Assembly: GCA_028281925.1 (NCBI GenBank)
Contig: JANQIX010000009.1
Location: 1 to 64,000, forward strand
From: Alphaproteobacteria bacterium
Lineage (GTDB): Bacteria > Pseudomonadota > Alphaproteobacteria > DSM-16000 > Inquilinaceae
Direction of reading: 5' to 3'
Length of the DNA: 64,000 nt
Shown: in pieces, positions 1-64,000 of the stretch
How positions within the stretch are numbered: the stretch's first letter is position 1
Layout: each line of letters starts with the position of its first letter
The notes under the pieces: generated by a model
The model's database searches: none
The model's input: only the letters and a program-made list of their open reading frames with translations
Told to the model about the DNA's origin: nothing
Made by a program: the position numbers and the translations under genes

Positions 1-345
1 CAGGTCGACCCGTCGCCAGCGCACGACGCCGTCGACGGCCGGATCGGGGCCGGTCTCGACGATCTCGGCCAGCTCCGCCATCTGCGCCTCGCTCAGCCAG
101 CGCTCGCGGCCGGGCCGCGGGCGATCCGTCAGCCCGTCAGGACCCTCGGCGTTGAAGCGATGCGCCCAGTCCCGCAACGTCTGGCGATCCATGCCACCGA
201 TCTGCGCGGCATCGGCTCGGCTCATACCGTCATAGACGGCAGCCAGCGCCAGAAGGCGGCGGATCTGCCGGTTGTCGGGACTGCGCTTGGCCAGTCGGCG
301 AAGCTCGGCGGCGTCATAGTCATCTCGCAGCTGAATGGCCGGCAT
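1..345 (-). CDS. IS630-family transposase, N-terminal part (runs off the window)
   Basis: The reading frame starts at ATG 345 behind an AGGAGG ribosome site and stays open to base 1, giving 115 residues. It begins MPAIQLRDDYDAAELRRLAK and continues with a winged-helix/helix-turn-helix section (RRLLALAAVYDGMSRADAAQ, then DRQTLRDWAHRFNAEGPDGL and the short RPRPGR linker). This order is typical of the DNA-binding half of IS630/Tc1-mariner transposases. The DDE catalytic half would lie outside the window. It sits beside an integrase fragment and a tRNA, which suggests insertion into an old genomic island. I could not define the terminal inverted repeat. Confidence 0.8.
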   Translation of the reverse strand, partial: MPAIQLRDDYDAAELRRLAKRSPDNRQIRRLLALAAVYDGMSRADAAQIGGMDRQTLRDWAHRFNAEGPDGLTDRPRPGRERWLSEAQMAELAEIVETGPDPAVDGVVRWRRVDL

Positions 346-415
346 GGCGATCCTCCTTCGCCAGCCTATGAATCACGCCGCGCCGAGAAAGGGAATCCCT
401 CCCGAGTCACAACCT

Positions 416-607
416 CATGCCGTTGGTATCAGACGCACCTGCGGCTGCAGGCTGTTGCAGGATCACGGGGTGAGGATGGAGGAAGTGCGCGACTGGCTCG
501 GCCATGAGAGCCTGGCGCAGACTGATCGCGCCTATGCGTTCCTGGACGTCCGCCATCTCCACGCAGGGTTGGCGCACACAAAAACGGTCACAGGCGCAGC
601 GGATTGA
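416..607 (+). pseudogene. Tyrosine recombinase (integrase), C-terminal remnant
   Basis: Translation of this stretch gives a block beginning HAVGIRRTCGCRLLQDHGVR and then EEVRDWLGHESLAQTDRAY. This matches the end of phage and island integrases: a degenerate HxLR-H box, the LGH motif and the active-site tyrosine in the DRAYAFL segment. The first box is damaged (HAVGIRRT instead of HxLRHT), and everything upstream is missing because an IS630-type element occupies the sequence to the left. It ends 55 bases from the 3' end of a tRNA-Met gene, the usual place for an integrase of an element that inserted at a tRNA. It is therefore read as a dead scar of an excised or decayed island. Confidence 0.6.
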
Positions 608-661
608 TTCTCAATCCGCCTGCCAGGCATCTCGTAACGAATTGATTTTAAACGACTGTGT

Positions 662-738
662 TGGTAGCGGAGGAGGGACTCGAACCCCCGACACGCGGAT
701 TATGATTCCGCTGCTCTAACCGACTGAGCTACTCCGCC
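662..738 (-). tRNA. tRNA-Met (CAT anticodon, elongator type)
   Basis: The reverse complement folds as a complete 77-nt cloverleaf. The acceptor stem GGCGGAG pairs with CTCCGCT (with G-T wobble), the D arm starts at TAGCTCAGT, and the anticodon stem GCGGA/TCCGC encloses the loop ATCATAA with anticodon CAT. The T arm carries GGTTCGAGTCC, and CCA is encoded at the 3' end. The loop and the absence of the initiator-type GGG/CCC anticodon stem argue for elongator Met. A lysidine-modified Ile2 tRNA also has CAT and cannot be fully excluded by eye. Confidence 0.93.
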
Positions 739-843
739 ATACCCTCGTCTACGGCCCTTCGGCCCCCTGCCCACCTCTGGCTTAGGGCCAGCCCGGCATC
801 ATCGGGGGCTTCTCTGTCCAACACCCCGGCAGAGAGATCACGG

Positions 844-871
844 AGCCTACGCACCCATCACCACTTGTCAA
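844..871 (-). promoter_or_regulatory. Candidate promoter for tRNA-Met
   Basis: On the minus strand TTGACA (866-871) is followed after 16 bases by TAGGCT (844-849). The -35 is perfect and the -10 is weak. It lies about 105 bases before the mature tRNA, so a leader would be processed off. Apart from this, the interval between the tRNA and the first protein gene (739-909) shows nothing recognisable. Confidence 0.35.
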
Positions 872-909
872 GCATCCGGCGCGCGGGACTGCGGCCCTGC
901 CCCCCACAC

Positions 910-2343
910 CTACCTACCGGTGCGGATCGCGATGTTCTTGGTCTGCAGATAGTTCCACAGGGCCTCGCGGCCCTTCTCGCGGCCGAAGCCGGATTTGCCG
1001 TAGCCGCCGAACGGCGTCTCGACACCGCCGGCATACCACTCGTTGACGAAGATCTGCCCGGCCTTCAGGTGGCGGGCGGCCGCCATGGCACGGTCCAGGT
1101 CGCGCGTGAACACGCCGGCGACCAGGCCATAATCCGTGGCGTTCGCAATGCGGATCGCCTCCGCCTCATCCTCGAACGAGAAGACCGAGAGCACGGGGCC
1201 GAACACCTCCGTCTGCGCAATCGTCATCTCCGGCGCGACGTTCGCGAAGACCGTCGGCTCCAGGAACCAGCCGGGGTGGTTCAGCCGATGCCCGCCCGTG
1301 ACCAGCGACGCGCCTTCCTGTTGCGCTTGGCGGCACAATCCCTCGGCCCGCTCCCGCTGCTTTTCGGAGATCATTGGCCCCATATCGGCGTCTTCGTCCG
1401 GTGCGCCGACCCTGAGAGATTGGGCCAGGGTACGTGCGCGGTCCACCACCTCGTCATGGATCGACCGGTGCACGATCAGCCGCGACATCGCGGAACAGAC
1501 CTGGCCCGCGTTGAAATAGATGCCCCACCGAACGGACTCGTCCAGCGCTGCCAGATCCGCGTCGGGATAGGCGATCGCGGCCGACTTTCCGCCCAGTTCC
1601 ATCACCGTCGGGATCACGGTCTTGGCTGCGGCCGTCATGATCGCCGTGCCGGTCTCTACCGAACCGGTGAAGACGATCTGATCGACGTCGGGATGGGACG
1701 AGAGGGCCGCACCCGCCTCGTGACCGTACCCGCACAGGATGCTGACGGCGCCGGCGGGCAGGCCGGCCGCCTGGACGGCCTCGGCGATGAAGAGGCTGCT
1801 GAGCGGCGTCAGCTCCGGTGTCTTGACGACGCAGGCGTTGCCCGCGGTCAGTGCCGCCGAAAGCGACCGCGCCGTCATCTCCACCGGATAGTTCCAGGGG
1901 ATAATCTGCGCCGAGACGCCATAAGGCTCCAGGACCGTGAAGTCGTAATAGCCGTCGCCGAGCGGGATCGAGCGGCCTTCCAGTGTCTCCGCCTGGTTGC
2001 CGTAGTACTCGAAATAGCGGACGGCCCCTTCGACCTCGATCCGGGCTTCCACCTTCGGCTTGCCGGTCTCCCGCGACAGCACAGCCGCAACTTGGTCCAG
2101 GCGGGCAGCCAGTTCGTCACCGATCCGGCGGACCATGCGCCCACGCTCCACCGGCCGCATGGCTGTCAAGGCACCGGAGAGATGGCACGCCCGTGCAGCG
2201 GCGACGGCTTGGTCGATATCCGCCGGCCCGGCCCGAGCGATCGTGGCGAAGACCTGACCCGTCGCGGGGTCTTCGACCTCGATTGGCGGCGGCAAGCCGT
2301 CGGTCCATACGCCGCCGACATAGTTCAGGTGGTGATCCGTCAT
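910..2343 (-). CDS. NAD(P)-dependent aldehyde dehydrogenase
   Basis: This is a 477-residue ALDH-superfamily enzyme that oxidises an aldehyde to its carboxylic acid with NAD(P)+. Visible hallmarks are the cofactor-binding stretch around residues 148-175 (IIPWNYP, then VVKTPE), the FTGS turn near 225, the general base Glu249 in MELGGKS, the catalytic Cys283 in GQVCSA, and EVFGPV near the C-terminus. I chose ATG 2343 (MTDHHLNYVGGVW) because upstream codons in this frame overlap the preceding gene and look unlike an ALDH. It is the last gene of the minus-strand catabolic operon, 29 bases after the CMD-like gene. The context suggests it oxidises an aldehyde released by demethylation or deamination steps upstream. 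The substrate cannot be read from sequence. Confidence 0.92.
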   Translation of the reverse strand: MTDHHLNYVGGVWTDGLPPPIEVEDPATGQVFATIARAGPADIDQAVAAARACHLSGALTAMRPVERGRMVRRIGDELAARLDQVAAVLSRETGKPKVEARIEVEGAVRYFEYYGNQAETLEGRSIPLGDGYYDFTVLEPYGVSAQIIPWNYPVEMTARSLSAALTAGNACVVKTPELTPLSSLFIAEAVQAAGLPAGAVSILCGYGHEAGAALSSHPDVDQIVFTGSVETGTAIMTAAAKTVIPTVMELGGKSAAIAYPDADLAALDESVRWGIYFNAGQVCSAMSRLIVHRSIHDEVVDRARTLAQSLRVGAPDEDADMGPMISEKQRERAEGLCRQAQQEGASLVTGGHRLNHPGWFLEPTVFANVAPEMTIAQTEVFGPVLSVFSFEDEAEAIRIANATDYGLVAGVFTRDLDRAMAAARHLKAGQIFVNEWYAGGVETPFGGYGKSGFGREKGREALWNYLQTKNIAIRTGR

Positions 2344-2372
2344 CGCCGTGTGCCGCCTGTCTTTCAGGGCGA

Positions 2373-2753
2373 TCAGAGCTCGCCCGCTTCCTCCAGAACC
2401 TTGCGGGCCACACGGAAGCACTCCAGCGCTTGCGGGACGCCGCAATAGATGGCCACCACGTGGATGGTCGACCGGATCTCCGCCTTGGACACGCCGTTGT
2501 TCAGCGCGCCGCGGCAGTGGATCTCCCACTCATGCATCTTGCCCAGCGCGCCGATCATGGCGAGGTTCATCATCGATCGCGTCTTGGCGTCGATCGTCTC
2601 GTCGCCCCAGCCGAACCCCCAGCACCATTCGGTCATCGCCTCTTGGAAGGGCCGGGTGAAGTCGTCGGCGGCCGCCAGGTTCTTTTCCACATAGGCCGCA
2701 CCGAGTGTGGCCTTGCGCTTGGAGAGGCCCAGTTCGAAACGCTCTTGGTCCAT
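2373..2753 (-). CDS. Carboxymuconolactone decarboxylase (CMD) family protein
   Basis: This is a 126-residue single-domain protein of the CMD/AhpD fold. The core MHEWEIHCRGALNNGVSK followed by EIRSTIHVVAIYCGVP matches gamma-carboxymuconolactone decarboxylase (PcaC-like) proteins, which have a His-centred site rather than the CxxC of AhpD. ATG 2753 gives the usual family length. An in-frame ATG at 2771 (MERQNPMDQ) is possible. It lies between the aldehyde dehydrogenase and a decayed enolase-superfamily gene in the same orientation. Family members range from beta-ketoadipate enzymes to uncharacterised thiol reductases, so the reaction here is unknown. The operon points to small-molecule catabolism. 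Confidence 0.85.
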   Translation of the reverse strand: MDQERFELGLSKRKATLGAAYVEKNLAAADDFTRPFQEAMTEWCWGFGWGDETIDAKTRSMMNLAMIGALGKMHEWEIHCRGALNNGVSKAEIRSTIHVVAIYCGVPQALECFRVARKVLEEAGEL

Positions 2754-2781
2754 AGGGTTCTGCCTTTCCATCCCATTGCGG

Positions 2782-2960
2782 CTAGTCGTCGATCGCGACC
2801 GGATCACCCAACACATCCAGCTTCGGCGTGACACCGAGCCCCTGTGCATCTGATACGGCGATGGTGCCCCCGGCTACCACGGCCCCACCATCGGCGTTGG
2901 AAACGGCGGCCAGTCCGTCTGGGACTCCAGCGTGCCTAGCCCGCCATGGCCGCTCGTGAC
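2782..2960 (-). pseudogene. Remnant of a mandelate racemase/muconate lactonizing-type enzyme (C-terminus)
   Basis: No intact gene fits this interval, but two overlapping minus-strand frames read like the end of an enolase-superfamily protein. One gives TSGHGGLGTLESQTDWPPFP followed by TPMVGPW. The other continues as GGTIAVSDAQGLGVTPKLDV and LGDPVAIDD before a stop at 2782. The GTIAV-D-xGLGV pattern is the usual closing segment of the MR/MLE family. The switch between frames near 2860-2880 implies a frameshift, and the catalytic barrel is absent. It sits exactly in the operon gap between the M24 gene and the CMD gene, so a dehydratase or epimerase step has probably been lost. Confidence 0.45.
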
Positions 2961-3009
2961 GACCGACCGCATCGTCTTGCAGATTGGAGGCACCGGTCCG
3001 GCTCCCCCT

Positions 3010-4230
3010 TCAGGACAGAAGCGCCGCTTCGAACGGATAGTGGGACAGCGGCTCGCATCCCGCTTCCGTCACCAAGACCTGCTGTTCCAGCTTCACACCC
3101 TCGCCGCCGCTTTCCGACCCGACGTAGCTTTCGACACACAGCACCATCCCCGTCTCGATCACGCCCTCATAGCCGCTGTCCGCCCAGTCCTGACGATGGG
3201 CGATCTTCGGCCACTCGTCGCTCATGCCGGCGCCGTGGGAGAGGCACATGTAGCGACGGGCCGTGAATTCCGGCGGCTGGCGAAAGGCGGTCTGGGCGAA
3301 TTCGCGGAAGGCGAGGCCCGGCCGGATCAGCCCCATATTGTGGTGCACTTCGTCATGGGCGCGGCGGTACCGGTCCTTCTGCGCCGCGCTGGGCGGGCCG
3401 TCACCGCACAGCCAGGTGCGGGAGACATCGGCGAAATAGCCGAACGGTCCGATCATGTCGGTGTCGAGGCCGACCAGCTCTCCGGCCTGGACGGCGCGGT
3501 CCGATGCTTCCTGGAACCAGGGGTTGGTGCGCGGTCCGGACGCCAGCATCCGGCCATCGGTCCAGCGCCCGCCATGCGCAACGTTGACGTAGTGCAGGAT
3601 GGCCCAGAGCTGGTTCTCGGTGATGCCGGGGCGCAGTGCGGCCTGCATCCGCGCCATCCCCAACTCGGCCACAGCGATGGCATGGCGGATCAACGACACC
3701 TCTTCCGCCGACTTGATCGCGCGGGCGCCTTCCATCAGTCCGCCGGCATCGCCCACGTCAAAGCCGACCTGCATCAGCGCCTGCACGACGCTGCTGTCCA
3801 GCCGCTCCACCGCGATCCTGGACCGCCCCTTCGATCGGCCGCGCAGGAAGTCGGCGAATTCGCGCGCCCGATCGGCGATATCCAGCCCGCTGTCGAAATG
3901 CGTCAGCCCGCGGGTCGGCAGGTACTCGTCCACGAACGCGCAATTGCGGTGGTAGGCGCCGCAGAACGTGACCGGCCCCTCGGCCGGAACCAGCAGCGTG
4001 GCGCTGGGGATGCGGGACTGGAACAGCTGGTACTCGTCGAAGTCGACGGCGTATTGCAGCGACAGGGGACTGGTCAGAACGGCCAGGTCCACCTGGGCGG
4101 CGGCAAGCTGTTTGCGGATCCGCTCAAGCCGGTATGCGCGCAGAGCGGTGAAGTCCACGGACGGCGGCGTCAGGAGATCTCCACCTGATGGCGGCAGCGC
4201 GGCTTCGACGACACCCGGCAACTGGCTCAT
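3010..4230 (-). CDS. M24-family metalloenzyme, DddP-like (candidate DMSP lyase)
   Basis: This 406-residue protein has a creatinase-type N-domain and a pita-bread C-domain. The metal ligands are visible as D-T-D in GLDTDMIGPFGY, D in FADVSRTW, H in LSHGAGMSDEWP, E in VLCVESYVG and E in VKLEQQVLV. The intervals between them (2, 10, 64, 35 and 15 residues), and an Asp six residues after the His, match what I recall for the iron-binding and catalytic residues of DddP, which cleaves dimethylsulfoniopropionate to dimethyl sulfide and acrylate. The phrase ASGPRTNPWFQE also looks DddP-like. True prolidases and creatinases have a different first Asp pattern. ATG 4230 has GAGG upstream; an in-frame start at 4272 is less likely. 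The neighbours are N-methyl/amine catabolic genes, so another betaine-like substrate remains possible. Confidence 0.7.
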   Translation of the reverse strand: MSQLPGVVEAALPPSGGDLLTPPSVDFTALRAYRLERIRKQLAAAQVDLAVLTSPLSLQYAVDFDEYQLFQSRIPSATLLVPAEGPVTFCGAYHRNCAFVDEYLPTRGLTHFDSGLDIADRAREFADFLRGRSKGRSRIAVERLDSSVVQALMQVGFDVGDAGGLMEGARAIKSAEEVSLIRHAIAVAELGMARMQAALRPGITENQLWAILHYVNVAHGGRWTDGRMLASGPRTNPWFQEASDRAVQAGELVGLDTDMIGPFGYFADVSRTWLCGDGPPSAAQKDRYRRAHDEVHHNMGLIRPGLAFREFAQTAFRQPPEFTARRYMCLSHGAGMSDEWPKIAHRQDWADSGYEGVIETGMVLCVESYVGSESGGEGVKLEQQVLVTEAGCEPLSHYPFEAALLS

Positions 4231-4381
4231 GCGCCTCGATCCTGTCTTGGTGAGCAGGCTATTGAAGCGCATCGACGGTCAGGTGCGAGGTGTGAAGCGC
4301 CGCTTCGTCACCGAAAGGCGACAGACGGTGCCATGGGCATGTGGCGGACCGAACGCCACCGGGCATCGTCGCCCGGCCGGC

Positions 4382-5695
4382 CTAGTGAAGGGCGGCGCAG
4401 GCGCCGTCCAGAGCATCGGCCGTCTCCGCAATCTCACCGTCCGTCAGAATGGAGGACGTGAAACGGCGCACGCCCGGCAGCACGTAGACGCCGCGGCGCA
4501 TCAGCTCAATGTCGAGCCTGCGCATTCGGCCCGTGTCGCTCGCCAGGATCTCCATCTGGTTGCGTGGCTCGTGGTCCATGAACAGGAACTGCCAGAAGCT
4601 CGCCCGGCCCGCCGCGATGGCGGAAAGGCCGTGCCGGTTCAGCACCTGCTGGCAGGCGTCCGTCAGCTTCGCGCAGCCTTCGTGCAGACGATCGTAGGTC
4701 CCGGGCTTCATCAGTTCCCGGATCGCGGCCAGGCCGGCGGCCGCGGCGATGGGATTCCCGTGCAGCGTTCCGTTGATATAGGCGTAGTCGGCCTTGCCCT
4801 TGTGGCGCGGATTGGTCTTGTCGATCAGGTCGGCCCGACCCGCGACACAGCCCAGCGGGCCGCCGCCGCCGATGATCTTGCCGAAGCTGGCGAGATCCGG
4901 CGTGACGCCGAAGTGTTCTTGCGCGCCGCCCAGCGCCAGGCGGAAGCCCGTCACGACCTCGTCGAAGATCAGCAGCACGCCGTACCGGTCGCAGAGCGCG
5001 CGCAGGCCCACCAGGAAACCGCGTTCCGGGAAGATGATGCGCTGCACCGGCTCCACGATGATGGCCGCCGTCTCGCCGGCATGGGCGTCCAGGATCTGCT
5101 CGACCGCTGCAAGATCGTTGTACGGGGCGACCAGCATGGTCTCCTGCAACGGCCGCGGGACGCCGCCACTGTCTGCCGTGGCCTGGGGATAGTTGGCTGC
5201 CGCGGTGGGGAACTGGCTGAACGCCGCGTAGTCGTGATTGCCGTGATAGGCGCCTTCGAATTTCAGGATCCGGTCTCGGCCGGTCGCGGCACGGGCGATG
5301 CGCATGGCATAGGCCGTCGCCTCCGAGCCCGTGGTCGTAAACGCGATCTTCTCCGCACAGGGAATCGTTTCGACCAGCAGCTCCGACAGCTCGATGGCAG
5401 TGTCGTTCAGCGTGCCGAAATAGTGCAAGCCTCGGCCGGCCTGCCGGCGGATCGCGTCGACCACCGCCGGGTGGCAATGCCCCAGGATGTTGGCCCCTGC
5501 CCCTCCGGTGAAATCTAGGTACCAGCGGCCCTCCACGGACCGCACACGGTTGCCCTCGCCATGCGCGATGATGAAGCGGACATCCTCCGGCAATGAATAT
5601 CCGCCGAGGCCGCCTCCGGGCAGCGTTCGCTCGGCGATCTCATAGAGGTCGTCCTGGCCTTGGGCGTCGAGGAACTGGTGGGCCGCGACGGACAT
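4382..5695 (-). CDS. Class III PLP-dependent aminotransferase (GSA-aminomutase-like)
   Basis: This is a 437-residue fold-type I PLP enzyme. It shows the substrate/cofactor loop TTTGSEATAYAMRIAR, the PLP-phosphate region FEGAYHGNHD, the PLP-ring Asp in LLIFDEVVTGFR and the Schiff-base lysine in LASFGKIIGGGGP. These are closest in style to glutamate-1-semialdehyde 2,1-aminomutase, but the location in a catabolic operon argues against the haem pathway. A related omega-amino-acid or beta-amino-acid transaminase role is more likely. It starts 16 bases after the GcvT-type oxidoreductase stops, so the two are probably co-transcribed. The amino donor and acceptor are unknown. Confidence 0.88.
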   Translation of the reverse strand: MSVAAHQFLDAQGQDDLYEIAERTLPGGGLGGYSLPEDVRFIIAHGEGNRVRSVEGRWYLDFTGGAGANILGHCHPAVVDAIRRQAGRGLHYFGTLNDTAIELSELLVETIPCAEKIAFTTTGSEATAYAMRIARAATGRDRILKFEGAYHGNHDYAAFSQFPTAAANYPQATADSGGVPRPLQETMLVAPYNDLAAVEQILDAHAGETAAIIVEPVQRIIFPERGFLVGLRALCDRYGVLLIFDEVVTGFRLALGGAQEHFGVTPDLASFGKIIGGGGPLGCVAGRADLIDKTNPRHKGKADYAYINGTLHGNPIAAAAGLAAIRELMKPGTYDRLHEGCAKLTDACQQVLNRHGLSAIAAGRASFWQFLFMDHEPRNQMEILASDTGRMRRLDIELMRRGVYVLPGVRRFTSSILTDGEIAETADALDGACAALH

Positions 5696-5711
5696 CTCAA
5701 CCTCCCTTGCG

Positions 5712-8135
5712 TCAGGCCCGGGGCCGTTCGTTGCCGGGATCGTAGACAGGCTCGGCCAGCACCTGGGCCGGGCGGCGTTCCCCGAGGATCATGACCTCAA
5801 GCGCGGTGCCGGGCACAGCGGCCTCCGGCTTCACATAGGCGAAGGCCAGGCTCTTCTTGACGGAGAAGCCGTAGCCGCCGGACGAGACCTGCCCGACCCG
5901 CTCGCCGTTCCAATAGACCGTCTCGCTGGAATGGGCGTCGGCACCATCGGCATCGACCTCAAGATAGGCGCAGATCCAGGGAAGCGGCCCGTCCATGCTT
6001 TTCAGCGTCGCTTCGCGACCGACGAACTCGCCCTTGTCCGGCTTGCAGAAGCGCATCACGTCGGCCTCGGGCAGTGTCACCTCGTTGGTCAGCTCCGGCG
6101 CGCCCCTGAAGCCCTTTTCCAGCCGCATGGCATTCAGCGCATAAGAGCCGAAATTGGCGAGACCATAGTCTTGGCCGGCCAGCCAGAGCGCGTCGTAGAC
6201 CGCCGCCATCGCGGCCATCGGCACGTGCAGTTCCCAGCCCAGTTCGCCCTGATAGGACATGCGCAAAGCCCGCACGGTCGCGCCCGCAATCTCGATCTCC
6301 TTTACCCTGAGCCAGGGGAAGCTCTCGCTGTCCAGCGGTGTCTGGGTGACCTGGCGCAACACGTCGCGAGAATTCGGGCCGCCGAGCACAAGGCACCCGA
6401 ATGCCTCCGACACCACCTCGACGGTGACGTCTTCGTCCGGCTCGACCGCCTGGGTCAGCAGGTCCCGCACCTTCTGTTCTGAAAAGGCGGCGAACATCAG
6501 GTAGAAGCGGTCTTCGGCCACTCTGGCCACGGTGATTTCGGCCTCGATCGTGCCGCCGCGGTTCAACAGGTGGGTCAGCACGATCCCGCCGACCTTGCGC
6601 GGCGCCCGGTTGGCGACCATGCGCTCAATGAAGGCGTGGGCGTTGGGGCCGGCGACGTCGATCTTGCCGAAGGCCGACAGATCCATGATGCCCGCACGCT
6701 CTCGCACGGCGCGGCATTCCTCCGCCACCGCCTTATACCAACTGGGCCGGCGGAAGCCGTAGATGTCTTCCCGCGCCTGGCCGTTGCGGGCGAACCATCG
6801 CGGCCGCTCCCAGCCGTAGATCTCTTCATAGATCGCGCCGGCCTCGGCCAAGCGGTCATAGAGCGGGCTGGTCTTCTTCGGCCGGCCGGAATGGCGGTGG
6901 CGACCCGGATAGGGGATCTCGTGCCGCAGCACATAGTCTTCCTTCGCCCGCTCTATCTGGTAGCTGCGGTCGGCGTAAGGTCCGAAGCGGCGTGGGTCGA
7001 AGTCGCGCATGTTGATGTCGGCAGTGCCGTGCACCATCCACTGCGCCAGATACTTGCCGGCCCCCGGCCCCCAGGCGATGCCCACATGGCTGCCGCAGCA
7101 GCACCAATAGTTGCGCAGGCCCGGCGCCGGCCCCAGCAGCATGTTGCCGTCCGGCGGCATGGGGATGGCACCGTGCACCTCGCGCTTGATGCCGTAGCTC
7201 TCCAAGACCGGCATGCGCTCCAGCGCCTGTTCAAGATAGGGAATGATGCGGTCGTAGTCGGCGCCGAACAGCTCGTGCTCCGCCTCCCAAGGCGTGCCGT
7301 CGTCCCAGATGGTGCGCGGCTCAGTCTTCTCGTAGATGCCGATCAGGCCCGACTTCTGCTCCATGCGGATATAGCCGGAATAGGTCTGGTCATCGCGCAC
7401 CACGGGCAGCTCGCGCGCCAGATCCTCGAACTCCCGCACCGTGTCGGTGACGAAATAGTGGTGCGTGGTGTTGGCCATGGGCAGGTCATAGCCGGACCAT
7501 TCGGCGACCTGCCGCGCATAAGTGCCGGCGGCGTTCACAACGTGCTGGCAGACGATATCGCCCTGCTCCGTGAAGACCTTCCATTCGCCCGTCGGCAGCG
7601 GCTTGATATCGGTGGCACGATTGAACCGCATCACCCGGGCGCCGCGGTCGCGCGCGCCCTTCACCATGCCGAAGGTGGCGCCGGACGGGTCCACATGGCC
7701 GTCATCCGGGGTATGCAACGCCGCTTGGACACCGTCGAGATTGAAGAAGGGGTGCAGGCGGCGGATCTCATCGGGTCCGATGATCTCCATCGGCACATCG
7801 AGGCCGCGCCCGACCGACAGGATATGGCGGATGAAGTCGACCTCGTCGTCGTGATAGGCGACGCGCAGGCTGCCGCAGCCGTGCCAGGAAACGGACTGGC
7901 CGGTCTCCGCCTCCAGATGGCGGTAGAACTCCACCCCGTACTTGTTGATCATGCCCAGGCCCCAATGGGCGAGGCCGTGATTGATCTGGCCGGCGGCATG
8001 CCAGGTGGAGCCCGAAGTGAGCTCCGCCTTCTCGATCAGCACGCAGTCCGTCCAGCCTTCCTTGGTCAGGTGATAGAGAAGAGAGGCACCCATGATGCCG
8101 CCCCCGACGATGACCACCTGTGCGCTGTCGAGCAT
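5712..8135 (-). CDS. FAD-dependent oxidoreductase with C-terminal GcvT domains (dimethylglycine/sarcosine dehydrogenase-like)
   Basis: This 807-residue protein is organised as DAO-type FAD domain, FAO_M linker, GcvT folate-binding domain and GcvT C-domain. The Rossmann motif VVIVGGGIMGASL starts at residue 7, and SGSTWHAAG follows with His46, the position that carries covalent FAD in dimethylglycine dehydrogenase. The second half shows the aminomethyltransferase-like GYQGELGWELHVP and ALRLEKGF-like stretches. Such enzymes oxidatively demethylate N-methyl amino acids and hand the one-carbon unit to tetrahydrofolate. It is the first gene of the minus-strand operon, divergent from the RpiR regulator. 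Paralogues act on sarcosine, dimethylglycine or related N-methyl compounds, so the exact substrate is open. Confidence 0.9.
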   Translation of the reverse strand: MLDSAQVVIVGGGIMGASLLYHLTKEGWTDCVLIEKAELTSGSTWHAAGQINHGLAHWGLGMINKYGVEFYRHLEAETGQSVSWHGCGSLRVAYHDDEVDFIRHILSVGRGLDVPMEIIGPDEIRRLHPFFNLDGVQAALHTPDDGHVDPSGATFGMVKGARDRGARVMRFNRATDIKPLPTGEWKVFTEQGDIVCQHVVNAAGTYARQVAEWSGYDLPMANTTHHYFVTDTVREFEDLARELPVVRDDQTYSGYIRMEQKSGLIGIYEKTEPRTIWDDGTPWEAEHELFGADYDRIIPYLEQALERMPVLESYGIKREVHGAIPMPPDGNMLLGPAPGLRNYWCCCGSHVGIAWGPGAGKYLAQWMVHGTADINMRDFDPRRFGPYADRSYQIERAKEDYVLRHEIPYPGRHRHSGRPKKTSPLYDRLAEAGAIYEEIYGWERPRWFARNGQAREDIYGFRRPSWYKAVAEECRAVRERAGIMDLSAFGKIDVAGPNAHAFIERMVANRAPRKVGGIVLTHLLNRGGTIEAEITVARVAEDRFYLMFAAFSEQKVRDLLTQAVEPDEDVTVEVVSEAFGCLVLGGPNSRDVLRQVTQTPLDSESFPWLRVKEIEIAGATVRALRMSYQGELGWELHVPMAAMAAVYDALWLAGQDYGLANFGSYALNAMRLEKGFRGAPELTNEVTLPEADVMRFCKPDKGEFVGREATLKSMDGPLPWICAYLEVDADGADAHSSETVYWNGERVGQVSSGGYGFSVKKSLAFAYVKPEAAVPGTALEVMILGERRPAQVLAEPVYDPGNERPRA

Positions 8136-8187
8136 GCGCGTCCCCGCTTCGATACGGACCTGACCGGACGCCCTACGATGCGGTTTA

Positions 8188-8230
8188 TCTGTACCATCGT
8201 CAATTCTGTTTTGTACATTCGTAACATACA
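8188..8230. promoter_or_regulatory. Candidate RpiR operator region between divergent genes
   Basis: The 116-base divergent gap holds TCTGTACCATCGT (8188-8200) and an imperfect palindrome, TGTA-N2-TT-N3-AA-N2-TACA (8212-8230), containing TTCGTAACAT (8218-8227). Both short words recur together just after the regulator gene at 9160-9184. That pairing suggests binding sites for the RpiR protein controlling both the oxidoreductase operon and the Rieske gene. This is inference from repetition only. Confidence 0.45.
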
Positions 8231-8251
8231 GGTATTCGGCAGGACCAACGC

Positions 8252-9166
8252 ATGACCGAGACGACCGAAGACATCCTGGGCCGGCTGGCGGACATCTATA
8301 CTGGGCTCAGCCCGCAGCTGCGTCAGGCGGCCGACTATGTGCTGCACAACCCCAACGAGGTCGGCGTGCGGTCGATGCGGCAGATAGCCGGCAGTGCCGA
8401 AGTCAATCCGAACACGCTGGTGCGGCTGGCGCGGGCGGCGGGATTCGACGGCTACCAGAGCTTCCGACAGCCCTTCAGCGAGCGCCTGCGCAAAGGCAGC
8501 GAAGACCAGTTCCCCGACCGGGCGCGGTGGCTGCAGTCCTTGGCGCAAGGGGGCAGCCACGGCCAGCTGTATCGCGATATGGCGTCCACCAGCCTGGCAA
8601 ATATCGAACAGCTGTTTTCAGGCGCCACACCCGATGAGGTGAAGCTGGTCGCCGACCGCATCGTGAAATCCGCCACTACCTATGTACTGGGCGTGGGCAG
8701 CGCCCATTCGCTGGCCCACCTCTTCTGGTACATCGGCCGCATGGCGCTGGAGAACCTGGTGCAGGTGCCGCGCCAGGGCAATCTGCCGATCGACGACATC
8801 GCGCATATCGGCGCGCGCGATCTGTTGATCGCCATGACCTTTAACCCCTACCGCACCGAGGTGCTGACGGCGGTGGAACTGGCGCGCGATCGCGGGGCCA
8901 CGATTGTCGCAATCAGCGACAGCCGCACCTCGCCGATCGCACTGAAGGCGGATCACGCCTTCGTCGCGCCTACCACGACACCGCAGTTCTTCCCGTCGCT
9001 GTCATCGGCATTCGTGCTGTTGGAAACCCTTCTCGCCTTCGTCATCGCCGATGGGGACGCCGCCATCGTCGACAACATCAAGCGCTTCCACAGCGCCCGC
9101 TACCAGGCGGGCATCTATGTCGACGACCCCGCCCGGTCGCAGTGGCACACGACGACTCGTTCGTAA
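8252..9166 (+). CDS. RpiR/MurR-family transcriptional regulator
   Basis: This 304-residue protein has an N-terminal helix-turn-helix domain (MRQIAGSAEVNPNTLVRLAR around residues 50-70) and a C-terminal SIS phosphosugar-isomerase-like sensor domain (VLGVGSAHSLAHL, then DLLIAMTFNPYRTEV and ATIVAISDSRTSPIA). Family members usually sense a sugar-phosphate or another small anionic ligand and repress or activate adjacent catabolic genes. It stands between the GcvT-type oxidoreductase operon, read divergently, and the Rieske oxygenase, read in the same direction about 100 bases downstream. Control of both is therefore likely. The ligand is presumably an intermediate of the quaternary-amine pathway and is not deducible here. 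Confidence 0.9.
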   Translation: MTETTEDILGRLADIYTGLSPQLRQAADYVLHNPNEVGVRSMRQIAGSAEVNPNTLVRLARAAGFDGYQSFRQPFSERLRKGSEDQFPDRARWLQSLAQGGSHGQLYRDMASTSLANIEQLFSGATPDEVKLVADRIVKSATTYVLGVGSAHSLAHLFWYIGRMALENLVQVPRQGNLPIDDIAHIGARDLLIAMTFNPYRTEVLTAVELARDRGATIVAISDSRTSPIALKADHAFVAPTTTPQFFPSLSSAFVLLETLLAFVIADGDAAIVDNIKRFHSARYQAGIYVDDPARSQWHTTTRS

Positions 9167-9184
9167 CATCTGTACCATTGTATC
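9160..9184. promoter_or_regulatory. Second candidate RpiR site, upstream of the Rieske gene
   Basis: TTCGTAACAT (9160-9169, overlapping the rpiR stop codon) is followed directly by TCTGTACCATTGT (9169-9181). The same two words occur in the divergent gap at 8188-8230, one with a single mismatch. The core TACCATTGTA is an 8-of-10 palindrome. Its place about 85 bases before the Rieske start fits an operator for that gene. Confidence 0.45.
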
Positions 9185-9266
9185 ATTTTCTTGGCGCAAT
9201 CGTTCAACGTTACGCTACAGTGACGGCTTCATTGCAATAGACCGCCCACAGTGTCGGGGGAGGGCT

Positions 9267-10373
9267 ATGGCCGCAGCCATCGTGGATCAGGACGATATCG
9301 GCGCCGTACGCGCGCTGGAGGCGCACTACTACACCGACCCGCGCATCTTCCTGAGCGAACGCGAGGCGGTGTTCTTCCGCACCTGGCAGTATGCAGGGCA
9401 CATGAGCCAGCTCGGCCGGCCGGGCGACTTCTTCACCTTCGCGATCGCGGACCAAGACCTGTTCTGCGTACGCGACCGGCAGGGCCAAGTGCGCTGTTTC
9501 TACAATGTCTGCGCCCATCGCGGGCATGCGCTGGTGGCCGGCGACGGCAACTGCAGCGTGCTGGTCTGCCCCTATCACGCCTGGTCTTACGACCTCGACG
9601 GGGCTTTGAGAAAGGCACCGAACCAGAAGAAGGCTAAGGCCTTCGATCCGCGCAGCGTGCGCCTGACCGAGGTGCGCGCAGAGGTGTTCTGCGGCTTCAT
9701 CTTCGTCAATCTCGATGCCAATGCCGCGCCAATGGACGAGTGGTTCCCGGGCGTGGAAGCCGAGCTGCGCGCCTTCGTGCCGTTCATCGACCGCCTGCAC
9801 CCGGTGCAATGGGTGCGCGTCGAAGAGAACTGCAACTGGAAGATATCGGTCGAGAATTACAGCGAGTGCTATCACTGCAGCCTCAACCACCCGACCTTCG
9901 CGCGCGGCGTGATCGACCCGCAGAGCTATGACGTGCGACCGCAGGGCCATTGCCTGCGCCACACCACGCGGTCGGCCGATCTCTCGCGCCTCAGCTATCC
10001 CATAGACGACAGCCTGCCACACGGCACCGAGTACAGCAGCTGGTACCTGTGGCCCACCTTCTCGTTCCAGGTCTATCCGGGCGGACTCTTGAACACCTAT
10101 CTCTGGCGGCCGGCCGACGCGGAAAGGACGATCGTCTACCGCGGCTGGTACACGGTCGATGGCGCGGAGTCCGAGATCGTGGCCCGCATGGCGGACCAGG
10201 ATCGCCGCACCACGGTGGAGGAAGACATCCGCCTGGTGGAGTCCGTCCAGCGCGGCATGCACAGTCGCGGCTACAAGCCCGGCCCCCTTATTCTCGACCC
10301 CGCATTCGGCCTCAACAGCGAGCATTCGATCGCCGCCCTCAACGCCTGGCTGATGGAGGCACTGAACAGCTGA
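9267..10373 (+). CDS. Rieske-type non-haem iron oxygenase, alpha subunit (betaine/choline monooxygenase-like)
   Basis: This is a 368-residue ring-hydroxylating-type oxygenase. The Rieske cluster ligands are C82-x-H84 (CAHRGH) and C101-x2-H104 (CPYHAW). The mononuclear iron site is H203 and H208 in ENYSECYHCSLNHP, with D320 in EEDIRLVE. The ENYxECYHC wording is typical of the quaternary-ammonium branch (glycine betaine, stachydrine, carnitine and choline monooxygenases) rather than aromatic dioxygenases. ATG 9267 follows GGGGGAGGG; the frame is open further upstream but overlaps the regulator gene. No ferredoxin-reductase partner is encoded nearby, so electrons must come from elsewhere. It probably catalyses oxidative N-demethylation that feeds the GcvT-type oxidoreductase. 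Confidence 0.88.
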   Translation: MAAAIVDQDDIGAVRALEAHYYTDPRIFLSEREAVFFRTWQYAGHMSQLGRPGDFFTFAIADQDLFCVRDRQGQVRCFYNVCAHRGHALVAGDGNCSVLVCPYHAWSYDLDGALRKAPNQKKAKAFDPRSVRLTEVRAEVFCGFIFVNLDANAAPMDEWFPGVEAELRAFVPFIDRLHPVQWVRVEENCNWKISVENYSECYHCSLNHPTFARGVIDPQSYDVRPQGHCLRHTTRSADLSRLSYPIDDSLPHGTEYSSWYLWPTFSFQVYPGGLLNTYLWRPADAERTIVYRGWYTVDGAESEIVARMADQDRRTTVEEDIRLVESVQRGMHSRGYKPGPLILDPAFGLNSEHSIAALNAWLMEALNS

Positions 10374-10462
10374 GATCCAAGGTCGGGATCAAGGCGATGA
10401 TGCAGAATCTTCGGCCAGGAGATGGGCATCGAGCCCTGATCAGCCTATGGGGATGGTCCCGC

Positions 10463-11584
10463 TCAAGCCGCCAGGCGGCGTTCGGCGGCGGCAATCCAGC
10501 CGCCGCCCAGCACGCGGGTGCCGCGGTAGAATACGCCCGCCTGGCCGGGTGCCACGCCCAGGACGGGGCGATCCAGCATCAGCATGGCCCCGCCGGCGGC
10601 AGCCGGGTAAAGAACCGCGTCGGTCAGCGGCTGGATGGAGCGTAGGCGCACCTGCACGCGCTCACCTGCCTCCGCGATCGGCGCATCACCCAGCCAGTTG
10701 ATGTCCCGCAGGTGCACCTGATCCCGCGCCAGTGCCGATTGCGGGCCGACGACGACGTGGTGCTTGTCGGCATCCAGGGCGACCACATAGAGCGGCTCCG
10801 GCGCGGCGATGCCGATGCCGCGCCGCTGCCCTACTGTGTAGCGGATGATGCCGTCATGCCGGCCCAGCACGCGGCCCTCCAGATCGACGATGTCGCCCGG
10901 CTCCGCCGCCCCGGGGCGCAGCTTCTCCACCACACCGGCATAGCGGCCCGAGGGGACGAAGCAGATATCCTGGCTTTCCGGCTTGTCCGCCACGGGTACG
11001 CCAAGGCGCGCGGCGTGGTCCCGCGTGCGCTCCTTCGTCAGGCCGCCTAAGGGAAACCGCAGGAAGGCCAGCTGTTCGGCCGTGGTGGTGAACAGGAAAT
11101 AGCTCTGGTCCTTGTCCGCATCGACGGAGCGGTGCAACTCCGGACCCGCCAGCCCCTCGACGCGCTGGACATAGTGGCCGGTGGCGAGCGCATCGGCGCC
11201 GAGATCGCGGGCCGTGCCCAACAGGTCACGGAACTTCACGCGCTGATTGCAGCGAATGCAGGGGATTGGCGTTTCGCCCTTCAGATAGCTGTCGGCGAAC
11301 TCCTCCATCACCGAAGCTGAGAAGCGGCTCTCATAGTCCAGCACATAGTGCGGGATGCCCAGCCGGTCGGCCACGCTTCGGGCGTCATGGATGTCCTGGC
11401 CGGCGCAGCAGGCGCCCTTGCGGCCCACGGCGGCGCCGTGGTCATAGAGCTGCAGCGTGATGCCGACGACGTCGTACCCCTCCTCCGCCAACAAGGCAGC
11501 GGTCACGGAGCTGTCGACGCCGCCCGACATGGCGACAACCACGCGGGTCTCCGCCGCCGGCTTGGCGATGCCCAGACTGTTCAT
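10463..11584 (-). CDS. mnmA: tRNA-specific 2-thiouridylase MnmA
   Basis: This 373-residue enzyme thiolates U34 of Lys, Glu and Gln tRNAs using ATP and a relayed persulfide. The PP-loop SGGVDSS is at residues 20-26, the first active cysteine lies in [10 protein letters not shown], and the second lies in PESQDICFV. The tRNA recognition and C-terminal barrel regions ([19 protein letters not shown]) are complete. It follows sufA by 35 bases in the same direction. Sharing an operon with cysteine desulfurases makes functional sense, because it needs sulfur from one of them. Confidence 0.96.
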
Positions 11585-11619
11585 TGATACCGTTGATACC
11601 GTCGGGTCAGACCCGTGCC

Positions 11620-11985
11620 TTAGCCGTTCGCAGCAGCTTCCGGCGCCACGCGGAAGCTCTCGCCGCAGCCGCAGCGGTCGACCTCGTTGGGATTGTTGAA
11701 TTCGAACTGGGCGCCCAGGTCCTTTTCCACCCAGTCCATCTCCGTGCCGATCAGGAACATGGACGCGGTCGGCTCGATCAGGATCTTCACGCCCTTGTCT
11801 TCGACCACGTCTTCGAACGGCTTCTGCTCGGTGGCGTATTCCATCGTGTACGACATGCCGGAGCAGCCGCGCGCCTTCACGCCGACCCGAAGCCCGATGA
11901 TCGGCTTGTCGGCGCTGTCCATCAGTTCCCGCACGCGGGCGGCCGCCCGGTCGGTCAGGGTGATTGCGTTCTTGAACGGTCGCAT
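11620..11985 (-). CDS. sufA: Iron-sulfur cluster assembly scaffold/carrier SufA (IscA/HesB family)
   Basis: This 121-residue A-type carrier has the three conserved cysteines seen as [11 protein letters not shown] and, near the C-terminus, [12 protein letters not shown] 11985 ([15 protein letters not shown]) gives the normal length; the longer open frame upstream has no family similarity. A-type carriers receive clusters from SufBCD and pass them to apoproteins. It is encoded between sufT and mnmA at the distal end of the SUF operon. SufA and IscA cannot be separated by sequence alone, and the name follows the operon. Confidence 0.92.
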
Positions 11986-12016
11986 CTCGCTGTCTCCAGG
12001 TCCTTCAGGCGCGCCG

Positions 12017-12391
12017 TCAATCCAGGCCCAGCGCCAAGCGGGCGTCTTCCGACATCTTCGAGGGATCCCAGGGTGGATCCCACACCAGCTCAACCTCACA
12101 GTCGTTGACGCCGCCGACGGCCAGCACCTCTGAACGCACCTGAGCGGGCATGGCGCCTGCCACAGGGCAGGCCGGCGTGGTCAGCGTCATTTCCAGCTGC
12201 ACATTGTTGGCGTCGTCGAAAGTGAAGCCGTAGATAAGGCCGAGATCGAAGATATTCACCGGGATCTCCGGATCATAGATCTCGCGCAATGCGTCGATGA
12301 TCCGATCCGTCAGCGGATGATCGGGAAACGCATCCGTCGATACCGTGCCGACGCTCGTGCCGGCGTCCACGCTTACCTCGGCCATGCTCAT
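12017..12391 (-). CDS. sufT: SufT/MIP18-family (DUF59) Fe-S assembly protein
   Basis: This roughly 124-residue protein has a DUF59 core: DRIIDALREIYDPEIPVNIF, then DLGLIYGFTF, the conserved LTTPACPVAG with its reactive Cys, and VWDPPWDPSKMSEDARLALG at the end. Proteins of this family assist maturation of Fe-S enzymes in SUF systems. ATG 12391 (MSMAEVSVD) is preferred. A TTG 17 codons upstream, overlapping the sufS stop, would extend it to 141 residues. Its position between sufS and sufA fits alphaproteobacterial SUF operons. Confidence 0.88.
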   Translation of the reverse strand: MSMAEVSVDAGTSVGTVSTDAFPDHPLTDRIIDALREIYDPEIPVNIFDLGLIYGFTFDDANNVQLEMTLTTPACPVAGAMPAQVRSEVLAVGGVNDCEVELVWDPPWDPSKMSEDARLALGLD

Positions 12392-12434
12392 CGCCTTCGT
12401 CGCCTTCTCTTCCGCCTGTCTTGCCGCACCTTCT

Positions 12435-13703
12435 TCACGCAAACAGCGCGCGCACGTTCATCAAGGCGTCGGCCAGGATATCGACTTCCGCCTTGGTATT
12501 ATAGAGTCCGAATGACGCGCGCACCGTGCCCGGCAGCTCCAGCCGGTCCATCAACGGTTCCGCGCAGTGATGGCCGGCGCGCACCGCCACGCCCTTGCGA
12601 TCGACGATGGTCGCCACATCGTGCGGATGGGCGCAGTCCAGCGTGAATGAGACGATCGACGCCTTGTCCTGCGCCTGGCCATGGATCGTGAGGCCGGGCA
12701 ATTCGCCCAACCGATCCGTCGCATAGGCCAACAATTCCGCCTCATGCCGGCCGATCAGGTCGTGGCCGATGCCCTGCACATAATCGATGGCCGCCGCCAA
12801 ACCGACAGCTTCCATGATCGGCGGTGTTCCCGCCTCGAACTTGTACGGCAGGTCGTTGAACACGGTCTTCTCGAACGAGACCGAGCGGATCATGTCACCG
12901 CCGCCCTGATAGGGGGGCATGGCGTCAAGGTGCTCGCGCTTGGCATAGAGCACGCCGATACCGCTCGGGCCGTAAAGCTTGTGGCCGGTGAAGGCGTAGA
13001 AGTCGACGTCCAGCGCCTGCATGTCCACGGGCATGTGAACGGCCGCCTGCGAGCCGTCCAGCAGCACCGGCACGCCGCGGGCATGGGCCAGATCGATCAC
13101 CTGCCGCACGGGCACGACGGTGCCCAGCACGTTGCTGATATGGGTGACGGCCACCAGCTTGGTGCGCGGGCTCAACAGCTCGGCAAACGCATCGATCAGG
13201 AAATTGCCGTCCTCATCGATCGGCGCGATCTTCAGGACGATGCCCTTCTCGTCTCGCAGCAGCTGCCACGGCACGATGTTGGCGTGGTGCTCCATGGCCG
13301 AGATGATGACTTCGTCACCCTCGCCGAGGAACCTGCGGCCATAGCTGGATGCCACCAGGTTGATGCCCTCGGTCGCGTTCTTGGTGAACACGACCTCCTC
13401 CACCGAAGCGGCATTGATGAACTGGCGGACCCGTTCGCGGGCGCCCTCATACGCGTCCGTCGCCGCACCGCTCAGGTAATGCAGGCCCCGGTGGACATTG
13501 GCATAGTCCTGTTCCAGGAGATCCTTCATGCGGTCGATCACCTGGCGCGGCTTCTGCGCCGAAGCGCCGCTGTCCAGAAAGACCAGCGGCTTGCCATAGA
13601 CCGTCCGCGACAGGATCGGGAAGTCCGCGCGGATGGCGTTGATGTCGTAGGCATTCACGCCCGAAGCGTGCAGCGGCTCGGCGATCTTCAAGCTGGTTCC
13701 CAT
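12435..13703 (-). CDS. sufS: Cysteine desulfurase SufS (class II)
   Basis: This 422-residue PLP enzyme takes sulfur from L-cysteine and leaves alanine. The Schiff-base lysine is in FTGHKLYGPSGIGVLY. The persulfide-forming cysteine sits in the short class II loop RAGHHCAEPLMDRL, and HHANIVPW carries the PLP-stacking His. The start codon ATG overlaps the sufD stop by one base (TGATG), indicating translational coupling. Together with the second, class I-like desulfurase encoded further upstream in this operon, the cell has two sulfur donors here. There is no sufE nearby. Confidence 0.96.
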   Translation of the reverse strand: MGTSLKIAEPLHASGVNAYDINAIRADFPILSRTVYGKPLVFLDSGASAQKPRQVIDRMKDLLEQDYANVHRGLHYLSGAATDAYEGARERVRQFINAASVEEVVFTKNATEGINLVASSYGRRFLGEGDEVIISAMEHHANIVPWQLLRDEKGIVLKIAPIDEDGNFLIDAFAELLSPRTKLVAVTHISNVLGTVVPVRQVIDLAHARGVPVLLDGSQAAVHMPVDMQALDVDFYAFTGHKLYGPSGIGVLYAKREHLDAMPPYQGGGDMIRSVSFEKTVFNDLPYKFEAGTPPIMEAVGLAAAIDYVQGIGHDLIGRHEAELLAYATDRLGELPGLTIHGQAQDKASIVSFTLDCAHPHDVATIVDRKGVAVRAGHHCAEPLMDRLELPGTVRASFGLYNTKAEVDILADALMNVRALFA

Positions 13704-15052
13704 CAGTCGTTCCTGTGGCCGTCGAGCCAGTGCATCACGACCTCGGCGAAGTCTTCGCGCACGGCAGGATCGGCGATCTCGTCCAGCACTTCGAGCACGA
13801 AGGCTTCGATCAGCAGATTGCGCGCCGCCTGCTCATCGATGCCGCGGGCGCGCATGTAGAACAGCGCGTCGCTGTCGATTTCGCCTGCCGTCGCGCCATG
13901 GCTGCATTTGACATCGTCGGCATAGATCTCAAGCTCCGGCTTGCTGTCGATCTCCGCATTGCGCGAGAGCAAGAGCGCCCGGTTCATCTGATAGCCGTCG
14001 GTGCGCTGCGCGTCGCGCGATACTACGATCTTGCCTTGGAAGACGCCGCGCGCGCGGTCGTCCAGCACACCCTTGTAGACCTCGCGCGACCGGCAATCCG
14101 GCACCGCATGTTCGATCCGCGTGGTGGTATCGAGATGCTGCTTCGCCCGCGCCATGTAGCCGCCGGAGAGCCGGCAATCGCCACCGCGGCCGGTGAAGCG
14201 GGTGACGATCTCGTTGCGCGCCAGTTCAGCGCCCACGGACAGCACGAAGTTGTCATAGGTGGCATCGCGGCCAATCCTGGCCAGGATCGTGGCGAGATGG
14301 GTCGCTTGGTCGCCCTCTTGCTGCAGCTTGTAGTGGGCGATGCGCGCGCCGTCGGCGACATCGACCTCGAACACGGGCGCGGAGAAATAATGGGCGCCGT
14401 CCACGCCCGCATGCCGCTCCACAATCACGGCCTGGCTGCCCGGCTCCGCCACCACCAGCACCCGCGGGCACACCATGGACGCCGCATCGCCGGCAGCCTC
14501 GGTCAGGAAGACGACGTTGAGAGGAACGTCCAGCACCACGCGCGGCGCCAGATGCAGAACCAGCCCATCGGCCATCATGCCTGTATTCAGGGCATGGAAC
14601 GGCCGATCGTCGACGCTGACCAGCTGGCCGAGCCTGTCGGCCACCAGACGGTCACCGGCCTCCAGCGTGTCGGCCAGCGCCATGGCGCTCACCCCGTCGG
14701 GCAGGCCCTCCAGCTGCGAGAGATCGCGGCGCAGATGTCCGTTTACGAACACGATCCGCCCGGCCTCTTGCCGGTCCGAGGCCAGCACCGCCCGCAGGCC
14801 GTCGGAAAGACCGTCGGCCGCCTGTGGCGCCGGCCGGTAGTCCCGCTTCGCCAGAGAGCGGACGTCGGTGTATTTCCAGGCCTCGATCTTTCGGTGCGGC
14901 AGGCCGAGCGTGCGAAACCGGTCGCGCGCCTCGCGGCGCAAGGTCGCCGCCCAGGGCTGCCCGGCGCCAGGCAGCGTCGGCGCGACAGCATCGAGTTGAG
15001 CCTGGAACGGCAGCGGTGCCGCGTCGCCGGCCTGGGTTGCCAAATCCGTCAT
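13703..15052 (-). CDS. sufD: SUF scaffold subunit SufD
   Basis: This protein of about 449 residues folds as a beta-helix partner of SufB in the SufBC2D scaffold. The conserved C-terminal region is clear: NEIVTRFTGRGGDCRLSGGY, CRSREVYKGVLDDRARGVFQ, and a terminal part with CSHGATAGEID and FYMRARGI. The start is uncertain. ATG 15052 (MTDLATQAG) is taken, but a GTG at 15076 overlapping the sufC stop codon (GTGA) is equally plausible and would add eight residues. It is coupled to sufS downstream. Confidence 0.94.
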   Translation of the reverse strand: MTDLATQAGDAAPLPFQAQLDAVAPTLPGAGQPWAATLRREARDRFRTLGLPHRKIEAWKYTDVRSLAKRDYRPAPQAADGLSDGLRAVLASDRQEAGRIVFVNGHLRRDLSQLEGLPDGVSAMALADTLEAGDRLVADRLGQLVSVDDRPFHALNTGMMADGLVLHLAPRVVLDVPLNVVFLTEAAGDAASMVCPRVLVVAEPGSQAVIVERHAGVDGAHYFSAPVFEVDVADGARIAHYKLQQEGDQATHLATILARIGRDATYDNFVLSVGAELARNEIVTRFTGRGGDCRLSGGYMARAKQHLDTTTRIEHAVPDCRSREVYKGVLDDRARGVFQGKIVVSRDAQRTDGYQMNRALLLSRNAEIDSKPELEIYADDVKCSHGATAGEIDSDALFYMRARGIDEQAARNLLIEAFVLEVLDEIADPAVREDFAEVVMHWLDGHRND

Positions 15053-15072
15053 CCTGGCCCCGTCCCCGCCGC

Positions 15073-15822
15073 TCACGCCGCTTCCGGCAGAATGCCGGCG
15101 TAGCCCTTGGCCTCCAGCTCATGCGCCAGTTCCGCGCCGCCGGACCGCACGATGCGGCCGCCGGCCAGCACATGCACATGGTCCGGCACGATGTAGTCCA
15201 GCAGCCGCTGATAATGCGTGATCACCAGCGTGGCGTTCTCAGGACCCCGCAGGGCATTGACCCCGTCCGCGACGATCTTCAGGGCATCGATGTCGAGGCC
15301 GCTGTCCGTCTCGTCCAGCACGGCCAGCCGCGGCTCAAGCAGCGCCATCTGCAAGACTTCGTTGCGCTTCTTCTCGCCGCCGGAGAAGCCGACATTGACC
15401 GAACGCTTCAAGAGGTCGTCCTTCACGCCGAGCGCCTTGGCCTTGGAACGCACCAGCTTTACGAACTGCATGGGGTCCAGTTCGTCCTCACCACGGTGGC
15501 GGCGGTGCGAATTGACGGCCGTGCGCAGGAAGTTGGTCATGCTCACGCCGGGAATTTCCAGCGGGTACTGGAAGGCCAGGAACAGTCCGGCCCGCGCCCG
15601 CTCTTCCGGCTCCATCTCCGTCACGTCCTCGCCGTCGAACAGGATCTCACCGGCGGTCACCTCGTAGCCGTCGCGGCCCGAGATGACATAGCTGAGCGTG
15701 CTCTTGCCGGACCCGTTGGGGCCCATGATGGCATGCACCTCGCCCGTGCGGACGGTCAGGTCGACGCCCTTCAGGATCTCCTTGCCGTCGACGGTTGCGT
15801 GCAGGCCCTTGATGCTCAACAT
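15073..15822 (-). CDS. sufC: SUF ATPase subunit SufC
   Basis: This 249-residue ABC-type ATPase energises the SufBCD scaffold rather than membrane transport. The Walker A motif is GPNGSGKST, the signature is VGFSGGEKKRNEVLQM, and the Walker B is LAVLDETDSGLDIDA. SGGEKKR together with DETDSGLDID is characteristic of SufC as opposed to transporter ATPases. It lies 45 bases after sufB and overlaps or abuts sufD. Confidence 0.97.
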   Translation of the reverse strand: MLSIKGLHATVDGKEILKGVDLTVRTGEVHAIMGPNGSGKSTLSYVISGRDGYEVTAGEILFDGEDVTEMEPEERARAGLFLAFQYPLEIPGVSMTNFLRTAVNSHRRHRGEDELDPMQFVKLVRSKAKALGVKDDLLKRSVNVGFSGGEKKRNEVLQMALLEPRLAVLDETDSGLDIDALKIVADGVNALRGPENATLVITHYQRLLDYIVPDHVHVLAGGRIVRSGGAELAHELEAKGYAGILPEAA

Positions 15823-15867
15823 GCGACGAACTCGCTCCTTCCCCTCATTCCCCTACTGCGCCGGCCC

Positions 15868-17325
<1,458 letters not shown>

Positions 17326-17377
17326 CGCGTTCTCCTGCCGGCCGCGGCGGATGCCCCGCCGCCCCTCTCTTCGCTAG

Positions 17378-17440
17378 CCCGGTAATTCCTACCGGGTTTG
17401 TCAACTAAACACCAGCCCTGTGTTGTAACCTTCCTACCGA
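17378..17440 (-). promoter_or_regulatory. Inverted repeats and repeated GGTAGGAA elements upstream of sufB
   Basis: On the minus strand, CCCGGTA-N5-TACCGGG (17378-17396) is a perfect 7-base-arm palindrome containing GGTAGGAATTACC. A related word, GGTAGGAAGGTTAC, lies 30-45 bases further upstream (17425-17440). TTGACA (17399-17404) sits between them, but I see no good -10 at the usual distance. The arrangement suggests an operator pair in the 256-base gap before sufB. Nothing else was recognised in that gap. Confidence 0.4.
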
Positions 17441-17581
17441 CACAATGGGGTTTCCAGGTCCATAAGTCCAGTGTATGCGCCAATTTCCCGCGGGGCCTCT
17501 GACCCATTGCCTCAGCGACGCACTCTGTCCGCTCTCCGACAATTCCGACAAACGGGGTCGGGTTTGCGACACCGTCCGCCC

Positions 17582-17911
17582 TCATCCCATCATGTTGTGG
17601 ACTTCGTCCGGCAGACGGACGGTCAAGCCGTCGAGTTCGTCCGACAGAATGATCTGACAGCCCAGCCGCGAGGTCTTGGTGAGGCCGAAGGCAAGGTCGA
17701 GCATGTCTTCCTCGTCTTCCGTCGGCGTCTTCAGCCGGGCGTACCACGCCGGATCGATGATCACGTGACAGGTCGAGCACGCCAGCGATCCCTCGCAGGC
17801 GCCTTCGATATCGATGTCGTTCTGATGGGCAATCTCAAGAAGCGACAGCCCCGCGGGCGCCTCGATGTCCCGCGCCGTCCCGTCCTTCCCGATAAACGTC
17901 ACCCTCGGCAT
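17582..17911 (-). CDS. fdx: [2Fe-2S] adrenodoxin-type ferredoxin
   Basis: This 109-residue ferredoxin has cluster ligands [12 protein letters not shown] (Cys-x5-Cys-x2-Cys) followed by a fourth Cys in [14 protein letters not shown]. The acidic [11 protein letters not shown] helix and the C-terminal [13 protein letters not shown] are typical of ISC/SUF-associated Fdx, which supplies electrons for cluster assembly. ATG 17911 ([11 protein letters not shown]) is the family start. It is encoded 69 bases after the cysteine desulfurase in the same operon. Confidence 0.93.
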
Positions 17912-17980
17912 GCGATGCTCTACTCCTTCAACTCTCTCTGGCGGCACGCTGCGGCCGCTTTCCCCATTTCCCGTTGCCCG

Positions 17981-19099
17981 TCACGCCGCGGCGAAGGCCG
18001 GCTGCCCGGCCCGGGCCCGAATGCTGCGCCATTCGGCGACGAAGCGGTCGATATCCTCGGGCCTCGTCTGCAGGCCCAAGCTGACACGAATCGCCGTCGA
18101 TGCCTGATCTTCCGGCACGCCCATCGCCGTCAGCACATGGCTCGATGTCACCTTGCCCGACGAGCAAGCAGCACCGGCGCTGACGGCAATGCCCGCAAGA
18201 TCGAACGCCATAACCTGTGTCTCCGCAGCCACACCCGGCATTGAGATGCAGGCGGTGTTCGCCAGCCGCGCGCTGCCGCGGCCGTGCACCACGGCGTCCG
18301 CGCAGTCGGCCAAGACGGCGTCTTCCATGCCATCACGCAAGGTGCCAACCCGACTGACCTGGTCGAGATCGTTCGACGCAGCACGGGCGGCTGCACCGAA
18401 CCCTGCAATGGAGGCGACCGCTTCCGTGCCGGCGCGGCGCCTCAGCTCCTGCCCGCCGCCGCGCAGGAGCGGCTGCCACCCCGCATCCGCGCCAACGATC
18501 AGCGCGCCGACCCCGCGCGGCCCGCCAAGCTTGTGCGCAGACAGACTGACCAGCGCAGCCTGACCGGTAATCGGCGCAAGCGGCAGCCGACCGGCGGCCT
18601 GTACGGCGTCGCAGTGAAGCATCGCCCCGTGGCCATGGGCTATCGCAGCCACCTCGGCCACGGGCTGGATCACGCCCGTCTCGTTGTTGGCCGCCATGAC
18701 AGAAACCAGTGCCGGACCCGGCTCCGCGGCAAGCAGCCCTTCCAGCGCCTCCAGATCGATCACCCCGGCCCGTGTGACAGGCACCGGAACGCATCCCTCG
18801 GCCGCGAGAACGGAAGGATGCTCGATTGCCGAGACGAGGCGCCGCGTAACGGCTGCACCCGACAGTGCCGCCCAGTTCGCCTCGGTTGCCCCCGACGTGA
18901 AGACCACCGAAGACGGATCGACGCCGGCAAGCTCCGCAACCGCGAACCGAGCTTCCTCGACGACGCGGCGCGCCGCACGCCCGAACCGGTGCACGGATGA
19001 TGGGTTGCCCGTCACCTCCATCCCAGCCACCACGGCGTCCGTCGCCTCTGGGCGCAGCGGCGTGGTGGCGTTGTGGTCGAGATAAAGGGCGCGCGGCAT
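17981..19099 (-). CDS. Cysteine desulfurase, NifS/IscS-like (class I)
   Basis: This 372-residue fold-type I PLP enzyme starts MPRALYLDHNATTPLRPEA. It has TSGATEANW and the PLP lysine in SLSAHKLGGPRGVG. The mobile-loop cysteine is in SAGAACSSGKV, the class I arrangement found in IscS and NifS. ATG 19099 follows the iscR stop region, and upstream codons in this frame are shadows of iscR. It is the second desulfurase of the operon besides SufS. It may feed MnmA and the scaffold, but the division of labour is not visible from sequence. Confidence 0.92.
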   Translation of the reverse strand: MPRALYLDHNATTPLRPEATDAVVAGMEVTGNPSSVHRFGRAARRVVEEARFAVAELAGVDPSSVVFTSGATEANWAALSGAAVTRRLVSAIEHPSVLAAEGCVPVPVTRAGVIDLEALEGLLAAEPGPALVSVMAANNETGVIQPVAEVAAIAHGHGAMLHCDAVQAAGRLPLAPITGQAALVSLSAHKLGGPRGVGALIVGADAGWQPLLRGGGQELRRRAGTEAVASIAGFGAAARAASNDLDQVSRVGTLRDGMEDAVLADCADAVVHGRGSARLANTACISMPGVAAETQVMAFDLAGIAVSAGAACSSGKVTSSHVLTAMGVPEDQASTAIRVSLGLQTRPEDIDRFVAEWRSIRARAGQPAFAAA

Positions 19100-19143
19100 C
19101 AATCGCTGTCCAAGGTACCCGGCTCTAGGATCGGAAGACCGGC

Positions 19144-19602
19144 CTATTCGGCCGCGGCGCGATTGATGGGGAACATCCGGCTGGAGCCGAGGATGCGGCG
19201 GTTGGTGACGTCGTCCAGGGTAACGGAGCTGAGGAACATGTGGATCTGGTTGCCAAGTTCCTCCCACAGGTCGTGGGTCAGGCACCGGCTTCTGTCCGAC
19301 TTGCAGCCGCTCGGCGAATCCGGCTTACAGCGAGTCGCCCGGATCGGCTCGTCGACCGCCAGGATGATGTCTGAGATCCGTGTCGCGTCGATCGGGCGGG
19401 CCAGCAGATAGCCGCCGCCGGGCCCACGCACGCTGCGAATCAGGCCGCCCCGCCGCAGCTTGGCGAACAACTGCTCAAGATAGGACAGAGAGATCTCCTG
19501 CCGGTCGGCGATATCCGCCAGGGCCACAGGGTGGCCGTTGCTATGCTTGGCCAAATCAACCATGGCCATCACGGCATAGCGCCCTTTGGTGCTCAGCTTC
19601 AC
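19144..19602 (-). CDS. iscR: Rrf2-family Fe-S-sensing regulator IscR
   Basis: This 152-residue protein has a winged-helix DNA-binding domain (MKLSTKGRYAVMAMVDLAKH, then ISLSYLEQLFAKLRRGGL) and a cluster-binding loop with three cysteines, CKPDSPSGC and then RCLTHDLW, the latter containing the candidate fourth ligand His. The start codon is GTG at 19602. IscR represses or activates Fe-S biogenesis genes according to [2Fe-2S] occupancy. It is encoded second in the operon, after cysE, so the operon is probably autoregulated through the palindrome at 20510-20532. Confidence 0.93.
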   Translation of the reverse strand: MKLSTKGRYAVMAMVDLAKHSNGHPVALADIADRQEISLSYLEQLFAKLRRGGLIRSVRGPGGGYLLARPIDATRISDIILAVDEPIRATRCKPDSPSGCKSDRSRCLTHDLWEELGNQIHMFLSSVTLDDVTNRRILGSSRMFPINRAAAE

Positions 19603-19634
19603 AGGCCCTCTCCTCCTGTCACGGGCGGCCCCCC

Positions 19635-20411
19635 TCAGTTGCTGGAAGCCGCCTCACTCCTCACCCGGTCGCCATCCGGCTTGCGCTGTATGGCAACCGT
19701 ATCCACTTCGGCCAGCCTGGCCCGCGCCTCGTCCCGCTCTTGCTCAAGCTGGTCGACGCGATGGCGCAGTGCCGCCGTTTCCTCCATCAGCCCGCGGATG
19801 GCGCAGGCCACCGGATCCGGCGCGTCGTCGCACGGCGTGCCGTAAGCGACGAAGGGCGCTGGTTCCTCAACGAGCCGCGGCTGAGGCTGAGTCGTCGCCC
19901 GGGCGGGGATCCCCACCACGGTCGTGCTGTCATGGACATCCTTCAACACGACGGCGTTGCCGCCCACACGGGCGTTCTCTCCGACAGTCAGGGGGCCCAG
20001 AACCTTCGCGCCGGCGCCCACGATCGCCCCGTTCTTCAGCGTCGGATGGCGCTTGCCAGGGTTCAGCGACGTTCCGCCCAGGGTGACCCCCTGGTAGAGC
20101 GTCACATCGTCGCCGATCTCAGACGTCTCGCCGATCACCACGCCGGTGCCGTGATCGATGAAGAACCGTCGCCCGATCGTGGCACCCGGATGGATCTCGA
20201 TGCCGGTCACGATTCGCGCCAGGTAAGAGATGAAGACCGCAGGCGTATGCATGCCGTGCCGCCACAGCCAATTGGCGACCCGGTAGCTCTGGATTGCATG
20301 GAAGCCGGGATAGCAGAGTACGATCGCCAGAGACGACTTGGCGGCGGGATCCCGCGCCCTGATACTGGCAATGTCTTCACGAAGACGCTTGAACACGGCG
20401 CCTATCCCCAT
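19635..20411 (-). CDS. cysE: Serine O-acetyltransferase CysE
   Basis: This protein of about 258 residues makes O-acetylserine from serine and acetyl-CoA, the first step of cysteine synthesis. The left-handed beta-helix is seen in the hexapeptide repeats [40 protein letters not shown] and the [20 protein letters not shown] segment, with the catalytic His in IDHGTG. ATG 20411 ([14 protein letters not shown]) fits the family; a longer open frame exists. The C-terminal tail contains a short helical, coiled-coil-like stretch ([20 protein letters not shown]) not present in compact CysE proteins. As the first gene of the SUF operon, it links cysteine supply to desulfurase demand. Confidence 0.93.
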
Positions 20412-20509
20412 GATATATAGGCCGCTTGCCCGACCCGGGCGGCCGGTCGGTCGTCCGATGGGTCGGTGCCCCATGCAGGCGGCCGTATGGCTCTCGAACA
20501 CCATATAAT

Positions 20510-20532
20510 TACCCGAGTAACGAGGTCAAGTA
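20510..20532 (-). promoter_or_regulatory. IscR-type palindrome upstream of cysE-iscR-suf
   Basis: Read on the minus strand, TACTTGAC and CTCGGGTA form the two arms around a 7-base spacer. Both halves fit TAC-Y-Y-GA, the pattern of IscR [2Fe-2S]-type operators. TTGACC within it could serve as a -35, with TATATG 16 bases downstream as a -10, so IscR binding would block polymerase. It lies about 100 bases before cysE. Confidence 0.6.
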
Positions 20533-20558
20533 AGAGGCGCAGCCATTGCCAGCCCTTT

Positions 20559-20574
20559 GGTGGGAAATCCTACC
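20559..20574. promoter_or_regulatory. GGTRGGA-N2-TCCYACC palindrome in the suf/hydrolase divergent gap
   Basis: The minus strand reads GGTAGGATTTCCCACC, a 7-base-arm near-palindrome. The GGTAGGA half recurs in both repeats before sufB (17378-17440). It lies between the IscR-like site and the divergent hydrolase start and could serve either transcript. The regulator is unknown. Confidence 0.35.
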
Positions 20575-20632
20575 TTGATGCTCGGATTTGCCCGGGCCCC
20601 CGGCAGCACATGATCAAGGAGCGGACGCGAGG

Positions 20633-21295
20633 ATGCCCGAAGTAATCTTCAACGGACCGGAAGGCCGGCTGGAAGGGCGCTACCACCACAGCAAGACCAG
20701 TAACGCACCCATCGCCGTATTGCTGCACCCGCATCCGCAGCAGGGCGGCACGATGAACAACAAGATCATCTTCAGCCTCTACCAGACTTTCGTCCGGCGC
20801 GGCTTTGCGGTGCTGCGATTCAATTTCCGCGGCGTCGGCCGCAGCCAAGGCACCTATGACCGCGGCGAGGGAGAACTGTCCGATGCCGCTTCGGCGCTGG
20901 ACTGGCTGCAGAGCTACAATCCCAACGCCGCCACCTGCTGGGTCGCGGGCTATTCCTTCGGCGCCTGGATCGGCATGCAGCTGTTGATGCGCCGGCCGGA
21001 GATCGACGGCTTCATCTCCATCTCGCCGCCGGCAAGCCACCAGGATTTCAGCTTCCTCGCCCCCTGCCCGTCATCGGGCCTGATCGTCCACGGCAGCGCG
21101 GACCCGGCCGTCCCGCCGGAGAGTGTTGCCAAGCTAGTGAAGAAGCTTTCGCAGCAGCGCGATATCGTCGTCGACTATCGCCTGGTGGAAGACGCCAACC
21201 ACTTCTATTCCAACCACATGGACGTGCTGATGGGCCATGTGGACGGCTATCTGGACGAGGCGTTGAAGCCGAAGATCGCTCAGGTCGCGGAGTAG
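20633..21295 (+). CDS. Alpha/beta-fold hydrolase (COG2945-like)
   Basis: This 220-residue compact hydrolase has no cap domain. The oxyanion region HPHPQQGGTMNNK, the RFNFRGVGRSQG strand-loop, the nucleophile elbow GYSFGAW, the acid in VHGSADPAVPP and the His in VEDANHFY give a full Ser-Asp-His triad. It is divergent from the SUF operon and shares its upstream region. Members of this group are uncharacterised esterase-like proteins conserved in alphaproteobacteria. ATG 20633 is preceded by AAGGAG at a slightly long distance and by GAGG. The substrate is unknown. Confidence 0.88.
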   Translation: MPEVIFNGPEGRLEGRYHHSKTSNAPIAVLLHPHPQQGGTMNNKIIFSLYQTFVRRGFAVLRFNFRGVGRSQGTYDRGEGELSDAASALDWLQSYNPNAATCWVAGYSFGAWIGMQLLMRRPEIDGFISISPPASHQDFSFLAPCPSSGLIVHGSADPAVPPESVAKLVKKLSQQRDIVVDYRLVEDANHFYSNHMDVLMGHVDGYLDEALKPKIAQVAE

Positions 21296-21322
21296 CTTGG
21301 TATCGGGGGCGGGCCGCCTCGC

Positions 21323-21529
21323 TCAGAGGTGGCCGAGATAGGCCGGCCAGTAGATCGGCCAGAGCAGCGACCAGACGATCGTCTCGCCCAGGTTTTCCAG
21401 GCAGCCGATATTGGTGCAGGTCTCCGTGCCGCCGATGAAGCGCAGGTAAAGGTTGTGGACCAGCGTTGCCACCGCATAAAGCAGGTAGATACCGGCCGCG
21501 CCATCCCACCATCGTATCGTTCGCGTCAT
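21323..21529 (-). CDS. Small membrane protein, unknown function
   Basis: A 68-residue open frame with one or two hydrophobic helices ([20 protein letters not shown], then [18 protein letters not shown] at the C-terminus) separated by a short loop with two cysteines ([12 protein letters not shown]). The composition is protein-like and not a mirror of a neighbouring gene. It lies convergently after the hydrolase, with tyrS read divergently from its start. I do not recognise the family. The paired cysteines could form a disulfide if the loop is periplasmic. Confidence 0.55.
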
Positions 21530-21690
21530 GGAACGACGCTATAGCATGGCCGGGGCCGGCTGACGAGACGGACCAACGGGCCCGCGATCGCGGCTTGAAT
21601 CCGCCGCCGTTTCCGGCCTTTATCTGCGGCCTTCAGCAAGAGACCCGCTTTAGAGTGCCGGCCGTGGGGCCGGGGAGCCCGCGTCGAGAG

Positions 21691-22944
21691 ATGAGCCCGA
21701 TCCGATCCGAGATGATGCGCGTTCTGGACACGCGCGGATACATCCACCAGTGCACCGATACCGTGGGCCTCGACGCCGCGGCCGCCCAGGGGGTCGTGCC
21801 GGCTTATGTGGGCTATGACGCCACGGCCGACAGCCTGCATGTGGGCAGCCTGGTCTCGATCATGATGCTGCGCCGGCTGCAGGAAGCCGGGCACAAGCCC
21901 ATCGTGCTGATGGGCGGCGGCACGACGAAGATCGGCGATCCGTCGGGCAAGGACGAAACCCGCCAATTGCTGACCGAAGCGCAGATCGACGCCAACATCG
22001 CGGGCATCCGCAAGGTGTTCGAGACATTCCTGAGCTTCGACGACGGCCCGACCGGCGCGGTCATGGTCAACAACGCCGATTGGCTGGACGCGCTGGCCTA
22101 CATCCCGCTGCTGCGCGATATCGGCCGGCACTTCACGATCAACCGCATGCTGACCTTCGACAGCGTGCGCCTGCGCCTCGATCGCGAGCAGCCGCTGACT
22201 TTCCTTGAATTCAACTACATGATCCTGCAGGCGTACGACTTCCTCGAGCTGTCGCGCCGCACCGGCTGCCGGCTGCAGATGGGCGGGTCGGACCAGTGGG
22301 GCAACATCGTCAACGGGGTGGAGCTGGCGCGCCGCGTCGACGGCACCGAGCTGTTCGGCCTGACGACCCCACTGATCACCACGGCCAGCGGCCAGAAGAT
22401 GGGCAAGACGGCTGCGGGTGCGGTGTGGCTGAACCCCGACCGCCTCGGCCCCTACGACTACTGGCAGTTCTGGCGCAACACCGAAGATGCCGATGTCGCC
22501 CGCTTCCTGCGCCTGTTCACCGACCTGCCGCTGGAGGAGATCGCCCGACTGGAGGCGCTGGGCGGGGCCGAAGTGAACGAGGCGAAGAAGATCCTCGCCA
22601 CGGAAGCGACGCGCCTGTTGCACGGGCAAGCGGCGGCCGAGGAGGCTGCGGACACCGCGCGGCGCACCTTCGAGGCCGGTGAATCCGCCGAAGGCCTGCC
22701 GACCATCGACGTGCCGCGGGCGGAGCTTGAGGCCGGCGTCCCCGCCTTCGCGCTGATGGCACGCGCCGGCCTTGCGGCCTCAAACGGCGAGGCCCGCCGC
22801 CTGATCCGCGGTGGCGGCGGGCGCCTGAACGACGCCAAGCTGGAGACGGAAGACCAGGTGATCGGCCTCGCCGATGTCACAGCCGAGGGTGTCATCAAGC
22901 TGTCCGCCGGCCGCAAGCGACACGCGCTCGTCAGGGTGGGATAG
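21691..22944 (+). CDS. tyrS: Tyrosyl-tRNA synthetase
   Basis: This 417-residue class I synthetase charges tRNA-Tyr. It has the HIGH-type motif [10 protein letters not shown], the tyrosine pocket YMILQAYDF with [10 protein letters not shown], and the KMSKS-type loop [10 protein letters not shown]. An S4-like RNA-binding domain closes the protein ([20 protein letters not shown]). ATG 21691 is the family-like start; the frame is open further upstream without similarity. It ends 14 bases from the convergent AsmA-like gene. Confidence 0.97.
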
Positions 22945-22958
22945 ACAGCCCTCTCCCC

Positions 22959-25900
22959 TCACCGCCCCTCGGGCCCGTCCGGGAAGGCGGGGAGGTCAGA
23001 CGGCTCTTCGGCGACTTCGTCGAATTCGCCTTGGAAGAAAATGCGGCGCAGGAAACCCGGCGCCAGCACCGAAAGCGGGTTGACCGACGCGCTTGGGCTG
23101 TCGAGCGGGCCGTCGACCGAATAGGTAAAGGCGAATATGCCGCCGCCGTCGCCGCCGGTCAGAATGTCACCCAGGATCGGAATGGCGCCAATCACCTCGT
23201 TGACGCCGTAGATGGGCACGATCGTGCCCCCCGCTCCGATAGTCGATGCATTCAGATCGATGCGACCGTCCAGGGTCAGACCCAAGGCGCCGCCACCGGC
23301 GCGGCCGTCGCGCAGGTCGATCACGTTGTCCTGCATGGCAAAGTCCACCGCCAGGCCGTCGAAGGCCAACCCCTCGGTGCTCAGCAGGTCGGCCAGACCG
23401 CCGAAGGACATGGCCGAGAAGATGTGCGCCACGGCCGGAGCATCCTGCAGACGGAAGCTCTCCACCCTCAGGCTCCCCTGATAGGCGGCGGTGGCATCCG
23501 TACGCGCGCCGATCAGGTTCAGGCGGCCGCCATGCATCGTCTCCAGCACGTCCAGGTCGCGCAGCACGGTGCCCGCATTGTCTGCCACCACCGTGAAGTT
23601 GGCGCCGGCGCCCGACGGCTGATAGGTGAGCTGAAGTTGGCCGCCATTAGCCGTCTGCGCCGCAAGGCTGGCCTGCTGCAGACTGGGTCCGGCCAGGGTC
23701 AGGTATCCGTTGACACTGGTCAGCGTCCGCGTCTCGCTAAGGTCGACCCGGTCGAAGGCCAGCGTCACGGCCGCGGTCTCTCCGCCGCCGTCTGCCTCTT
23801 CGGTCGCCTCGGAACCACGTCCGCTTGCAAGTTCGTCGACATAGGGCGACAGGTTCAGCCGCGGGCCGCGCAGCTCGACCGCCAGCCCGCCGCCGTCCAC
23901 GCGGGTCACCCGCGCGGCCAGGCGGTTGTCCCGGAAGGCGATCTCTGGCAGGTCCGCGTCGCGGATCGCACCTTCGCCGGTCAGTTCGAGACGGCCAGAC
24001 GCCCAGAGGTCGCCGCCTTGGAAGGCGAACCGGGGAAGGCTCAGCGGCACGCCGTCGATCAGCTCGATCGCGGCCTCCAGGCTGGCCGACCGACCCACCG
24101 GCTTCGTCCAGTCAAGTGGCTCGATCGCAAACGCCGCCTCCGTCAGGTCGACCGTTGCTTCGACCGTGTCGCGCCCACCGGGCAGATCGGCATAGACCGC
24201 CTCGACCCGAGCGATCCCGGTCATGCCTTCGTGCAGATCAAGCCCCAGGGCCGACCGTGCTCCGGCATCGAGCGCCCCGCTGACGGTCAACCGTCTTGGC
24301 GCGGCCACAGTCGGCGTAAACGGCTCTTCCCACCGAAAGGCCAGTGGTACCCCGTTTGCGCGTCCCTCACCGCTGAGCGTCATGCGCTGCCCGTCCAGGC
24401 TGAGCGCGCCGCTGACACCATCCACGATCACCCCGTCCATCAGCTCGCCCAGCCGCGTACTCCGCAGATTGGCCGACGCCGCGATGGCGACCCTGTCCAG
24501 CGGCAGCTCGTCGATCAGCGGGAACGAGAACCGAAGCCGTCCGGACATCTGGCCGGCGGACTCCCAAGGGTGCAACCCGACCGCCGACGCGTAGCCGAGC
24601 ACTGGGTTGTCCAGAACGGTCAGCAGCTCCTGCACCCCGCCCTGGACCACCACGTCGATGTCCATCAGCGCATGCGCGCGGTCGAAACCGTAGATCAGCA
24701 TCTCGCTCTCGGTGACGCCAAGGCCGCCCATGGTGCCGCCGGTGGTGGAGATGGCGAACCGGTCCAGGTCATAAGACACTTGGCCGGCAAGGCCGGTGAT
24801 CGGCGGCATGCCGTCTATGTACTGGATCGTCATGTCTTCCAGCGCCATCTCGCCGTCAAGACGGGCCATGGCGGCGGCCGACCAGTCGTCCGACGGCGCA
24901 GACAGCGCGAACTCCGCCGTAGCCAGGCGGACGATGCCCTGGGAGAGGTTCTCCGTCACCCAGGCGCGGGCATCGGGCCCCAGCGGCGGAGGCCAGAAGG
25001 TATCGAGCAGGTCAACCGGCATGTCGTGCAGGCTTGCCTGGCCCACGATCGAGGCCGTGCCGTCGCCGACCGACCCATCGGCTGTCGCCTCGATGCGGGG
25101 GCCGCCGAAATCGACCGTCAAGGCTTCGATCGTCAGGGATGGTTGCTCGAAGTCGACAGTTCCGTCCAGCATGACGGCGGCCAGCCCCAACGGCTCGGGA
25201 AACAGGCCGGGAAGGTCGACGCGCCCAGAGCGGCTTTCGGCGTGGACCCGCAGCGCCAGCGGCTGCATCGCCATCGACAGCCGACCTTCGACCCAACCGC
25301 CGACCGGCAGGTTGACGGCGGCCAGCGGCGTCAAGGCCGCATGCCGGCCCGCCAGGCCGGCGGGCACAAGGTCGCTGAAGTCGAGCCGCAGATCGACGCC
25401 ATCGCCGCCATAGGGATAGCCCAGCGAGAGCTGAAGACCCGTCAGCCGGTCGCCAAGCGGGACGGCGATGGCGCCCTCTGCATATAGCGCGTCCGGCCCC
25501 CTATCCAGGCGGATGGTCGCATCCTGAATGCGCGTCTCGACCCCAAGAACGCGGTCGTCGATGGCGACTTCGCCATGGTGGATACGCAGACGCCAGATCG
25601 AGGAAAGCGGGTCGTCGCTATCGCCCGGCGGCCTGGCGACTGCGACCAGGATGGCATCAAGGTCAGCCTGCCCGCCGCCGGACGCCGACTGGCCCGCTTC
25701 GTCGAGCACGGAGATGCTGTAGTCCTGCGGACCATCACGAACGATCTGCAGCCTTGGGCGTATGAGAACGACTTCCTTCGGCACGATGTCGCCGTCGAGC
25801 AGGTGCGGAACGCTCAACCCCACCCACATCTCGGCCACACGCGCGATCTCGTGACCGTCTTCGCCGCCGACGATCACGTCGCTCAACGTCACGCCAAGGG

Positions 25901-26108
25901 GGAGCTCCGGCCCGTACCACTGGACCGTCGTGGCCCCGATGGCGATCTCCACGGGTCCACCGGCGACAGCCTCTTCCAGATAAGGCGTCAGCGCGTCGAG
26001 GGGGATCCTGCCGCCGCCCAATTGCCAAAGCGCAAGGCCAGACAAGACGACGAGGGCCGTGACCGCGTTCGACGCCAGGCTGCAGAGCGCTCTGAGGATC
26101 AGCCGCAT
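22959..26108 (-). CDS. AsmA/YhdP-like inner-membrane-anchored giant protein (DUF3971)
   Basis: This 1049-residue protein has a single N-terminal membrane anchor (about residues 10-32) and a long periplasmic part rich in beta structure. Features typical of the YhdP/AsmA family are the N-terminal LSGLALWQLGGGRIPLDALT, the middle DUF3971 region (PDARAWVTENLSQGIVRLAT) and the C-terminal IYGVNEVIGAIPILGDILTG. AsmA-like proteins form bridge-like grooves implicated in phospholipid transport between the membranes. ATG 26108 (MRLILRALCSL) is preferred over the longer frame. It is divergent from glnE and convergent with tyrS. Confidence 0.85.
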   Translation of the reverse strand: MRLILRALCSLASNAVTALVVLSGLALWQLGGGRIPLDALTPYLEEAVAGGPVEIAIGATTVQWYGPELPLGVTLSDVIVGGEDGHEIARVAEMWVGLSVPHLLDGDIVPKEVVLIRPRLQIVRDGPQDYSISVLDEAGQSASGGGQADLDAILVAVARPPGDSDDPLSSIWRLRIHHGEVAIDDRVLGVETRIQDATIRLDRGPDALYAEGAIAVPLGDRLTGLQLSLGYPYGGDGVDLRLDFSDLVPAGLAGRHAALTPLAAVNLPVGGWVEGRLSMAMQPLALRVHAESRSGRVDLPGLFPEPLGLAAVMLDGTVDFEQPSLTIEALTVDFGGPRIEATADGSVGDGTASIVGQASLHDMPVDLLDTFWPPPLGPDARAWVTENLSQGIVRLATAEFALSAPSDDWSAAAMARLDGEMALEDMTIQYIDGMPPITGLAGQVSYDLDRFAISTTGGTMGGLGVTESEMLIYGFDRAHALMDIDVVVQGGVQELLTVLDNPVLGYASAVGLHPWESAGQMSGRLRFSFPLIDELPLDRVAIAASANLRSTRLGELMDGVIVDGVSGALSLDGQRMTLSGEGRANGVPLAFRWEEPFTPTVAAPRRLTVSGALDAGARSALGLDLHEGMTGIARVEAVYADLPGGRDTVEATVDLTEAAFAIEPLDWTKPVGRSASLEAAIELIDGVPLSLPRFAFQGGDLWASGRLELTGEGAIRDADLPEIAFRDNRLAARVTRVDGGGLAVELRGPRLNLSPYVDELASGRGSEATEEADGGGETAAVTLAFDRVDLSETRTLTSVNGYLTLAGPSLQQASLAAQTANGGQLQLTYQPSGAGANFTVVADNAGTVLRDLDVLETMHGGRLNLIGARTDATAAYQGSLRVESFRLQDAPAVAHIFSAMSFGGLADLLSTEGLAFDGLAVDFAMQDNVIDLRDGRAGGGALGLTLDGRIDLNASTIGAGGTIVPIYGVNEVIGAIPILGDILTGGDGGGIFAFTYSVDGPLDSPSASVNPLSVLAPGFLRRIFFQGEFDEVAEEPSDLPAFPDGPEGR

Positions 26109-26216
26109 GGCGCCGTAACCGCGACCGGAACCAGGGGCGCCCGGGGGCGCTTGACCGGGTATTCGCCATCGCCGAAGCTGGACCATGAACCGAATGACAG
26201 ACCGTTTGGTGCCTCA

Positions 26217-29201
26217 GTGTTGCTGAGCATAGAGAGTTGGCCGAAACCCGGCGACCGTGCCGGTGTGCGGTCAGGCACCGAGCGCCTGAGGGAGCGTGCG
26301 GCGGAGGATGCGGACCGCCTCTCCTTCGTTGAGTCTCTCTGTGAAGATCGCCGCGGTCGAAGGCTTCTCGACGCGATCTTCGGCAACAGCCCATTCCTGA
26401 CCGAATGCGTGTTGCAGGAACTGGCGTTTTTCCAGCGGCTGCTGGAAGACGGCATCGACGGCCCGGTGGCCGACGAATTCGCCACCCTGAGCCAGGACAC
26501 CAGGCAGGAAGCCGACCGTCGGTGTCTGATGTCCAGCCTGCGCAGGGCCAAACGACGCCTGTCCCTGGCCGTTGCGCTGGCGGACATCGCCGGCCTCTGG
26601 CCGCTGGACAGGGTGACCGGGACGCTGACGGACTTCGCAGGGCTGGCCCTGCAGCTTGTGTCGCGACACCTGCTGCAGGATGCAGCGGAGCGCGGTTCCA
26701 TCGAGCTTGCGGGCGGCGAGGACCCGGAAGCGGGTTCCGGCTTGATCGTTCTTGGCCTAGGCAAATTTGGGGCCCGCGAACTCAACTATTCCAGCGATAT
26801 CGACATCATCGTGCTGTACGACGATCAGCGCGTACGCACCAGCAGGCCGGATGATATGGCGAGGACGTTCATCCGCCTCACGCGAGAGCTAGTGCGCATT
26901 ATGGAGGAGCGTACGGCCGACGGCTACGTCTTCCGTACGGATCTGCGGCTGCGGCCCGATCCCGGAGCCACGCCGGTAGCCCTCACCGTCACGGCGGCTG
27001 AGAGCTATTACGGCAGCTTTGCTCAGAACTGGGAGCGTGCCGCCATGATCAAGGCGCGGCCGGTGGCCGGCGATCTGGCGGCGGGGGAAGAGTTCCTGCG
27101 CTTCCTCCGGCCCTTCGTATGGCGGCGCAGCCTCGACTTCGCGGCACTTGAAGACCTGCACGCGATGAAACAGCAGATCCACCGCCACCGCGGCCACGGC
27201 ACCATCGCCGTCAACGGCCACAACATCAAACTCGGCCGCGGCGGCATCCGCGAGATCGAGCTGTTCGTGCAGACGCAGCAGCTCATCTATGGCGGGCGCA
27301 ATGCGCGGCTGCGCACGCGGGACACTTGCTCGGGCCTGAACGCTCTGGCCGAAGCGGGGCATATCGACGCCACGGCGGCGGAAGACCTGACACTGGCCTA
27401 CCACTTCCTGCGGTCGGTCGAGCATCGCCTGCAGATGGTCGGCGACCACCAGACCCATACCCTGCCGGCCGGCGATGGCGGTATCGACGCGATCGCCACT
27501 TTCCTCGGCTATGAAGTGCCAGACATGTTCCGCCGTCGTTTGAGGCGGACGCTGGAGCGGGTGGAGGCCCATTACGGAGACCTGTTCGAAGACCGCCCAG
27601 CCATGCCCGAATCGGGATCGCTGGCGTTCACGGGCATCGACGACGACCCGGACACTTTGGACTGGCTGGGCCGGCTCGGCTTCGCGGAGCCGGAGCGCGT
27701 GTCGGCCATGGTGCGCGGCTGGCTGCACGGACGCTATCGGGCGACGCGCAGCGATCGTGCACGCGACCTCTTGGGGCAGCTGTTGCCCAGCCTGCTGCAC
27801 GCACTCGCCGGCACCCAGTCGCCGGACACGGCCGTCATCCGCTTCGATGCCTTCCTGGCCAAGCTGCCCGCCGGCGTCCAATTGTTCTCGCTGTTCTATG
27901 CCAACCCCGACCTGCTGGACCTGCTGACCGAGATCCTGGGAGCATCGGAACGGCTGGCGGACCATCTTGCCCAGCATCCAGTGGTTCTGGACGCGGTGCT
28001 GGCCCCGGACTTCTACAGCCGGCTGCCCGCGGCCGAGCGGCTTGCCGACGATCTCGGCGGCCTGCTGGCGGCGGCCCCGCACTATGAAGAAGCGCTTGAG
28101 GTCCTTCGGCTGTGGACAAACGACCAGCGTTTCCGCACCGGCGTCCACGTGCTGCGCCATCTTACGGGCGCACCGGAATGCGCCCGCTTCCTTTCCGACG
28201 TCGCAGAGATCGGCCTGGCGGCGCTGCTTGACAGAGTCCGCGCCGAATTCGAAGCCCGCCACGGGGATTTCGGCACATCGGGCCTCGCCATCATCGCCAT
28301 GGGCAAGCTCGGCGGTCGGGAGATGACCATCGGGTCCGACGTGGATCTGATTGCAGTGTTCGACACGCCCGAGCAGCACGCCGAAAGCAGTGGCCACAAG
28401 CCGCTGCCGTCGTCGCTCTATTATGCCCGCCTCATGAAGCGGCTGATTTCGGGCATCACCGTGCCGACAAGGGAAGGCGCGCTCTACAGCGTTGATATGC
28501 GTCTCAGGCCGTCCGGCAACGCGGGCCCGCTGGTCACCAGCCTTGAGGCCTTTGCGCGTTACCAGCGCGAGAACGCGTGGACCTGGGAACACATGGCGCT
28601 GACGCGCGCCCGGGCGGTGGCTGGCCCACCCGAATTGAGACGGCACCTGACAGCGCTGATCACTGAGACTCTGACGCAGCCGCGCGACCCGGACCGCCTG
28701 CTGGCCGACGTCGCGGACATGCGCGCGCGGATCGATGCGGAGCATGGCACCGACGACGTCTGGCACGTCAAGCATACCCGCGGCGGGATCGTGGATATCG
28801 AGTTCATTGCCCAATATCTGCAGCTGCGGCACGGCGCGGACCGGCCTGAGATCCTGGACGTCAACACCGAGGCCGTGCTGTTGCGCCTGAGCGATGCCAG
28901 CCTGCTGGACGCCGAAGCCGCCATGGATCTGGTCGACGCGCTGCGGCTGTGGCAGCGCGTCCAGGCCTATCAGCGCCTGGTTGCCTGGGATGCCGCCGAC
29001 ACGGCATCGGCATCACCCCACCTGCTGAACGGTCTGTCGCGCGCCGTACTGCCCGATCGCGAGGCGCCGCCCGACTTCGCCGTAGCGGAAACCGTGATGC
29101 GTGACCACGCCGCCAGGGTGCATCGCCACTTCGTGTCGCTCATAGAGGCACCTGCGGCCGCCCTACCGCGGGCCGCGCCCTCTCCAGCCCGAAGAGCATA
29201 G
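26217..29201 (+). CDS. glnE: Bifunctional glutamine-synthetase adenylyltransferase/adenylyl-removing enzyme GlnE
   Basis: This protein of about 994 residues has two nucleotidyltransferase halves that respectively remove and add AMP on glutamine synthetase under PII control. The first active site is LGLGKFGARELNYSSDIDII. The second is MGKLGGREMTIGSDVDLIAV. The linker region with DLHAMKQQIHRHRGHGTI and KLGRGGIREIELFVQTQQLI is also characteristic. No ATG fits the frame at the expected place. I assign GTG 26217 (translated M, then LLSIESW), which gives normal length and avoids overlapping the divergent AsmA-like gene; the ribosome site is weak. Confidence 0.95.
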   Translation: MLLSIESWPKPGDRAGVRSGTERLRERAAEDADRLSFVESLCEDRRGRRLLDAIFGNSPFLTECVLQELAFFQRLLEDGIDGPVADEFATLSQDTRQEADRRCLMSSLRRAKRRLSLAVALADIAGLWPLDRVTGTLTDFAGLALQLVSRHLLQDAAERGSIELAGGEDPEAGSGLIVLGLGKFGARELNYSSDIDIIVLYDDQRVRTSRPDDMARTFIRLTRELVRIMEERTADGYVFRTDLRLRPDPGATPVALTVTAAESYYGSFAQNWERAAMIKARPVAGDLAAGEEFLRFLRPFVWRRSLDFAALEDLHAMKQQIHRHRGHGTIAVNGHNIKLGRGGIREIELFVQTQQLIYGGRNARLRTRDTCSGLNALAEAGHIDATAAEDLTLAYHFLRSVEHRLQMVGDHQTHTLPAGDGGIDAIATFLGYEVPDMFRRRLRRTLERVEAHYGDLFEDRPAMPESGSLAFTGIDDDPDTLDWLGRLGFAEPERVSAMVRGWLHGRYRATRSDRARDLLGQLLPSLLHALAGTQSPDTAVIRFDAFLAKLPAGVQLFSLFYANPDLLDLLTEILGASERLADHLAQHPVVLDAVLAPDFYSRLPAAERLADDLGGLLAAAPHYEEALEVLRLWTNDQRFRTGVHVLRHLTGAPECARFLSDVAEIGLAALLDRVRAEFEARHGDFGTSGLAIIAMGKLGGREMTIGSDVDLIAVFDTPEQHAESSGHKPLPSSLYYARLMKRLISGITVPTREGALYSVDMRLRPSGNAGPLVTSLEAFARYQRENAWTWEHMALTRARAVAGPPELRRHLTALITETLTQPRDPDRLLADVADMRARIDAEHGTDDVWHVKHTRGGIVDIEFIAQYLQLRHGADRPEILDVNTEAVLLRLSDASLLDAEAAMDLVDALRLWQRVQAYQRLVAWDAADTASASPHLLNGLSRAVLPDREAPPDFAVAETVMRDHAARVHRHFVSLIEAPAAALPRAAPSPARRA

Positions 29202-29333
29202 CAACCCCGCTTGCCGGGCGGCCCCCGCCGCACTAACTCACCCTTCCGTCGCCCGGCTGCACCGTCGGGCCGCATCGAACAGCCTTTTCGATCCCGCGAT
29301 CGGATCCCGGCCACGCAATGAGGAATGAGTGTC

Positions 29334-29798
29334 ATGACGGTTGAGGTTGGACAGCCCGCCCCCGACTTTACGCTGCCGACCGCCGGCGGCGCAGAAGTAT
29401 CCCTGTCGTCGCTCAGGGGCCGCAAAGTGATCGTCTACTTCTATCCGAAGGCCGACACGCCGGGCTGTACCAAGGAAAGCTGTGGCTTCAACGATGCACT
29501 TCCCGACTTCGACGGCATCGATGCCGCGGTCATCGGAGTCTCGAAGGACCCAGTGAAGAAGCTGGAGAAGTTCCGTGACAAGTACGGACTGAAGTTCGCA
29601 CTGGCTTCGGACGAAAATAGCGACACGACCGAGCGCTTCGGATCCTGGGTCGAGAAGTCCATGTATGGCAAGAGCTATATGGGCATCGACCGTTCCACTT
29701 TTCTTATCGATGAGAACGGGACCGTCAGTCATGTCTGGCGGAAGGTGAAGGTGCCAGGCCATGTGGACGCGGTGCTGAAGGCGGTGCGCGACGGTTAG
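29334..29798 (+). CDS. bcp: Thioredoxin-dependent peroxiredoxin (BCP/PrxQ)
   Basis: This 154-residue thiol peroxidase reduces hydroperoxides. The peroxidatic cysteine is in ADTPGCTKESCGF, with the second Cys five residues later, the PrxQ spacing. The C-terminal RSTFLIDENGTVSHVWRKV block is standard. ATG 29334 has GAGGA at ideal distance; an in-frame ATG three codons earlier (29325) is too close to that site. It follows glnE by 132 bases and is probably independently expressed. Confidence 0.95.
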   Translation: MTVEVGQPAPDFTLPTAGGAEVSLSSLRGRKVIVYFYPKADTPGCTKESCGFNDALPDFDGIDAAVIGVSKDPVKKLEKFRDKYGLKFALASDENSDTTERFGSWVEKSMYGKSYMGIDRSTFLIDENGTVSHVWRKVKVPGHVDAVLKAVRDG

Positions 29799-29810
29799 GC
29801 CCGCGGGCCT

Positions 29811-29827
29811 GCCGCGTCATCCGCGGC
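29811..29827. terminator. Short hairpin between convergent genes
   Basis: GCCGCG and CGCGGC pair around TCATC between the ends of bcp and the minus-strand unknown gene. There is no T run, so at most it is a weak shared terminator. Confidence 0.3.
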
Positions 29828-29828
29828 G

Positions 29829-30518
29829 TCAGTGGTCCAGCCAGGTCTGCAGCGCCAAGTAGGCCGTATCGCCGAACAGCGTCTGCAGAGTGCTGTAGAG
29901 TTTACGGCCGTCATCGGTCAGGTCATCGAACGAACAGGTCCAATATCGGTCTGCCTCTCGATTGTATCCGACCCACCCACTCGAGCCCAATGTGACGATT
30001 GCGTAATAGTCTATCGACAATGATTTCTTCGTTGGCGGCACATCGTAGATCTTGACTCGGCCGGGGTAATAGATCTGCGCCAGCATCGTGCGCCTGCGAT
30101 CAAGCTGCTCTTGATAGTCGCGAAGTCTCTGGTCGGTATCGGGCTGGCCAAGGGTCGAATTGGTCCGCCACCGGAACCAGCCCATGCCCTTGCGTCCCGG
30201 CTTCGGCTTCTCAGGCAAGGGCGGCAGGCTGGTCACGTCGTCACCGACCAGGTTGCCCTGGGCAAGAACCTGCACCCCGCCGCCGTCGCAAACCATGAAA
30301 TCATAGTCTCGGCTTGGGATGGCGACCAGTTGGACGTAGAGCCCCCCTTCCCCGGTGTGGTCGAATTTCGGGTCTCCGGTTGGGAAGATCACAAACCCTG
30401 ACGATACCCGGGGATTTCCACGATCCATCTGGCAGACGCTCGGGCTCCGTTCTTGGCGGCCGCCGGCCGCACGAATGGCGCCAACAGCCCGCCAAATATG
30501 GTCAGCCGCGGGGGCCAT
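29829..30518 (-). CDS. Hypothetical protein, unrecognised
   Basis: An open frame of 229 residues with protein-like composition and no recognisable domain. The region from SSGFVIFPTGDPKFDHTGEG through YDFMVCDGGGVQVLAQGNLV to SIDYYAIVTLGSSGWVGYNR and TLFGDTAYLALQTWLDH looks like a small beta-rich domain. The middle is basic and proline-rich (PPLPEKPKPGRKG). The start is doubtful: the first 30 residues are low-quality, and an internal ATG at 30428 (MDRGNPRVSSG) would give 199 residues. No signal peptide or membrane helix is evident. It stands alone between bcp and the cold-shock gene. Confidence 0.5.
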   Translation of the reverse strand: MAPAADHIWRAVGAIRAAGGRQERSPSVCQMDRGNPRVSSGFVIFPTGDPKFDHTGEGGLYVQLVAIPSRDYDFMVCDGGGVQVLAQGNLVGDDVTSLPPLPEKPKPGRKGMGWFRWRTNSTLGQPDTDQRLRDYQEQLDRRRTMLAQIYYPGRVKIYDVPPTKKSLSIDYYAIVTLGSSGWVGYNREADRYWTCSFDDLTDDGRKLYSTLQTLFGDTAYLALQTWLDH

Positions 30519-30859
30519 GACAATCTTACTGCTGCACGCGAGCGGATCAAATCCATTACGCCTGAAACCAAGGCGCCGCTGGCCAATGATTTCCTTTTTA
30601 ATGCGATTGTCATGGTAAGGGGCCGGGGGAGGATGATAGTCTTAGCGGTGGAGTGGCCTGACGGACTGGCGGCGCTAGAGACTCGGCGCTCGCATACTGG
30701 TTACGTGGGATTGTAAAAGAAGGCTGGTATTTACGTGCACGCGGCTAACGATAGATCCCCATCCAGGTCCCATCGCACTGGTGCCCGGATTTGCGTCCCG
30801 ACCAAGTACCCTAGGCCAAGCTAAGCCCCAATTGCCTATTCTCGCGGAGAAACACGCTC
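30519..30859. other. Non-coding interval upstream of the cold-shock gene
   Basis: No supportable gene in either strand. The last 60 bases form a probable leader for the downstream cold-shock-domain gene, whose ribosome site GCGGAGA lies just before the ATG. Short open frames here lack ribosome sites and protein-like composition. Confidence 0.5.
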
Positions 30860-31429
30860 ATGCCTATGCGCCGGTCCCGGCCGTCGCCCGGTGTTGCCCA
30901 CGGTCCGGTCACAGCAGTGGTCAAGTGGTTCAATCCTGCAAAGGGTTTCGGCTTCGTCCAACCGTCGGACGGTTCGCCCGACGCTTTCCTCCACATCTCG
31001 GTGGTTGAGCAGTTCGGTCGGCGAGATCTTCCGCCGGGTGCGACGGTGGTGTGCGACCTTGTCGACGGCCATCGCGGTCTTCAGGTGGCGACCATCCACA
31101 GCATCGACGAAAGCACCGCTGAAGAACAGGCGCCCGGCGGGGCCCCGAGACGGCCCGGCCCGCCCCCCATGGGCGGTGGCGGCATGGGCATGGACATGGA
31201 TATGGGCATGGGGGGCGGCGACGGCCCGATCGACGGTGTCGTCAAGTTCTTCAATGCCGACAAAGGGTTCGGGTTCATCCGCCCGGATGATGGCAGTCGC
31301 GACGTGTTCGTGTCGGCCCGTACGCTAACCCGCGCCGGCCTGGCGACGCTGGCCACCGACCAGCGCGTTCGCGTGACGGTGCGGTATGGCGACAAGGGTC
31401 CGATGGCATCGACCATCGACCTCTTGTAG
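30860..31429 (+). CDS. Protein with two cold-shock domains
   Basis: This 189-residue protein has two CspA-type single-strand nucleic-acid-binding domains. The first (about residues 15-82) has VVKWFNPAKGFGFVQPSDGS with DAFLHISVVE. The second (about 123-189) has VVKFFNADKGFGFIRPDDGS with DVFVSARTL. Both keep RNP1 (KGFGF) and RNP2 (VFVS or AFLH). They are joined by a Pro/Gly/Met-rich linker (GGGGMGMDMDMGMGGG). Double-CSD proteins are common in alphaproteobacteria and act as RNA chaperones. A terminator hairpin follows. Confidence 0.93.
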   Translation: MPMRRSRPSPGVAHGPVTAVVKWFNPAKGFGFVQPSDGSPDAFLHISVVEQFGRRDLPPGATVVCDLVDGHRGLQVATIHSIDESTAEEQAPGGAPRRPGPPPMGGGGMGMDMDMGMGGGDGPIDGVVKFFNADKGFGFIRPDDGSRDVFVSARTLTRAGLATLATDQRVRVTVRYGDKGPMASTIDLL

Positions 31430-31452
31430 TCCCGGCTTCAGGCTTCGACCAG

Positions 31453-31480
31453 ACGGGGTGCCTTTTAGGGCGCCCCGTTT
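31453..31480 (+). terminator. Rho-independent terminator after the cold-shock gene
   Basis: ACGGGGTGCC pairs with GGCGCCCCGT (one G-T pair) around a TTTTAG loop, followed by TTT. It lies 24 bases after the stop codon. Confidence 0.7.
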
Positions 31481-31503
31481 GAGCCGCCCTTACTGCACGC
31501 TCC

Positions 31504-32826
31504 ATGACCCCGGCAGCCCGTCTCGCCGCCGCCATTGAGGCGTTGTCCGAACTGTTCGCCGGCTATCAGCCGGCCGATGCCGTTGTCTCGGCCTATCTCC
31601 GCCATCGCCGCTACATCGGCGCCAAAGACAGGGCGGCCATTACGTCGGTCGTCTACGCAACGGTGCGCCGCCGCGCGCGTCTGGACTGGTGGCTGCACCG
31701 CGCCGCGTTTGACCGCCGCGCTGCCCGGGCACAGGTCCTAGCCTCGCTGGTGCTAGCCGACGGCCTCGATGCGGCAGCCGTGGATACGCTGTTTTCCGAA
31801 GCGCCCTATGCGCCACCGCCCCTGGACGCCGAGGAACGCCGCCTGATCGGCGTGCTCGACGGCCAGCCGCTGGCCCATCCTGAGATGCCGCCGGACGTCG
31901 CAGTGGAGTGCCCAGGCTGGGCATATGTGGAGCTTGCTGCCCTGTTCGGGCCGGGGGTGGACGGCGAACTGGCCGCGCTTCTCGATGAGGCCAGCCTGGA
32001 CCTGCGCGTCAACACGCTGCGGTACGACCGCGAACAGACCGGCGCCATGCTGGCCGAGCGTGGGATCGCCTGCGAGCCAACCCCGATCTCTCCGGTCGGG
32101 CTGCGGGTATCTGGGCGCCAGCCGCTCAGCCGGGATCCCCTCTATCGCGGCGGCGCGATCGAGATTCAAGACGAAGGGTCTCAGATCGTGGCCCTGCTTG
32201 CCGACGCGCAGCCCGGCCAGCAGGTCGCCGATTTCTGCGCCGGCGCCGGCGGCAAGTCGCTGGCGATGGCCGCGGCCATGGGGGGCAAGGGCCGCGTGGT
32301 CGCGTGCGACGTACAGCAGCGGCGCCTCGCCCGAGCAAAGGACCGGTTGCGCCGCGCCGGCGTGGACAATGTGGAACCACGCCTGCTGTCATCGGAACGG
32401 GACCGGTGGGTCAGCCGGCAGAAGGGCAAGTTCGACCGCGTGCTGATCGATGCGCCCTGCAGCGGCACCGGCGTCTGGCGCCGCAATCCCGATGCCCGCT
32501 GGCGCGAGGTCGACCTGCCGGACCTGCTGGAAACGCAAGGCCGCCTGCTGGCGAGCGCCAGTCGGCTGGTCAAGCCCGGCGGCCGCCTGATCTACGCCAC
32601 CTGCTCGCTGCTGCCGTCGGAGAATGAGCGGCGGATCGAGGCATTCTTATCCGGTGCCGCCGGGTTCCGCCCGCTGGACGTCTCAGGCGTCTGGGCGACC
32701 GCAGTGGGCACGGAACTGCCGGCCTCCGCCGTCGATGGACCCTACCTGCGCCTGACGCCGGCGCGGCACGGCACCGACGGGTTCTTTGCAGCCGTGCTCG
32801 AACGCGCTGGGGACGATCACGGCTAG
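31504..32826 (+). CDS. RsmB/NOP-family RNA (cytosine-C5) methyltransferase
   Basis: This 440-residue SAM-dependent enzyme has an N-terminal NusB-like helical region (residues 1-130) and a Rossmann methyltransferase domain. Motif I is ADFCAGAGGKSLAMA, motif IV is DAPCSGTGVWRRNPD and motif VI is YATCSLLPSEN. The two cysteines in motifs IV and VI are the resolving and catalytic residues of m5C rRNA methyltransferases. It most resembles RsmB, which modifies C967 of 16S rRNA, but related NOP2/Sun enzymes cannot be excluded. It lies 93 bases upstream of guaA. Confidence 0.9.
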   Translation: MTPAARLAAAIEALSELFAGYQPADAVVSAYLRHRRYIGAKDRAAITSVVYATVRRRARLDWWLHRAAFDRRAARAQVLASLVLADGLDAAAVDTLFSEAPYAPPPLDAEERRLIGVLDGQPLAHPEMPPDVAVECPGWAYVELAALFGPGVDGELAALLDEASLDLRVNTLRYDREQTGAMLAERGIACEPTPISPVGLRVSGRQPLSRDPLYRGGAIEIQDEGSQIVALLADAQPGQQVADFCAGAGGKSLAMAAAMGGKGRVVACDVQQRRLARAKDRLRRAGVDNVEPRLLSSERDRWVSRQKGKFDRVLIDAPCSGTGVWRRNPDARWREVDLPDLLETQGRLLASASRLVKPGGRLIYATCSLLPSENERRIEAFLSGAAGFRPLDVSGVWATAVGTELPASAVDGPYLRLTPARHGTDGFFAAVLERAGDDHG

Positions 32827-32919
32827 AGTCGGCGTCGCGGGCCAGTGGCACGTGTGCTACGGTCCGCACGGCTACGCCCCCCGATCGCTCGGCAGCACGG
32901 CCCCCTCGCTTAAGGACAC

Positions 32920-34497
32920 ATGATTACGCCCATGTCCGAACAGACAGCCCACGACCGTATCCTGATCATCGATTTTGGCAGCCAAGTCACCCAGTTGATC
33001 GCCCGCCGCATCCGCGAGAGCGGCGTTTACAGTGAGATCTGGCCGTTCAATGCCGTCACGGAAGAGCGGATCCGGGCGTTCGGCCCGTGCGCCGTGATCC
33101 TGTCCGGCGGCCCCGCTTCGGTGACGGAGGCGACGACTCCGCGGGCACCAGAGGCGGTGTTCGACCTCGGCGTTCCCCTGCTCGGCATCTGCTATGGCCA
33201 GCACACCATGTGCGCGCAGCTGGGCGGCGAGGTGGAGCCCTCGGACCACCGCGAATTCGGGCGAGCCTATATCGACGTGGTCGACCGCTGTGACCTGTTC
33301 GACGGCTTGTGGGAGGTGGGCGACCGCGAGCCGGTGTGGATGAGCCATGGCGACCGGGTGATCCGCCTGCCGCCGGGCTTCCGCGTGGTGGCGGTCAGCG
33401 ACAGCTCGCCCTTCGCCGCCGTCGCAGACGACAGCCGCCGGTTCTACGGCGTGCTGTTCCATCCGGAGGTGGTGCACACGCCCCACGGCGCCGCACTTTT
33501 GCAGGCCTTCACCCAGCGGGTCGCCGGCTGCCGCGGCGACTGGACCATGGCAGCCTTCCGCAACGAGGCGATCGGGCGCATCCGCAACCAGGTGGGCGAC
33601 GGCAAGGTGATCTTGGGGCTGTCCGGCGGTGTCGACAGTGCCGTCGCTGCCGTGCTGCTGCATGAGGCGATCGGCGACCAGCTCACTTGCATCTTCGTCG
33701 ACCACGGGCTGATGCGCGCGGGCGAGGCCGATGCCGTGGTCGACCTGTTCCGGCGCCACTACAACATCCCGCTGGTGCATGTGGACGCCGGCGACCTGTT
33801 CCTCTCGCGCCTGGACGGCGTCGACGATCCAGAGGCCAAGCGCAAGATCATCGGCGCCACCTTCATCGACGTGTTCGATGCGGAGGCTGAAAAGCTCAAG
33901 GGCGCCCGCTTCCTCGGCCAGGGCACGCTCTATCCCGATGTGATCGAAAGCGTGTCGTTCGCCGGCGGCCCCAGTGTGACCATCAAGTCCCACCACAATG
34001 TCGGCGGCCTGCCGGAGCGCATGAACCTTGAACTGATCGAGCCCCTGCGCGAGCTGTTCAAGGACGAGGTGCGCGCCCTGGGCCGAGAACTCGGCCTGCC
34101 CGAGGCCTTCGTCGGCCGTCACCCCTTCCCCGGCCCGGGCCTGGCGATCCGCGTGCCGGGCGCGATAACCACGGAGAAGCTGGAGATCCTGCGCAAAGCC
34201 GACCAGGTATTCCTGGAGGAGATCCGCACCGCCGGCCTCTACGAAGCTATCTGGCAGGCCTTCGCTGTGCTGCTGCCGGTGCGCACGGTAGGCGTGATGG
34301 GCGACGGCCGCACCTACGACTTCGTCTGCGCGCTCCGCGCCGTGACATCGACGGACGGCATGACGGCGGACTATTACCCCTTCCCGCACGACTTCCTCGG
34401 CCGCGTCGCCACCCGCATCATCAACGAGGTCAAGGGCATCAACCGCGTCGTCTATGACATCACCTCAAAGCCGCCGGGGACGATTGAGTGGGAGTGA
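32920..34497 (+). CDS. guaA: GMP synthase (glutamine-hydrolysing)
   Basis: This 525-residue enzyme converts XMP to GMP. The class I glutamine amidotransferase domain has the nucleophile Cys in [10 protein letters not shown] and the His-Glu pair in LFHPEVVHT. The ATP-pyrophosphatase PP-loop is [13 protein letters not shown]. The C-terminal dimerisation region includes [16 protein letters not shown] and ends [14 protein letters not shown], as in the family. ATG 32920 has AAGGAC upstream; a second in-frame ATG at 32932 also exists. Confidence 0.98.
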
Positions 34498-34544
34498 GGG
34501 GCTTCGAAGAAGATGCTGATTGACGAGAATGGCGTTGCACCGGG

Positions 34545-34979
34545 CTAATCGCCGACGTCGTCTTCCCAGGGGTTGATTAGCTTCACGCCCAATCGCTCGA
34601 AGTCTTTGGTGTTCCGGGTCACGAGAGTGAGATCGTGATGGAGGGCGATAGCGGCGATCTGCGCATCCGCCGCGGGCGGAGGACGACCTGTGCGGTCGCC
34701 GTCGCCCATTAGGCGGCCCCACAGGACGGCGGCCGCTGCCTCGAAGGACAGCACGCGCCCTTCGAACTGTTCGGCGAGATCCCGCTCCACCCATTCTTCG
34801 AAATGCCGTCGGCGCGCCTCATCCTTTACCTTGCGGGCGCCGCGGACCAGTTCTCCGATGGTTTGAGCGGCCAAGAAAAGCTCAGCCGGCGTCTGGACTT
34901 TCAGCCAGGTGAGCACGCGCGCTTCGGGCCTCGGTCTGACCGTCTCGCTGACGACGTTGGTGTCTAGCAGAAACGGCAT
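34545..34979 (-). CDS. PIN-domain ribonuclease toxin (VapC-like)
   Basis: This 144-residue PIN-domain protein shows the acidic active-site residues: Asp6 in FLLDTNVVSE, Glu43 in TIGELVRG, Asp105 in PPPAADAQIAAIA and the terminal Asp in VTRNTKDFERLG. These bind Mg2+ for RNA cleavage. Its ATG overlaps the last base of the upstream antitoxin stop codon, the usual toxin-antitoxin coupling. The C-terminal VKLINPWE is typical of the FitB/VapC group. Confidence 0.9.
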   Translation of the reverse strand: MPFLLDTNVVSETVRPRPEARVLTWLKVQTPAELFLAAQTIGELVRGARKVKDEARRRHFEEWVERDLAEQFEGRVLSFEAAAAVLWGRLMGDGDRTGRPPPAADAQIAAIALHHDLTLVTRNTKDFERLGVKLINPWEDDVGD

Positions 34980-35299
34980 CAGTCGAGATCGATGGAGCGG
35001 CCGGTTGAGCGGTCCCGTTCGATCTCCAGATTAGCGCCCACAAGGGGAGAGGCACGGAGGAACGCAACCAGTTCAGGTCCCGTCTTTGCTCGTGGGACGG
35101 ACAGCATTGGCGCCAGTGACTCGCGAATGCGCTTCGCTTCCTCTCCGCCCGAACGAAGTGCGCCCGCGATTGCCTTGACGAGGAGCGCATCGCCGGAAGG
35201 GACTGTGACCTCGACGCGCCTGGAGCCGCGTGTCGTCACCGTCTTTCGGTGGCGAGCGACGCGGGATGTCTTCGTAGGTGTCTGCGTGGTGTGTACCAT
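34979..35299 (-). CDS. Antitoxin partner of the PIN toxin
   Basis: This 106-residue protein is basic at the N-terminus. Its C-terminal region, FLRASPLVGANLEIERDRST followed by GRSIDLD, has the acidic toxin-binding character common to antitoxins paired with PIN toxins. No clean RHH or AbrB signature is visible in the N-terminal part, so the DNA-binding family is uncertain. It is encoded immediately before and coupled to the toxin. A perfect 22-base palindrome lies 14 bases before its ATG and is the obvious autoregulatory operator. Confidence 0.75.
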   Translation of the reverse strand: MVHTTQTPTKTSRVARHRKTVTTRGSRRVEVTVPSGDALLVKAIAGALRSGGEEAKRIRESLAPMLSVPRAKTGPELVAFLRASPLVGANLEIERDRSTGRSIDLD

Positions 35300-35312
35300 A
35301 CAAGCTCAACAC

Positions 35313-35334
35313 TGTCCGGAAACGTTTCCGGACA
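35313..35334. promoter_or_regulatory. Perfect 22-bp palindrome, toxin-antitoxin operator
   Basis: TGTCCGGAAAC is followed directly by its exact reverse complement. It sits 14 bases before the antitoxin start on the minus strand. A second, weaker inverted repeat (TTGACG...CGTCAA, 35341-35360) adjoins it. Antitoxin-toxin complexes typically bind such sites to repress their own promoter. Confidence 0.65.
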
Positions 35335-35382
35335 ATGCCGTTGACGCGTCTCGACGTCAAGTCCAAGACGAACGAACGCTGT

Positions 35383-35850
35383 CTACATGACTTCTCTTTC
35401 GACAATTGCGATGCACTCTGACGGCGACCGCGGCCCTCTCTTCTTCGGCGGTTTGACAACACCGGACGCCGCCGCCTTCAGGATGCGGCGGAAGCTGGGG
35501 CAGTCCATGTGGCGGGGGGCTGGGCAGGCGGCGGCGTGGCGGAGGCCGTCGCGCATGGCGCTCAGTCTGCGGATCGTCCGGTCCAGGTCGTCGGCCTTTG
35601 CTGCCAGTACCTTTCGGTCGATCTGCGGCTGGCCGTCCGGCGCAAACATCAGCGCGATCTCGTCAAGCGAGAAGCCGGCAGCCCGCCCCAGCGCGATCAA
35701 AGCCAGCCGTTCCAGCACGCCGGGATCGAACACCCGGCGCAGACCTCGCCGGCCGATCGAGGCGATCAGCCCCTTTTCCTCATAGAACCGCAGCGCCGAG
35801 GCCGGAACGCCGGACCTCCGGGCGACCTCGGCGATATCCAGGTCTTTCAA
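35383..35850 (-). CDS. MerR-family transcriptional regulator
   Basis: This 155-residue protein has an N-terminal MerR winged helix (IAEVARRSGVPASALRFYEE then KGLIASIGRRGLRRVF) and a long dimerisation helix. It carries the conserved ACPAPRHMDCPSFRRIL segment with two cysteines, seen in a SoxR-like branch lacking the full SoxR Fe-S motif. The start is TTG at 35850. It is divergent from a SAM methyltransferase, and the gap contains a SoxR-box-like inverted repeat. The two cysteines might bind metal or sense redox state. The inducer is unknown. Confidence 0.9.
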   Translation of the reverse strand: MKDLDIAEVARRSGVPASALRFYEEKGLIASIGRRGLRRVFDPGVLERLALIALGRAAGFSLDEIALMFAPDGQPQIDRKVLAAKADDLDRTIRRLSAMRDGLRHAAACPAPRHMDCPSFRRILKAAASGVVKPPKKRGPRSPSECIAIVEREVM

Positions 35851-35860
35851 GGCCTTGACC

Positions 35861-35874
35861 TCAAGTCAGCTTGA
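35861..35874. promoter_or_regulatory. MerR/SoxR-type inverted repeat
   Basis: TCAAG-N4-CTTGA lies immediately after TTGACC (35855-35860), the layout of MerR-family operators placed within the promoter spacer. I see no strong -10 at 19-20 bases. It would drive the methyltransferase gene. Confidence 0.45.
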
Positions 35875-35925
35875 ACTGGCAGAGTGCCGCCCCAGGTGCC
35901 CGACGGCAAGGATAAGGAGACAGTC

Positions 35926-36789
35926 ATGGACAATGCGGGCCGAGAGCCGAGTGAGCAGGCGGTGCTCTGGAATGGCATCGCCGGACACAACTGGGTCGAG
36001 GCGCGGATGCTGCTCGACCGGATGCTCAAACCCTTGGAAGACCTGCTGGTGAACGCGGCCATGGCCGGATCGGCAAGCCGGGTGCTCGACGTTGGTTGCG
36101 GCGCAGGGGGCACGACGCTTGCAGTGGCACGCCGGCTTGGCGCACAGGCACGCTGCACCGGCATCGACATCTCCGATCCGATGATCGCCGCCGCCCGGGC
36201 CGACGCGGAACGCGAGGATGCATCGACCAGCTTCCTCTGCGCCGATGCCGAGATCCATGCCTTCGAGCCGGCCAGCTTCGACTGCATCCTCTCGCGCTTC
36301 GGCGTGATGTTCTTCGACGACTTCGTCGGGGCTTTCGCAAATCTGCGACGGGCTGCTCTGGACGGCGCATCGCTGCGGTTCATCACATGGCGGAGCCCTG
36401 AGGAAAACCCGTTCATGACAACGGCCGAGCGCGCCGCAGCACCACTGTTGCCGGACTTGCCCGCCCGCCGGCCGGACGCGCCGGGGCAGTTCGCCCTCGC
36501 CGATGCCGAGAGGGTTCACCGCATCCTGGATGAAAGCGGCTGGGCCGATATCGACATCCGGCCGATCGATGTGGTGTGCACCCTGCCGGAGCCGGATCTG
36601 TTCCGCTACCTCACCCGGCTCGGCCCCGTCGGCCGGGCCCTTCATGACATGGACCCGCAAACGCGCGCCCGGGTCGCCGAAGTGGTCCGCGCTGCCTTCG
36701 ACCCGTTCGTGCACGGCACAGAGGTCCGCTTTACCGCCGCCTGCTGGATTGTCGGCGCCCGGGCGCCTTCGGGGGCTGCGCATGCCTGA
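35926..36789 (+). CDS. Class I SAM-dependent methyltransferase
   Basis: This 287-residue methyltransferase has motif I VLDVGCGAGGTTLAVARRLG, the acidic motif II end GIDISDPM, DAEIHAFEPASFDCILSRFG around motif IV, and FRDDF-like helices after it. The C-terminal half (VHRILDESGWADIDIRPIDV) resembles UbiE/small-molecule methyltransferases. ATG 35926 has AAGGAG. Its last eight bases overlap the start of the downstream membrane protein gene, so the two are coupled. Regulation by the divergent MerR protein is likely. The substrate is unknown. Confidence 0.88.
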   Translation: MDNAGREPSEQAVLWNGIAGHNWVEARMLLDRMLKPLEDLLVNAAMAGSASRVLDVGCGAGGTTLAVARRLGAQARCTGIDISDPMIAAARADAEREDASTSFLCADAEIHAFEPASFDCILSRFGVMFFDDFVGAFANLRRAALDGASLRFITWRSPEENPFMTTAERAAAPLLPDLPARRPDAPGQFALADAERVHRILDESGWADIDIRPIDVVCTLPEPDLFRYLTRLGPVGRALHDMDPQTRARVAEVVRAAFDPFVHGTEVRFTAACWIVGARAPSGAAHA

Positions 36790-37282
36790 GGTGACGGACT
36801 ATCTGGTGTGTGCGCTCCTGATGGGGGTGGGCGCGACGGTGGTCATGGATCTCTGGGGTGTCGCGCGAAAGCGGCTGTTGGGTGTTCCTCAGCTGGAATA
36901 CCGTCTGGTGGGCCGCTGGCTTGGCCATATGGCACGCGGTCGCTTCCGCCATGACGCAATTGCGACGTCACCGCCCGTGGGGGGCGAGCGGCTGATTGGG
37001 TGGACCGCCCATTATCTGACCGGCGTCGCGTTCGCGGCGATACTGCTCGCCATCTGGGGCCTCGACTGGGCACACCATCCGACGATCCGCCCCGCACTGA
37101 TCGTCGGGATCGCTACCGTGGCGGCCCCCTTTCTCATCATGCAGCCGGGCATGGGTGCCGGTATCGCCGCCAGCCGCACGCCGCATCCCACCATGGCCCG
37201 GTTGCACAGCCTCATCACGCACGGGGTATTCGGCCTCGGCCTCTACGCTGCCGGCTGGGGGACGAACGTCTTGTACCTATGA
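36782..37282 (+). CDS. DUF2938-like integral membrane protein
   Basis: This 166-residue protein has four predicted hydrophobic helices (residues about 8-24, 78-96, 103-122 and 140-160). It has the family-type segments MDLWGVARKRLLGVP, LVGRWLGHMARGRFRH and LIMQPGMGAGIAASRTPHPT. DUF2938 proteins are uncharacterised inner-membrane proteins. The gene overlaps the methyltransferase by eight bases. That coupling suggests the two act together, perhaps in a redox- or drug-responsive unit controlled by the MerR protein. Confidence 0.8.
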   Translation: MPEVTDYLVCALLMGVGATVVMDLWGVARKRLLGVPQLEYRLVGRWLGHMARGRFRHDAIATSPPVGGERLIGWTAHYLTGVAFAAILLAIWGLDWAHHPTIRPALIVGIATVAAPFLIMQPGMGAGIAASRTPHPTMARLHSLITHGVFGLGLYAAGWGTNVLYL

Positions 37283-37444
37283 TGGTAGGAGCGGTCGAGT
37301 TGCCACAGGAGCCGACTGGCCGGTTTCGGACGTCATCGTCGATCCCTGCTCGCCCTCCCGCACCAGGGATGATAGGCCAAGAACCATGCCCCGGTTCGGC
37401 AACGGCAACCCGATCGACGACAGACCTGCAGCGAGGTAGCGATC

Positions 37445-38215
37445 ATGACCCAGGCGCAGAAAGCCCACGATTTCGCCGGCCTGCACGTCGCGGGGGATCC
37501 GTTGGTTCTCTACAACATCTGGGATGCCGGCAGTGCAAAGGCCGTGGCCGATGCCGGCGCGAAGGCCGTTGCCACGGGCAGCTGGTCGGTGGCCGCGGCC
37601 CAGGGGTACTCGGACGGCCAGGCGATCCCGCTGACGATGCTTCTTCAGATCGCGTCGCGCATTGCGGCCACGGTCGACATTCCCGTGACCATCGATTTCG
37701 AAGGCGGCTACGCCGAAGCGCCGGAGGATGTGGCTGCAAATGTGGCGCGACTGATCGGAACCGGCGCCATCGGCATCAACTTCGAAGACCAGGTTGTTGG
37801 CGGCAGCGGTCTGCATTCGACAGAGTTTCAATGCGAGAGGATTGCCGCCGTGCGCCGGGCGTCCGATGCGGAGGGCGTGCCGCTGTTCATCAACGCGCGA
37901 ACCGACCTGTTTCTGAAGGAGAAGGACCGCGCCAAGCACCCGGATCTGTTGGCAGAGGCCAAGGCACGGGGCGCCGCCTATGCGGCTTCCGGCGCCAGCG
38001 GATTCTTCGTTCCGGGCCTGGTCGACCGCGAACTGATCGGCGCCATCTGCGCCGCCGCGACCGTCCCGGTGAATGTCATGATGATGGGCGGCGCCCCAAC
38101 CGTAAGCGAGCTTGCCGCAGCGGGTGTCGGCCGTGTCAGCCACGGCCCCGGACCGTACATCGAAGCCATGTCGGCGCTTGGCGACCGATTTCGCGCACTT
38201 GCCGGCAGTCCGTGA
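37445..38215 (+). CDS. Isocitrate lyase/PEP mutase-family protein
   Basis: This 256-residue TIM-barrel enzyme belongs to the PEP mutase/carboxyvinyl-carboxyphosphonate phosphorylmutase group. It shows LYNIWDAGSAKAVADAGAKA, the metal-binding Asp/Glu in VTIDFEGGYAE, INFEDQVVGG and the barrel-closing FINARTDLFL. The catalytic loop lacks the KKCGH motif of isocitrate lyase. This branch is often annotated as 2-methylisocitrate lyase or oxaloacetate decarboxylase-like; the reaction is undetermined. It has its own ribosome site and lies 162 bases after the DUF2938 gene. Confidence 0.87.
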   Translation: MTQAQKAHDFAGLHVAGDPLVLYNIWDAGSAKAVADAGAKAVATGSWSVAAAQGYSDGQAIPLTMLLQIASRIAATVDIPVTIDFEGGYAEAPEDVAANVARLIGTGAIGINFEDQVVGGSGLHSTEFQCERIAAVRRASDAEGVPLFINARTDLFLKEKDRAKHPDLLAEAKARGAAYAASGASGFFVPGLVDRELIGAICAAATVPVNVMMMGGAPTVSELAAAGVGRVSHGPGPYIEAMSALGDRFRALAGSP

Positions 38216-38407
38216 CGGTGTGCCTTCAGCAGGAGCCACGCGCTGCAGGATGCGCGCGCCAGACGCGCGGTCGTGGGAGCGGCAACCGCCGCTCACATAG
38301 ACGAGGGATTGCATTTCTCTTGCCGCTACGCTGCTGCGGTTCAGCCAAAGTTAACGAAACTTCGGCTTAGATGTCGCTTGGTCGCCGTCCCGGCCTGGCG
38401 GACTGAA

Positions 38408-39730
38408 ATGACTCCAAGCGAAATCATTCGCATCCTGCAGCGTCACGAAGCGTGGCTCGCCCAGCGACCGAACGGATCCTGCGCCAATCTGTCGATGCAG
38501 AACTTGGCCGGGGTGTCGCTGCCGGGTGCAAATCTGCAGCGGGCCAAGCTGTCCGGCACCAATCTGCAAAAGGCGAACCTCAAAGGGGCCGATCTTGCCG
38601 ATTGCGACCTGTTCGCTGCCAATCTGCTGCAGGCCCGGCTGACACAGGGCAACCTGACCAATGCCGACATGCGCGGCGTCCAGCTGCGCGGCGCGGATCT
38701 CACCGGCGCCAATCTCGAAGGGGCGGACCTGCGCGAAGGCACCCTGATGGGCAGCGGTGATCAGGGGATCACCATGATCACCACCGATCTCGGCCGCGCC
38801 ACCCTCGACAATGCCAAGCTGTCCAACGCCAACCTCCAGAAGGTCAATTTCGGGCGCGCGTCGCTGGAGAACGCCAATCTGGATCACGCCCTGCTGCAAG
38901 GCGCGCATCTTGCCGGCAGCAACATGAAGAATGCCTCGCTATGCGACGTCGATCTGTCGGGCGCTTCGCTGAAAGGCGCCAACCTCGTCGGGGCGCAGCT
39001 TGCAGGCGCCAATCTGTCGGGCGCCAATCTGGCCGGGGCCGATCTGAGCAACGCCGACCTGCGCGACGTCAACCTGCGCGGCGCTGACCTGTCGGATGCC
39101 AATCTCGACGGGGCGTCCGTTCTCCTGTCGCCGGAGCATCTTTCGCTGGGGCTGCAGCAGGTACTGAACGAGCATCTGGACTGGATTGAGAGCAACGGAT
39201 TGAAAGGCGTGCGCGCCAATCTCGACGGGTCCGATCTCTCCCAGACGGACATGAGCAATGTCAATCTGTCCGCCGCCTCGCTGCGGCACGTCAATCTGTC
39301 AGGCAGCAAGCTGATCGGCGCCTCCATGGCGATGTCCGATCTTGAAGGCGCCAATCTCGTCAAAGCCAATCTGACAGGCGCCATCCTCGATGGGTGCAAC
39401 CTGAGTGGCGCCGACCTGACTCGCGCCAACCTCACCAAAGCCAAGATTGCCGCGGTTGAACTGAAGACAGAAGACGGCGAGCCGACGGGGCGGCACTGGC
39501 CGTCCAATCTTTCCTTCGTCAAGCTGGTTGGCGCCAACCTCTATGCCGCCAACCTTCGCAAGGCGAATCTCAACAATGCCGACATGACGGCCTGCAATCT
39601 GTCGCGGGCAAACCTCTCCGACTGCGATCTCGACGACGCGACCCTCGATCAGGTCGTTGCCGAAGATGCGCAGTTGCCGGACGGCATCACCCTGCCGGCT
39701 CCGGACGCCGTGATCGCCCAGGCGTCCTAG
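38408..39730 (+). CDS. Pentapeptide-repeat protein
   Basis: This 440-residue protein is built from A(D/N)LXX pentapeptides in at least two long runs (about residues 25-235 and 275-430), for example GANLSGANLAGADLSNADLR. Such repeats fold as a right-handed quadrilateral beta-helix. The runs are separated by a short insert (LLSPEHLSLGLQQVLNEHLD). The N-terminus has a helical lead-in (MTPSEIIRILQRHEAWLAQR). There is no signal peptide, so a cytoplasmic protein is expected. Relatives include DNA-mimicking gyrase inhibitors, but most are of unknown role. Confidence 0.92.
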   Translation: MTPSEIIRILQRHEAWLAQRPNGSCANLSMQNLAGVSLPGANLQRAKLSGTNLQKANLKGADLADCDLFAANLLQARLTQGNLTNADMRGVQLRGADLTGANLEGADLREGTLMGSGDQGITMITTDLGRATLDNAKLSNANLQKVNFGRASLENANLDHALLQGAHLAGSNMKNASLCDVDLSGASLKGANLVGAQLAGANLSGANLAGADLSNADLRDVNLRGADLSDANLDGASVLLSPEHLSLGLQQVLNEHLDWIESNGLKGVRANLDGSDLSQTDMSNVNLSAASLRHVNLSGSKLIGASMAMSDLEGANLVKANLTGAILDGCNLSGADLTRANLTKAKIAAVELKTEDGEPTGRHWPSNLSFVKLVGANLYAANLRKANLNNADMTACNLSRANLSDCDLDDATLDQVVAEDAQLPDGITLPAPDAVIAQAS

Positions 39731-39759
39731 CCGCAGCTCCTCCTGGCGGTCTGCGGTTT
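39731..39759 (+). terminator. Weak hairpin after the pentapeptide gene
   Basis: CCGCAG (39731-39736) pairs with CTGCGG (39751-39756), followed by TTT. The loop is 14 bases, so this is only a moderate candidate. Confidence 0.35.
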
Positions 39760-39769
39760 GCCCGTGCCG

Positions 39770-39958
39770 CTAAGCCGAAGCGGCGGACGGGGCCATCCCG
39801 GTCAAAACACGCGCGATCAGCTGCCAGTCGGCCCGGCGAATGGCGTCACCGGCTGCCGCCGCTTCCTGCGCCCTGAGAACGACACCGGCCAGCGCCGTCT
39901 CGCCCAACCTCTCGAACAATGTCTGTGCCACATCCGTTGCCTGCCTGAGAGTCAACAT
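39770..39958 (-). CDS. Small hypothetical protein
   Basis: A 62-residue helical protein starting MLTLRQATDVAQTLFERLGE, with an Ala-rich middle and ending DWQLIARVLTG. AGGGA lies eight bases before ATG 39958, which is why I prefer it to the upstream ATG at 40003. There are no recognisable motifs. It is encoded in the same direction as, and just after, the zinc-ribbon protein gene and may share its transcript. Confidence 0.55.
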   Translation of the reverse strand: MLTLRQATDVAQTLFERLGETALAGVVLRAQEAAAAGDAIRRADWQLIARVLTGMAPSAASA

Positions 39959-40015
39959 GGGTGATGTCCCTGTTTGTTTGCCTGCTAAGGAGTACGTGGT
40001 CATGGGGCTGCCGGA

Positions 40016-40309
40016 TCACGGCGCCCTCGCCTTCGTATGCCGCGTGATGGGCCCGCGCGAAGGCCAGGCCGGCCGCGTCGCCACATCCTTTCCGGAACAT
40101 CCGGTACATCTGAGATGCGCGCCCACTTCCGGCACGGGCAATGCGACGCCGAGTTGGCCGATCAACTTGCTGATCGACAGCACGGCGTTGTGGCCGCACC
40201 GATTGCACCAGCAGAAGACATCGACCCCTTCATCGGCCAGCCGCCCCAGCGTCACCGCCGGCCGCCCCTGCTCTGCCCGATCGGTCGCCCTGCGCTTGAA
40301 CCCCCCCAT
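40016..40309 (-). CDS. Zinc-ribbon-like small protein, unknown function
   Basis: This 97-residue protein has two CxxC knuckles, CNRCGHNAVL (preceded by another Cys in FCW) and LRCTGCSGKDVATRPAW. They are separated by about 30 residues, the layout of a zinc ribbon. ATG 40309 (MGGFKRRATDRAEQGR) has GGAGGG eight bases upstream. The N-terminus is basic. It might be a nucleic-acid or protein interaction module. No enzyme domain is present. Confidence 0.7.
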   Translation of the reverse strand: MGGFKRRATDRAEQGRPAVTLGRLADEGVDVFCWCNRCGHNAVLSISKLIGQLGVALPVPEVGAHLRCTGCSGKDVATRPAWPSRGPITRHTKARAP

Positions 40310-40869
40310 GCCGATCGCCCTCCATAGGCTGTATGGTGATTGCATGGAACAAAAAAAGAACATGTATTGATTATCAGGAATCAGATCCTAGGGCAAGGGC
40401 CTTGGGCCGCGCGACGAGGCCCATACCCTGCCTATGGACAAGCGATCGCCACAATTGGGCACGATTGGACCGCGCGCTCGCCAATATTCGCAAAGATGCT
40501 CTGGGTCAGATTCGGCAACCGATCGAGACAGGAAAGTCACGACCAACGCCAAGTCAGCACACTTTAAGTGACCGGAACTGCGAATGATTTTCATCTCCGT
40601 ATCGTTGCATATGAAATCAATTCAAATGCAGCAGGGCATTAGCAGCGCAGGGCAAATTGTGGCAGATTTTTTTGCGAAGATTTCTCTGGAGATCGCTTGC
40701 CCAATCGTCGTGTGTCTGTACCATACAAAACAGGTGTCTTCCGGGCAGCCGGACGGTGAAGCATATCGCCCGCACCACCGGCAGAATTCGGTATCGCGGA
40801 CCAAGGGGCCTTCCGGCGCTGACTGGACCGCTGTTCACGACGTAAGAATGCAAGACAAGGAGGGTCGCG
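40310..40869. other. Non-coding interval upstream of the repeat-protein gene
   Basis: About 560 bases with no supportable gene on either strand. Base composition is lower in GC than the surrounding genes around 40340-40720. The 3' end provides a strong AAGGAGGG ribosome site for the tandem-repeat protein. No clear hairpin or promoter stands out. Confidence 0.5.
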
Positions 40870-41649
40870 ATGGCCGACGATAAGGACCGCTCGAAGCACA
40901 AGCCCGACACACTCAGTGACGATCAGATTGGTGCCCGGTACCAGTTGCCCAGGCGCTCGTTGTTGCGGGTGGCCGGCGCCAGCTTCGTCGGTGGCTCCGC
41001 CCTGGTGACCGGCGCGCGCCAGTCACAAGCACAGGTGACCGACAGCGACACCGGCGCCTATGCCGATCCGGTCGGCCAAGGCCGTGGCAGCGGCGTCACC
41101 GACAACGATACCGGCGCCTATGCCGATCCTGTCGGTCAGGGTCGCGGTGGTGGCGGCACCGGCATCACCGATCAGGACACCGGGGCCTATGCCGACCCCG
41201 TCGGACAAGGCCGCGGTGGCGGCGGCAGCGGCATCACCGATCAGGACACCGGCGCCTATGCCGACCCGGTCGGACAGGGCCGTGGCGGCGGCGGTACCGG
41301 CATCACCGATCAGGACACCGGCGCCTACGCCGATCCCGTCGGACAGGGCCGTGGCGGTGGCGGCAGCGGCATCACCGATCAGGACACCGGCGCCTATGCC
41401 GATCCGGTCGGACAGGGCCGCGGTGGTGGCGGCACCGGCATCACCGATCAGGACACCGGCGCCTATGCCGATCCAGTCGGACAGGGCCGTGGCGGCGGTG
41501 GCGGCCCAACCACCGGCTTCACCGATAGCGATTCCGGGCAGTACGCCGATCCGGCCGGCAATGGCCGCGGATCCGGCCTGACGGACTCCGACAGCGGCCC
41601 GTCCGCCGACCCGGCGGGCAACGGCCGCGGCGGTGGCGGCAAGGGCTGA
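40870..41649 (+). CDS. Tat-exported tandem-repeat protein (nine Asp/Gly-rich repeats)
   Basis: This 259-residue protein has a hydrophilic lead (1-26), a twin-arginine signal (RRSLLRVAGASFVGGSALVT, residues 28-47) and an AxA-type cleavage site in QSQAQ near residue 55. The rest is nine copies of a unit of the form TDxDTGAYADPVGQGRGGGG. Units 3-7 are almost identical, with linkers alternating TG and SG. The last two are variant (SDSGQYADPAGNGRG, SDSGPSADPAGNGRG). The D-x-D-x-G-x-x-x-D spacing resembles a calcium-binding loop. There is no catalytic domain. A JmjC/cupin oxygenase is encoded next, after a hairpin. I do not know a function; a structural, metal-binding or post-translationally modified secreted protein are the options. 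Confidence 0.85.
   Translation: MADDKDRSKHKPDTLSDDQIGARYQLPRRSLLRVAGASFVGGSALVTGARQSQAQVTDSDTGAYADPVGQGRGSGVTDNDTGAYADPVGQGRGGGGTGITDQDTGAYADPVGQGRGGGGSGITDQDTGAYADPVGQGRGGGGTGITDQDTGAYADPVGQGRGGGGSGITDQDTGAYADPVGQGRGGGGTGITDQDTGAYADPVGQGRGGGGGPTTGFTDSDSGQYADPAGNGRGSGLTDSDSGPSADPAGNGRGGGGKG
41035..41646 (+). repeat. Tandem 69-bp coding repeats within the Tat-exported protein gene
   Basis: Nine in-frame units; the central ones have a 69-base period encoding 23 residues. Alternation of two linker versions (ACC-GGC versus AGC-GGC) gives a 138-base super-period, which points to growth by duplication of a pair. Units differ mainly by synonymous bases, so expansion is fairly recent or maintained by recombination. 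Confidence 0.9.
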
Positions 41650-41737
41650 CCGGCACGGGGTCATCCGAGAGCTCGACACCGGACCGCCCGGCAGTATCGC
41701 GGCGGTTGTTGATGTCGGGCTCTCCAACGGCTAGCAG

Positions 41738-41766
41738 GGCCCGGCCGGCGTTCGGCCGGGCCGTCT
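41738..41766 (+). terminator. Strong GC hairpin between the repeat protein and the oxygenase gene
   Basis: GGCCCGGCCG (41738-41747) pairs perfectly with CGGCCGGGCC (41753-41762) around GCGTT, followed by GTCTTCATT. The stem is ten pairs with only a partial T run, so it is either a terminator or an attenuating hairpin just before the next start codon. Confidence 0.6.
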
Positions 41767-41781
41767 TCATTCGGATGCGCG

Positions 41782-42960
41782 ATGTCTCGATGGCAATCTC
41801 TCGGATGGCTGATCCATCCTCATGATCCTGAGCGCTTCCTGGCCGAGAGCTGGGAGCAGGCGCCGTTCTTCCTTACCCGCGATCAGCCGGACTATTTCGC
41901 GTCGCTCTTGACCCTGGACGATATCGACCGGGTGATCACGACGCTGCCGCTTCGCGACAACGAAGCGGGGCTGGTCGACGCCTCCCGCACTCTGCAGCCG
42001 CGCGACTATACCGACGCCGACGGCATGATCGATGCGGTGCGCATGTATCAGCACCATGCCGACGGGGCCACGATCATCCTGCCGCAGCTGCACACGCGGC
42101 TCGAGCGTCTGGCCGCCTTCTGCCGCGGGATGGAGGCGGAGTTCAGCGCCCATTTCCAGACCAACATCTATCTGACGCCGCCGCACGCCAAGGGGTTCAA
42201 GTCGCACTACGACAACCACGACGTCTTCGTGGTCCAGGTGCTAGGCAGCAAAGACTGGAAGATCTACGACACGCCGATCACCCTGCCCTTCCGCGGTCAG
42301 CGCTTCGAGAAGGAGATGTACAAGCCCGGTGAGGTCACACAGACCTTCACGCTGCGGGCCGGCGACATCGCCTATGTGCCGCGCGGCGTGATGCATGATG
42401 CGGAATCAACCGATGAGACGTCGCTGCACATCACGCTGGGCGTGATCGGCCGGACCTGGACCGACCTGCTGCTCGAAGCACTGCCGGCCGTGGCGCTGAA
42501 GGATCCGGAGTTCCGGCGTACATTGCCGCCCGGCTTTGCCCAGCCGGATTTCGACCGGTCGCAGACGCAAGCGACCTTTGCCAGGCTGATGCAACGGATC
42601 GCCGAAGAGGCAACGCTGGACGACGTGTTCGACGAATTCGTCGACAACTTCGTCAATTCCCGCACCCCGGTGCTGCGCGGTCAGATGGACCAAGTGAACC
42701 GTCTGCCGGACCTGACGCTGGAAACCGAATGCGGCGCCCGGCCGGACATGATCCTGCGCATCATCGAAAAGGAAGACGGCATCGCCGTGCGCAGCTATGG
42801 CCATGAGATCACATTCCCGGCCCATGCCGCCGGACCGGTCAAGTTCGCGCTGGCCAACGCGCGCTACCGTGTGCGCGATGTCCCTGACGATCTGGACGAC
42901 GACGGCAAGCTGGTGCTGGTCCGCCGGCTGGTCCGCGAGGGGCTGGTCCGGCAGCTATAG
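41782..42960 (+). CDS. JmjC/cupin-4-type 2-oxoglutarate-dependent protein hydroxylase (RoxA/MINA53-like)
   Basis: This 392-residue oxygenase has the iron facial triad H142-x-D144 (KSHYDNHDVF) and H205 (RGVMHDAES) in a double-stranded beta-helix. VVQVLGSKDWKIYDTP and AGDIAYVPRG are typical of the ribosomal-oxygenase branch. A C-terminal winged-helix-like part follows. Known relatives hydroxylate ribosomal proteins, such as Arg in L16 for YcfD/RoxA. It lies directly downstream of the tandem-repeat protein and convergent with rpsD, so either a ribosomal substrate or the repeat protein could be its target. ATG 41782 has only a weak ribosome site (GGA). Confidence 0.88.
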   Translation: MSRWQSLGWLIHPHDPERFLAESWEQAPFFLTRDQPDYFASLLTLDDIDRVITTLPLRDNEAGLVDASRTLQPRDYTDADGMIDAVRMYQHHADGATIILPQLHTRLERLAAFCRGMEAEFSAHFQTNIYLTPPHAKGFKSHYDNHDVFVVQVLGSKDWKIYDTPITLPFRGQRFEKEMYKPGEVTQTFTLRAGDIAYVPRGVMHDAESTDETSLHITLGVIGRTWTDLLLEALPAVALKDPEFRRTLPPGFAQPDFDRSQTQATFARLMQRIAEEATLDDVFDEFVDNFVNSRTPVLRGQMDQVNRLPDLTLETECGARPDMILRIIEKEDGIAVRSYGHEITFPAHAAGPVKFALANARYRVRDVPDDLDDDGKLVLVRRLVREGLVRQL

Positions 42961-42987
42961 TCGGATCCCGGGTACGGTAGGTACCGT

Positions 42988-43083
42988 GTAGGTCGAGTCG
43001 AGCGGAAGCGAGACCCGACGTCTTGTGCCGGGTGGGCCGCACGCAGCCGTGTCGGATCTCGGCTTCGCCTCGATCCGACCTAC
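42988..43083. repeat. REP-like inverted repeat between convergent genes
   Basis: The left arm begins GTAGGTCGAGTCGAGCGGAA (42988-43019). The right arm (43051-43083) is its imperfect reverse complement, ending in CCGACCTAC. Arms are about 32 bases, separated by 31 bases. The composition and the GTAGG boundary resemble dispersed palindromic repeats of proteobacteria. It sits between the ends of the oxygenase gene and rpsD, where it could also act as a two-way terminator. Confidence 0.6.
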
Positions 43084-43099
43084 AGATCCCCGGCCAGTG

Positions 43100-43714
43100 T
43101 CAGCGCGAGTAGAACTCGATCACCAGGTTGGGTTCCATCGGCACCGGATAGGGCACATCGGCCGGTGCCGGGGCGCGGACATAGCTGCCCGTCAGCTTGT
43201 CGTGATCGACCTCGACATAGTCCGGCACGTCGCGCTCGGCCGAGCCCATGGCTTCCAGCAGCAGCGGCGTGTCCTTCATCTTGGCGCGCACCTTGATCTC
43301 ATCGCCGTCGCGCACCTGGTATGACGGGATGGTCACCCGCCTGCCGTTCACCGTGATGTGGCCGTGGTTGACCAGCTGGCGCGCGGAAAACACCGTCGGC
43401 GCGAACTTCATGCGATAGACCACCGCGTCCAGCCGCCGCTCCAACAGCTGGATCAGGTTCTCGCCCGTGTCACCTTTGCGGCGCACGGCCTCATCGTAAT
43501 AGCGGCGGAACTGCTTCTCGCCGATATTGCCGTAATAGCCCTTCAGCTTCTGCTTCGCCATCAACTGGGTGCCGAAATCGGTCGGCTTCTTGCGGCGCTG
43601 GCCGTGCTGGCCCGGGCCATAGTTGCGGCGGTTGATCGGGCTCTTCGGCCGGCCCCAGAGATTGACGCCGAGGCGGCGGTCGATCTTGTGCTTGGAACTC
43701 AAACGCTTGCTCAT
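43100..43714 (-). CDS. rpsD: 30S ribosomal protein S4
   Basis: This 204-residue primary 16S rRNA-binding protein starts [20 protein letters not shown]. It contains the S4 RNA-binding motif [20 protein letters not shown] with [20 protein letters not shown]. The C-terminal [20 protein letters not shown] and VIEFYSR are as in alphaproteobacteria. It stands alone, convergent with the oxygenase gene. Confidence 0.98.
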
Positions 43715-43978
43715 CGACGGATCCTTCGTCTCTTCCGTTCTTCGCTCATGTCCCGATAGGTCTGGTCCCCAGGGCGATGCTTCGCCGATGGGGGACGGGG
43801 TGATGCACGATCCGTTTCAGGCGGCGGCATAAAGCCCCGCCATCGCAATCACCCGCATTCTCGGGAATGGGCGCGGACTATAGCCACGCCGCCGCCGATG
43901 TCAAATCGCATGGCTGACGGGACCGCGAGTTGCCTCCCGCGGCCCCGTCGATAGAAGACGGTAGTCCCCCTTATCGGC

Positions 43979-44623
43979 TCAGCCGATGTCGACATGGGCG
44001 AGGAACATCGTGGAGTGGATCTCCTGCCCCGACAGCTCACGCCGGTCACCGCCGATCCAGGGGTCGCGGACGACCATGCCGGTGAGCTGCTGCTGGCCGC
44101 CCTTGTCCTGCGCCCAGGAAAGCGCCGTCAGCACCATGGCGTGGCCCAGCGTGCCGATGATCAGCGGCTTCTCGTCCGCCATGTAGCGCTTCGCCAGGTT
44201 GGGGTCGATCGGCAGCGCCTCGCCACGGCCGTGGAACGGCTTGCCGTGCTCGTCCCGCCACGGACGGTTGACCGCCGACAGGATCTGGACGGGGTTGGCC
44301 GGCATGTCCACGATCCGGCCGAACGCCTCCTGAACGATCCGCTCCTGGCGGACAGGCCGGTTGTAGTAACCGAAGATCATCGAGATGCAGGCCGCCCAGC
44401 ACCACTGGCTTTGGTACTGCGGCAGTGCCGACTGCCCGGCGATCTGGCTCGGGATACCGGCCATGCACTGCTGGATTCCCTGCCAGTCGAACTCGGTGCA
44501 CTGCTCTGCAGCGCGGGCCATGCCGCGGGGCAGGAGCGCCGCAACGGCGGCCGCACCGGTCAGGCCCAGCAGGCGGCGGCGATTGAGGTTGGGTCGGTCG
44601 TTCTCTCGGCGACGGTCAGTCAT
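43979..44623 (-). CDS. Tat-exported papain-like cysteine protease (AvrRpt2/C70-like)
   Basis: This 214-residue protein has a twin-arginine signal (LNRRRLLGLTGAAAVAALLP, residues 13-32) with cleavage after ARA near 39. The predicted triad is Cys75 in QSQWCWAACISMIFGYY, His161 in IGTLGHAMVLTAL and Asp187 in VVRDPWIGG. WCWAA is the signature of the AvrRpt2-type papain-like family. The Tat signal implies folding in the cytoplasm before export to the periplasm. The function in this organism is unknown; it may be a housekeeping or contact-related protease. No obvious inhibitor is encoded beside it. Confidence 0.8.
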   Translation of the reverse strand: MTDRRRENDRPNLNRRRLLGLTGAAAVAALLPRGMARAAEQCTEFDWQGIQQCMAGIPSQIAGQSALPQYQSQWCWAACISMIFGYYNRPVRQERIVQEAFGRIVDMPANPVQILSAVNRPWRDEHGKPFHGRGEALPIDPNLAKRYMADEKPLIIGTLGHAMVLTALSWAQDKGGQQQLTGMVVRDPWIGGDRRELSGQEIHSTMFLAHVDIG

Positions 44624-44777
44624 TTCGGTAACTCCCCAGTGGGCGGTGGGGAGCGTCCCCGACCCGCCGGTTCCTGTCTGAAGAGAACCTAGAGACTGCG
44701 GCTGTCCGGCTGCAGTTGTCAGGACTGTTCAATCGTGGCGTGTTGCCCAGTCTCCGGCGCCGAGGATTCACGAGCGC

Positions 44778-45698
44778 CTATCCGATAGCCGCGGCCAGCT
44801 TGCGTTCGCGGTGGAAGACGTAGAGGCCGGAGCCAATGATGATGGCCACGCCAAGCCAGCGCGTGGCATCGGGGAAATCGCCGAAGATCAGAAGCCCCAG
44901 CAGCGTGGCGCTCAGGATCTCGAGATACTGAAACGGCGCCAGCACACCTGCCGGCGCCCGGCTGAAGGCGATCACGACCAGGATGTGCCCGGCCGTGGCG
45001 ATGGCGCCTAGGCCGGCCAGCATCAGCCATTCGCGGGCCGTGGGCCAGACGGTCTGAAGAACGGCGATGTCGGTGACCGCGCCGACGCCCAGCGCCGCCG
45101 TCATCACCAGCCACCCGAAGACACCGGAATGGAACTGCATCGCCACAGGGTCGCCCCCGGGGGCAGCATAGCGCGTCAGCAAGAGATAGGTGGCGAAGCA
45201 CAAGGCGGCTCCCAGCGGCAAGACCGCGGCCCAACCGAATACCTCGTAACTGGGTCGGATCACGATCAGCGCGCCGACGAAGCCGACGACAATCGCCGTC
45301 AGTCGGCGCCAGCCCACTTTTTCGCCGAGAAACACGGCCGACATCAGGGTGAGGATCAGCGGCTCGACGAAGAAGATCGCGACCGCGTCCGCCAGTGGCA
45401 GGTACTTCAGCCCCCAGAAGAAGCATAGCGTCGCGCCGGACATGGTAACGCCGCGCGCAGCGTTCACCCCAAGACGGTCCCAAGTCAGCCGGCGGCGAAA
45501 CACCAGGATGCCCGCCAACATCAGCATGGACTGGAAAAAGAACCGCGACCACGCCACCTGCCCCGGTGCCACCGTGGCGGACAAGAGCTTGGCGAGGGCA
45601 TCGATGCCCGGCAGCACCAGCATGGCGGCGGCCATGATGAGCATACCGGTCTCGACATCCCGTCCTCTTGAGGGAGCAGCGCATGCAGTCTGTGTCAT
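44778..45698 (-). CDS. EamA-family (DMT) transporter
   Basis: This 306-residue protein has ten hydrophobic segments in two five-helix EamA halves, with the first pair ending AVFLGEKVGWRRLTAIVVGF and the second FGDFPDATRWLGVAIIIGSG. The E-K/R after the fourth helix of each half is the family hallmark. Such proteins export metabolites or amino acids from the inner membrane. The substrate is unknown. It is a single gene on the minus strand. Confidence 0.9.
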   Translation of the reverse strand: MTQTACAAPSRGRDVETGMLIMAAAMLVLPGIDALAKLLSATVAPGQVAWSRFFFQSMLMLAGILVFRRRLTWDRLGVNAARGVTMSGATLCFFWGLKYLPLADAVAIFFVEPLILTLMSAVFLGEKVGWRRLTAIVVGFVGALIVIRPSYEVFGWAAVLPLGAALCFATYLLLTRYAAPGGDPVAMQFHSGVFGWLVMTAALGVGAVTDIAVLQTVWPTAREWLMLAGLGAIATAGHILVVIAFSRAPAGVLAPFQYLEILSATLLGLLIFGDFPDATRWLGVAIIIGSGLYVFHRERKLAAAIG

Positions 45699-45830
45699 GC
45701 GCGGAATGCTGCCACTCTCAAGCCTCGCGCCGCAATCACAGCAGCCGCCGTTCAGAACATGGCTGCAATGCGTCTGCGGACTGCAGAACGGCGGGCGCCG
45801 GACGCGCTACTGAACGTGCAAAGGCGTCCG

Positions 45831-46178
45831 CTAATCGAGGATCGGCAGCCGCGGCCGCACCATGCCACCCTGCTGAGGGATCACCGGGGTCACGGTCTGC
45901 GGCGGATTCGGCACCATCATGCCGGCCCCCGAAGGCTGGCTGTAGGGCGGATCATGCTCGCACTCGTTGCCATTTTCGTCGCAGATCACGCATCCATCAT
46001 CGGCGCAGCAGGCGGTGATGGCGCTGCCGGGCGGCTGATCGATCCACTCGCCACCGGTAGCGCGGCACACCAGTTCGAAATCCTCAGCACTGCCGTGGCC
46101 GGACTGCGCCGCCGCAGCCGTCGCGCTCGCCCAAGACATGGCGAAGAGCACGCATAAGATGCTGGTTCCGGGCTTCAC
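45831..46178 (-). CDS. Small secreted cysteine-rich protein, unknown
   Basis: This 115-residue protein starts with GTG 46178, preceded by GGAGGG. It has a signal peptide (MKPGTSILCVLFAMSWASAT, cleavage near AAAA-QSG) and a compact cysteine-rich centre (VCRATGGEW, then ITACCADDGCVICDENGNEC, with EHD following). The C-terminal tail is Pro/Gln-rich. Six to seven cysteines in the mature part suggest disulfides or metal binding in the periplasm. The family is not recognised. It is encoded before, but read away from, the EamA gene and after the PhyH-like gene in the same direction. Confidence 0.65.
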   Translation of the reverse strand: MKPGTSILCVLFAMSWASATAAAAQSGHGSAEDFELVCRATGGEWIDQPPGSAITACCADDGCVICDENGNECEHDPPYSQPSGAGMMVPNPPQTVTPVIPQQGGMVRPRLPILD

Positions 46179-46270
46179 GTTGGTCCCTCCAAGACCGTTG
46201 CGGAGGGCGAAACGCTACTGTTCGGCGGTCAGGGGCGCAGTGTCGCTCATCACCGGCGACAACGCCTGGG

Positions 46271-47140
46271 TCAGAGACCTGGCGGACGCGGCGCGAGCGG
46301 GGCGCCGTCGGTGACACGATGGAACCAGCGCCAGCCCACGCGCGGGGCGCTGCCGTCGACATTGGTCGCCCCACGGGCTGCCGCGAGGTCGCGCGTGCTG
46401 ACGCTGCGGGTGTCGATACTGATGCGGCTTACGCCCGTCCGGTTGTCCACACTGCCGTGCAGATGGGCGCCGGAGAACACAAGCAACTCGCCCGGCTCGA
46501 TCAGCACCGGGACAGGCTTCGCGGGGATCGGGTCTACGGCGGCGGCGGGCAGCAGCGGATAGTCGCCCACCGCCTTGGCCTCAATCCGGCGCATTAGCTC
46601 GTCCAGATCCCATTCGGCCGACGTGTTTGCGACCGGCGTACGAAACAGCGTCGGCCACATCAGCATGGTGCAGCCTGAAGTCACCGGATAGACCGGCCCC
46701 CACCAATTGATCTGGGCGGCGATGTTCGACCCCCAGGTATCGCGGTGCGGCGGCAGTGGCCCCGTCCGGTACGCACGCACACCCGTGTCGGAGGGCTGGA
46801 TGCGCAGGATCCGTCTGTCCGCATAGATTTCGGACGGGTCGAGGCCGGCTGCGGCCATCACCTCCTGCCAGATACGATTGGCTTCGGAATCCTCGCGGAA
46901 TCGAGCACGCGCAGCAGCCGATCGCCTGCGAAACTCGTCGACCGACAACATCGTCTCGGCGGTCTGGGGCGCGTCAGTGCCAAGTGCCTCGCAGGCGATC
47001 GTCCGCGCCCGCGCAACCAGCGCCTCCATTGGCGCGAGCCCACGCAGAACGAAGATGTCGCCGGCCATCAGCCGTTCGCCTAACTCGTCGGCATCCCGAC
47101 CGCCCGAACCTGTGACGAACGGGGCATCGATCGCTCCCAT
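46271..47140 (-). CDS. Phytanoyl-CoA dioxygenase (PhyH)-like 2-oxoglutarate/Fe(II) oxygenase
   Basis: This 289-residue protein has a facial triad of H132-x-D134 (LPPHRDTWGSN) and a distal His in FSGAHLHGSVDN (H226 or H228), followed by Arg239 in GVSRISIDTRS for 2-oxoglutarate. ATG 47140 (MGAIDAPFVTGSG) is chosen because the longer frame has no similarity. It begins 20 bases after the DppF stop codon in the same direction, so it is probably the last gene of the transporter operon. Hydroxylation of the imported compound is a reasonable inference; the substrate is unknown. Confidence 0.75.
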   Translation of the reverse strand: MGAIDAPFVTGSGGRDADELGERLMAGDIFVLRGLAPMEALVARARTIACEALGTDAPQTAETMLSVDEFRRRSAAARARFREDSEANRIWQEVMAAAGLDPSEIYADRRILRIQPSDTGVRAYRTGPLPPHRDTWGSNIAAQINWWGPVYPVTSGCTMLMWPTLFRTPVANTSAEWDLDELMRRIEAKAVGDYPLLPAAAVDPIPAKPVPVLIEPGELLVFSGAHLHGSVDNRTGVSRISIDTRSVSTRDLAAARGATNVDGSAPRVGWRWFHRVTDGAPLAPRPPGL

Positions 47141-47160
47141 GGGGTTTTCGCCCAGCGCCT

Positions 47161-47937
47161 TTAGAGATTGTCCGCCAGTTCCGCCACAAGGGCCGGGTCG
47201 TAGCCGTAGGCGGCGCGGAAGAGCTGGCTGGTATAGGGGTGGTCCGGCGTGCCCTCGCGCAGCTGGTCGACCGTCAGTGTCTCGACGATCTCGCCGGAAC
47301 GCATGACTGCGAGGCGCTCGCACATATGGCTGACGACCGCGAGATTGTGGCTGACCAGGATGTAGGTCAGGCCGTGTTCGCGCCTGAGGCGCATCAACAG
47401 GTTCAATACCTCCGCCTGGATCGAGACGTCCAGCGCCGATGTGGGCTCGTCCAGCAGCAACACAGACGGCTCGACAATCAGCGCGCGCGCCACCGCGATA
47501 CGCTGGCGCTGGCCGCCGGAGAGCTGATGCGGAAAGCGGAACCGGAAGGAGGCATCCAGCCCCACCTCGTTCAGCGCACGCAGCACACGCGCGTCCATAT
47601 CCTCGAATCCGTGGATCTCCAGCGGCTCCTTCAGGATTTGGTCGACCGTGTGCCGGGGATGCAATGACCCGTACGGATCCTGAAACACCATCTGAACTTG
47701 ACGCCGGAACGCCTTGTTCCGTTTATGATTCTGGACTTCGCTCGCGATCTCAATGCTGCCTGTCCAGTCGCCGATCAGGCCAGTGATCGCCCGCAAGACG
47801 GTGGACTTGCCGGAACCGCTTTCGCCCACCAGGCCGAAGCTCTCGCCTTCGCCCACCGAGAACGAAACATCCCGCAAGGCGTGGACAGCGTTGGGGCCAC
47901 GGCCGAAGCGCACGTTCAGGCTGTCGATCTGGATCAC
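47161..47937 (-). CDS. Peptide/nickel-type ABC transporter ATPase, DppF-like
   Basis: This 258-residue ATPase has Walker A GESGSGKST, signature HQLSGGQRQRIAVARAL and Walker B VLLLDEPTSALDVS. The short C-terminal oligopeptide-transporter segment (TPDHPYTSQLFRAAYG) is present. The start is GTG 47937, overlapping the upstream ATPase stop by four bases (GTGA). It is one of a DppD/DppF pair energising import through the two permeases encoded upstream. Confidence 0.93.
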   Translation of the reverse strand: MIQIDSLNVRFGRGPNAVHALRDVSFSVGEGESFGLVGESGSGKSTVLRAITGLIGDWTGSIEIASEVQNHKRNKAFRRQVQMVFQDPYGSLHPRHTVDQILKEPLEIHGFEDMDARVLRALNEVGLDASFRFRFPHQLSGGQRQRIAVARALIVEPSVLLLDEPTSALDVSIQAEVLNLLMRLRREHGLTYILVSHNLAVVSHMCERLAVMRSGEIVETLTVDQLREGTPDHPYTSQLFRAAYGYDPALVAELADNL

Positions 47938-48791
47938 GGTGACTTGCCGTCTGCTTCGGCCCAGCGCGGGTCGCGCTGCAGGGTCGGCAACACGTCGGCA
48001 TGGGCTTCGATCTTGGGCAGGCAGTTCAGCAGGCCGCGCGTATAGGGGTGCTGCGCGTTATGCAGATCCTTCGCCGCGCAGGTCTCGACCACGCGGCCGG
48101 CATACATGATCAGCACCCGGTCGCAGAACGAGGCCACCAGGTTCAGATCGTGGCTGATCAGGATCAGGCCGGTGCCGCGACGCGTCACCATCTCGTCCAG
48201 GATGGCCAGCACCTGCAGCGACACGGTGACGTCCAGGGCCGATGTCGGCTCGTCGGCGATGATGATGTCGGGTTCCGGGATCATCATCATGGCAATCATC
48301 ACCCGTTGGCCCATGCCGCCCGAAAGTTCATGCGGATAGGCGCGGGCAACCCGCTCAGGATTGCGGATATGCACGGCCTTCAGCATGGCGAGCGTGCGCG
48401 CCCTCGCCTCTTCCTTCGAGGCGGTCTGGTGCACCAGGAACGCCTCGGAAATCTGGCGGCCGACCGTCATCACGGGGTTCAGGCTGTATTTCGGATCCTG
48501 CAGCACCATAGAGATGCGGTTGCCGCGAATCTCGCGCAGCGTGCGGCGATCGGCGGTCAACAGGTCGGTGCCGGAGAACGCCATAGTCTTCGCCCGCACC
48601 TCACCGCCGCCGGCCGTCAGGCCCAGGACGGCCCGGCCCGTCTGCGATTTACCCGAGCCGCTCTCGCCGACAATGCCCAGCTTCTCCCGCCCCAGCGTGA
48701 AGCTGACGCCGCGCACCGCCGCAACGGGCCCCTTGGGCGTGCGATAGGTGACGTGGAGGTCGTCCACCTCCAGCAAAGGCGTCTCGGCCAT
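47934..48791 (-). CDS. Peptide/nickel-type ABC transporter ATPase, DppD-like
   Basis: This 285-residue ATPase has Walker A GESGSGKSQ (the last Ser/Thr position being Ser-Gln, slightly unusual), signature HELSGGMGQRVMIAMMMI and Walker B IIIADEPTSALDVT. The C-terminal oligopeptide motif is NAQHPYTRGLLNCLPKI. It is coupled to the DppF-like gene downstream and starts ten bases after the DppC-like gene ends. Confidence 0.93.
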   Translation of the reverse strand: MAETPLLEVDDLHVTYRTPKGPVAAVRGVSFTLGREKLGIVGESGSGKSQTGRAVLGLTAGGGEVRAKTMAFSGTDLLTADRRTLREIRGNRISMVLQDPKYSLNPVMTVGRQISEAFLVHQTASKEEARARTLAMLKAVHIRNPERVARAYPHELSGGMGQRVMIAMMMIPEPDIIIADEPTSALDVTVSLQVLAILDEMVTRRGTGLILISHDLNLVASFCDRVLIMYAGRVVETCAAKDLHNAQHPYTRGLLNCLPKIEAHADVLPTLQRDPRWAEADGKSP

Positions 48792-48800
48792 CGGCTCCGC

Positions 48801-49724
48801 CTAGCCTCGGCTGCGGGGGTCGAGCACGTCGCGCAGACCGTCGCCCAAGAGATTGAAGCCAAGGCTGACGATGAAGATCGCCAGGCCCGGGATGGTCGGC
48901 ACCCACCACTGGTCGAGGATGAACTGTCGGCCGGTGGAGATCATCGCCCCCCATTCCGGCGACGGCGGCTGCGCGCCGAGCCCCAGGAAGCCGAGCCCCG
49001 CAGCGGTTAAGATGATGCCTGCCATGTCGAGCGTCAGCCGCACGATCACGGACGAAAGGCAGAGCGGCACCACGTGGCGGCGCAGAATGCGCCAGGTCGA
49101 AGCCCCTTGCGTGCGCGCCGCCAGGATGAACTCGCTATTGCGCAGCGTCAGCGCCTCGGCCCTGGCGATGCGGGCATAAGGCGACCAGGTGGTGAGCGCG
49201 ATTGCCAGCACCGCATTCTCGATCCCGGGGCCCAGGGCGGCGACGAAGGCCAGCGCCAGGATCAGCCGCGGAAAGGCCAGGAAGATGTCGGTGATGCGCA
49301 TTAGCACCTGGTCGACAATCCCGCCCACATAGCCAGCGATGGTGCCGATGGCGAGTCCGATGGGCACCACGATGATGCCCACCATGCCGACGATGTAGAG
49401 CGTGATCTGCGAGCCCCAGACGATGCGGTCGAAGATGTCGCGACCAAGCTGGTCCGTGCCGAACCAGTGCTCGCCGCTGGGTGGCAGCAGGCGGTTCGGC
49501 AGATCCTGGGTGATGCCGTCGCCGCTGGTGATCCAGGGGGCGAACACCGCCATCAGCACCAGTGTGGCGATGGTGATCAGCCCCGCCATGGCGATCGGGT
49601 TGGTGCGGAAAGTCAGCCAGGCGATATAGACGCGCTGGCAGCGAGCCTGGAACGCCGTGCGCGGCGCGTCCGACAACAGCCAGCCCCGATAGCCGCCACG
49701 ACGGCCGACAGCCTGATCGCTCAT
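48801..49724 (-). CDS. ABC transporter permease, DppC-like
   Basis: This 307-residue permease has an N-terminal OppC_N region and six hydrophobic helices. The EAA loop is seen as ARAEALTLRNSEFILAARTQ before GASTWRILRRHVVP. ATG 49724 (MSDQAVGRRGGYRG) is chosen; the longer frame overlaps the preceding permease gene without similarity. It pairs with the DppB-like permease. Confidence 0.93.
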   Translation of the reverse strand: MSDQAVGRRGGYRGWLLSDAPRTAFQARCQRVYIAWLTFRTNPIAMAGLITIATLVLMAVFAPWITSGDGITQDLPNRLLPPSGEHWFGTDQLGRDIFDRIVWGSQITLYIVGMVGIIVVPIGLAIGTIAGYVGGIVDQVLMRITDIFLAFPRLILALAFVAALGPGIENAVLAIALTTWSPYARIARAEALTLRNSEFILAARTQGASTWRILRRHVVPLCLSSVIVRLTLDMAGIILTAAGLGFLGLGAQPPSPEWGAMISTGRQFILDQWWVPTIPGLAIFIVSLGFNLLGDGLRDVLDPRSRG

Positions 49725-49737
49725 GGCCGGCCGCCCC

Positions 49738-50817
49738 TCACCGCGCCCGCGGGTCGACGAGCCGGTAGAGCGCGTCGGACAGCATGTTGATGCCGACAAA
49801 GCAGGTGCCGACGACAATGGTGCCGCCGATCACCGCGTTCATGTCGGAATTGAACAGCGAGTTGGTGATGTACTGGCCGATGCCGGGCCAGGCGAACACG
49901 GTTTCGGTCAGCACCGAGCCTTCCAAGAGCGAAGCGTAAGTGAGCCCGATGATGGTGATCAGCTGCACCAGCACATTGCCGAAGGCGTGGCGCCAGATGA
50001 CCGTGCGTTCGGAAAGCCCCTTCACCCGGGCCGTCAGCACATATTCCTGGCGCAGCTGATCCAGCATGAAGCTGCGGGTCATGCGCGCGATATAGGCGAG
50101 CGCATAGGCCCCGAGGATCGAAACCGGCAGCACCAGATGGCTGGCCGCATTCCAGAAAACGGTCCAGTTGTCCGCAATCGCTGCATCGACCAGCAGCAGA
50201 CCGGTGACGGTCGGCACGAGGCCGTCATAGTAGAACTCCAGCCGCCCCGGTCCGGGCAGCCATTGCAGTTTGGCGTAGAACACCAGCAGCCCCACCATGC
50301 CGAGCCAGAAGACCGGCACCGAATAGCCGATCAGGCCGACAACCCGGACCACGTGATCGATCATGCGCCCCTGATAGACGGCGGCGAGCACGCCCATGGG
50401 GATGCCAAACAGGGTGCCGAGCAGCGTGGCCAGGGTCGCCAGCTCCAGCGTCGCCGGGAAGAAGCGCAAGAGATCCTCCATCACCGGGCGTGAGGTGGTG
50501 ATGGAGTCGCCGAGATCGCCGCTTAAGATCTCACCCAGATAGTTGAAGTATTGGACGATGATCGGCTTATCGAGGCCAAGCTGCAGATAGACCTCTTCAT
50601 AGACATGCGCCGGTGCGCGGTCGCCCACGATGGCCAGCACCGGGTCCACGGGCATGACACGGCCGATGACGAAGGTGATGGCCGTGAGGCCGAGAAACGT
50701 CAGCGCCAGTGTGAGGAGAATGCGGCCGATGCTGCCTAGGATGCGCAAGAGGGTCGAGCCGCGGCCCGACCCTCCAAGCTTTGCGGCGGCACCGTCCGTG
50801 GCGTCACTTACGGCCAT
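49738..50817 (-). CDS. ABC transporter permease, DppB-like
   Basis: This 359-residue permease begins with a first helix around residue 30 (LALTFLGLTAITFVIGRVMP) and the characteristic DPVLAIVGDRAP periplasmic start. The EAA loop is TRSFMLDQLRQEYVLTARVK before GLSERTVIWRHAFGN. It ends FVGINMLSDALYRLVDPRAR as in the family. It starts 19 bases after the binding-protein gene, in the order A-B-C-D-F. Confidence 0.94.
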   Translation of the reverse strand: MAVSDATDGAAAKLGGSGRGSTLLRILGSIGRILLTLALTFLGLTAITFVIGRVMPVDPVLAIVGDRAPAHVYEEVYLQLGLDKPIIVQYFNYLGEILSGDLGDSITTSRPVMEDLLRFFPATLELATLATLLGTLFGIPMGVLAAVYQGRMIDHVVRVVGLIGYSVPVFWLGMVGLLVFYAKLQWLPGPGRLEFYYDGLVPTVTGLLLVDAAIADNWTVFWNAASHLVLPVSILGAYALAYIARMTRSFMLDQLRQEYVLTARVKGLSERTVIWRHAFGNVLVQLITIIGLTYASLLEGSVLTETVFAWPGIGQYITNSLFNSDMNAVIGGTIVVGTCFVGINMLSDALYRLVDPRAR

Positions 50818-50836
50818 GACGGACGGCTGCCTGATC

Positions 50837-52444
50837 CTACTTGGTCACGTTGCGATAGAAGACGAGGTCGAACAGCGGGCCTGAGACGAAGCCCTCGACA
50901 TTCTCCTGCCGCGCGATCTGCTCGTTCTGTTGGAACATGACGATGAAGGGCGAGTCGTCGCGATGCATGCGCTGCAAGTCCGCGTAGAGGTCGGCCCTCA
51001 CACCAAGGTCGATCTCGTTCCGCGCCGCCACGGCCAGGGCATTGATCTCGTCGTTGGCCCAAGCGTTGCGCCACGCCAGCACGCCCGTCAGCTGCGCCTC
51101 TTCCGAATTGTCCGGATTGTGGGCGAAGCTGTCGGCGTTGGAGTGCGGGTCGACATAGTCGGGCGACCAGCGCGCCAAGATCAGCTCGTGCCGCCGGGCG
51201 CGGTACTTCGGCCAGAGCGCGCTGCCGTCCTGCGGAATGATCTCCGCCTCGATGCCTGCCTGGCCCAGCGTCTGCTGCACCGACTGGGCGATTTCCAGAT
51301 AGGGCGAGGTGTTGAGGCTGTCGATGGTCATCGAGAAGCCGTCCGGATATCCGGCCTCCGCAAGAAGCTCCTGCGCGCGTTCCAAATCCATCTGGTAGAC
51401 CGGCTCGTCATCGATCGAGCCCCACAGCCCGGTCGGCCAGAAGGTCTGATGGACGGTAAACTGGCCGCGCAGGAAGGTGTCGGCCATGCCGTCGTAGTCG
51501 ACGAGATAGCGCAATGCCTCCCACACCAGCGGGTTGCCGAGAGCCTCATGGTTCGCGTTGGCCGCCAGGTAGTAGAGCGTGGCCTTGGGGTGGTCGTCGA
51601 TAACGATGCCTTCCGTCCCTTCCAGACCGGCAATCTGGTCGGACGTCAGCGTGCGGGCAATGTCGATGTCGCCCTGCTCCAGCAGCAGGCGTTGCGCGGC
51701 CGGCTCCGGCACATGGCGGATGATCACCCGGTCTATCGCGGGGGCGCCATGGCGATAGTCGGGGTTCGCCTCCATAATCACGGACTCGTTGGCGTTCCAC
51801 TGCGTGAGGCTGAAGGCGCCGGAGCCTGCGCTGTTGGTGGCCAGCCACTCATAGCCGAGATCGCCGTCGACCTCGTGCTCCAGGACCAGCTCACGGTCGA
51901 CGACCGAACCGATGCCGGCCGACAACGCATTCAGCACCAGCCCTGGCGAGAAATCCTCCACCACCGTGACCTGCACGCGGCCATCGTCGGTGAGCTGGAT
52001 CACCTCGTCCGCGTTGTCGGCGCTCCAGCCGAACTGGGTGATGATGAAGGCCGGCGTCTTGTCGAGCTGCAAGACGCGCTGCAGCGACCACGCGACGTCT
52101 TCGGCCCGCACCGGATTGCCGGAATGGAAAGTCAGCCCTTCGCGGATGGTGAAGGTGATGATCTTACCGTCGTCGCTGATCTCCCAGCTCTCCGCCACGC
52201 CGCCGGTCAGCGTCGTCAGGTCCTCCGGCTCATACATCATGATCCGGTCGTAGACGTTGGCGTTGATCTCGCCCGTGGTGAGCTCGAACGCCTCGGCCGG
52301 ATCCATGGTGATGATGTCGTCCATGCGCATCGCCATGATCAGCGTATCGGCCGGCGTCTCGGCCATTGCCGGCAGGACGACCGGCGCGCTGAGAATGGTA
52401 CCGGCAAAAAGCGCTCGCGTTGCCTGCTTCCAGGTGAAAGCCAT
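50837..52444 (-). CDS. Periplasmic solute-binding protein of the peptide/nickel family (SBP_bac_5), DppA-like
   Basis: This 535-residue protein has an N-terminal signal peptide (residues 1-28, cleavage after AMA-ET) and the family motif ESWEISDDGKIITFTIREGL TF-type start followed by FHSGNPVRAEDVAWSL. The ribosome site is AAGGAGACAAGG before ATG. It captures a peptide, opine or similar oligomer for the four downstream transporter components. The specificity is not readable from sequence. Confidence 0.94.
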   Translation of the reverse strand: MAFTWKQATRALFAGTILSAPVVLPAMAETPADTLIMAMRMDDIITMDPAEAFELTTGEINANVYDRIMMYEPEDLTTLTGGVAESWEISDDGKIITFTIREGLTFHSGNPVRAEDVAWSLQRVLQLDKTPAFIITQFGWSADNADEVIQLTDDGRVQVTVVEDFSPGLVLNALSAGIGSVVDRELVLEHEVDGDLGYEWLATNSAGSGAFSLTQWNANESVIMEANPDYRHGAPAIDRVIIRHVPEPAAQRLLLEQGDIDIARTLTSDQIAGLEGTEGIVIDDHPKATLYYLAANANHEALGNPLVWEALRYLVDYDGMADTFLRGQFTVHQTFWPTGLWGSIDDEPVYQMDLERAQELLAEAGYPDGFSMTIDSLNTSPYLEIAQSVQQTLGQAGIEAEIIPQDGSALWPKYRARRHELILARWSPDYVDPHSNADSFAHNPDNSEEAQLTGVLAWRNAWANDEINALAVAARNEIDLGVRADLYADLQRMHRDDSPFIVMFQQNEQIARQENVEGFVSGPLFDLVFYRNVTK

Positions 52445-52794
52445 CCTTGTCTCCTTCCTGGTGTTCTATCGGTGCCGTGGACCGGCACCGTCCGCGTCGA
52501 CCGCGGCTGTCCATCCGTGGTACCGGAGGCTCGCGCCACGAGGGATCGCAAAGGCGCTAGCGGTACGGCGGAATCGTCAGCTGATCTTGAGCGGAGATCG
52601 GCCGCCGGTCAATCTCGGGCGGCAGGGGTGGCACCATGGCACAGGCGCATCTTCAGACTCCGTCGGGCCGGCCGAGAGCGCGGGCCCTGTGCGTTCCGTT
52701 TTCGGGCACTCCAGGCCGAGATGCTGCTGATCAAGACTATCGGACAGTTCAAGCTAACGGTTGTCGCCGATAGACGCTTCCGGCGCCGCTTTCA
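52445..52794. other. Interval between the dpp-like operon and the biosynthetic cluster
   Basis: No gene supported. A perfect seven-pair hairpin, CGGTGCC (52470-52476) with GGCACCG (52484-52490), lies 25 bases upstream of the binding-protein start and would be in its leader. TTGACC (minus strand, 52608-52613) could be a -35 for that operon. The left edge of the adjoining cluster lies here, but no repeat or tRNA marks it. Confidence 0.45.
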
Positions 52795-53547
52795 TCAGCG
52801 CCGAAGGGCTCGCTTCCCATTGGAGATCGCGTCAACTAGATCAAATCGATGATTCTTGGAGCTGCGATCTGACTCATCGTCGTTGGTTGGGTCGTCGATA
52901 CTCGCTTTGGCAGTCTCCTTGACGGCCATCCAGCGATCGGGGCTGACAACCGATCCTGCCAATCGCGGCAATGGCATGCTGTCGTCGGTGTCGTGCACCA
53001 ATCGCAGCGCGACGATCCCCTCGTAGCCTGGGTCTGATCTGAGCGGCAGCCAGAACCTACCCAAGGGGTCCCAGATGCGGCACTGATGATCGCCTTCGAT
53101 CACCGCCGTTCCTTCGTGGTACGCGTAGATGCCGGTGCACCAATGGGGACGAAGACGACTGTTGCGCCAAAGCCCGGACCATCCCCGGGTGCTTTCGGGA
53201 TTGAACTTGAGAACGAGTTGGACTGGCATGACGTGGGCGCCGCGCGCCCGGTAGACGGCGGTCGACAACGCGGCCATGAGACCGCAATCGGTGTAGGGCA
53301 GATGCGGTATCTCACTCCAACGGACCGGCCAAGGATGGGGTCCCCATTTGAAGGTCTCATAGAGCCAGACAGGGGGTACATGCTTTCCTGCACGTCGGCG
53401 GAAGGCTTGGTCGAGCGCGCGGATCCACACCGCGGCGGCCCGGTCGGCGGCACTGACCGCCGGCTCGATGGCAGAATGGCCGCGATGCCGGAGCGGGAAG
53501 CCCACCTGGGCTTCAAGCCGCGCAGTATCGGCCTCTACCAAACTCAT
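52795..53547 (-). CDS. Unrecognised protein with a papain/transglutaminase-like Cys-His-Asp pattern
   Basis: This 250-residue protein is the last gene of the cluster; its ATG lies 35 bases inside the end of the decarboxylase gene. I recognise no family. Residues line up like a cysteine-protease or transglutaminase fold: Cys88 at the head of a helix (PYTDCGLMAALSTAVYRARG), His135 in RPHWCTGIYAYHEG and Asp160 in CRIWDPLGRFW. A long N-terminal segment precedes them and a charged, Ser/Asp-rich tail follows. If real, the triad could serve amide-bond formation, acyl transfer or hydrolysis on the product of the neighbouring adenylation and ATP-grasp enzymes. This is inference from spacing only. Confidence 0.6.
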   Translation of the reverse strand: MSLVEADTARLEAQVGFPLRHRGHSAIEPAVSAADRAAAVWIRALDQAFRRRAGKHVPPVWLYETFKWGPHPWPVRWSEIPHLPYTDCGLMAALSTAVYRARGAHVMPVQLVLKFNPESTRGWSGLWRNSRLRPHWCTGIYAYHEGTAVIEGDHQCRIWDPLGRFWLPLRSDPGYEGIVALRLVHDTDDSMPLPRLAGSVVSPDRWMAVKETAKASIDDPTNDDESDRSSKNHRFDLVDAISNGKRALRR

Positions 53548-55786
53548 AGGTCATGCTCCTGTCATAGCTGCCTGCATCAAGGATCAGCAATTGGTCACCG
53601 GCTTTGATGCCGGTGAAATCAAGCCTTTGCGCCAGGATGTCCGCCTCCATGCACGTACGGCCGAGAAGACGGTCGCATCCCTGTGCCGGCACCCGTGCCC
53701 ATTCAGCGCGGCCGGCAGCGATGGCCAGCGCACAAACTCGATGGGGAAAGTGCGCAGCCTCCGGAAGCTCGGCGATCGACGCATCAGCGATCACGTCTCT
53801 GGCCCAGCCTTCGGGACTTCGCGCCGCGCGCCGGACCTCCAGGACAGTGCATTGAATCATGCCCGCATCCTGGACGAGTGCCCGGCCCGGCTCCAGCACG
53901 ATCCTTCGGAGGTGCGGCAGCATCTGCTCACACCGCGGTCGGAACGTGTCGACCACCCAGTCAAGCTCGTCGGGAAAATCGGCCGGATAGAACCCGCCGC
54001 CAAGATCCAGCGTGGTGACGACTCCGGAGCCCTCGTCCTCGAGATCGACGGCGAGTTGCGCAAGTTCTTCGACCATCGCCCTCCAGGCATCCCTGCCGAT
54101 CAGACCATGGGCCATATGGACCTGCAGCCCAATTGCCCGCCCTGCGTCAAGTGACCTCAAAAGGTCGATCAACTCGGCCACGGCCCAGGGATGCTCCACC
54201 GGAATGCCGAACCGCGAGCCCATGCCGGGCGGCCGAATGCGTAGCCCTACCTCGCATGTCCGGTCCTTTAGGCGGGGCATAGTCGACGCCAGTTCTTCCA
54301 GCGAGTCCGCATAGACTGCCCCGCCTGCATCGAGCACCCGATCGCATGCTGCGGGCCGCTTGAAGGGGCCATTGAAGACGATATCGCGCAGAGGGATCCC
54401 CGCACCGGTCGCCGCCGCCAGTTCCTCTTCGCTGATGACGTCCACTCCGACGCCGAGGCGCGCACAGATTTCCAGCACGCTTGGATCGGGGTTCGTCTTC
54501 AGGCTGTAGACCAGGGCGACCGAAGATCGGCTGTACGTGCCGGATCGGGCAGCCTCAAGAGCGCTGGTGATCCGCGCCTCGACCTGCCGGGCGGAAAAGT
54601 GCCACCGGGGCGTTGGCATGACCGGCTCGGCCACGGGCAGAGGCGGCAGAGGCCGACCGCGCGGCGCGCCGGCCAGCCCGGATGATCTGCGGGTCGCTGT
54701 CGGCAACCCAACGGTTCCCTTCAGGTGAACCGCGATCTCGTGGATGCTGAATGCCGTCTTGGCCGCATCGAGAGGCTCGTCCGGATTGAGAACAAGGGGC
54801 GGCAGCAGGGGGTAACCCGCGCGGACGGGGACCTCTTGCTGAACGCGGGCAAAACCGTCGGCAGCCGGCATCTCCCGCATCTGTCGTCCAGTTGCAGCCG
54901 CGAGCAACCGGGCAGGCAGGTTGTGCCCCAGTAACGCCGCACCGGCGATCCAGCCGGGAAACCGGGCATTGACCTCGACCAGCCAGAGGCCGTCATCGGC
55001 ATCGCGGATCACCTCGATCTCGCCCCCGCCGGTCCAGCGGTGACGTGCGGCAAACGCCTCCAGGGCCGCCCAATCGGCCGGGCTGACGGGGCGCATCGTG
55101 CCGGCTATCGTCTTTCCCGCAGCCGTCGTGTCGTTCTTAGCAATCCAGATGGCATCGAGAATCTCGCCTCGCCAAGCGGCAAAGGCGATCGCTTCCGCCG
55201 TGCCGCGCACATGCTGCTGCAGGTGTACGCCGTCGAACGGCCAGTACTTCTCAAGCTGGCGGCGCGCACCCGGAAGCGCCTCCCAGCTCCTCACCCGCAG
55301 CGCGTCATGGAACGGCCCCTTGAACCACGCGTCCATGCCATTGCGTCGCAGAAAGCCATGCACTGCATCGGGGCCGTCACTGAGCAGGACCGCATCGGGC
55401 CGCCGCAGCCCGCCCAGGTCCGGTGCGGCGCCCCACGGCTTCGCGATTTCCCAGAACACCTCGGCCGGCGGACTGAGGATCGCCGGATGTTCCGGAAAAT
55501 GTGTCGCCAGCCAATAGGCCTCGAGATCGATCGTGGGGATCACGAAAGCGCCATCGGCCAGCCGGTCTGCGATGTCGGCCCTCAAGCTGTCGGTATCGAA
55601 CTCCCCCCATGGCCTATGGATGACCACATCGTCGAACACGTCCGCGTGCAGCCCCGCCGCCCGGACCGAGTAATCCACCCCGATGACGGAGATCGGACTG
55701 AATGCTCGCCGAAGACAGTGCGCGACCCCAACCCCGCCCGCAGGATCATCCCCTTGAGCCAAGCCGGAGACAATAACGATGGTCAT
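53513..55786 (-). CDS. Fusion: ATP-grasp ligase + group IV PLP-dependent amino-acid decarboxylase
   Basis: This is a 757-residue two-part enzyme. Residues 1-335 form an ATP-grasp-like domain: a Rossmann-like start (MTIVIVSGLAQGDDPAGGVG), a KGPFHDALR strand, HLQQHVRGTAEAIAF and the metal-binding Glu271-x-Asn273 in WLVEVNARFPGWIAG. A Pro-rich linker (380-395) leads to a DAP/ornithine-decarboxylase-type domain. That domain has the PLP lysine K430 in VYSLKTNPDPSVLE, the GGGF-type phosphate loop in TLDLGGGFYPADFP, EPGRALVQDAG, and the partner-site Cys712 in RTCMEADIL with LDAGSYDRSMTYEFG. The ATG overlaps the upstream stop (ATGA). It probably decarboxylates an amino acid and ligates it to another acid. 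The fusion order is unusual. Confidence 0.88.
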   Translation of the reverse strand: MTIVIVSGLAQGDDPAGGVGVAHCLRRAFSPISVIGVDYSVRAAGLHADVFDDVVIHRPWGEFDTDSLRADIADRLADGAFVIPTIDLEAYWLATHFPEHPAILSPPAEVFWEIAKPWGAAPDLGGLRRPDAVLLSDGPDAVHGFLRRNGMDAWFKGPFHDALRVRSWEALPGARRQLEKYWPFDGVHLQQHVRGTAEAIAFAAWRGEILDAIWIAKNDTTAAGKTIAGTMRPVSPADWAALEAFAARHRWTGGGEIEVIRDADDGLWLVEVNARFPGWIAGAALLGHNLPARLLAAATGRQMREMPAADGFARVQQEVPVRAGYPLLPPLVLNPDEPLDAAKTAFSIHEIAVHLKGTVGLPTATRRSSGLAGAPRGRPLPPLPVAEPVMPTPRWHFSARQVEARITSALEAARSGTYSRSSVALVYSLKTNPDPSVLEICARLGVGVDVISEEELAAATGAGIPLRDIVFNGPFKRPAACDRVLDAGGAVYADSLEELASTMPRLKDRTCEVGLRIRPPGMGSRFGIPVEHPWAVAELIDLLRSLDAGRAIGLQVHMAHGLIGRDAWRAMVEELAQLAVDLEDEGSGVVTTLDLGGGFYPADFPDELDWVVDTFRPRCEQMLPHLRRIVLEPGRALVQDAGMIQCTVLEVRRAARSPEGWARDVIADASIAELPEAAHFPHRVCALAIAAGRAEWARVPAQGCDRLLGRTCMEADILAQRLDFTGIKAGDQLLILDAGSYDRSMTYEFGRGRYCAA

Positions 55787-57510
55787 GCTGCCGAACCGCG
55801 CTGCGCCTGCAGTTTGACCACCTGAGATGCTACACCATCAGCCACCGACCTTGCGTAATGTTCCTCCCCAAGGTAACTCCAATTCACGTGAAACACATCG
55901 CTTGGGCACATTGGTAAGTTCTCAGCATAGACTATTCGATTGCCATTCCTCCTTGGGGTTTCCTCCGGTGGCGCCATTGTGTATGGGATAATCGGAAATT
56001 CATTACGGAAATCGACACCCCTTGTGGCCCGAAACTCTGCACGACGGAGTACTGCAACATTTGATACAGGGAAAGACCATGAATCATTGAGGTACAATAC
56101 TTGATCTGCATCCGATCTTGATGTGACTCGACGAGGATGAACATAACTCCAGGCGTACAGAACTCGCACTTCTGCCCACCGATAGGAGTCTAGGCCGTCG
56201 ACGTAATCGGCAAAATCGTCAAGATCTGATTTAATCGGCACATAACATCCTAGCGCCCTGTAATCAATTCCATCAATCAAAGAAATAGTTCGAGTAGAAG
56301 CAAACTTCAAAAACAGCGCCCGCACTTCTTCGTTGAGTTTACCTTCACGATCGAATAGAGAAACAAAACGAATCCTATGGACTTCTCGCTTTCTCGAAAT
56401 CGTCAATGATGGGTAGACAACAAAAACCGAAAATACTGTTGGCCCATACTTACTCTGCTCCTGTCCTTCTCGTCCCAAATGGTCATCCCTCACTCTGAAG
56501 TCGCCTAAATGGTCAATGCGACCAAAGTCTGTGCGGAACTGTGGATCTGTTAAAACTTCATTTAAAAGCTCATCGGGACAAGGCCCCATCCATTCTAGCC
56601 TTCGTAACTCAGAAAGAAGTAATTGGTTGTCATGATCATTATCTTGGTATCCGAGTTCGTTTCTCCAAAGATTGTATAACTGAGATGAAACGGGATAGAT
56701 AGGCGTGCAAGAGCCAAAAGCGTCTTTATTGCGGGCATAAGCATCAAAGGGAATTATTATAAATGGTGAAATTAGGTTATCGATAATGTTTTTCAGAGAA
56801 AAGCGATCTGCATACGGCGCAGTGAGATTGATTCCTCCACCATCTTGCACAAGATCGGCTTCTAAGCCCTTGGGAAATTCAAAAGAAAAACCATGCCACT
56901 GAAAATAGTCAATTGAAAGAAATTCTGTGATTTTTGAAATAGCTTGGGCGTTTCCGATATTGGCATGGTTCTTGTCTAGATTGCCGCCTACTTCTACCAT
57001 ATAGTTCAAACCTGAAAGTGTTGGGATTTGACCCCATTGGTGCATCCTGAACATCTCACGCATCTTCTTAACAATTTCTATCCATGAACTTGTCTGAATC
57101 CATTTGGCAGCTGGCGCCACGACACTAAGCTGCCCCTCAGGCTTTTCGGTCGTGCTGATTGATACTTCTATATACTTCTTAATTTCTTCAATCGATGATT
57201 TTGTCTTTCCCAAATCAGAGATTAGCTCTCTAATATTCTGTTCACTGTTTTTGTGAACTTGCCTGAACACTATGTATAGACTTGCAAAAATCACCAGCGC
57301 TGTCAATGTATCGATCCACTGGCTATAGTTCTGCCTTTCAATTTCCGTGATATCTCTGTCGCCGAAGATATGTTCGTACAACCGAAGTACCATATCTTGA
57401 CCAAAACTCGAAATACAAACCGAAATAATAATAACTATGATTCCCCAGAACTGCAAATCTCTATCTCGGAGGAATCTGAGCCCCCGAAGTATCTGCCTTA
57501 CAAGAAACAT
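55783..57510 (-). CDS. Unrecognised membrane-anchored protein of the cluster (low GC)
   Basis: This 575-residue protein has two N-terminal hydrophobic helices (about 22-36 and 67-83). A short charged, coiled-coil-like stretch follows (SEQNIRELISDLGKTKSSIE, about 89-108), and then a large soluble part. I recognise no domain. Noticeable segments are WGQIPTLSGLNYMVEVGGNL, FQWHGFSFEFPKGLEADLVQ and NGNRIVYAENLPMCPSDVFH. Base and codon use are clearly more AT-rich than every neighbour (many AAA, ATT, GAA codons), which signals a different origin. The ribosome site is GAGG, seven bases before ATG 57510. The gene is sandwiched (4-base gap and ATGA overlap) between the adenylating enzyme and the fusion enzyme, so it belongs to the same transcript. 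Confidence 0.8.
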   Translation of the reverse strand: MFLVRQILRGLRFLRDRDLQFWGIIVIIISVCISSFGQDMVLRLYEHIFGDRDITEIERQNYSQWIDTLTALVIFASLYIVFRQVHKNSEQNIRELISDLGKTKSSIEEIKKYIEVSISTTEKPEGQLSVVAPAAKWIQTSSWIEIVKKMREMFRMHQWGQIPTLSGLNYMVEVGGNLDKNHANIGNAQAISKITEFLSIDYFQWHGFSFEFPKGLEADLVQDGGGINLTAPYADRFSLKNIIDNLISPFIIIPFDAYARNKDAFGSCTPIYPVSSQLYNLWRNELGYQDNDHDNQLLLSELRRLEWMGPCPDELLNEVLTDPQFRTDFGRIDHLGDFRVRDDHLGREGQEQSKYGPTVFSVFVVYPSLTISRKREVHRIRFVSLFDREGKLNEEVRALFLKFASTRTISLIDGIDYRALGCYVPIKSDLDDFADYVDGLDSYRWAEVRVLYAWSYVHPRRVTSRSDADQVLYLNDSWSFPVSNVAVLRRAEFRATRGVDFRNEFPIIPYTMAPPEETPRRNGNRIVYAENLPMCPSDVFHVNWSYLGEEHYARSVADGVASQVVKLQAQRGSAA

Positions 57511-57514
57511 GCCG

Positions 57515-59107
57515 CTACCTCACTTTTCTTGGCATCTTCGGCGCGCCGATCACGCGGATATCTAATGCATCTCTCGGCATAAACAAACACGATTGGAGAT
57601 CAATAAATACATCGTGTTCGATATAGCCGCTCACATAGCAGATCAGCCGGCCGTCTATCCCCAATTCGACCTTTGCCCAGAGGACTCCATCCAATGATTC
57701 GAACGCCGTCTCAATCTCCTCAGGTTCGATCCGATATCCTTGCCAATTCAATCTACGGTCAATACGGCCGACCAGACGCCATCCGAAGAGACGCTCTCCA
57801 TTGTCTGAGCGTACCTGGCGGAAAGCATCGCCTGTGTCGAAGTAGCCCGCTGCATCCGTCGGCAGCGATAATCCTGTGTCGCGGCGGCCTTCGCAGATAT
57901 AGCCGGAGAAAACACCGTGTCCCTTGACCTGGAGCGAACGGCCAGCGTGCCCCATAATGGGCACGACATGGGCATTGGCAGCGCTCACAGCTTCCAAGGT
58001 TGATGCTCTTCCCGCCTCCGACACGGGCGAGAACCGCAGGTCGACCCTCGCAGCATCGGGCATCGCGAACACCGTCGCCGTCTCCGGGCGCTCCGGGTCC
58101 ACTCTGCCGGTCAGGATATATGGCACCTCCGCCACGCCGTAGCAGTTGTGGATCTCCACCTCGGCCGGCACGTTTCGGCGGATCAGTCGCAGGACATGGC
58201 CGGAGATGCGGTCGCCAGTGAGGATCAGCTGGCGAAGGCGCGGCATCGGCGTGCCCGCCGGCAGGCTCTCCAGGGCGAACTGCAGGGCCGCGGGTACCGA
58301 CATCAGGCTGGTCGCGCGGTGACGGCGCAGACAGCGGGCCCAGGCGCGGCCGTCTTCGTACAGCCGGTCGGCGAGCACGATCGCCGCCCCGCCCGGCGTC
58401 AATGCCGTCAGCACGTCCCAGATGGCGTCGAACATGAAGCCGGATTGGACCGCCACACGGTCGTTGCGCGTAAAGCGATAGTCTTCGATCAGGCGGCGAA
58501 TGACGTCGGCATATCCCGCGTGCGACATCGCCAGGATCTTCGGCACGCCCGTCGTGCCAGAGGTGAAGGTATAGAATGCGATCTCCGCGCCGCGCCCGAT
58601 CCGAGCCGCACAGTCTTCGATCTCGCCCGGATCCGGGGATGACTCCGGCCCGTCGCCTTCTCCTGAGAACAGGTCGTCCGCGCGCAGGAACGCGATCCCC
58701 GCAGGCAGGTCTTCCGTCCAGGCGGGCGTGTCCGGCCCCCATGAGAGCACAGCCCGCGGTTCAAGCCGCCTGAGGGCCGAGGTCAACGCCGCTGCCGGGT
58801 ACGACGCATCGATCAGACAGTATCGCCCGCCCGCCAACAGGGCCCCGAACGCGGCCGCCACGCTGCGCCGGCTGCGGTCGGCAACCACCAGGAAAGTCCG
58901 CGACTGCGCGGGGCCCATGGCTGACAGCGCGCGCGCAACACGCATCGACGTAGCGAAGAGTTCAGCGTATGACCACGCTCCAAGGTCGTCGACAAGCGCC
59001 TCGTCATTCGGCTGGTCCGCAATGCGGCCCAACACCCCGTCGAGGAGGGACGCACTGCCAAGGTCGCTTCCTGTCCAGGACCGTGGTATCGAGTCAGTCG
59101 GCATCAT
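57515..59107 (-). CDS. Stand-alone AMP-forming acyl/aminoacyl-adenylating enzyme (NRPS A-domain-like)
   Basis: This 530-residue ANL-superfamily enzyme has the phosphate loop FYTFTSGTTGVPKILAMSH (about 178-196), A5-like NCYGVAEVPY, A7-like YFDTGDAFR and A8-like GRIDRRLNWQGYRIEPEEIE. It ends APKMPRKVR, with the A10 catalytic lysine almost at the terminus. It activates a carboxylic or amino acid as an adenylate. No carrier domain is fused, and no carrier-protein gene is present in the cluster. ATG 59107 overlaps the start codon of the divergent desaturase-like gene, so its promoter must lie inside that gene or the start is slightly further in. Pairs of such ligases with PLP decarboxylases also occur in exosortase-A-linked loci. 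Confidence 0.87.
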   Translation of the reverse strand: MMPTDSIPRSWTGSDLGSASLLDGVLGRIADQPNDEALVDDLGAWSYAELFATSMRVARALSAMGPAQSRTFLVVADRSRRSVAAAFGALLAGGRYCLIDASYPAAALTSALRRLEPRAVLSWGPDTPAWTEDLPAGIAFLRADDLFSGEGDGPESSPDPGEIEDCAARIGRGAEIAFYTFTSGTTGVPKILAMSHAGYADVIRRLIEDYRFTRNDRVAVQSGFMFDAIWDVLTALTPGGAAIVLADRLYEDGRAWARCLRRHRATSLMSVPAALQFALESLPAGTPMPRLRQLILTGDRISGHVLRLIRRNVPAEVEIHNCYGVAEVPYILTGRVDPERPETATVFAMPDAARVDLRFSPVSEAGRASTLEAVSAANAHVVPIMGHAGRSLQVKGHGVFSGYICEGRRDTGLSLPTDAAGYFDTGDAFRQVRSDNGERLFGWRLVGRIDRRLNWQGYRIEPEEIETAFESLDGVLWAKVELGIDGRLICYVSGYIEHDVFIDLQSCLFMPRDALDIRVIGAPKMPRKVR

Positions 59108-60116
59108 GGAATTCGCGCCAGAAGCGAAGATGCCTCAACAGTGGTGGCCGCCAAGTCTCCATGGAAAGGCAGTCTACAGTTTGACGGACGATTGCCAAGA
59201 CGCAACCGAAGGTCTGCGGAGTACCATTCCCACTTCAGGCATTCCGCGGTCACCGCGACCCCGCCTTGACGCGATCCTGCCTCGGCGCCCCGCTGCCGCC
59301 CGCCTCGCTGTGACTGCCGGCCTAGCCGCCATACCCGTCTGCGCCGGGCTGTGGGTCGGGACGGACACTTGGGCCGGTGTGGCGATCACCGCCGCCGCGT
59401 CGCTCGCGTTAGGGTTCTTGTTGTCCCTGATGCTTCCGATCATGCATGAGGCAACGCACGGGTCGATCGCCCGCGCAAGGGTGACCAATGCCCTGATCGG
59501 ATGGCTCGCCGGCGCGATTCTGCTGATCGACTTTGCGACCTACAGAAGACTCCATCTGGCGCACCACCGGCACACTGGCGAACCGAAGGACCCGGAGGCG
59601 CCGGTCGAGCTGAAATCGACGGCCGGCTACCTGCTCCACCTCACCCCGTACTATTTCCTCATCCCGTTCTGGCGGCTGTCCTGGGCATGGATGTTATCCA
59701 CACCCCGCGGCCTATCGGCTTCGCAGGCGGCGTTGGTGGCCCTGACGGTCGGCATCGCCGGCGCGACGGCGTTGTGGCCGGTCCATGCGCTATGGATCTA
59801 CTGGGCTCCGTTGATGCTGTCGGCTGGGTTCTTGTTCCTAACAACGGTTCATGAGCATGTGCCGCTGCAAGGCGATGCCGTACCCGTGACACGGACGATC
59901 GTATCGAATCCGCTGCTCTCGTTCCTGCTCTGGAACACGAACCTTCACATAGAGCATCATAGGTCCCCCACAGTGCCGTTCGATCAGCTACGGGTCCACG
60001 ACGCGTCTCCGCAGCCTCTGCCTGGAGACGTTGTCTCAGGGTTTGCCGCGTTCCATCGTCGACTCTTGGCCGAACTCCGCAGGTCGCCGAGAGCGGAGCA
60101 GGCAACGGCGCCGTGA
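59106..60116 (+). CDS. Membrane fatty-acid-desaturase-type di-iron enzyme
   Basis: This protein of about 336 residues has four to six hydrophobic segments and the three histidine boxes of membrane di-iron desaturases/hydroxylases: PIMHEATHGS (H114, H118), RRLHLAHHRHTG (H150, H153, H154) and NTNLHIEHHRSP near residue 285. The start is uncertain: ATG 59106 or ATG 59130 (MPQQWWPPS), neither with a strong ribosome site. It is divergent from the adenylating enzyme with no intergenic space. It could desaturate or hydroxylate an acyl chain used by the cluster, or a carotenoid-like lipid. Confidence 0.83.
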   Translation: MEFAPEAKMPQQWWPPSLHGKAVYSLTDDCQDATEGLRSTIPTSGIPRSPRPRLDAILPRRPAAARLAVTAGLAAIPVCAGLWVGTDTWAGVAITAAASLALGFLLSLMLPIMHEATHGSIARARVTNALIGWLAGAILLIDFATYRRLHLAHHRHTGEPKDPEAPVELKSTAGYLLHLTPYYFLIPFWRLSWAWMLSTPRGLSASQAALVALTVGIAGATALWPVHALWIYWAPLMLSAGFLFLTTVHEHVPLQGDAVPVTRTIVSNPLLSFLLWNTNLHIEHHRSPTVPFDQLRVHDASPQPLPGDVVSGFAAFHRRLLAELRRSPRAEQATAP

Positions 60117-60125
60117 ATTGACGGA

Positions 60126-60335
60126 CCTGTAGCAGCGCGTGATGCTACCGGTTTTGCTGATTTGCGCTTCATCCCTGACAGCCGCGAACTGAACGTCCTG
60201 TTCGAGGCAACGGTCGACGCGATCGAAGAGGCGATCCTCAACAGCTTGGTCACGGCCACGGACATGACCGGACGTGACGGCAACTTCGTGCCGGCTCTGC
60301 CGCAAGGGGCAGTGCGGGCGCATTTCGAGCGGTAG
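60126..60335 (+). pseudogene. P1-family peptidase (DmpA/BapA-type), C-terminal remnant
   Basis: The frame following the desaturase stop has no start codon but reads PVAARDATGFADLRFIPDSR, then ELNVLFEATVDAIEEAILNS and LVTATDMTGRDGNFVPALPQ before a stop at 60335. EATVDAIEEAILNSL-A-DMTGRDG is the typical end of S58/P1-family aminopeptidases. The N-terminal nine-tenths is missing. The break lies at the desaturase stop codon, so the adjoining cluster probably replaced or truncated this gene. Confidence 0.65.
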
Positions 60336-61491
60336 CGCCTGGCCTGCATCGGCCCCGAGATGGGACAGCAGCCTGTTTACATACGATCCGGCACTCCCAC
60401 GCCGCGCGGTATTCGCAGCCATCGGCTGGTTGTTGCGCCGCAACCACAAAAACAACCGATCTGCGCATTGCCGAGCGGCCAGAAACTAATCTTAGCATAA
60501 GCTCACTTTGATACACCTTTCGAATAAAATTCCTTAAAATTTGGTTAACGGCCAGTCCAGCCTGTGGAAAACTCCGTGGATAAGCGACAGAGACTATGAA
60601 AACTTAGATTCGTAACCATCAAAATACAACAAAAGGACGTCAGATATCAGCAAGAATAACAAAGAGAACTTATAAAACCTTTAGGAAAATGACCACGAAC
60701 ACGGAAAAGACAGCGACAGTCATACAACTGGATGGCGCCTGGCATCGGAGCCTGTTGAAAACCGAAGCCGAGATGCCCCTGTCCGTGGCCGCAAGTCCGA
60801 AGGCCAGCGTGGTTCGACAGCGTCGTCACAGCTATCGATAAGGACGCAAGCGACGACAAATCTCACAGCTCCGGTCGCTCGCCTGATCGGCTTGATGGCG
60901 GACAGTCCGTCGACGGGAGCGAATGGAATTCGCGAAAGCCCGTGCCATGCGTTGCCGACACGCGACGTAGCCAGGTCTCGAGCCGATCCCGTCTGGGATT
61001 TCGAATAGTGACGATCTCTATGGCGCTGTAGAGAACTTGCCGCAAATTCGTTACGTTCGGAAGCGAACTATTTAGTTGGGCAAGAGCTCGAAATTTCTGC
61101 CGCAGAATTGAGCAACATCAATCCTGCGGCCCTAGTGCCGCGCCACCTTTTCTCCTATGCTCGTCCCGGCTTGATTGCGGCGGGTGAAATCAAATCACCC
61201 CGGCCAGACGACCAGTTTTGGCCGGCACTGGAATTGTGGATGCGTTACGCGCGGCCGTCCCAATTCCGCAGTCCGATGCTCGGACACCCGGCGCAAGAGC
61301 TACGAACAAGGCCGCTATAGCAACGGCAAACAAGGGGCTGGAGACCGACGGCGCCGCCTTTCTGCACCAAGAGGGCAGTGTCGCGGCATCTGTGGTGCTG
61401 GGGTCCCGTTACCCAAGGCGGATCAGCCGATCCGACCTGACGGGTTCTCTTGCGCCCGGCTATTCGTGTGGCAATGGGGAGAACGTAACCA
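60336..61491. other. Gene-poor interval before the symporter operon
   Basis: About 1.15 kb without a supportable gene. The first half (60480-60720) is AT-rich and contains TGTGGAAAA (60563) and CGTGGATAA (60575), which look like DnaA boxes but are too few to argue for an origin. The second half is GC-richer and has broken frames without recognisable domains. The last part must hold the promoter and leader of the symporter genes. Confidence 0.5.
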
Positions 61492-61794
61492 ATGAACAGT
61501 GCCTACAAGAAGGAATGTTTCATCGCACTGATTGCCTTTGCGGTGATGACCTTGATGACTCACATCTTTCCCATGTACTTTCTGTTTCCTGGCTTGACTG
61601 AAAGCACCATCTTCGGTTTTCCTACTCACTACTTCCTGACCATCGTCATTGGCTGGCTGGTGCTGATCCCCGTCTATTGGATCTACATCAACGTCAGTGA
61701 AAAGGTCGATGCAGAGATCGCCGACTCCGGTGCGCCCTCGTCTACGGCGTCCGGCGGCTCCTCCACCAACCAGTCTTCGGGAGGAGCCGAGTAA
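61492..61794 (+). CDS. Small subunit of a sodium:solute symporter (DUF4212-like)
   Basis: This 100-residue protein has two membrane helices (about 8-30 and 44-66), with FPTHYFLTIVIGWLVLIPVY in the second, and a Ser/Gly-rich tail. Small two-helix proteins of this kind accompany VC_2705-type sodium:solute symporters. Its stop codon overlaps the ATG of the large subunit (TAATG), so the two are translationally coupled. Confidence 0.83.
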   Translation: MNSAYKKECFIALIAFAVMTLMTHIFPMYFLFPGLTESTIFGFPTHYFLTIVIGWLVLIPVYWIYINVSEKVDAEIADSGAPSSTASGGSSTNQSSGGAE

Positions 61795-63716
61795 TGATCC
61801 GGTTCATCGTCTCCCTGTTCGCCCTGCTTGCCGCGCCGATGGCAGCCATGGCGCAGACCGCCGAGGAAGCCCCGGCGGAATTCTATCAATTCGAGCCAAC
61901 TTCGGGCCTGTCCACGCTCGGTATCATCTACACGATCGCGATGGTCGGCCTGTTCCTCTATGTCGGCTGGCTGTCGAAGCGACGCGTGGCCTCCAGTGAG
62001 GACTACTACGCGGCCGGACGTAACGTCGGCGGCGTGTCCAACGGCTTGGCCATGACCTCCAACTACATGAGCCTGGCCACCTTCCTGGGCTTCACGGCAC
62101 TGCTGTGGAGCATCCAGTACTTCCTGGTCGCCATCGTGCTGAGCTTCCTCGGCGGGTTCGTGATGATCTCCATCGCGATTGCACCGAGTCTCAGGCGCTG
62201 GGGCAAGTTCACCAGCATGCAGTTCATCGGCGACCGGTACGGCCATGCTGCGAAGATCATCGCCGTGCTCTGCATGATCCTGCTCGCTCAGCTCTACCTG
62301 ATCGGGCAGATGAAGGGTGTCGGCAACGTCTTCCAGGTGATGTTCCACTGGGACTACACCACCGGCCTGATCGTCGGCGGCTTGGTCGTCACGACCTATG
62401 TGACGATCGGCGGGATGTACGGACTGTCCTACAACCAGACCCTGCAGGCGATCATCATGGGCATCGCGCTGTTCGTGCCCGCGGCGATCATCCTCTGGAA
62501 GCTTGGTGCAGGACCGGCCAGCTTCTTCCCGCCGTTCGGCTATGGCAGCCTGGTGCCCCAGATGATGGACGCCTTGCCATCGTATTTCGACCCATTCAGT
62601 ACCAGGGACGGGGCGTTACCGCTGACGCCGAAGTTCTACACGGCGATCATGCTGTCCATCGCCTTCGGCACGATCGGATTGCCGCATATCGCCATGCGGT
62701 ACTTCACGGCGCCGTCGGTGCGCGATGCCAAGATGTCCACGCTGTGGGGCATCATGTTCATCGGCGTCGTCTTCTTCACCACCTTCGCCATCGGCTTTGC
62801 CGCGAAGCTGTACGTGGTGAACGAGATCAACGCCAATGGCATGCAGATCGCACCGGCCGAAGCGGACTTGCTGGTCGTGGTGATGAGCCAGGCGTTCACG
62901 CCGTCGTGGATCGCGGCCCTACCGGTCGCGGGCGCGCTGGCGGCGGGCATGTCGACCATCGGCGGGCTGCTGATGGTGATCGGCACGGGCATCGGCAACG
63001 ACATCTATTCGACCGTCTCGCCGAACGCGAGCGACAAGTCCAGGGTGAAGGCCGGCTTCTTCTTCACCGCGATGGGCGGACTGGTGACGATCGGCCTGGC
63101 GCTGAACCCGCCGGACTTCCTGCTCACCAGTGTCGTCTGGGCCTTCGTCGTGGCGTCATCGACCTTCACGCCGGTGCTGATCCTCGGCATCTGGTGGAAG
63201 GGTGCCAACAAGCTCGGCGCCATGGCCGGCATGCTGGTCGGCGGCACGCTGTCGATCGTGCTGTGGTGGACCAAGGGCACGTTGCTGGGCGTCGAACTGG
63301 TCAATCTCGGCCCGCTCGGCTTCCTGGTAACGGCCATCTTCAGCGCATCGGCGGCCTGGTTCGTCACCATCGTCGTCAGCCTGATCACCGGCGGTGAAAA
63401 GGACGAGAGGATCCTGCGCGAGGTCGACCGCATCCACGGCTGGAACGACTACGACCCGCGCCGCTACAACGGCAAGGCGTTCCCGCTCGGCTGTGCGGCG
63501 ATTGCCTTGGCGCTGATGATCTGGTCGGCCAGCCCCGACCCGGCCTTCGTAGCGCTGGAGCAAGCCCAGGCTGGAGCCGCCGAAGCGGCTGAGCAAGCCG
63601 AAGCCGCAGGCGACGAAGCTGCGGGCGAGGAAGCCGCCGGCGAAGAGGCAGCTGGTGAAGAAGCCGCTGGCGAAGAAGCCGAGGGCGAAGAAGGAACGGA
63701 GGAAACGCAGGAGTAA
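61794..63716 (+). CDS. Sodium:solute symporter (SSS family, ActP/VC_2705-like) with acidic repeat tail
   Basis: This 640-residue protein has a signal-like first segment (ALLAAPMAAMAQ) and about 13 hydrophobic helices. It contains SSS-family signatures such as YYAAGRNVGGVSNGLAMTSN and GALAAGMSTIGGLLMVIGTG. The closest group by style transports acetate, pyruvate or related short-chain acids. After the last helix (ending near residue 585) comes an unusual tail of Ala/Glu and then AGEEAAGEEAAGEE-type repeats, ending EEGTEETQE. The repeats suggest slippage-driven expansion. A terminator follows. Confidence 0.92.
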   Translation: MIRFIVSLFALLAAPMAAMAQTAEEAPAEFYQFEPTSGLSTLGIIYTIAMVGLFLYVGWLSKRRVASSEDYYAAGRNVGGVSNGLAMTSNYMSLATFLGFTALLWSIQYFLVAIVLSFLGGFVMISIAIAPSLRRWGKFTSMQFIGDRYGHAAKIIAVLCMILLAQLYLIGQMKGVGNVFQVMFHWDYTTGLIVGGLVVTTYVTIGGMYGLSYNQTLQAIIMGIALFVPAAIILWKLGAGPASFFPPFGYGSLVPQMMDALPSYFDPFSTRDGALPLTPKFYTAIMLSIAFGTIGLPHIAMRYFTAPSVRDAKMSTLWGIMFIGVVFFTTFAIGFAAKLYVVNEINANGMQIAPAEADLLVVVMSQAFTPSWIAALPVAGALAAGMSTIGGLLMVIGTGIGNDIYSTVSPNASDKSRVKAGFFFTAMGGLVTIGLALNPPDFLLTSVVWAFVVASSTFTPVLILGIWWKGANKLGAMAGMLVGGTLSIVLWWTKGTLLGVELVNLGPLGFLVTAIFSASAAWFVTIVVSLITGGEKDERILREVDRIHGWNDYDPRRYNGKAFPLGCAAIALALMIWSASPDPAFVALEQAQAGAAEAAEQAEAAGDEAAGEEAAGEEAAGEEAAGEEAEGEEGTEETQE

Positions 63717-63736
63717 CGCGTAGATATCATTCGTAC

Positions 63737-63773
63737 AGAGGGGTCGCGTCCGCGCGGCCCCTCTTCCGTTTTT
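63737..63773 (+). terminator. Rho-independent terminator after the symporter
   Basis: AGAGGGGTCGCG pairs with CGCGCGGCCCCTCT (with small bulges), followed by TCCGTTTTT. It is 20 bases after the stop codon. Confidence 0.8.
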
Positions 63774-63798
63774 CCAACATCAAGAACACGATGTGACG

Positions 63799-64000
63799 AT
63801 GGTGCTGGCCGACCTTTTCCTGCTCCGCGACGAGCCATATCGGCATGCCTGCGAGAGCCCACGAGCCCCTTTGTGGATTTCAGGGATCTTGATCGCGACC
63901 GGGTGCCTGTACGGTGCGCTGGTCGCCACGTTCCAGCGTGCCGTCGGCGGCGAGATCCAAGGTTTCCCACTGTCGGACGTTCCCAACTGGATCCTCTATG
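63799..64000 (+). CDS. Membrane protein, N-terminal part (runs off the window)
   Basis: An open plus-strand frame from ATG 63799 to the window end (67 codons) starts MVLADLFLLRDEPYRHACES. It continues into a hydrophobic helix (LWISGILIATGCLYGALVAT) and then GGEIQGFPLSDVPNWILY. The composition is protein-like and resembles the start of YIP1-type or other small integral membrane proteins of alphaproteobacteria. A GTG two codons upstream could also start it. The family cannot be settled from this fragment. Confidence 0.6.
   Translation, partial: MVLADLFLLRDEPYRHACESPRAPLWISGILIATGCLYGALVATFQRAVGGEIQGFPLSDVPNWILY

Follow-up and report, generated by a model that had tools for sequence, protein, structure and literature searches.

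The butirosin side chain is made with the ATP-grasp ligase BtrJ, the alanine-racemase-fold decarboxylase BtrK, the papain-like acyltransferase BtrH, and BtrI, and the glutamate that is processed is bound to a carrier. Exosortase-A loci hold a pair consisting of an AMP-forming ligase and a decarboxylase of the same fold (TIGR03098/TIGR03099). Closthioamide biosynthesis employs an ATP-grasp enzyme (CtaD), a decarboxylase (CtaF), an acyl-activating enzyme (CtaI), and the amide-forming transglutaminase CtaJ and peptidyl transferase CtaG, together with the carriers CtaE and CtaH and a thioamide-forming enzyme (PMC6772006). In rhizoferrin biosynthesis, the NIS synthetase FigA produces N-citrylornithine and FigC decarboxylates it (PMC7857480). 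FigC has M355 next to its catalytic Cys, at the position where other family members carry an Asp that binds the amino group of the side chain (PMC7857480).

Here we analyse five neighbouring genes in the window, i.e., the whole stretch of 64,000 nucleotides under study, which belongs to a draft genome of 6.33 Mb. The first four are given as in the ORF list.

CHD: 52795-53547, minus strand, 250 aa, Cys-His-Asp protein
FUS: 53513-55786, minus strand, 757 aa, ATP-grasp-decarboxylase fusion
MEM: 55783-57510, minus strand, 575 aa, membrane protein
AMP: 57515-59107, minus strand, 530 aa, adenylating enzyme
DES: 59106-60116, plus strand, divergent to the other four, membrane di-iron hydroxylase/desaturase family

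CHD and FUS overlap by 35 bases, FUS and MEM share an ATGA overlap, and MEM and AMP are separated by a 4-base gap, so that the four coupled minus-strand genes described in the initial annotation are recovered with exact coordinates. The enzyme families it assigned to the set are confirmed by matches to AMP-binding (putative acid activation), Orn_Arg_deC_N (decarboxylation), and FA_desaturase (desaturation), and for the ATP-grasp part by kept ligand residues. As it had also stated, there is no carrier, condensation, or PKS gene among the ORFs of the set. PADLOC, viral contigs, and phages gave no hit for the cluster and the PHROGs no convincing one, and an origin as a defence system or phage was rejected. 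GC3 is 0.70-0.75 in CHD, FUS, AMP, and DES, 0.41 in MEM, and 0.87 in both flanking genes measured. The gap between cluster and flanks makes the operon look foreign, with MEM as a second, more foreign layer. Therefore, the gene cluster was probably acquired from elsewhere.

Full-length FUS is found in six other genomes, with 32-36% identity: three Streptomyces, another actinomycete, a planctomycete MAG, and a Kiritimatiellae MAG. A CHD homologue directly follows FUS in 6/6 of these loci, and the surroundings are very different. With the window included, the two genes are adjacent in 7/7 genomes that carry the fusion, in four distant bacterial groups, an association that exceeds chance. A plasmid of Streptomyces zaomyceticus, found by tblastn of plasmids, carries the full-length fusion (33% identity), then the CHD homologue, and then a desaturase-family gene. 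A scan of 84,980 species genomes, which relied on two peptide patterns, added the Planctomycetaceae MAG, the Kiritimatiellae MAG, and two Streptomyces, and a sampled search added the further actinomycete (L041). The three Streptomyces share a FUS-CHD-desaturase cassette of 4.5-4.6 kb, and the likeness stops at the cassette edges. In L041, the order is FUS-CHD-urea transporter (PF03253, 3e-79). No further likely partner gene adjoins FUS-CHD in the planctomycete and Kiritimatiellae MAGs. FUS is preceded by a TIR-domain gene in the former (L028:3359-4123) and by RHS-repeat and WG-repeat genes in the latter (L030:4266-9553).

The pair is rare among the sampled genomes. As lower bounds, since scoring was restricted to the best candidates in each genome and the whole-collection scan worked from two peptide patterns, CHD occurs in 1/385 genomes of the window's class, which is the window's own genome, and the fusion occurs in 2/395 genomes of the Streptomyces class, 1/219 of the Streptomyces genus, and 1/294 and 1/241 of the phyla of the two MAGs. 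Except for the one new actinomycete, the sampled fusion matches are the centre genomes themselves. The fusion is labelled 'hypothetical protein' in the single annotated record, and no description of it or of the FUS-CHD pair was found in the open-access literature searched (an earlier amidoligase survey was not covered). The claim of a non-assembly-line cluster that matches no characterised pathway holds against the same literature.

The initial annotation treated the five genes as one set and named their adjacency elsewhere as a check. The two-gene core, FUS and CHD, stays together in each of the six other loci, none of which has AMP or MEM. The five genes as a whole do not form a conserved unit.

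FUS comprises an ATP-grasp ligase (residues ~1-340), a low-confidence linker (residues 317-392), and a PLP decarboxylase of the alanine-racemase fold (residues ~390-757). Pfam recognises the ATP-grasp half only weakly (ATPgrasp_Ter 4e-4, under the cut-off). The nucleotide/Mg ligands K116, K156, K217, E256, E258, E/D271, N273, and R275 are kept in the six aligned homologues, and the N-terminal half classes as an ATP-grasp ligase by its sequence features, the Lys pair and the E/D-x-N-x-R motif.

The decarboxylase half matches Orn_Arg_deC_N (6e-23) and Orn_DAP_Arg_deC in Pfam/NCBIfam. Its nearest solved structure is the N-citrylornithine decarboxylase FigC (7kh2, 5.6e-38), followed by DAPDC (4e-34) and BtrK (1e-27). 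Residues K430 (the PLP lysine), G596-598 (the GGG loop), E632 (in E-x-G-[R/K]), and C712 are invariant in the six aligned FUS rows, as is M713 after the catalytic Cys, and no Arg is present at the DAPDC position in the aligned FUS proteins. The loop reads G-x-x-C-M-E-x-D in FUS (GRSCMEHD in L041) and C-M-Q-H-D in FigC. In addition, the PLP lysine stands in a K-T motif in FUS proteins, and the position of FigC R290 is occupied by R635 in the window and by K in the homologues. In a tree with four reference enzymes only, long branches, and bootstrap values not fully settled, the FUS proteins (100/99) fall together with FigC and with three unfused C-M decarboxylases (99/97), and DAPDC is placed elsewhere.

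The C-M loop, the lost DAPDC Arg, and the grouping with FigC point to a side-chain-modified amino acid, and the substrate of the FUS decarboxylase is probably a side-chain-acylated one. The 'lipid-amine' product proposed earlier gains no specific support, as residues and tree favour decarboxylation of such an amino acid. The modification is probably not citrate, since the citrate-contact residue H357 of FigC is not kept (A/N/S/N/N/H at this position in FUS proteins), and FUS was accordingly set apart from FigC itself as an N-citryl decarboxylase. In most FUS proteins, FigC T327 is replaced by an acidic residue (E/D), which could bind an amine. Assignment of FUS as a diaminopimelate decarboxylase was rejected on the CME loop, the missing Arg, and the score of the lysA model (108 bits versus a cut-off of 298).

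CHD matches no Pfam, NCBIfam, or PADLOC family, no convincing PHROG, and no PDB sequence. Its description as a Cys-His-Asp protein is upheld by C88, H144, and D160, which are invariant in six aligned rows. In the AlphaFold model (pLDDT 74, pTM 0.73, from five sequences), the Cys is positioned at a helix start and the His and Asp on the following strands. Foldseek matches of the model are weak (query TM ~0.2-0.3; best E 4.5e-4, to axonemal chains) and include axonemal doublet chains, vasohibins, PeiP, TG2, TglA, and CtaG. CHD is predicted from the model to have a papain/transglutaminase-like topology, and may act as an acyl transferase, amide-former, or hydrolase. A papain-like protein is encoded 8 kb from the cluster (window 43979-44623, minus strand; Peptidase_C70 match 8.5e-6).

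We read the cluster, with moderate confidence, as a horizontally acquired NRPS-independent operon whose two-enzyme core ligates and decarboxylates, with subsequent acyl transfer or release and no carrier. It probably represents a new form of NRPS-independent amide biosynthesis that yields a small amine-containing molecule. The observed footing of this scheme is the conserved gene pair, the intact catalytic residues, and the decarboxylase subfamily, from which we infer all chemical steps and the substrate class. In the first step, the ATP-grasp half of FUS would activate a carboxylate as acyl phosphate and form an amide with the side-chain nitrogen of a diamino acid; alternatively, it would join a side-chain carboxylate to an amine. 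In the second step, the FigC-type PLP half would remove the alpha-carboxylate of the acylated amino acid to give a mono-acylated diamine. Because decarboxylation follows acylation, the amine would arise inside the product, not from a free polyamine. In the third step, the Cys of CHD would take the acyl group and hand it to an amine, making a second amide, or to water, releasing the product. In this genome, an additional acyl or aminoacyl unit probably comes from AMP and DES or is oxidised by them, and for related systems transport of the product probably falls to a channel of the urea-transporter family.

The other three genes are less firmly tied to the core. AMP is a stand-alone adenylation domain (AMP-binding 1.3e-42 in Pfam; 173 bits against TIGR01733, below the cut-off of 317) without a thiolation domain. 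Its sequence stops two residues past the putative A10 lysine K528, and AMP may therefore be either a truncated gene or an amide synthetase. Among FUS loci it occurs in the window only, as an accessory gene. MEM has N-terminal hydrophobic segments, a charged helix, and a large soluble part. It matches no Pfam, NCBIfam, or PADLOC family and no convincing PHROG, and searches of 46 related genomes and of the plasmid collection gave no homologue. With 44% GC, the MEM gene is a low-GC insert.

DES belongs to the FA_desaturase family (PF00487 3.5e-30, 106 bits versus a cut-off of 29.7) and has the three His boxes HEATH, HLAHH, and HIEHH. Its nearest curated models are the CrtR hydroxylase and the arginine hydroxylase GntB, both far below cut-off, and the family contains many proteins of moderate similarity (31-38%). 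The start positions of the divergent AMP and DES overlap at window 59105-59108, so at least one of the two starts probably lies further inside its ORF; as the DES ATG at 59106 overlaps the AMP start at 59107, the true DES start is probably further downstream. The divergent desaturase-like gene of the initial annotation is thus right in family and probably misplaced in its start. Its membership in the cluster holds in part: a desaturase-family gene recurs in the three Streptomyces only, but as a different FA_desaturase-family protein, and DES is an accessory gene. Just past DES lies a C-terminal remnant of peptidase family S58 (DmpA-type; window 60117-60334, plus strand; PF03576 3.2e-8), and beyond it come over 1 kb of DNA that is low in GC and appears to be non-coding. 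Both are traces of gene loss or insertion.

AMP, MEM, and DES may be part of a different function. On this alternative, FUS and CHD are one unit and the remaining genes serve other functions or are decaying remnants in a coincidental neighbourhood. It is rather unlikely, although it carries appreciable weight and does not conflict with our main reading of the core. The absence of AMP and MEM from all other FUS loci, the anomalous GC of MEM and of the AMP 3' end (0.49), the end of AMP just after the putative A10 lysine, and the S58 remnant all speak for it, whereas the tight coupling by the 4-base gap and the ATGA overlap, the similar GC3 of CHD, FUS, AMP, and DES, and the desaturase-family gene beside FUS-CHD in Streptomyces speak for a joint function.

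A carrier-dependent route of the butirosin/closthioamide type is improbable. The ATP-grasp half would load an amino acid onto an acyl carrier encoded elsewhere, the decarboxylase would act on the bound amino acid, and CHD would unload it as a peptidyl transferase. The closthioamide enzymes CtaD, CtaF, CtaI, CtaJ, and CtaG match the parts of the cluster, BtrK is among the nearest solved decarboxylases, and CtaG and TG2 are among the weak fold matches of CHD. Nevertheless, BtrK, with its C-T loop, lies outside the clade of FUS and FigC, the pair stands with no other likely partner in the planctomycete and Kiritimatiellae, and no carrier-like or common small ORF lies next to FUS in the seven loci (126 small ORFs around these loci compared). 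On the same comparison, a carrier or a RiPP precursor beside FUS was rejected.

Among 63 unfused decarboxylases, a small sample in which some relatives were picked as matches to the query, an ATP-grasp gene lies beside 3/4 with a C-M loop versus 1/59 with other loops (Fisher p 4e-4); counting only the decarboxylase-found cases, the C-M figure is 2/3 (p 5e-3). Over all decarboxylases, an ATP-grasp partner is present for 8/9 with C-M (five by fusion), 0/31 with C-E, 0/26 with C-D, and 1/2 with C-T. One with a C-T loop, of the alanine-racemase fold, adjoins an ATP-grasp gene in a genome from the family to which the window belongs (L075:6300-8812), where the neighbours resemble, by eye, polysaccharide genes (glycosyltransferase, flippase, and sulfotransferase).

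Two loci from two genera of the same class (L050:37-8979 and L058:1526-9600) contain an operon of the order TPR, PqqD-like, tandem ATP-grasp, C-M decarboxylase, and UT-Sir2, and L026 holds its first part. Another operon (L025:1776-6472) consists of an ATP-grasp gene, a C-M decarboxylase, and a urea-transporter/M23-peptidase fusion. Together with L041, there are four loci in which a UT-family gene shares a gene group with FUS or a C-M decarboxylase. The open-access literature searched held no published account of the L050/L058-type operons and nothing relevant on ATP-grasp enzymes with UT, PqqD, or transglutaminase. We propose, tentatively, that FUS and CHD are the core of an undescribed carrier-free class of amide biosynthesis, in which one polypeptide would ligate an acid to a diamino acid and decarboxylate it and a transglutaminase-like partner would transfer the acyl group; it is a similarly cautious suggestion that the wider set of ATP-grasp/C-M decarboxylase/UT-channel operons shares the two-step chemistry of FUS and joins this class.

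The PqqD fold is used for leader-peptide recognition, and the PqqD-like protein in some unfused relatives suggests a peptide substrate in those relatives. It is doubtful that FUS likewise ligates an amino acid onto a peptide or protein and decarboxylates it, with CHD as a maturation or leader peptidase in RiPP-like modification. A papain-like fold, as predicted for CHD, would suit a peptidase, and in the related unfused operons the PqqD-like protein comes before the tandem ATP-grasp genes, the C-M decarboxylase, and UT-Sir2; but no PqqD homologue is present beside the FUS genes, and the ORF comparison across the seven FUS loci gave no common small ORF. In one further unfused locus, an M20 deacylase-like gene lies just before a C-M decarboxylase, the ORFs overlapping (L049:4904-7419), possibly as an N-acyl amino acid pathway. 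A protecting-group logic, in which FUS adds a temporary acyl group and decarboxylates and CHD hydrolyses the amide to a free diamine, would fit a hydrolase role of CHD and the deacylase-like neighbour in L049, but is unlikely, as ordinary decarboxylases already make diamines, two further PF02784 genes are present in the window's genome, and a route that costs ATP seems redundant.

If the carrier-free ligation and decarboxylation by the core is true, two genes suffice, with neither carriers nor NRPS modules, for an acylated diamine of a new type. Such pathways could be searched for by a C-M decarboxylase loop beside an ATP-grasp gene and by FUS-CHD adjacency. As a simple marker, a C-M rather than a C-D or C-E loop may separate decarboxylases of modified amino acids from lysine/polyamine enzymes.

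The interpretation in the initial annotation is partly supported, and comparison with the described systems places the cluster as follows. Its distinction from the exosortase-A pair is correct: the pair was rejected on scores far below cut-offs (TIGR03098, 75.5 versus 592 bits; TIGR03099, 81.3 versus 478 bits), FUS has its own ATP-grasp domain, and the cluster has no exosortase, although an AMP-forming ligase and an alanine-racemase-fold decarboxylase are common to both. Closthioamide resembles the cluster in its ATP-grasp, decarboxylase, and acyl-activating enzymes and, on the predicted topology of CHD, in its transglutaminase/peptidyl-transferase enzymes, whereas its carriers and thioamide-forming enzyme have no counterpart seen in the window cluster. 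Butirosin shares the ATP-grasp ligase, the decarboxylase fold, and, on the predicted topology of CHD, a papain-like acyltransferase, and differs in its carrier-bound glutamate and in the loop and clade of BtrK. The L050/L058 operons (and L026 in part) have related ATP-grasp domains, a C-M decarboxylase, and a UT-family membrane protein, but are unfused, include TPR and PqqD genes, and have no CHD. FigA/FigC follows the same ligate-then-decarboxylate logic as our model for FUS, and FigC has the C-M catalytic loop and Y-S-x-K-T around the PLP lysine in common with it. Unlike that system, FUS does not keep the citrate-contact His, uses an ATP-grasp ligase in place of an NIS synthetase, carries it fused to the decarboxylase, and has a predicted transglutaminase-like partner beside it.
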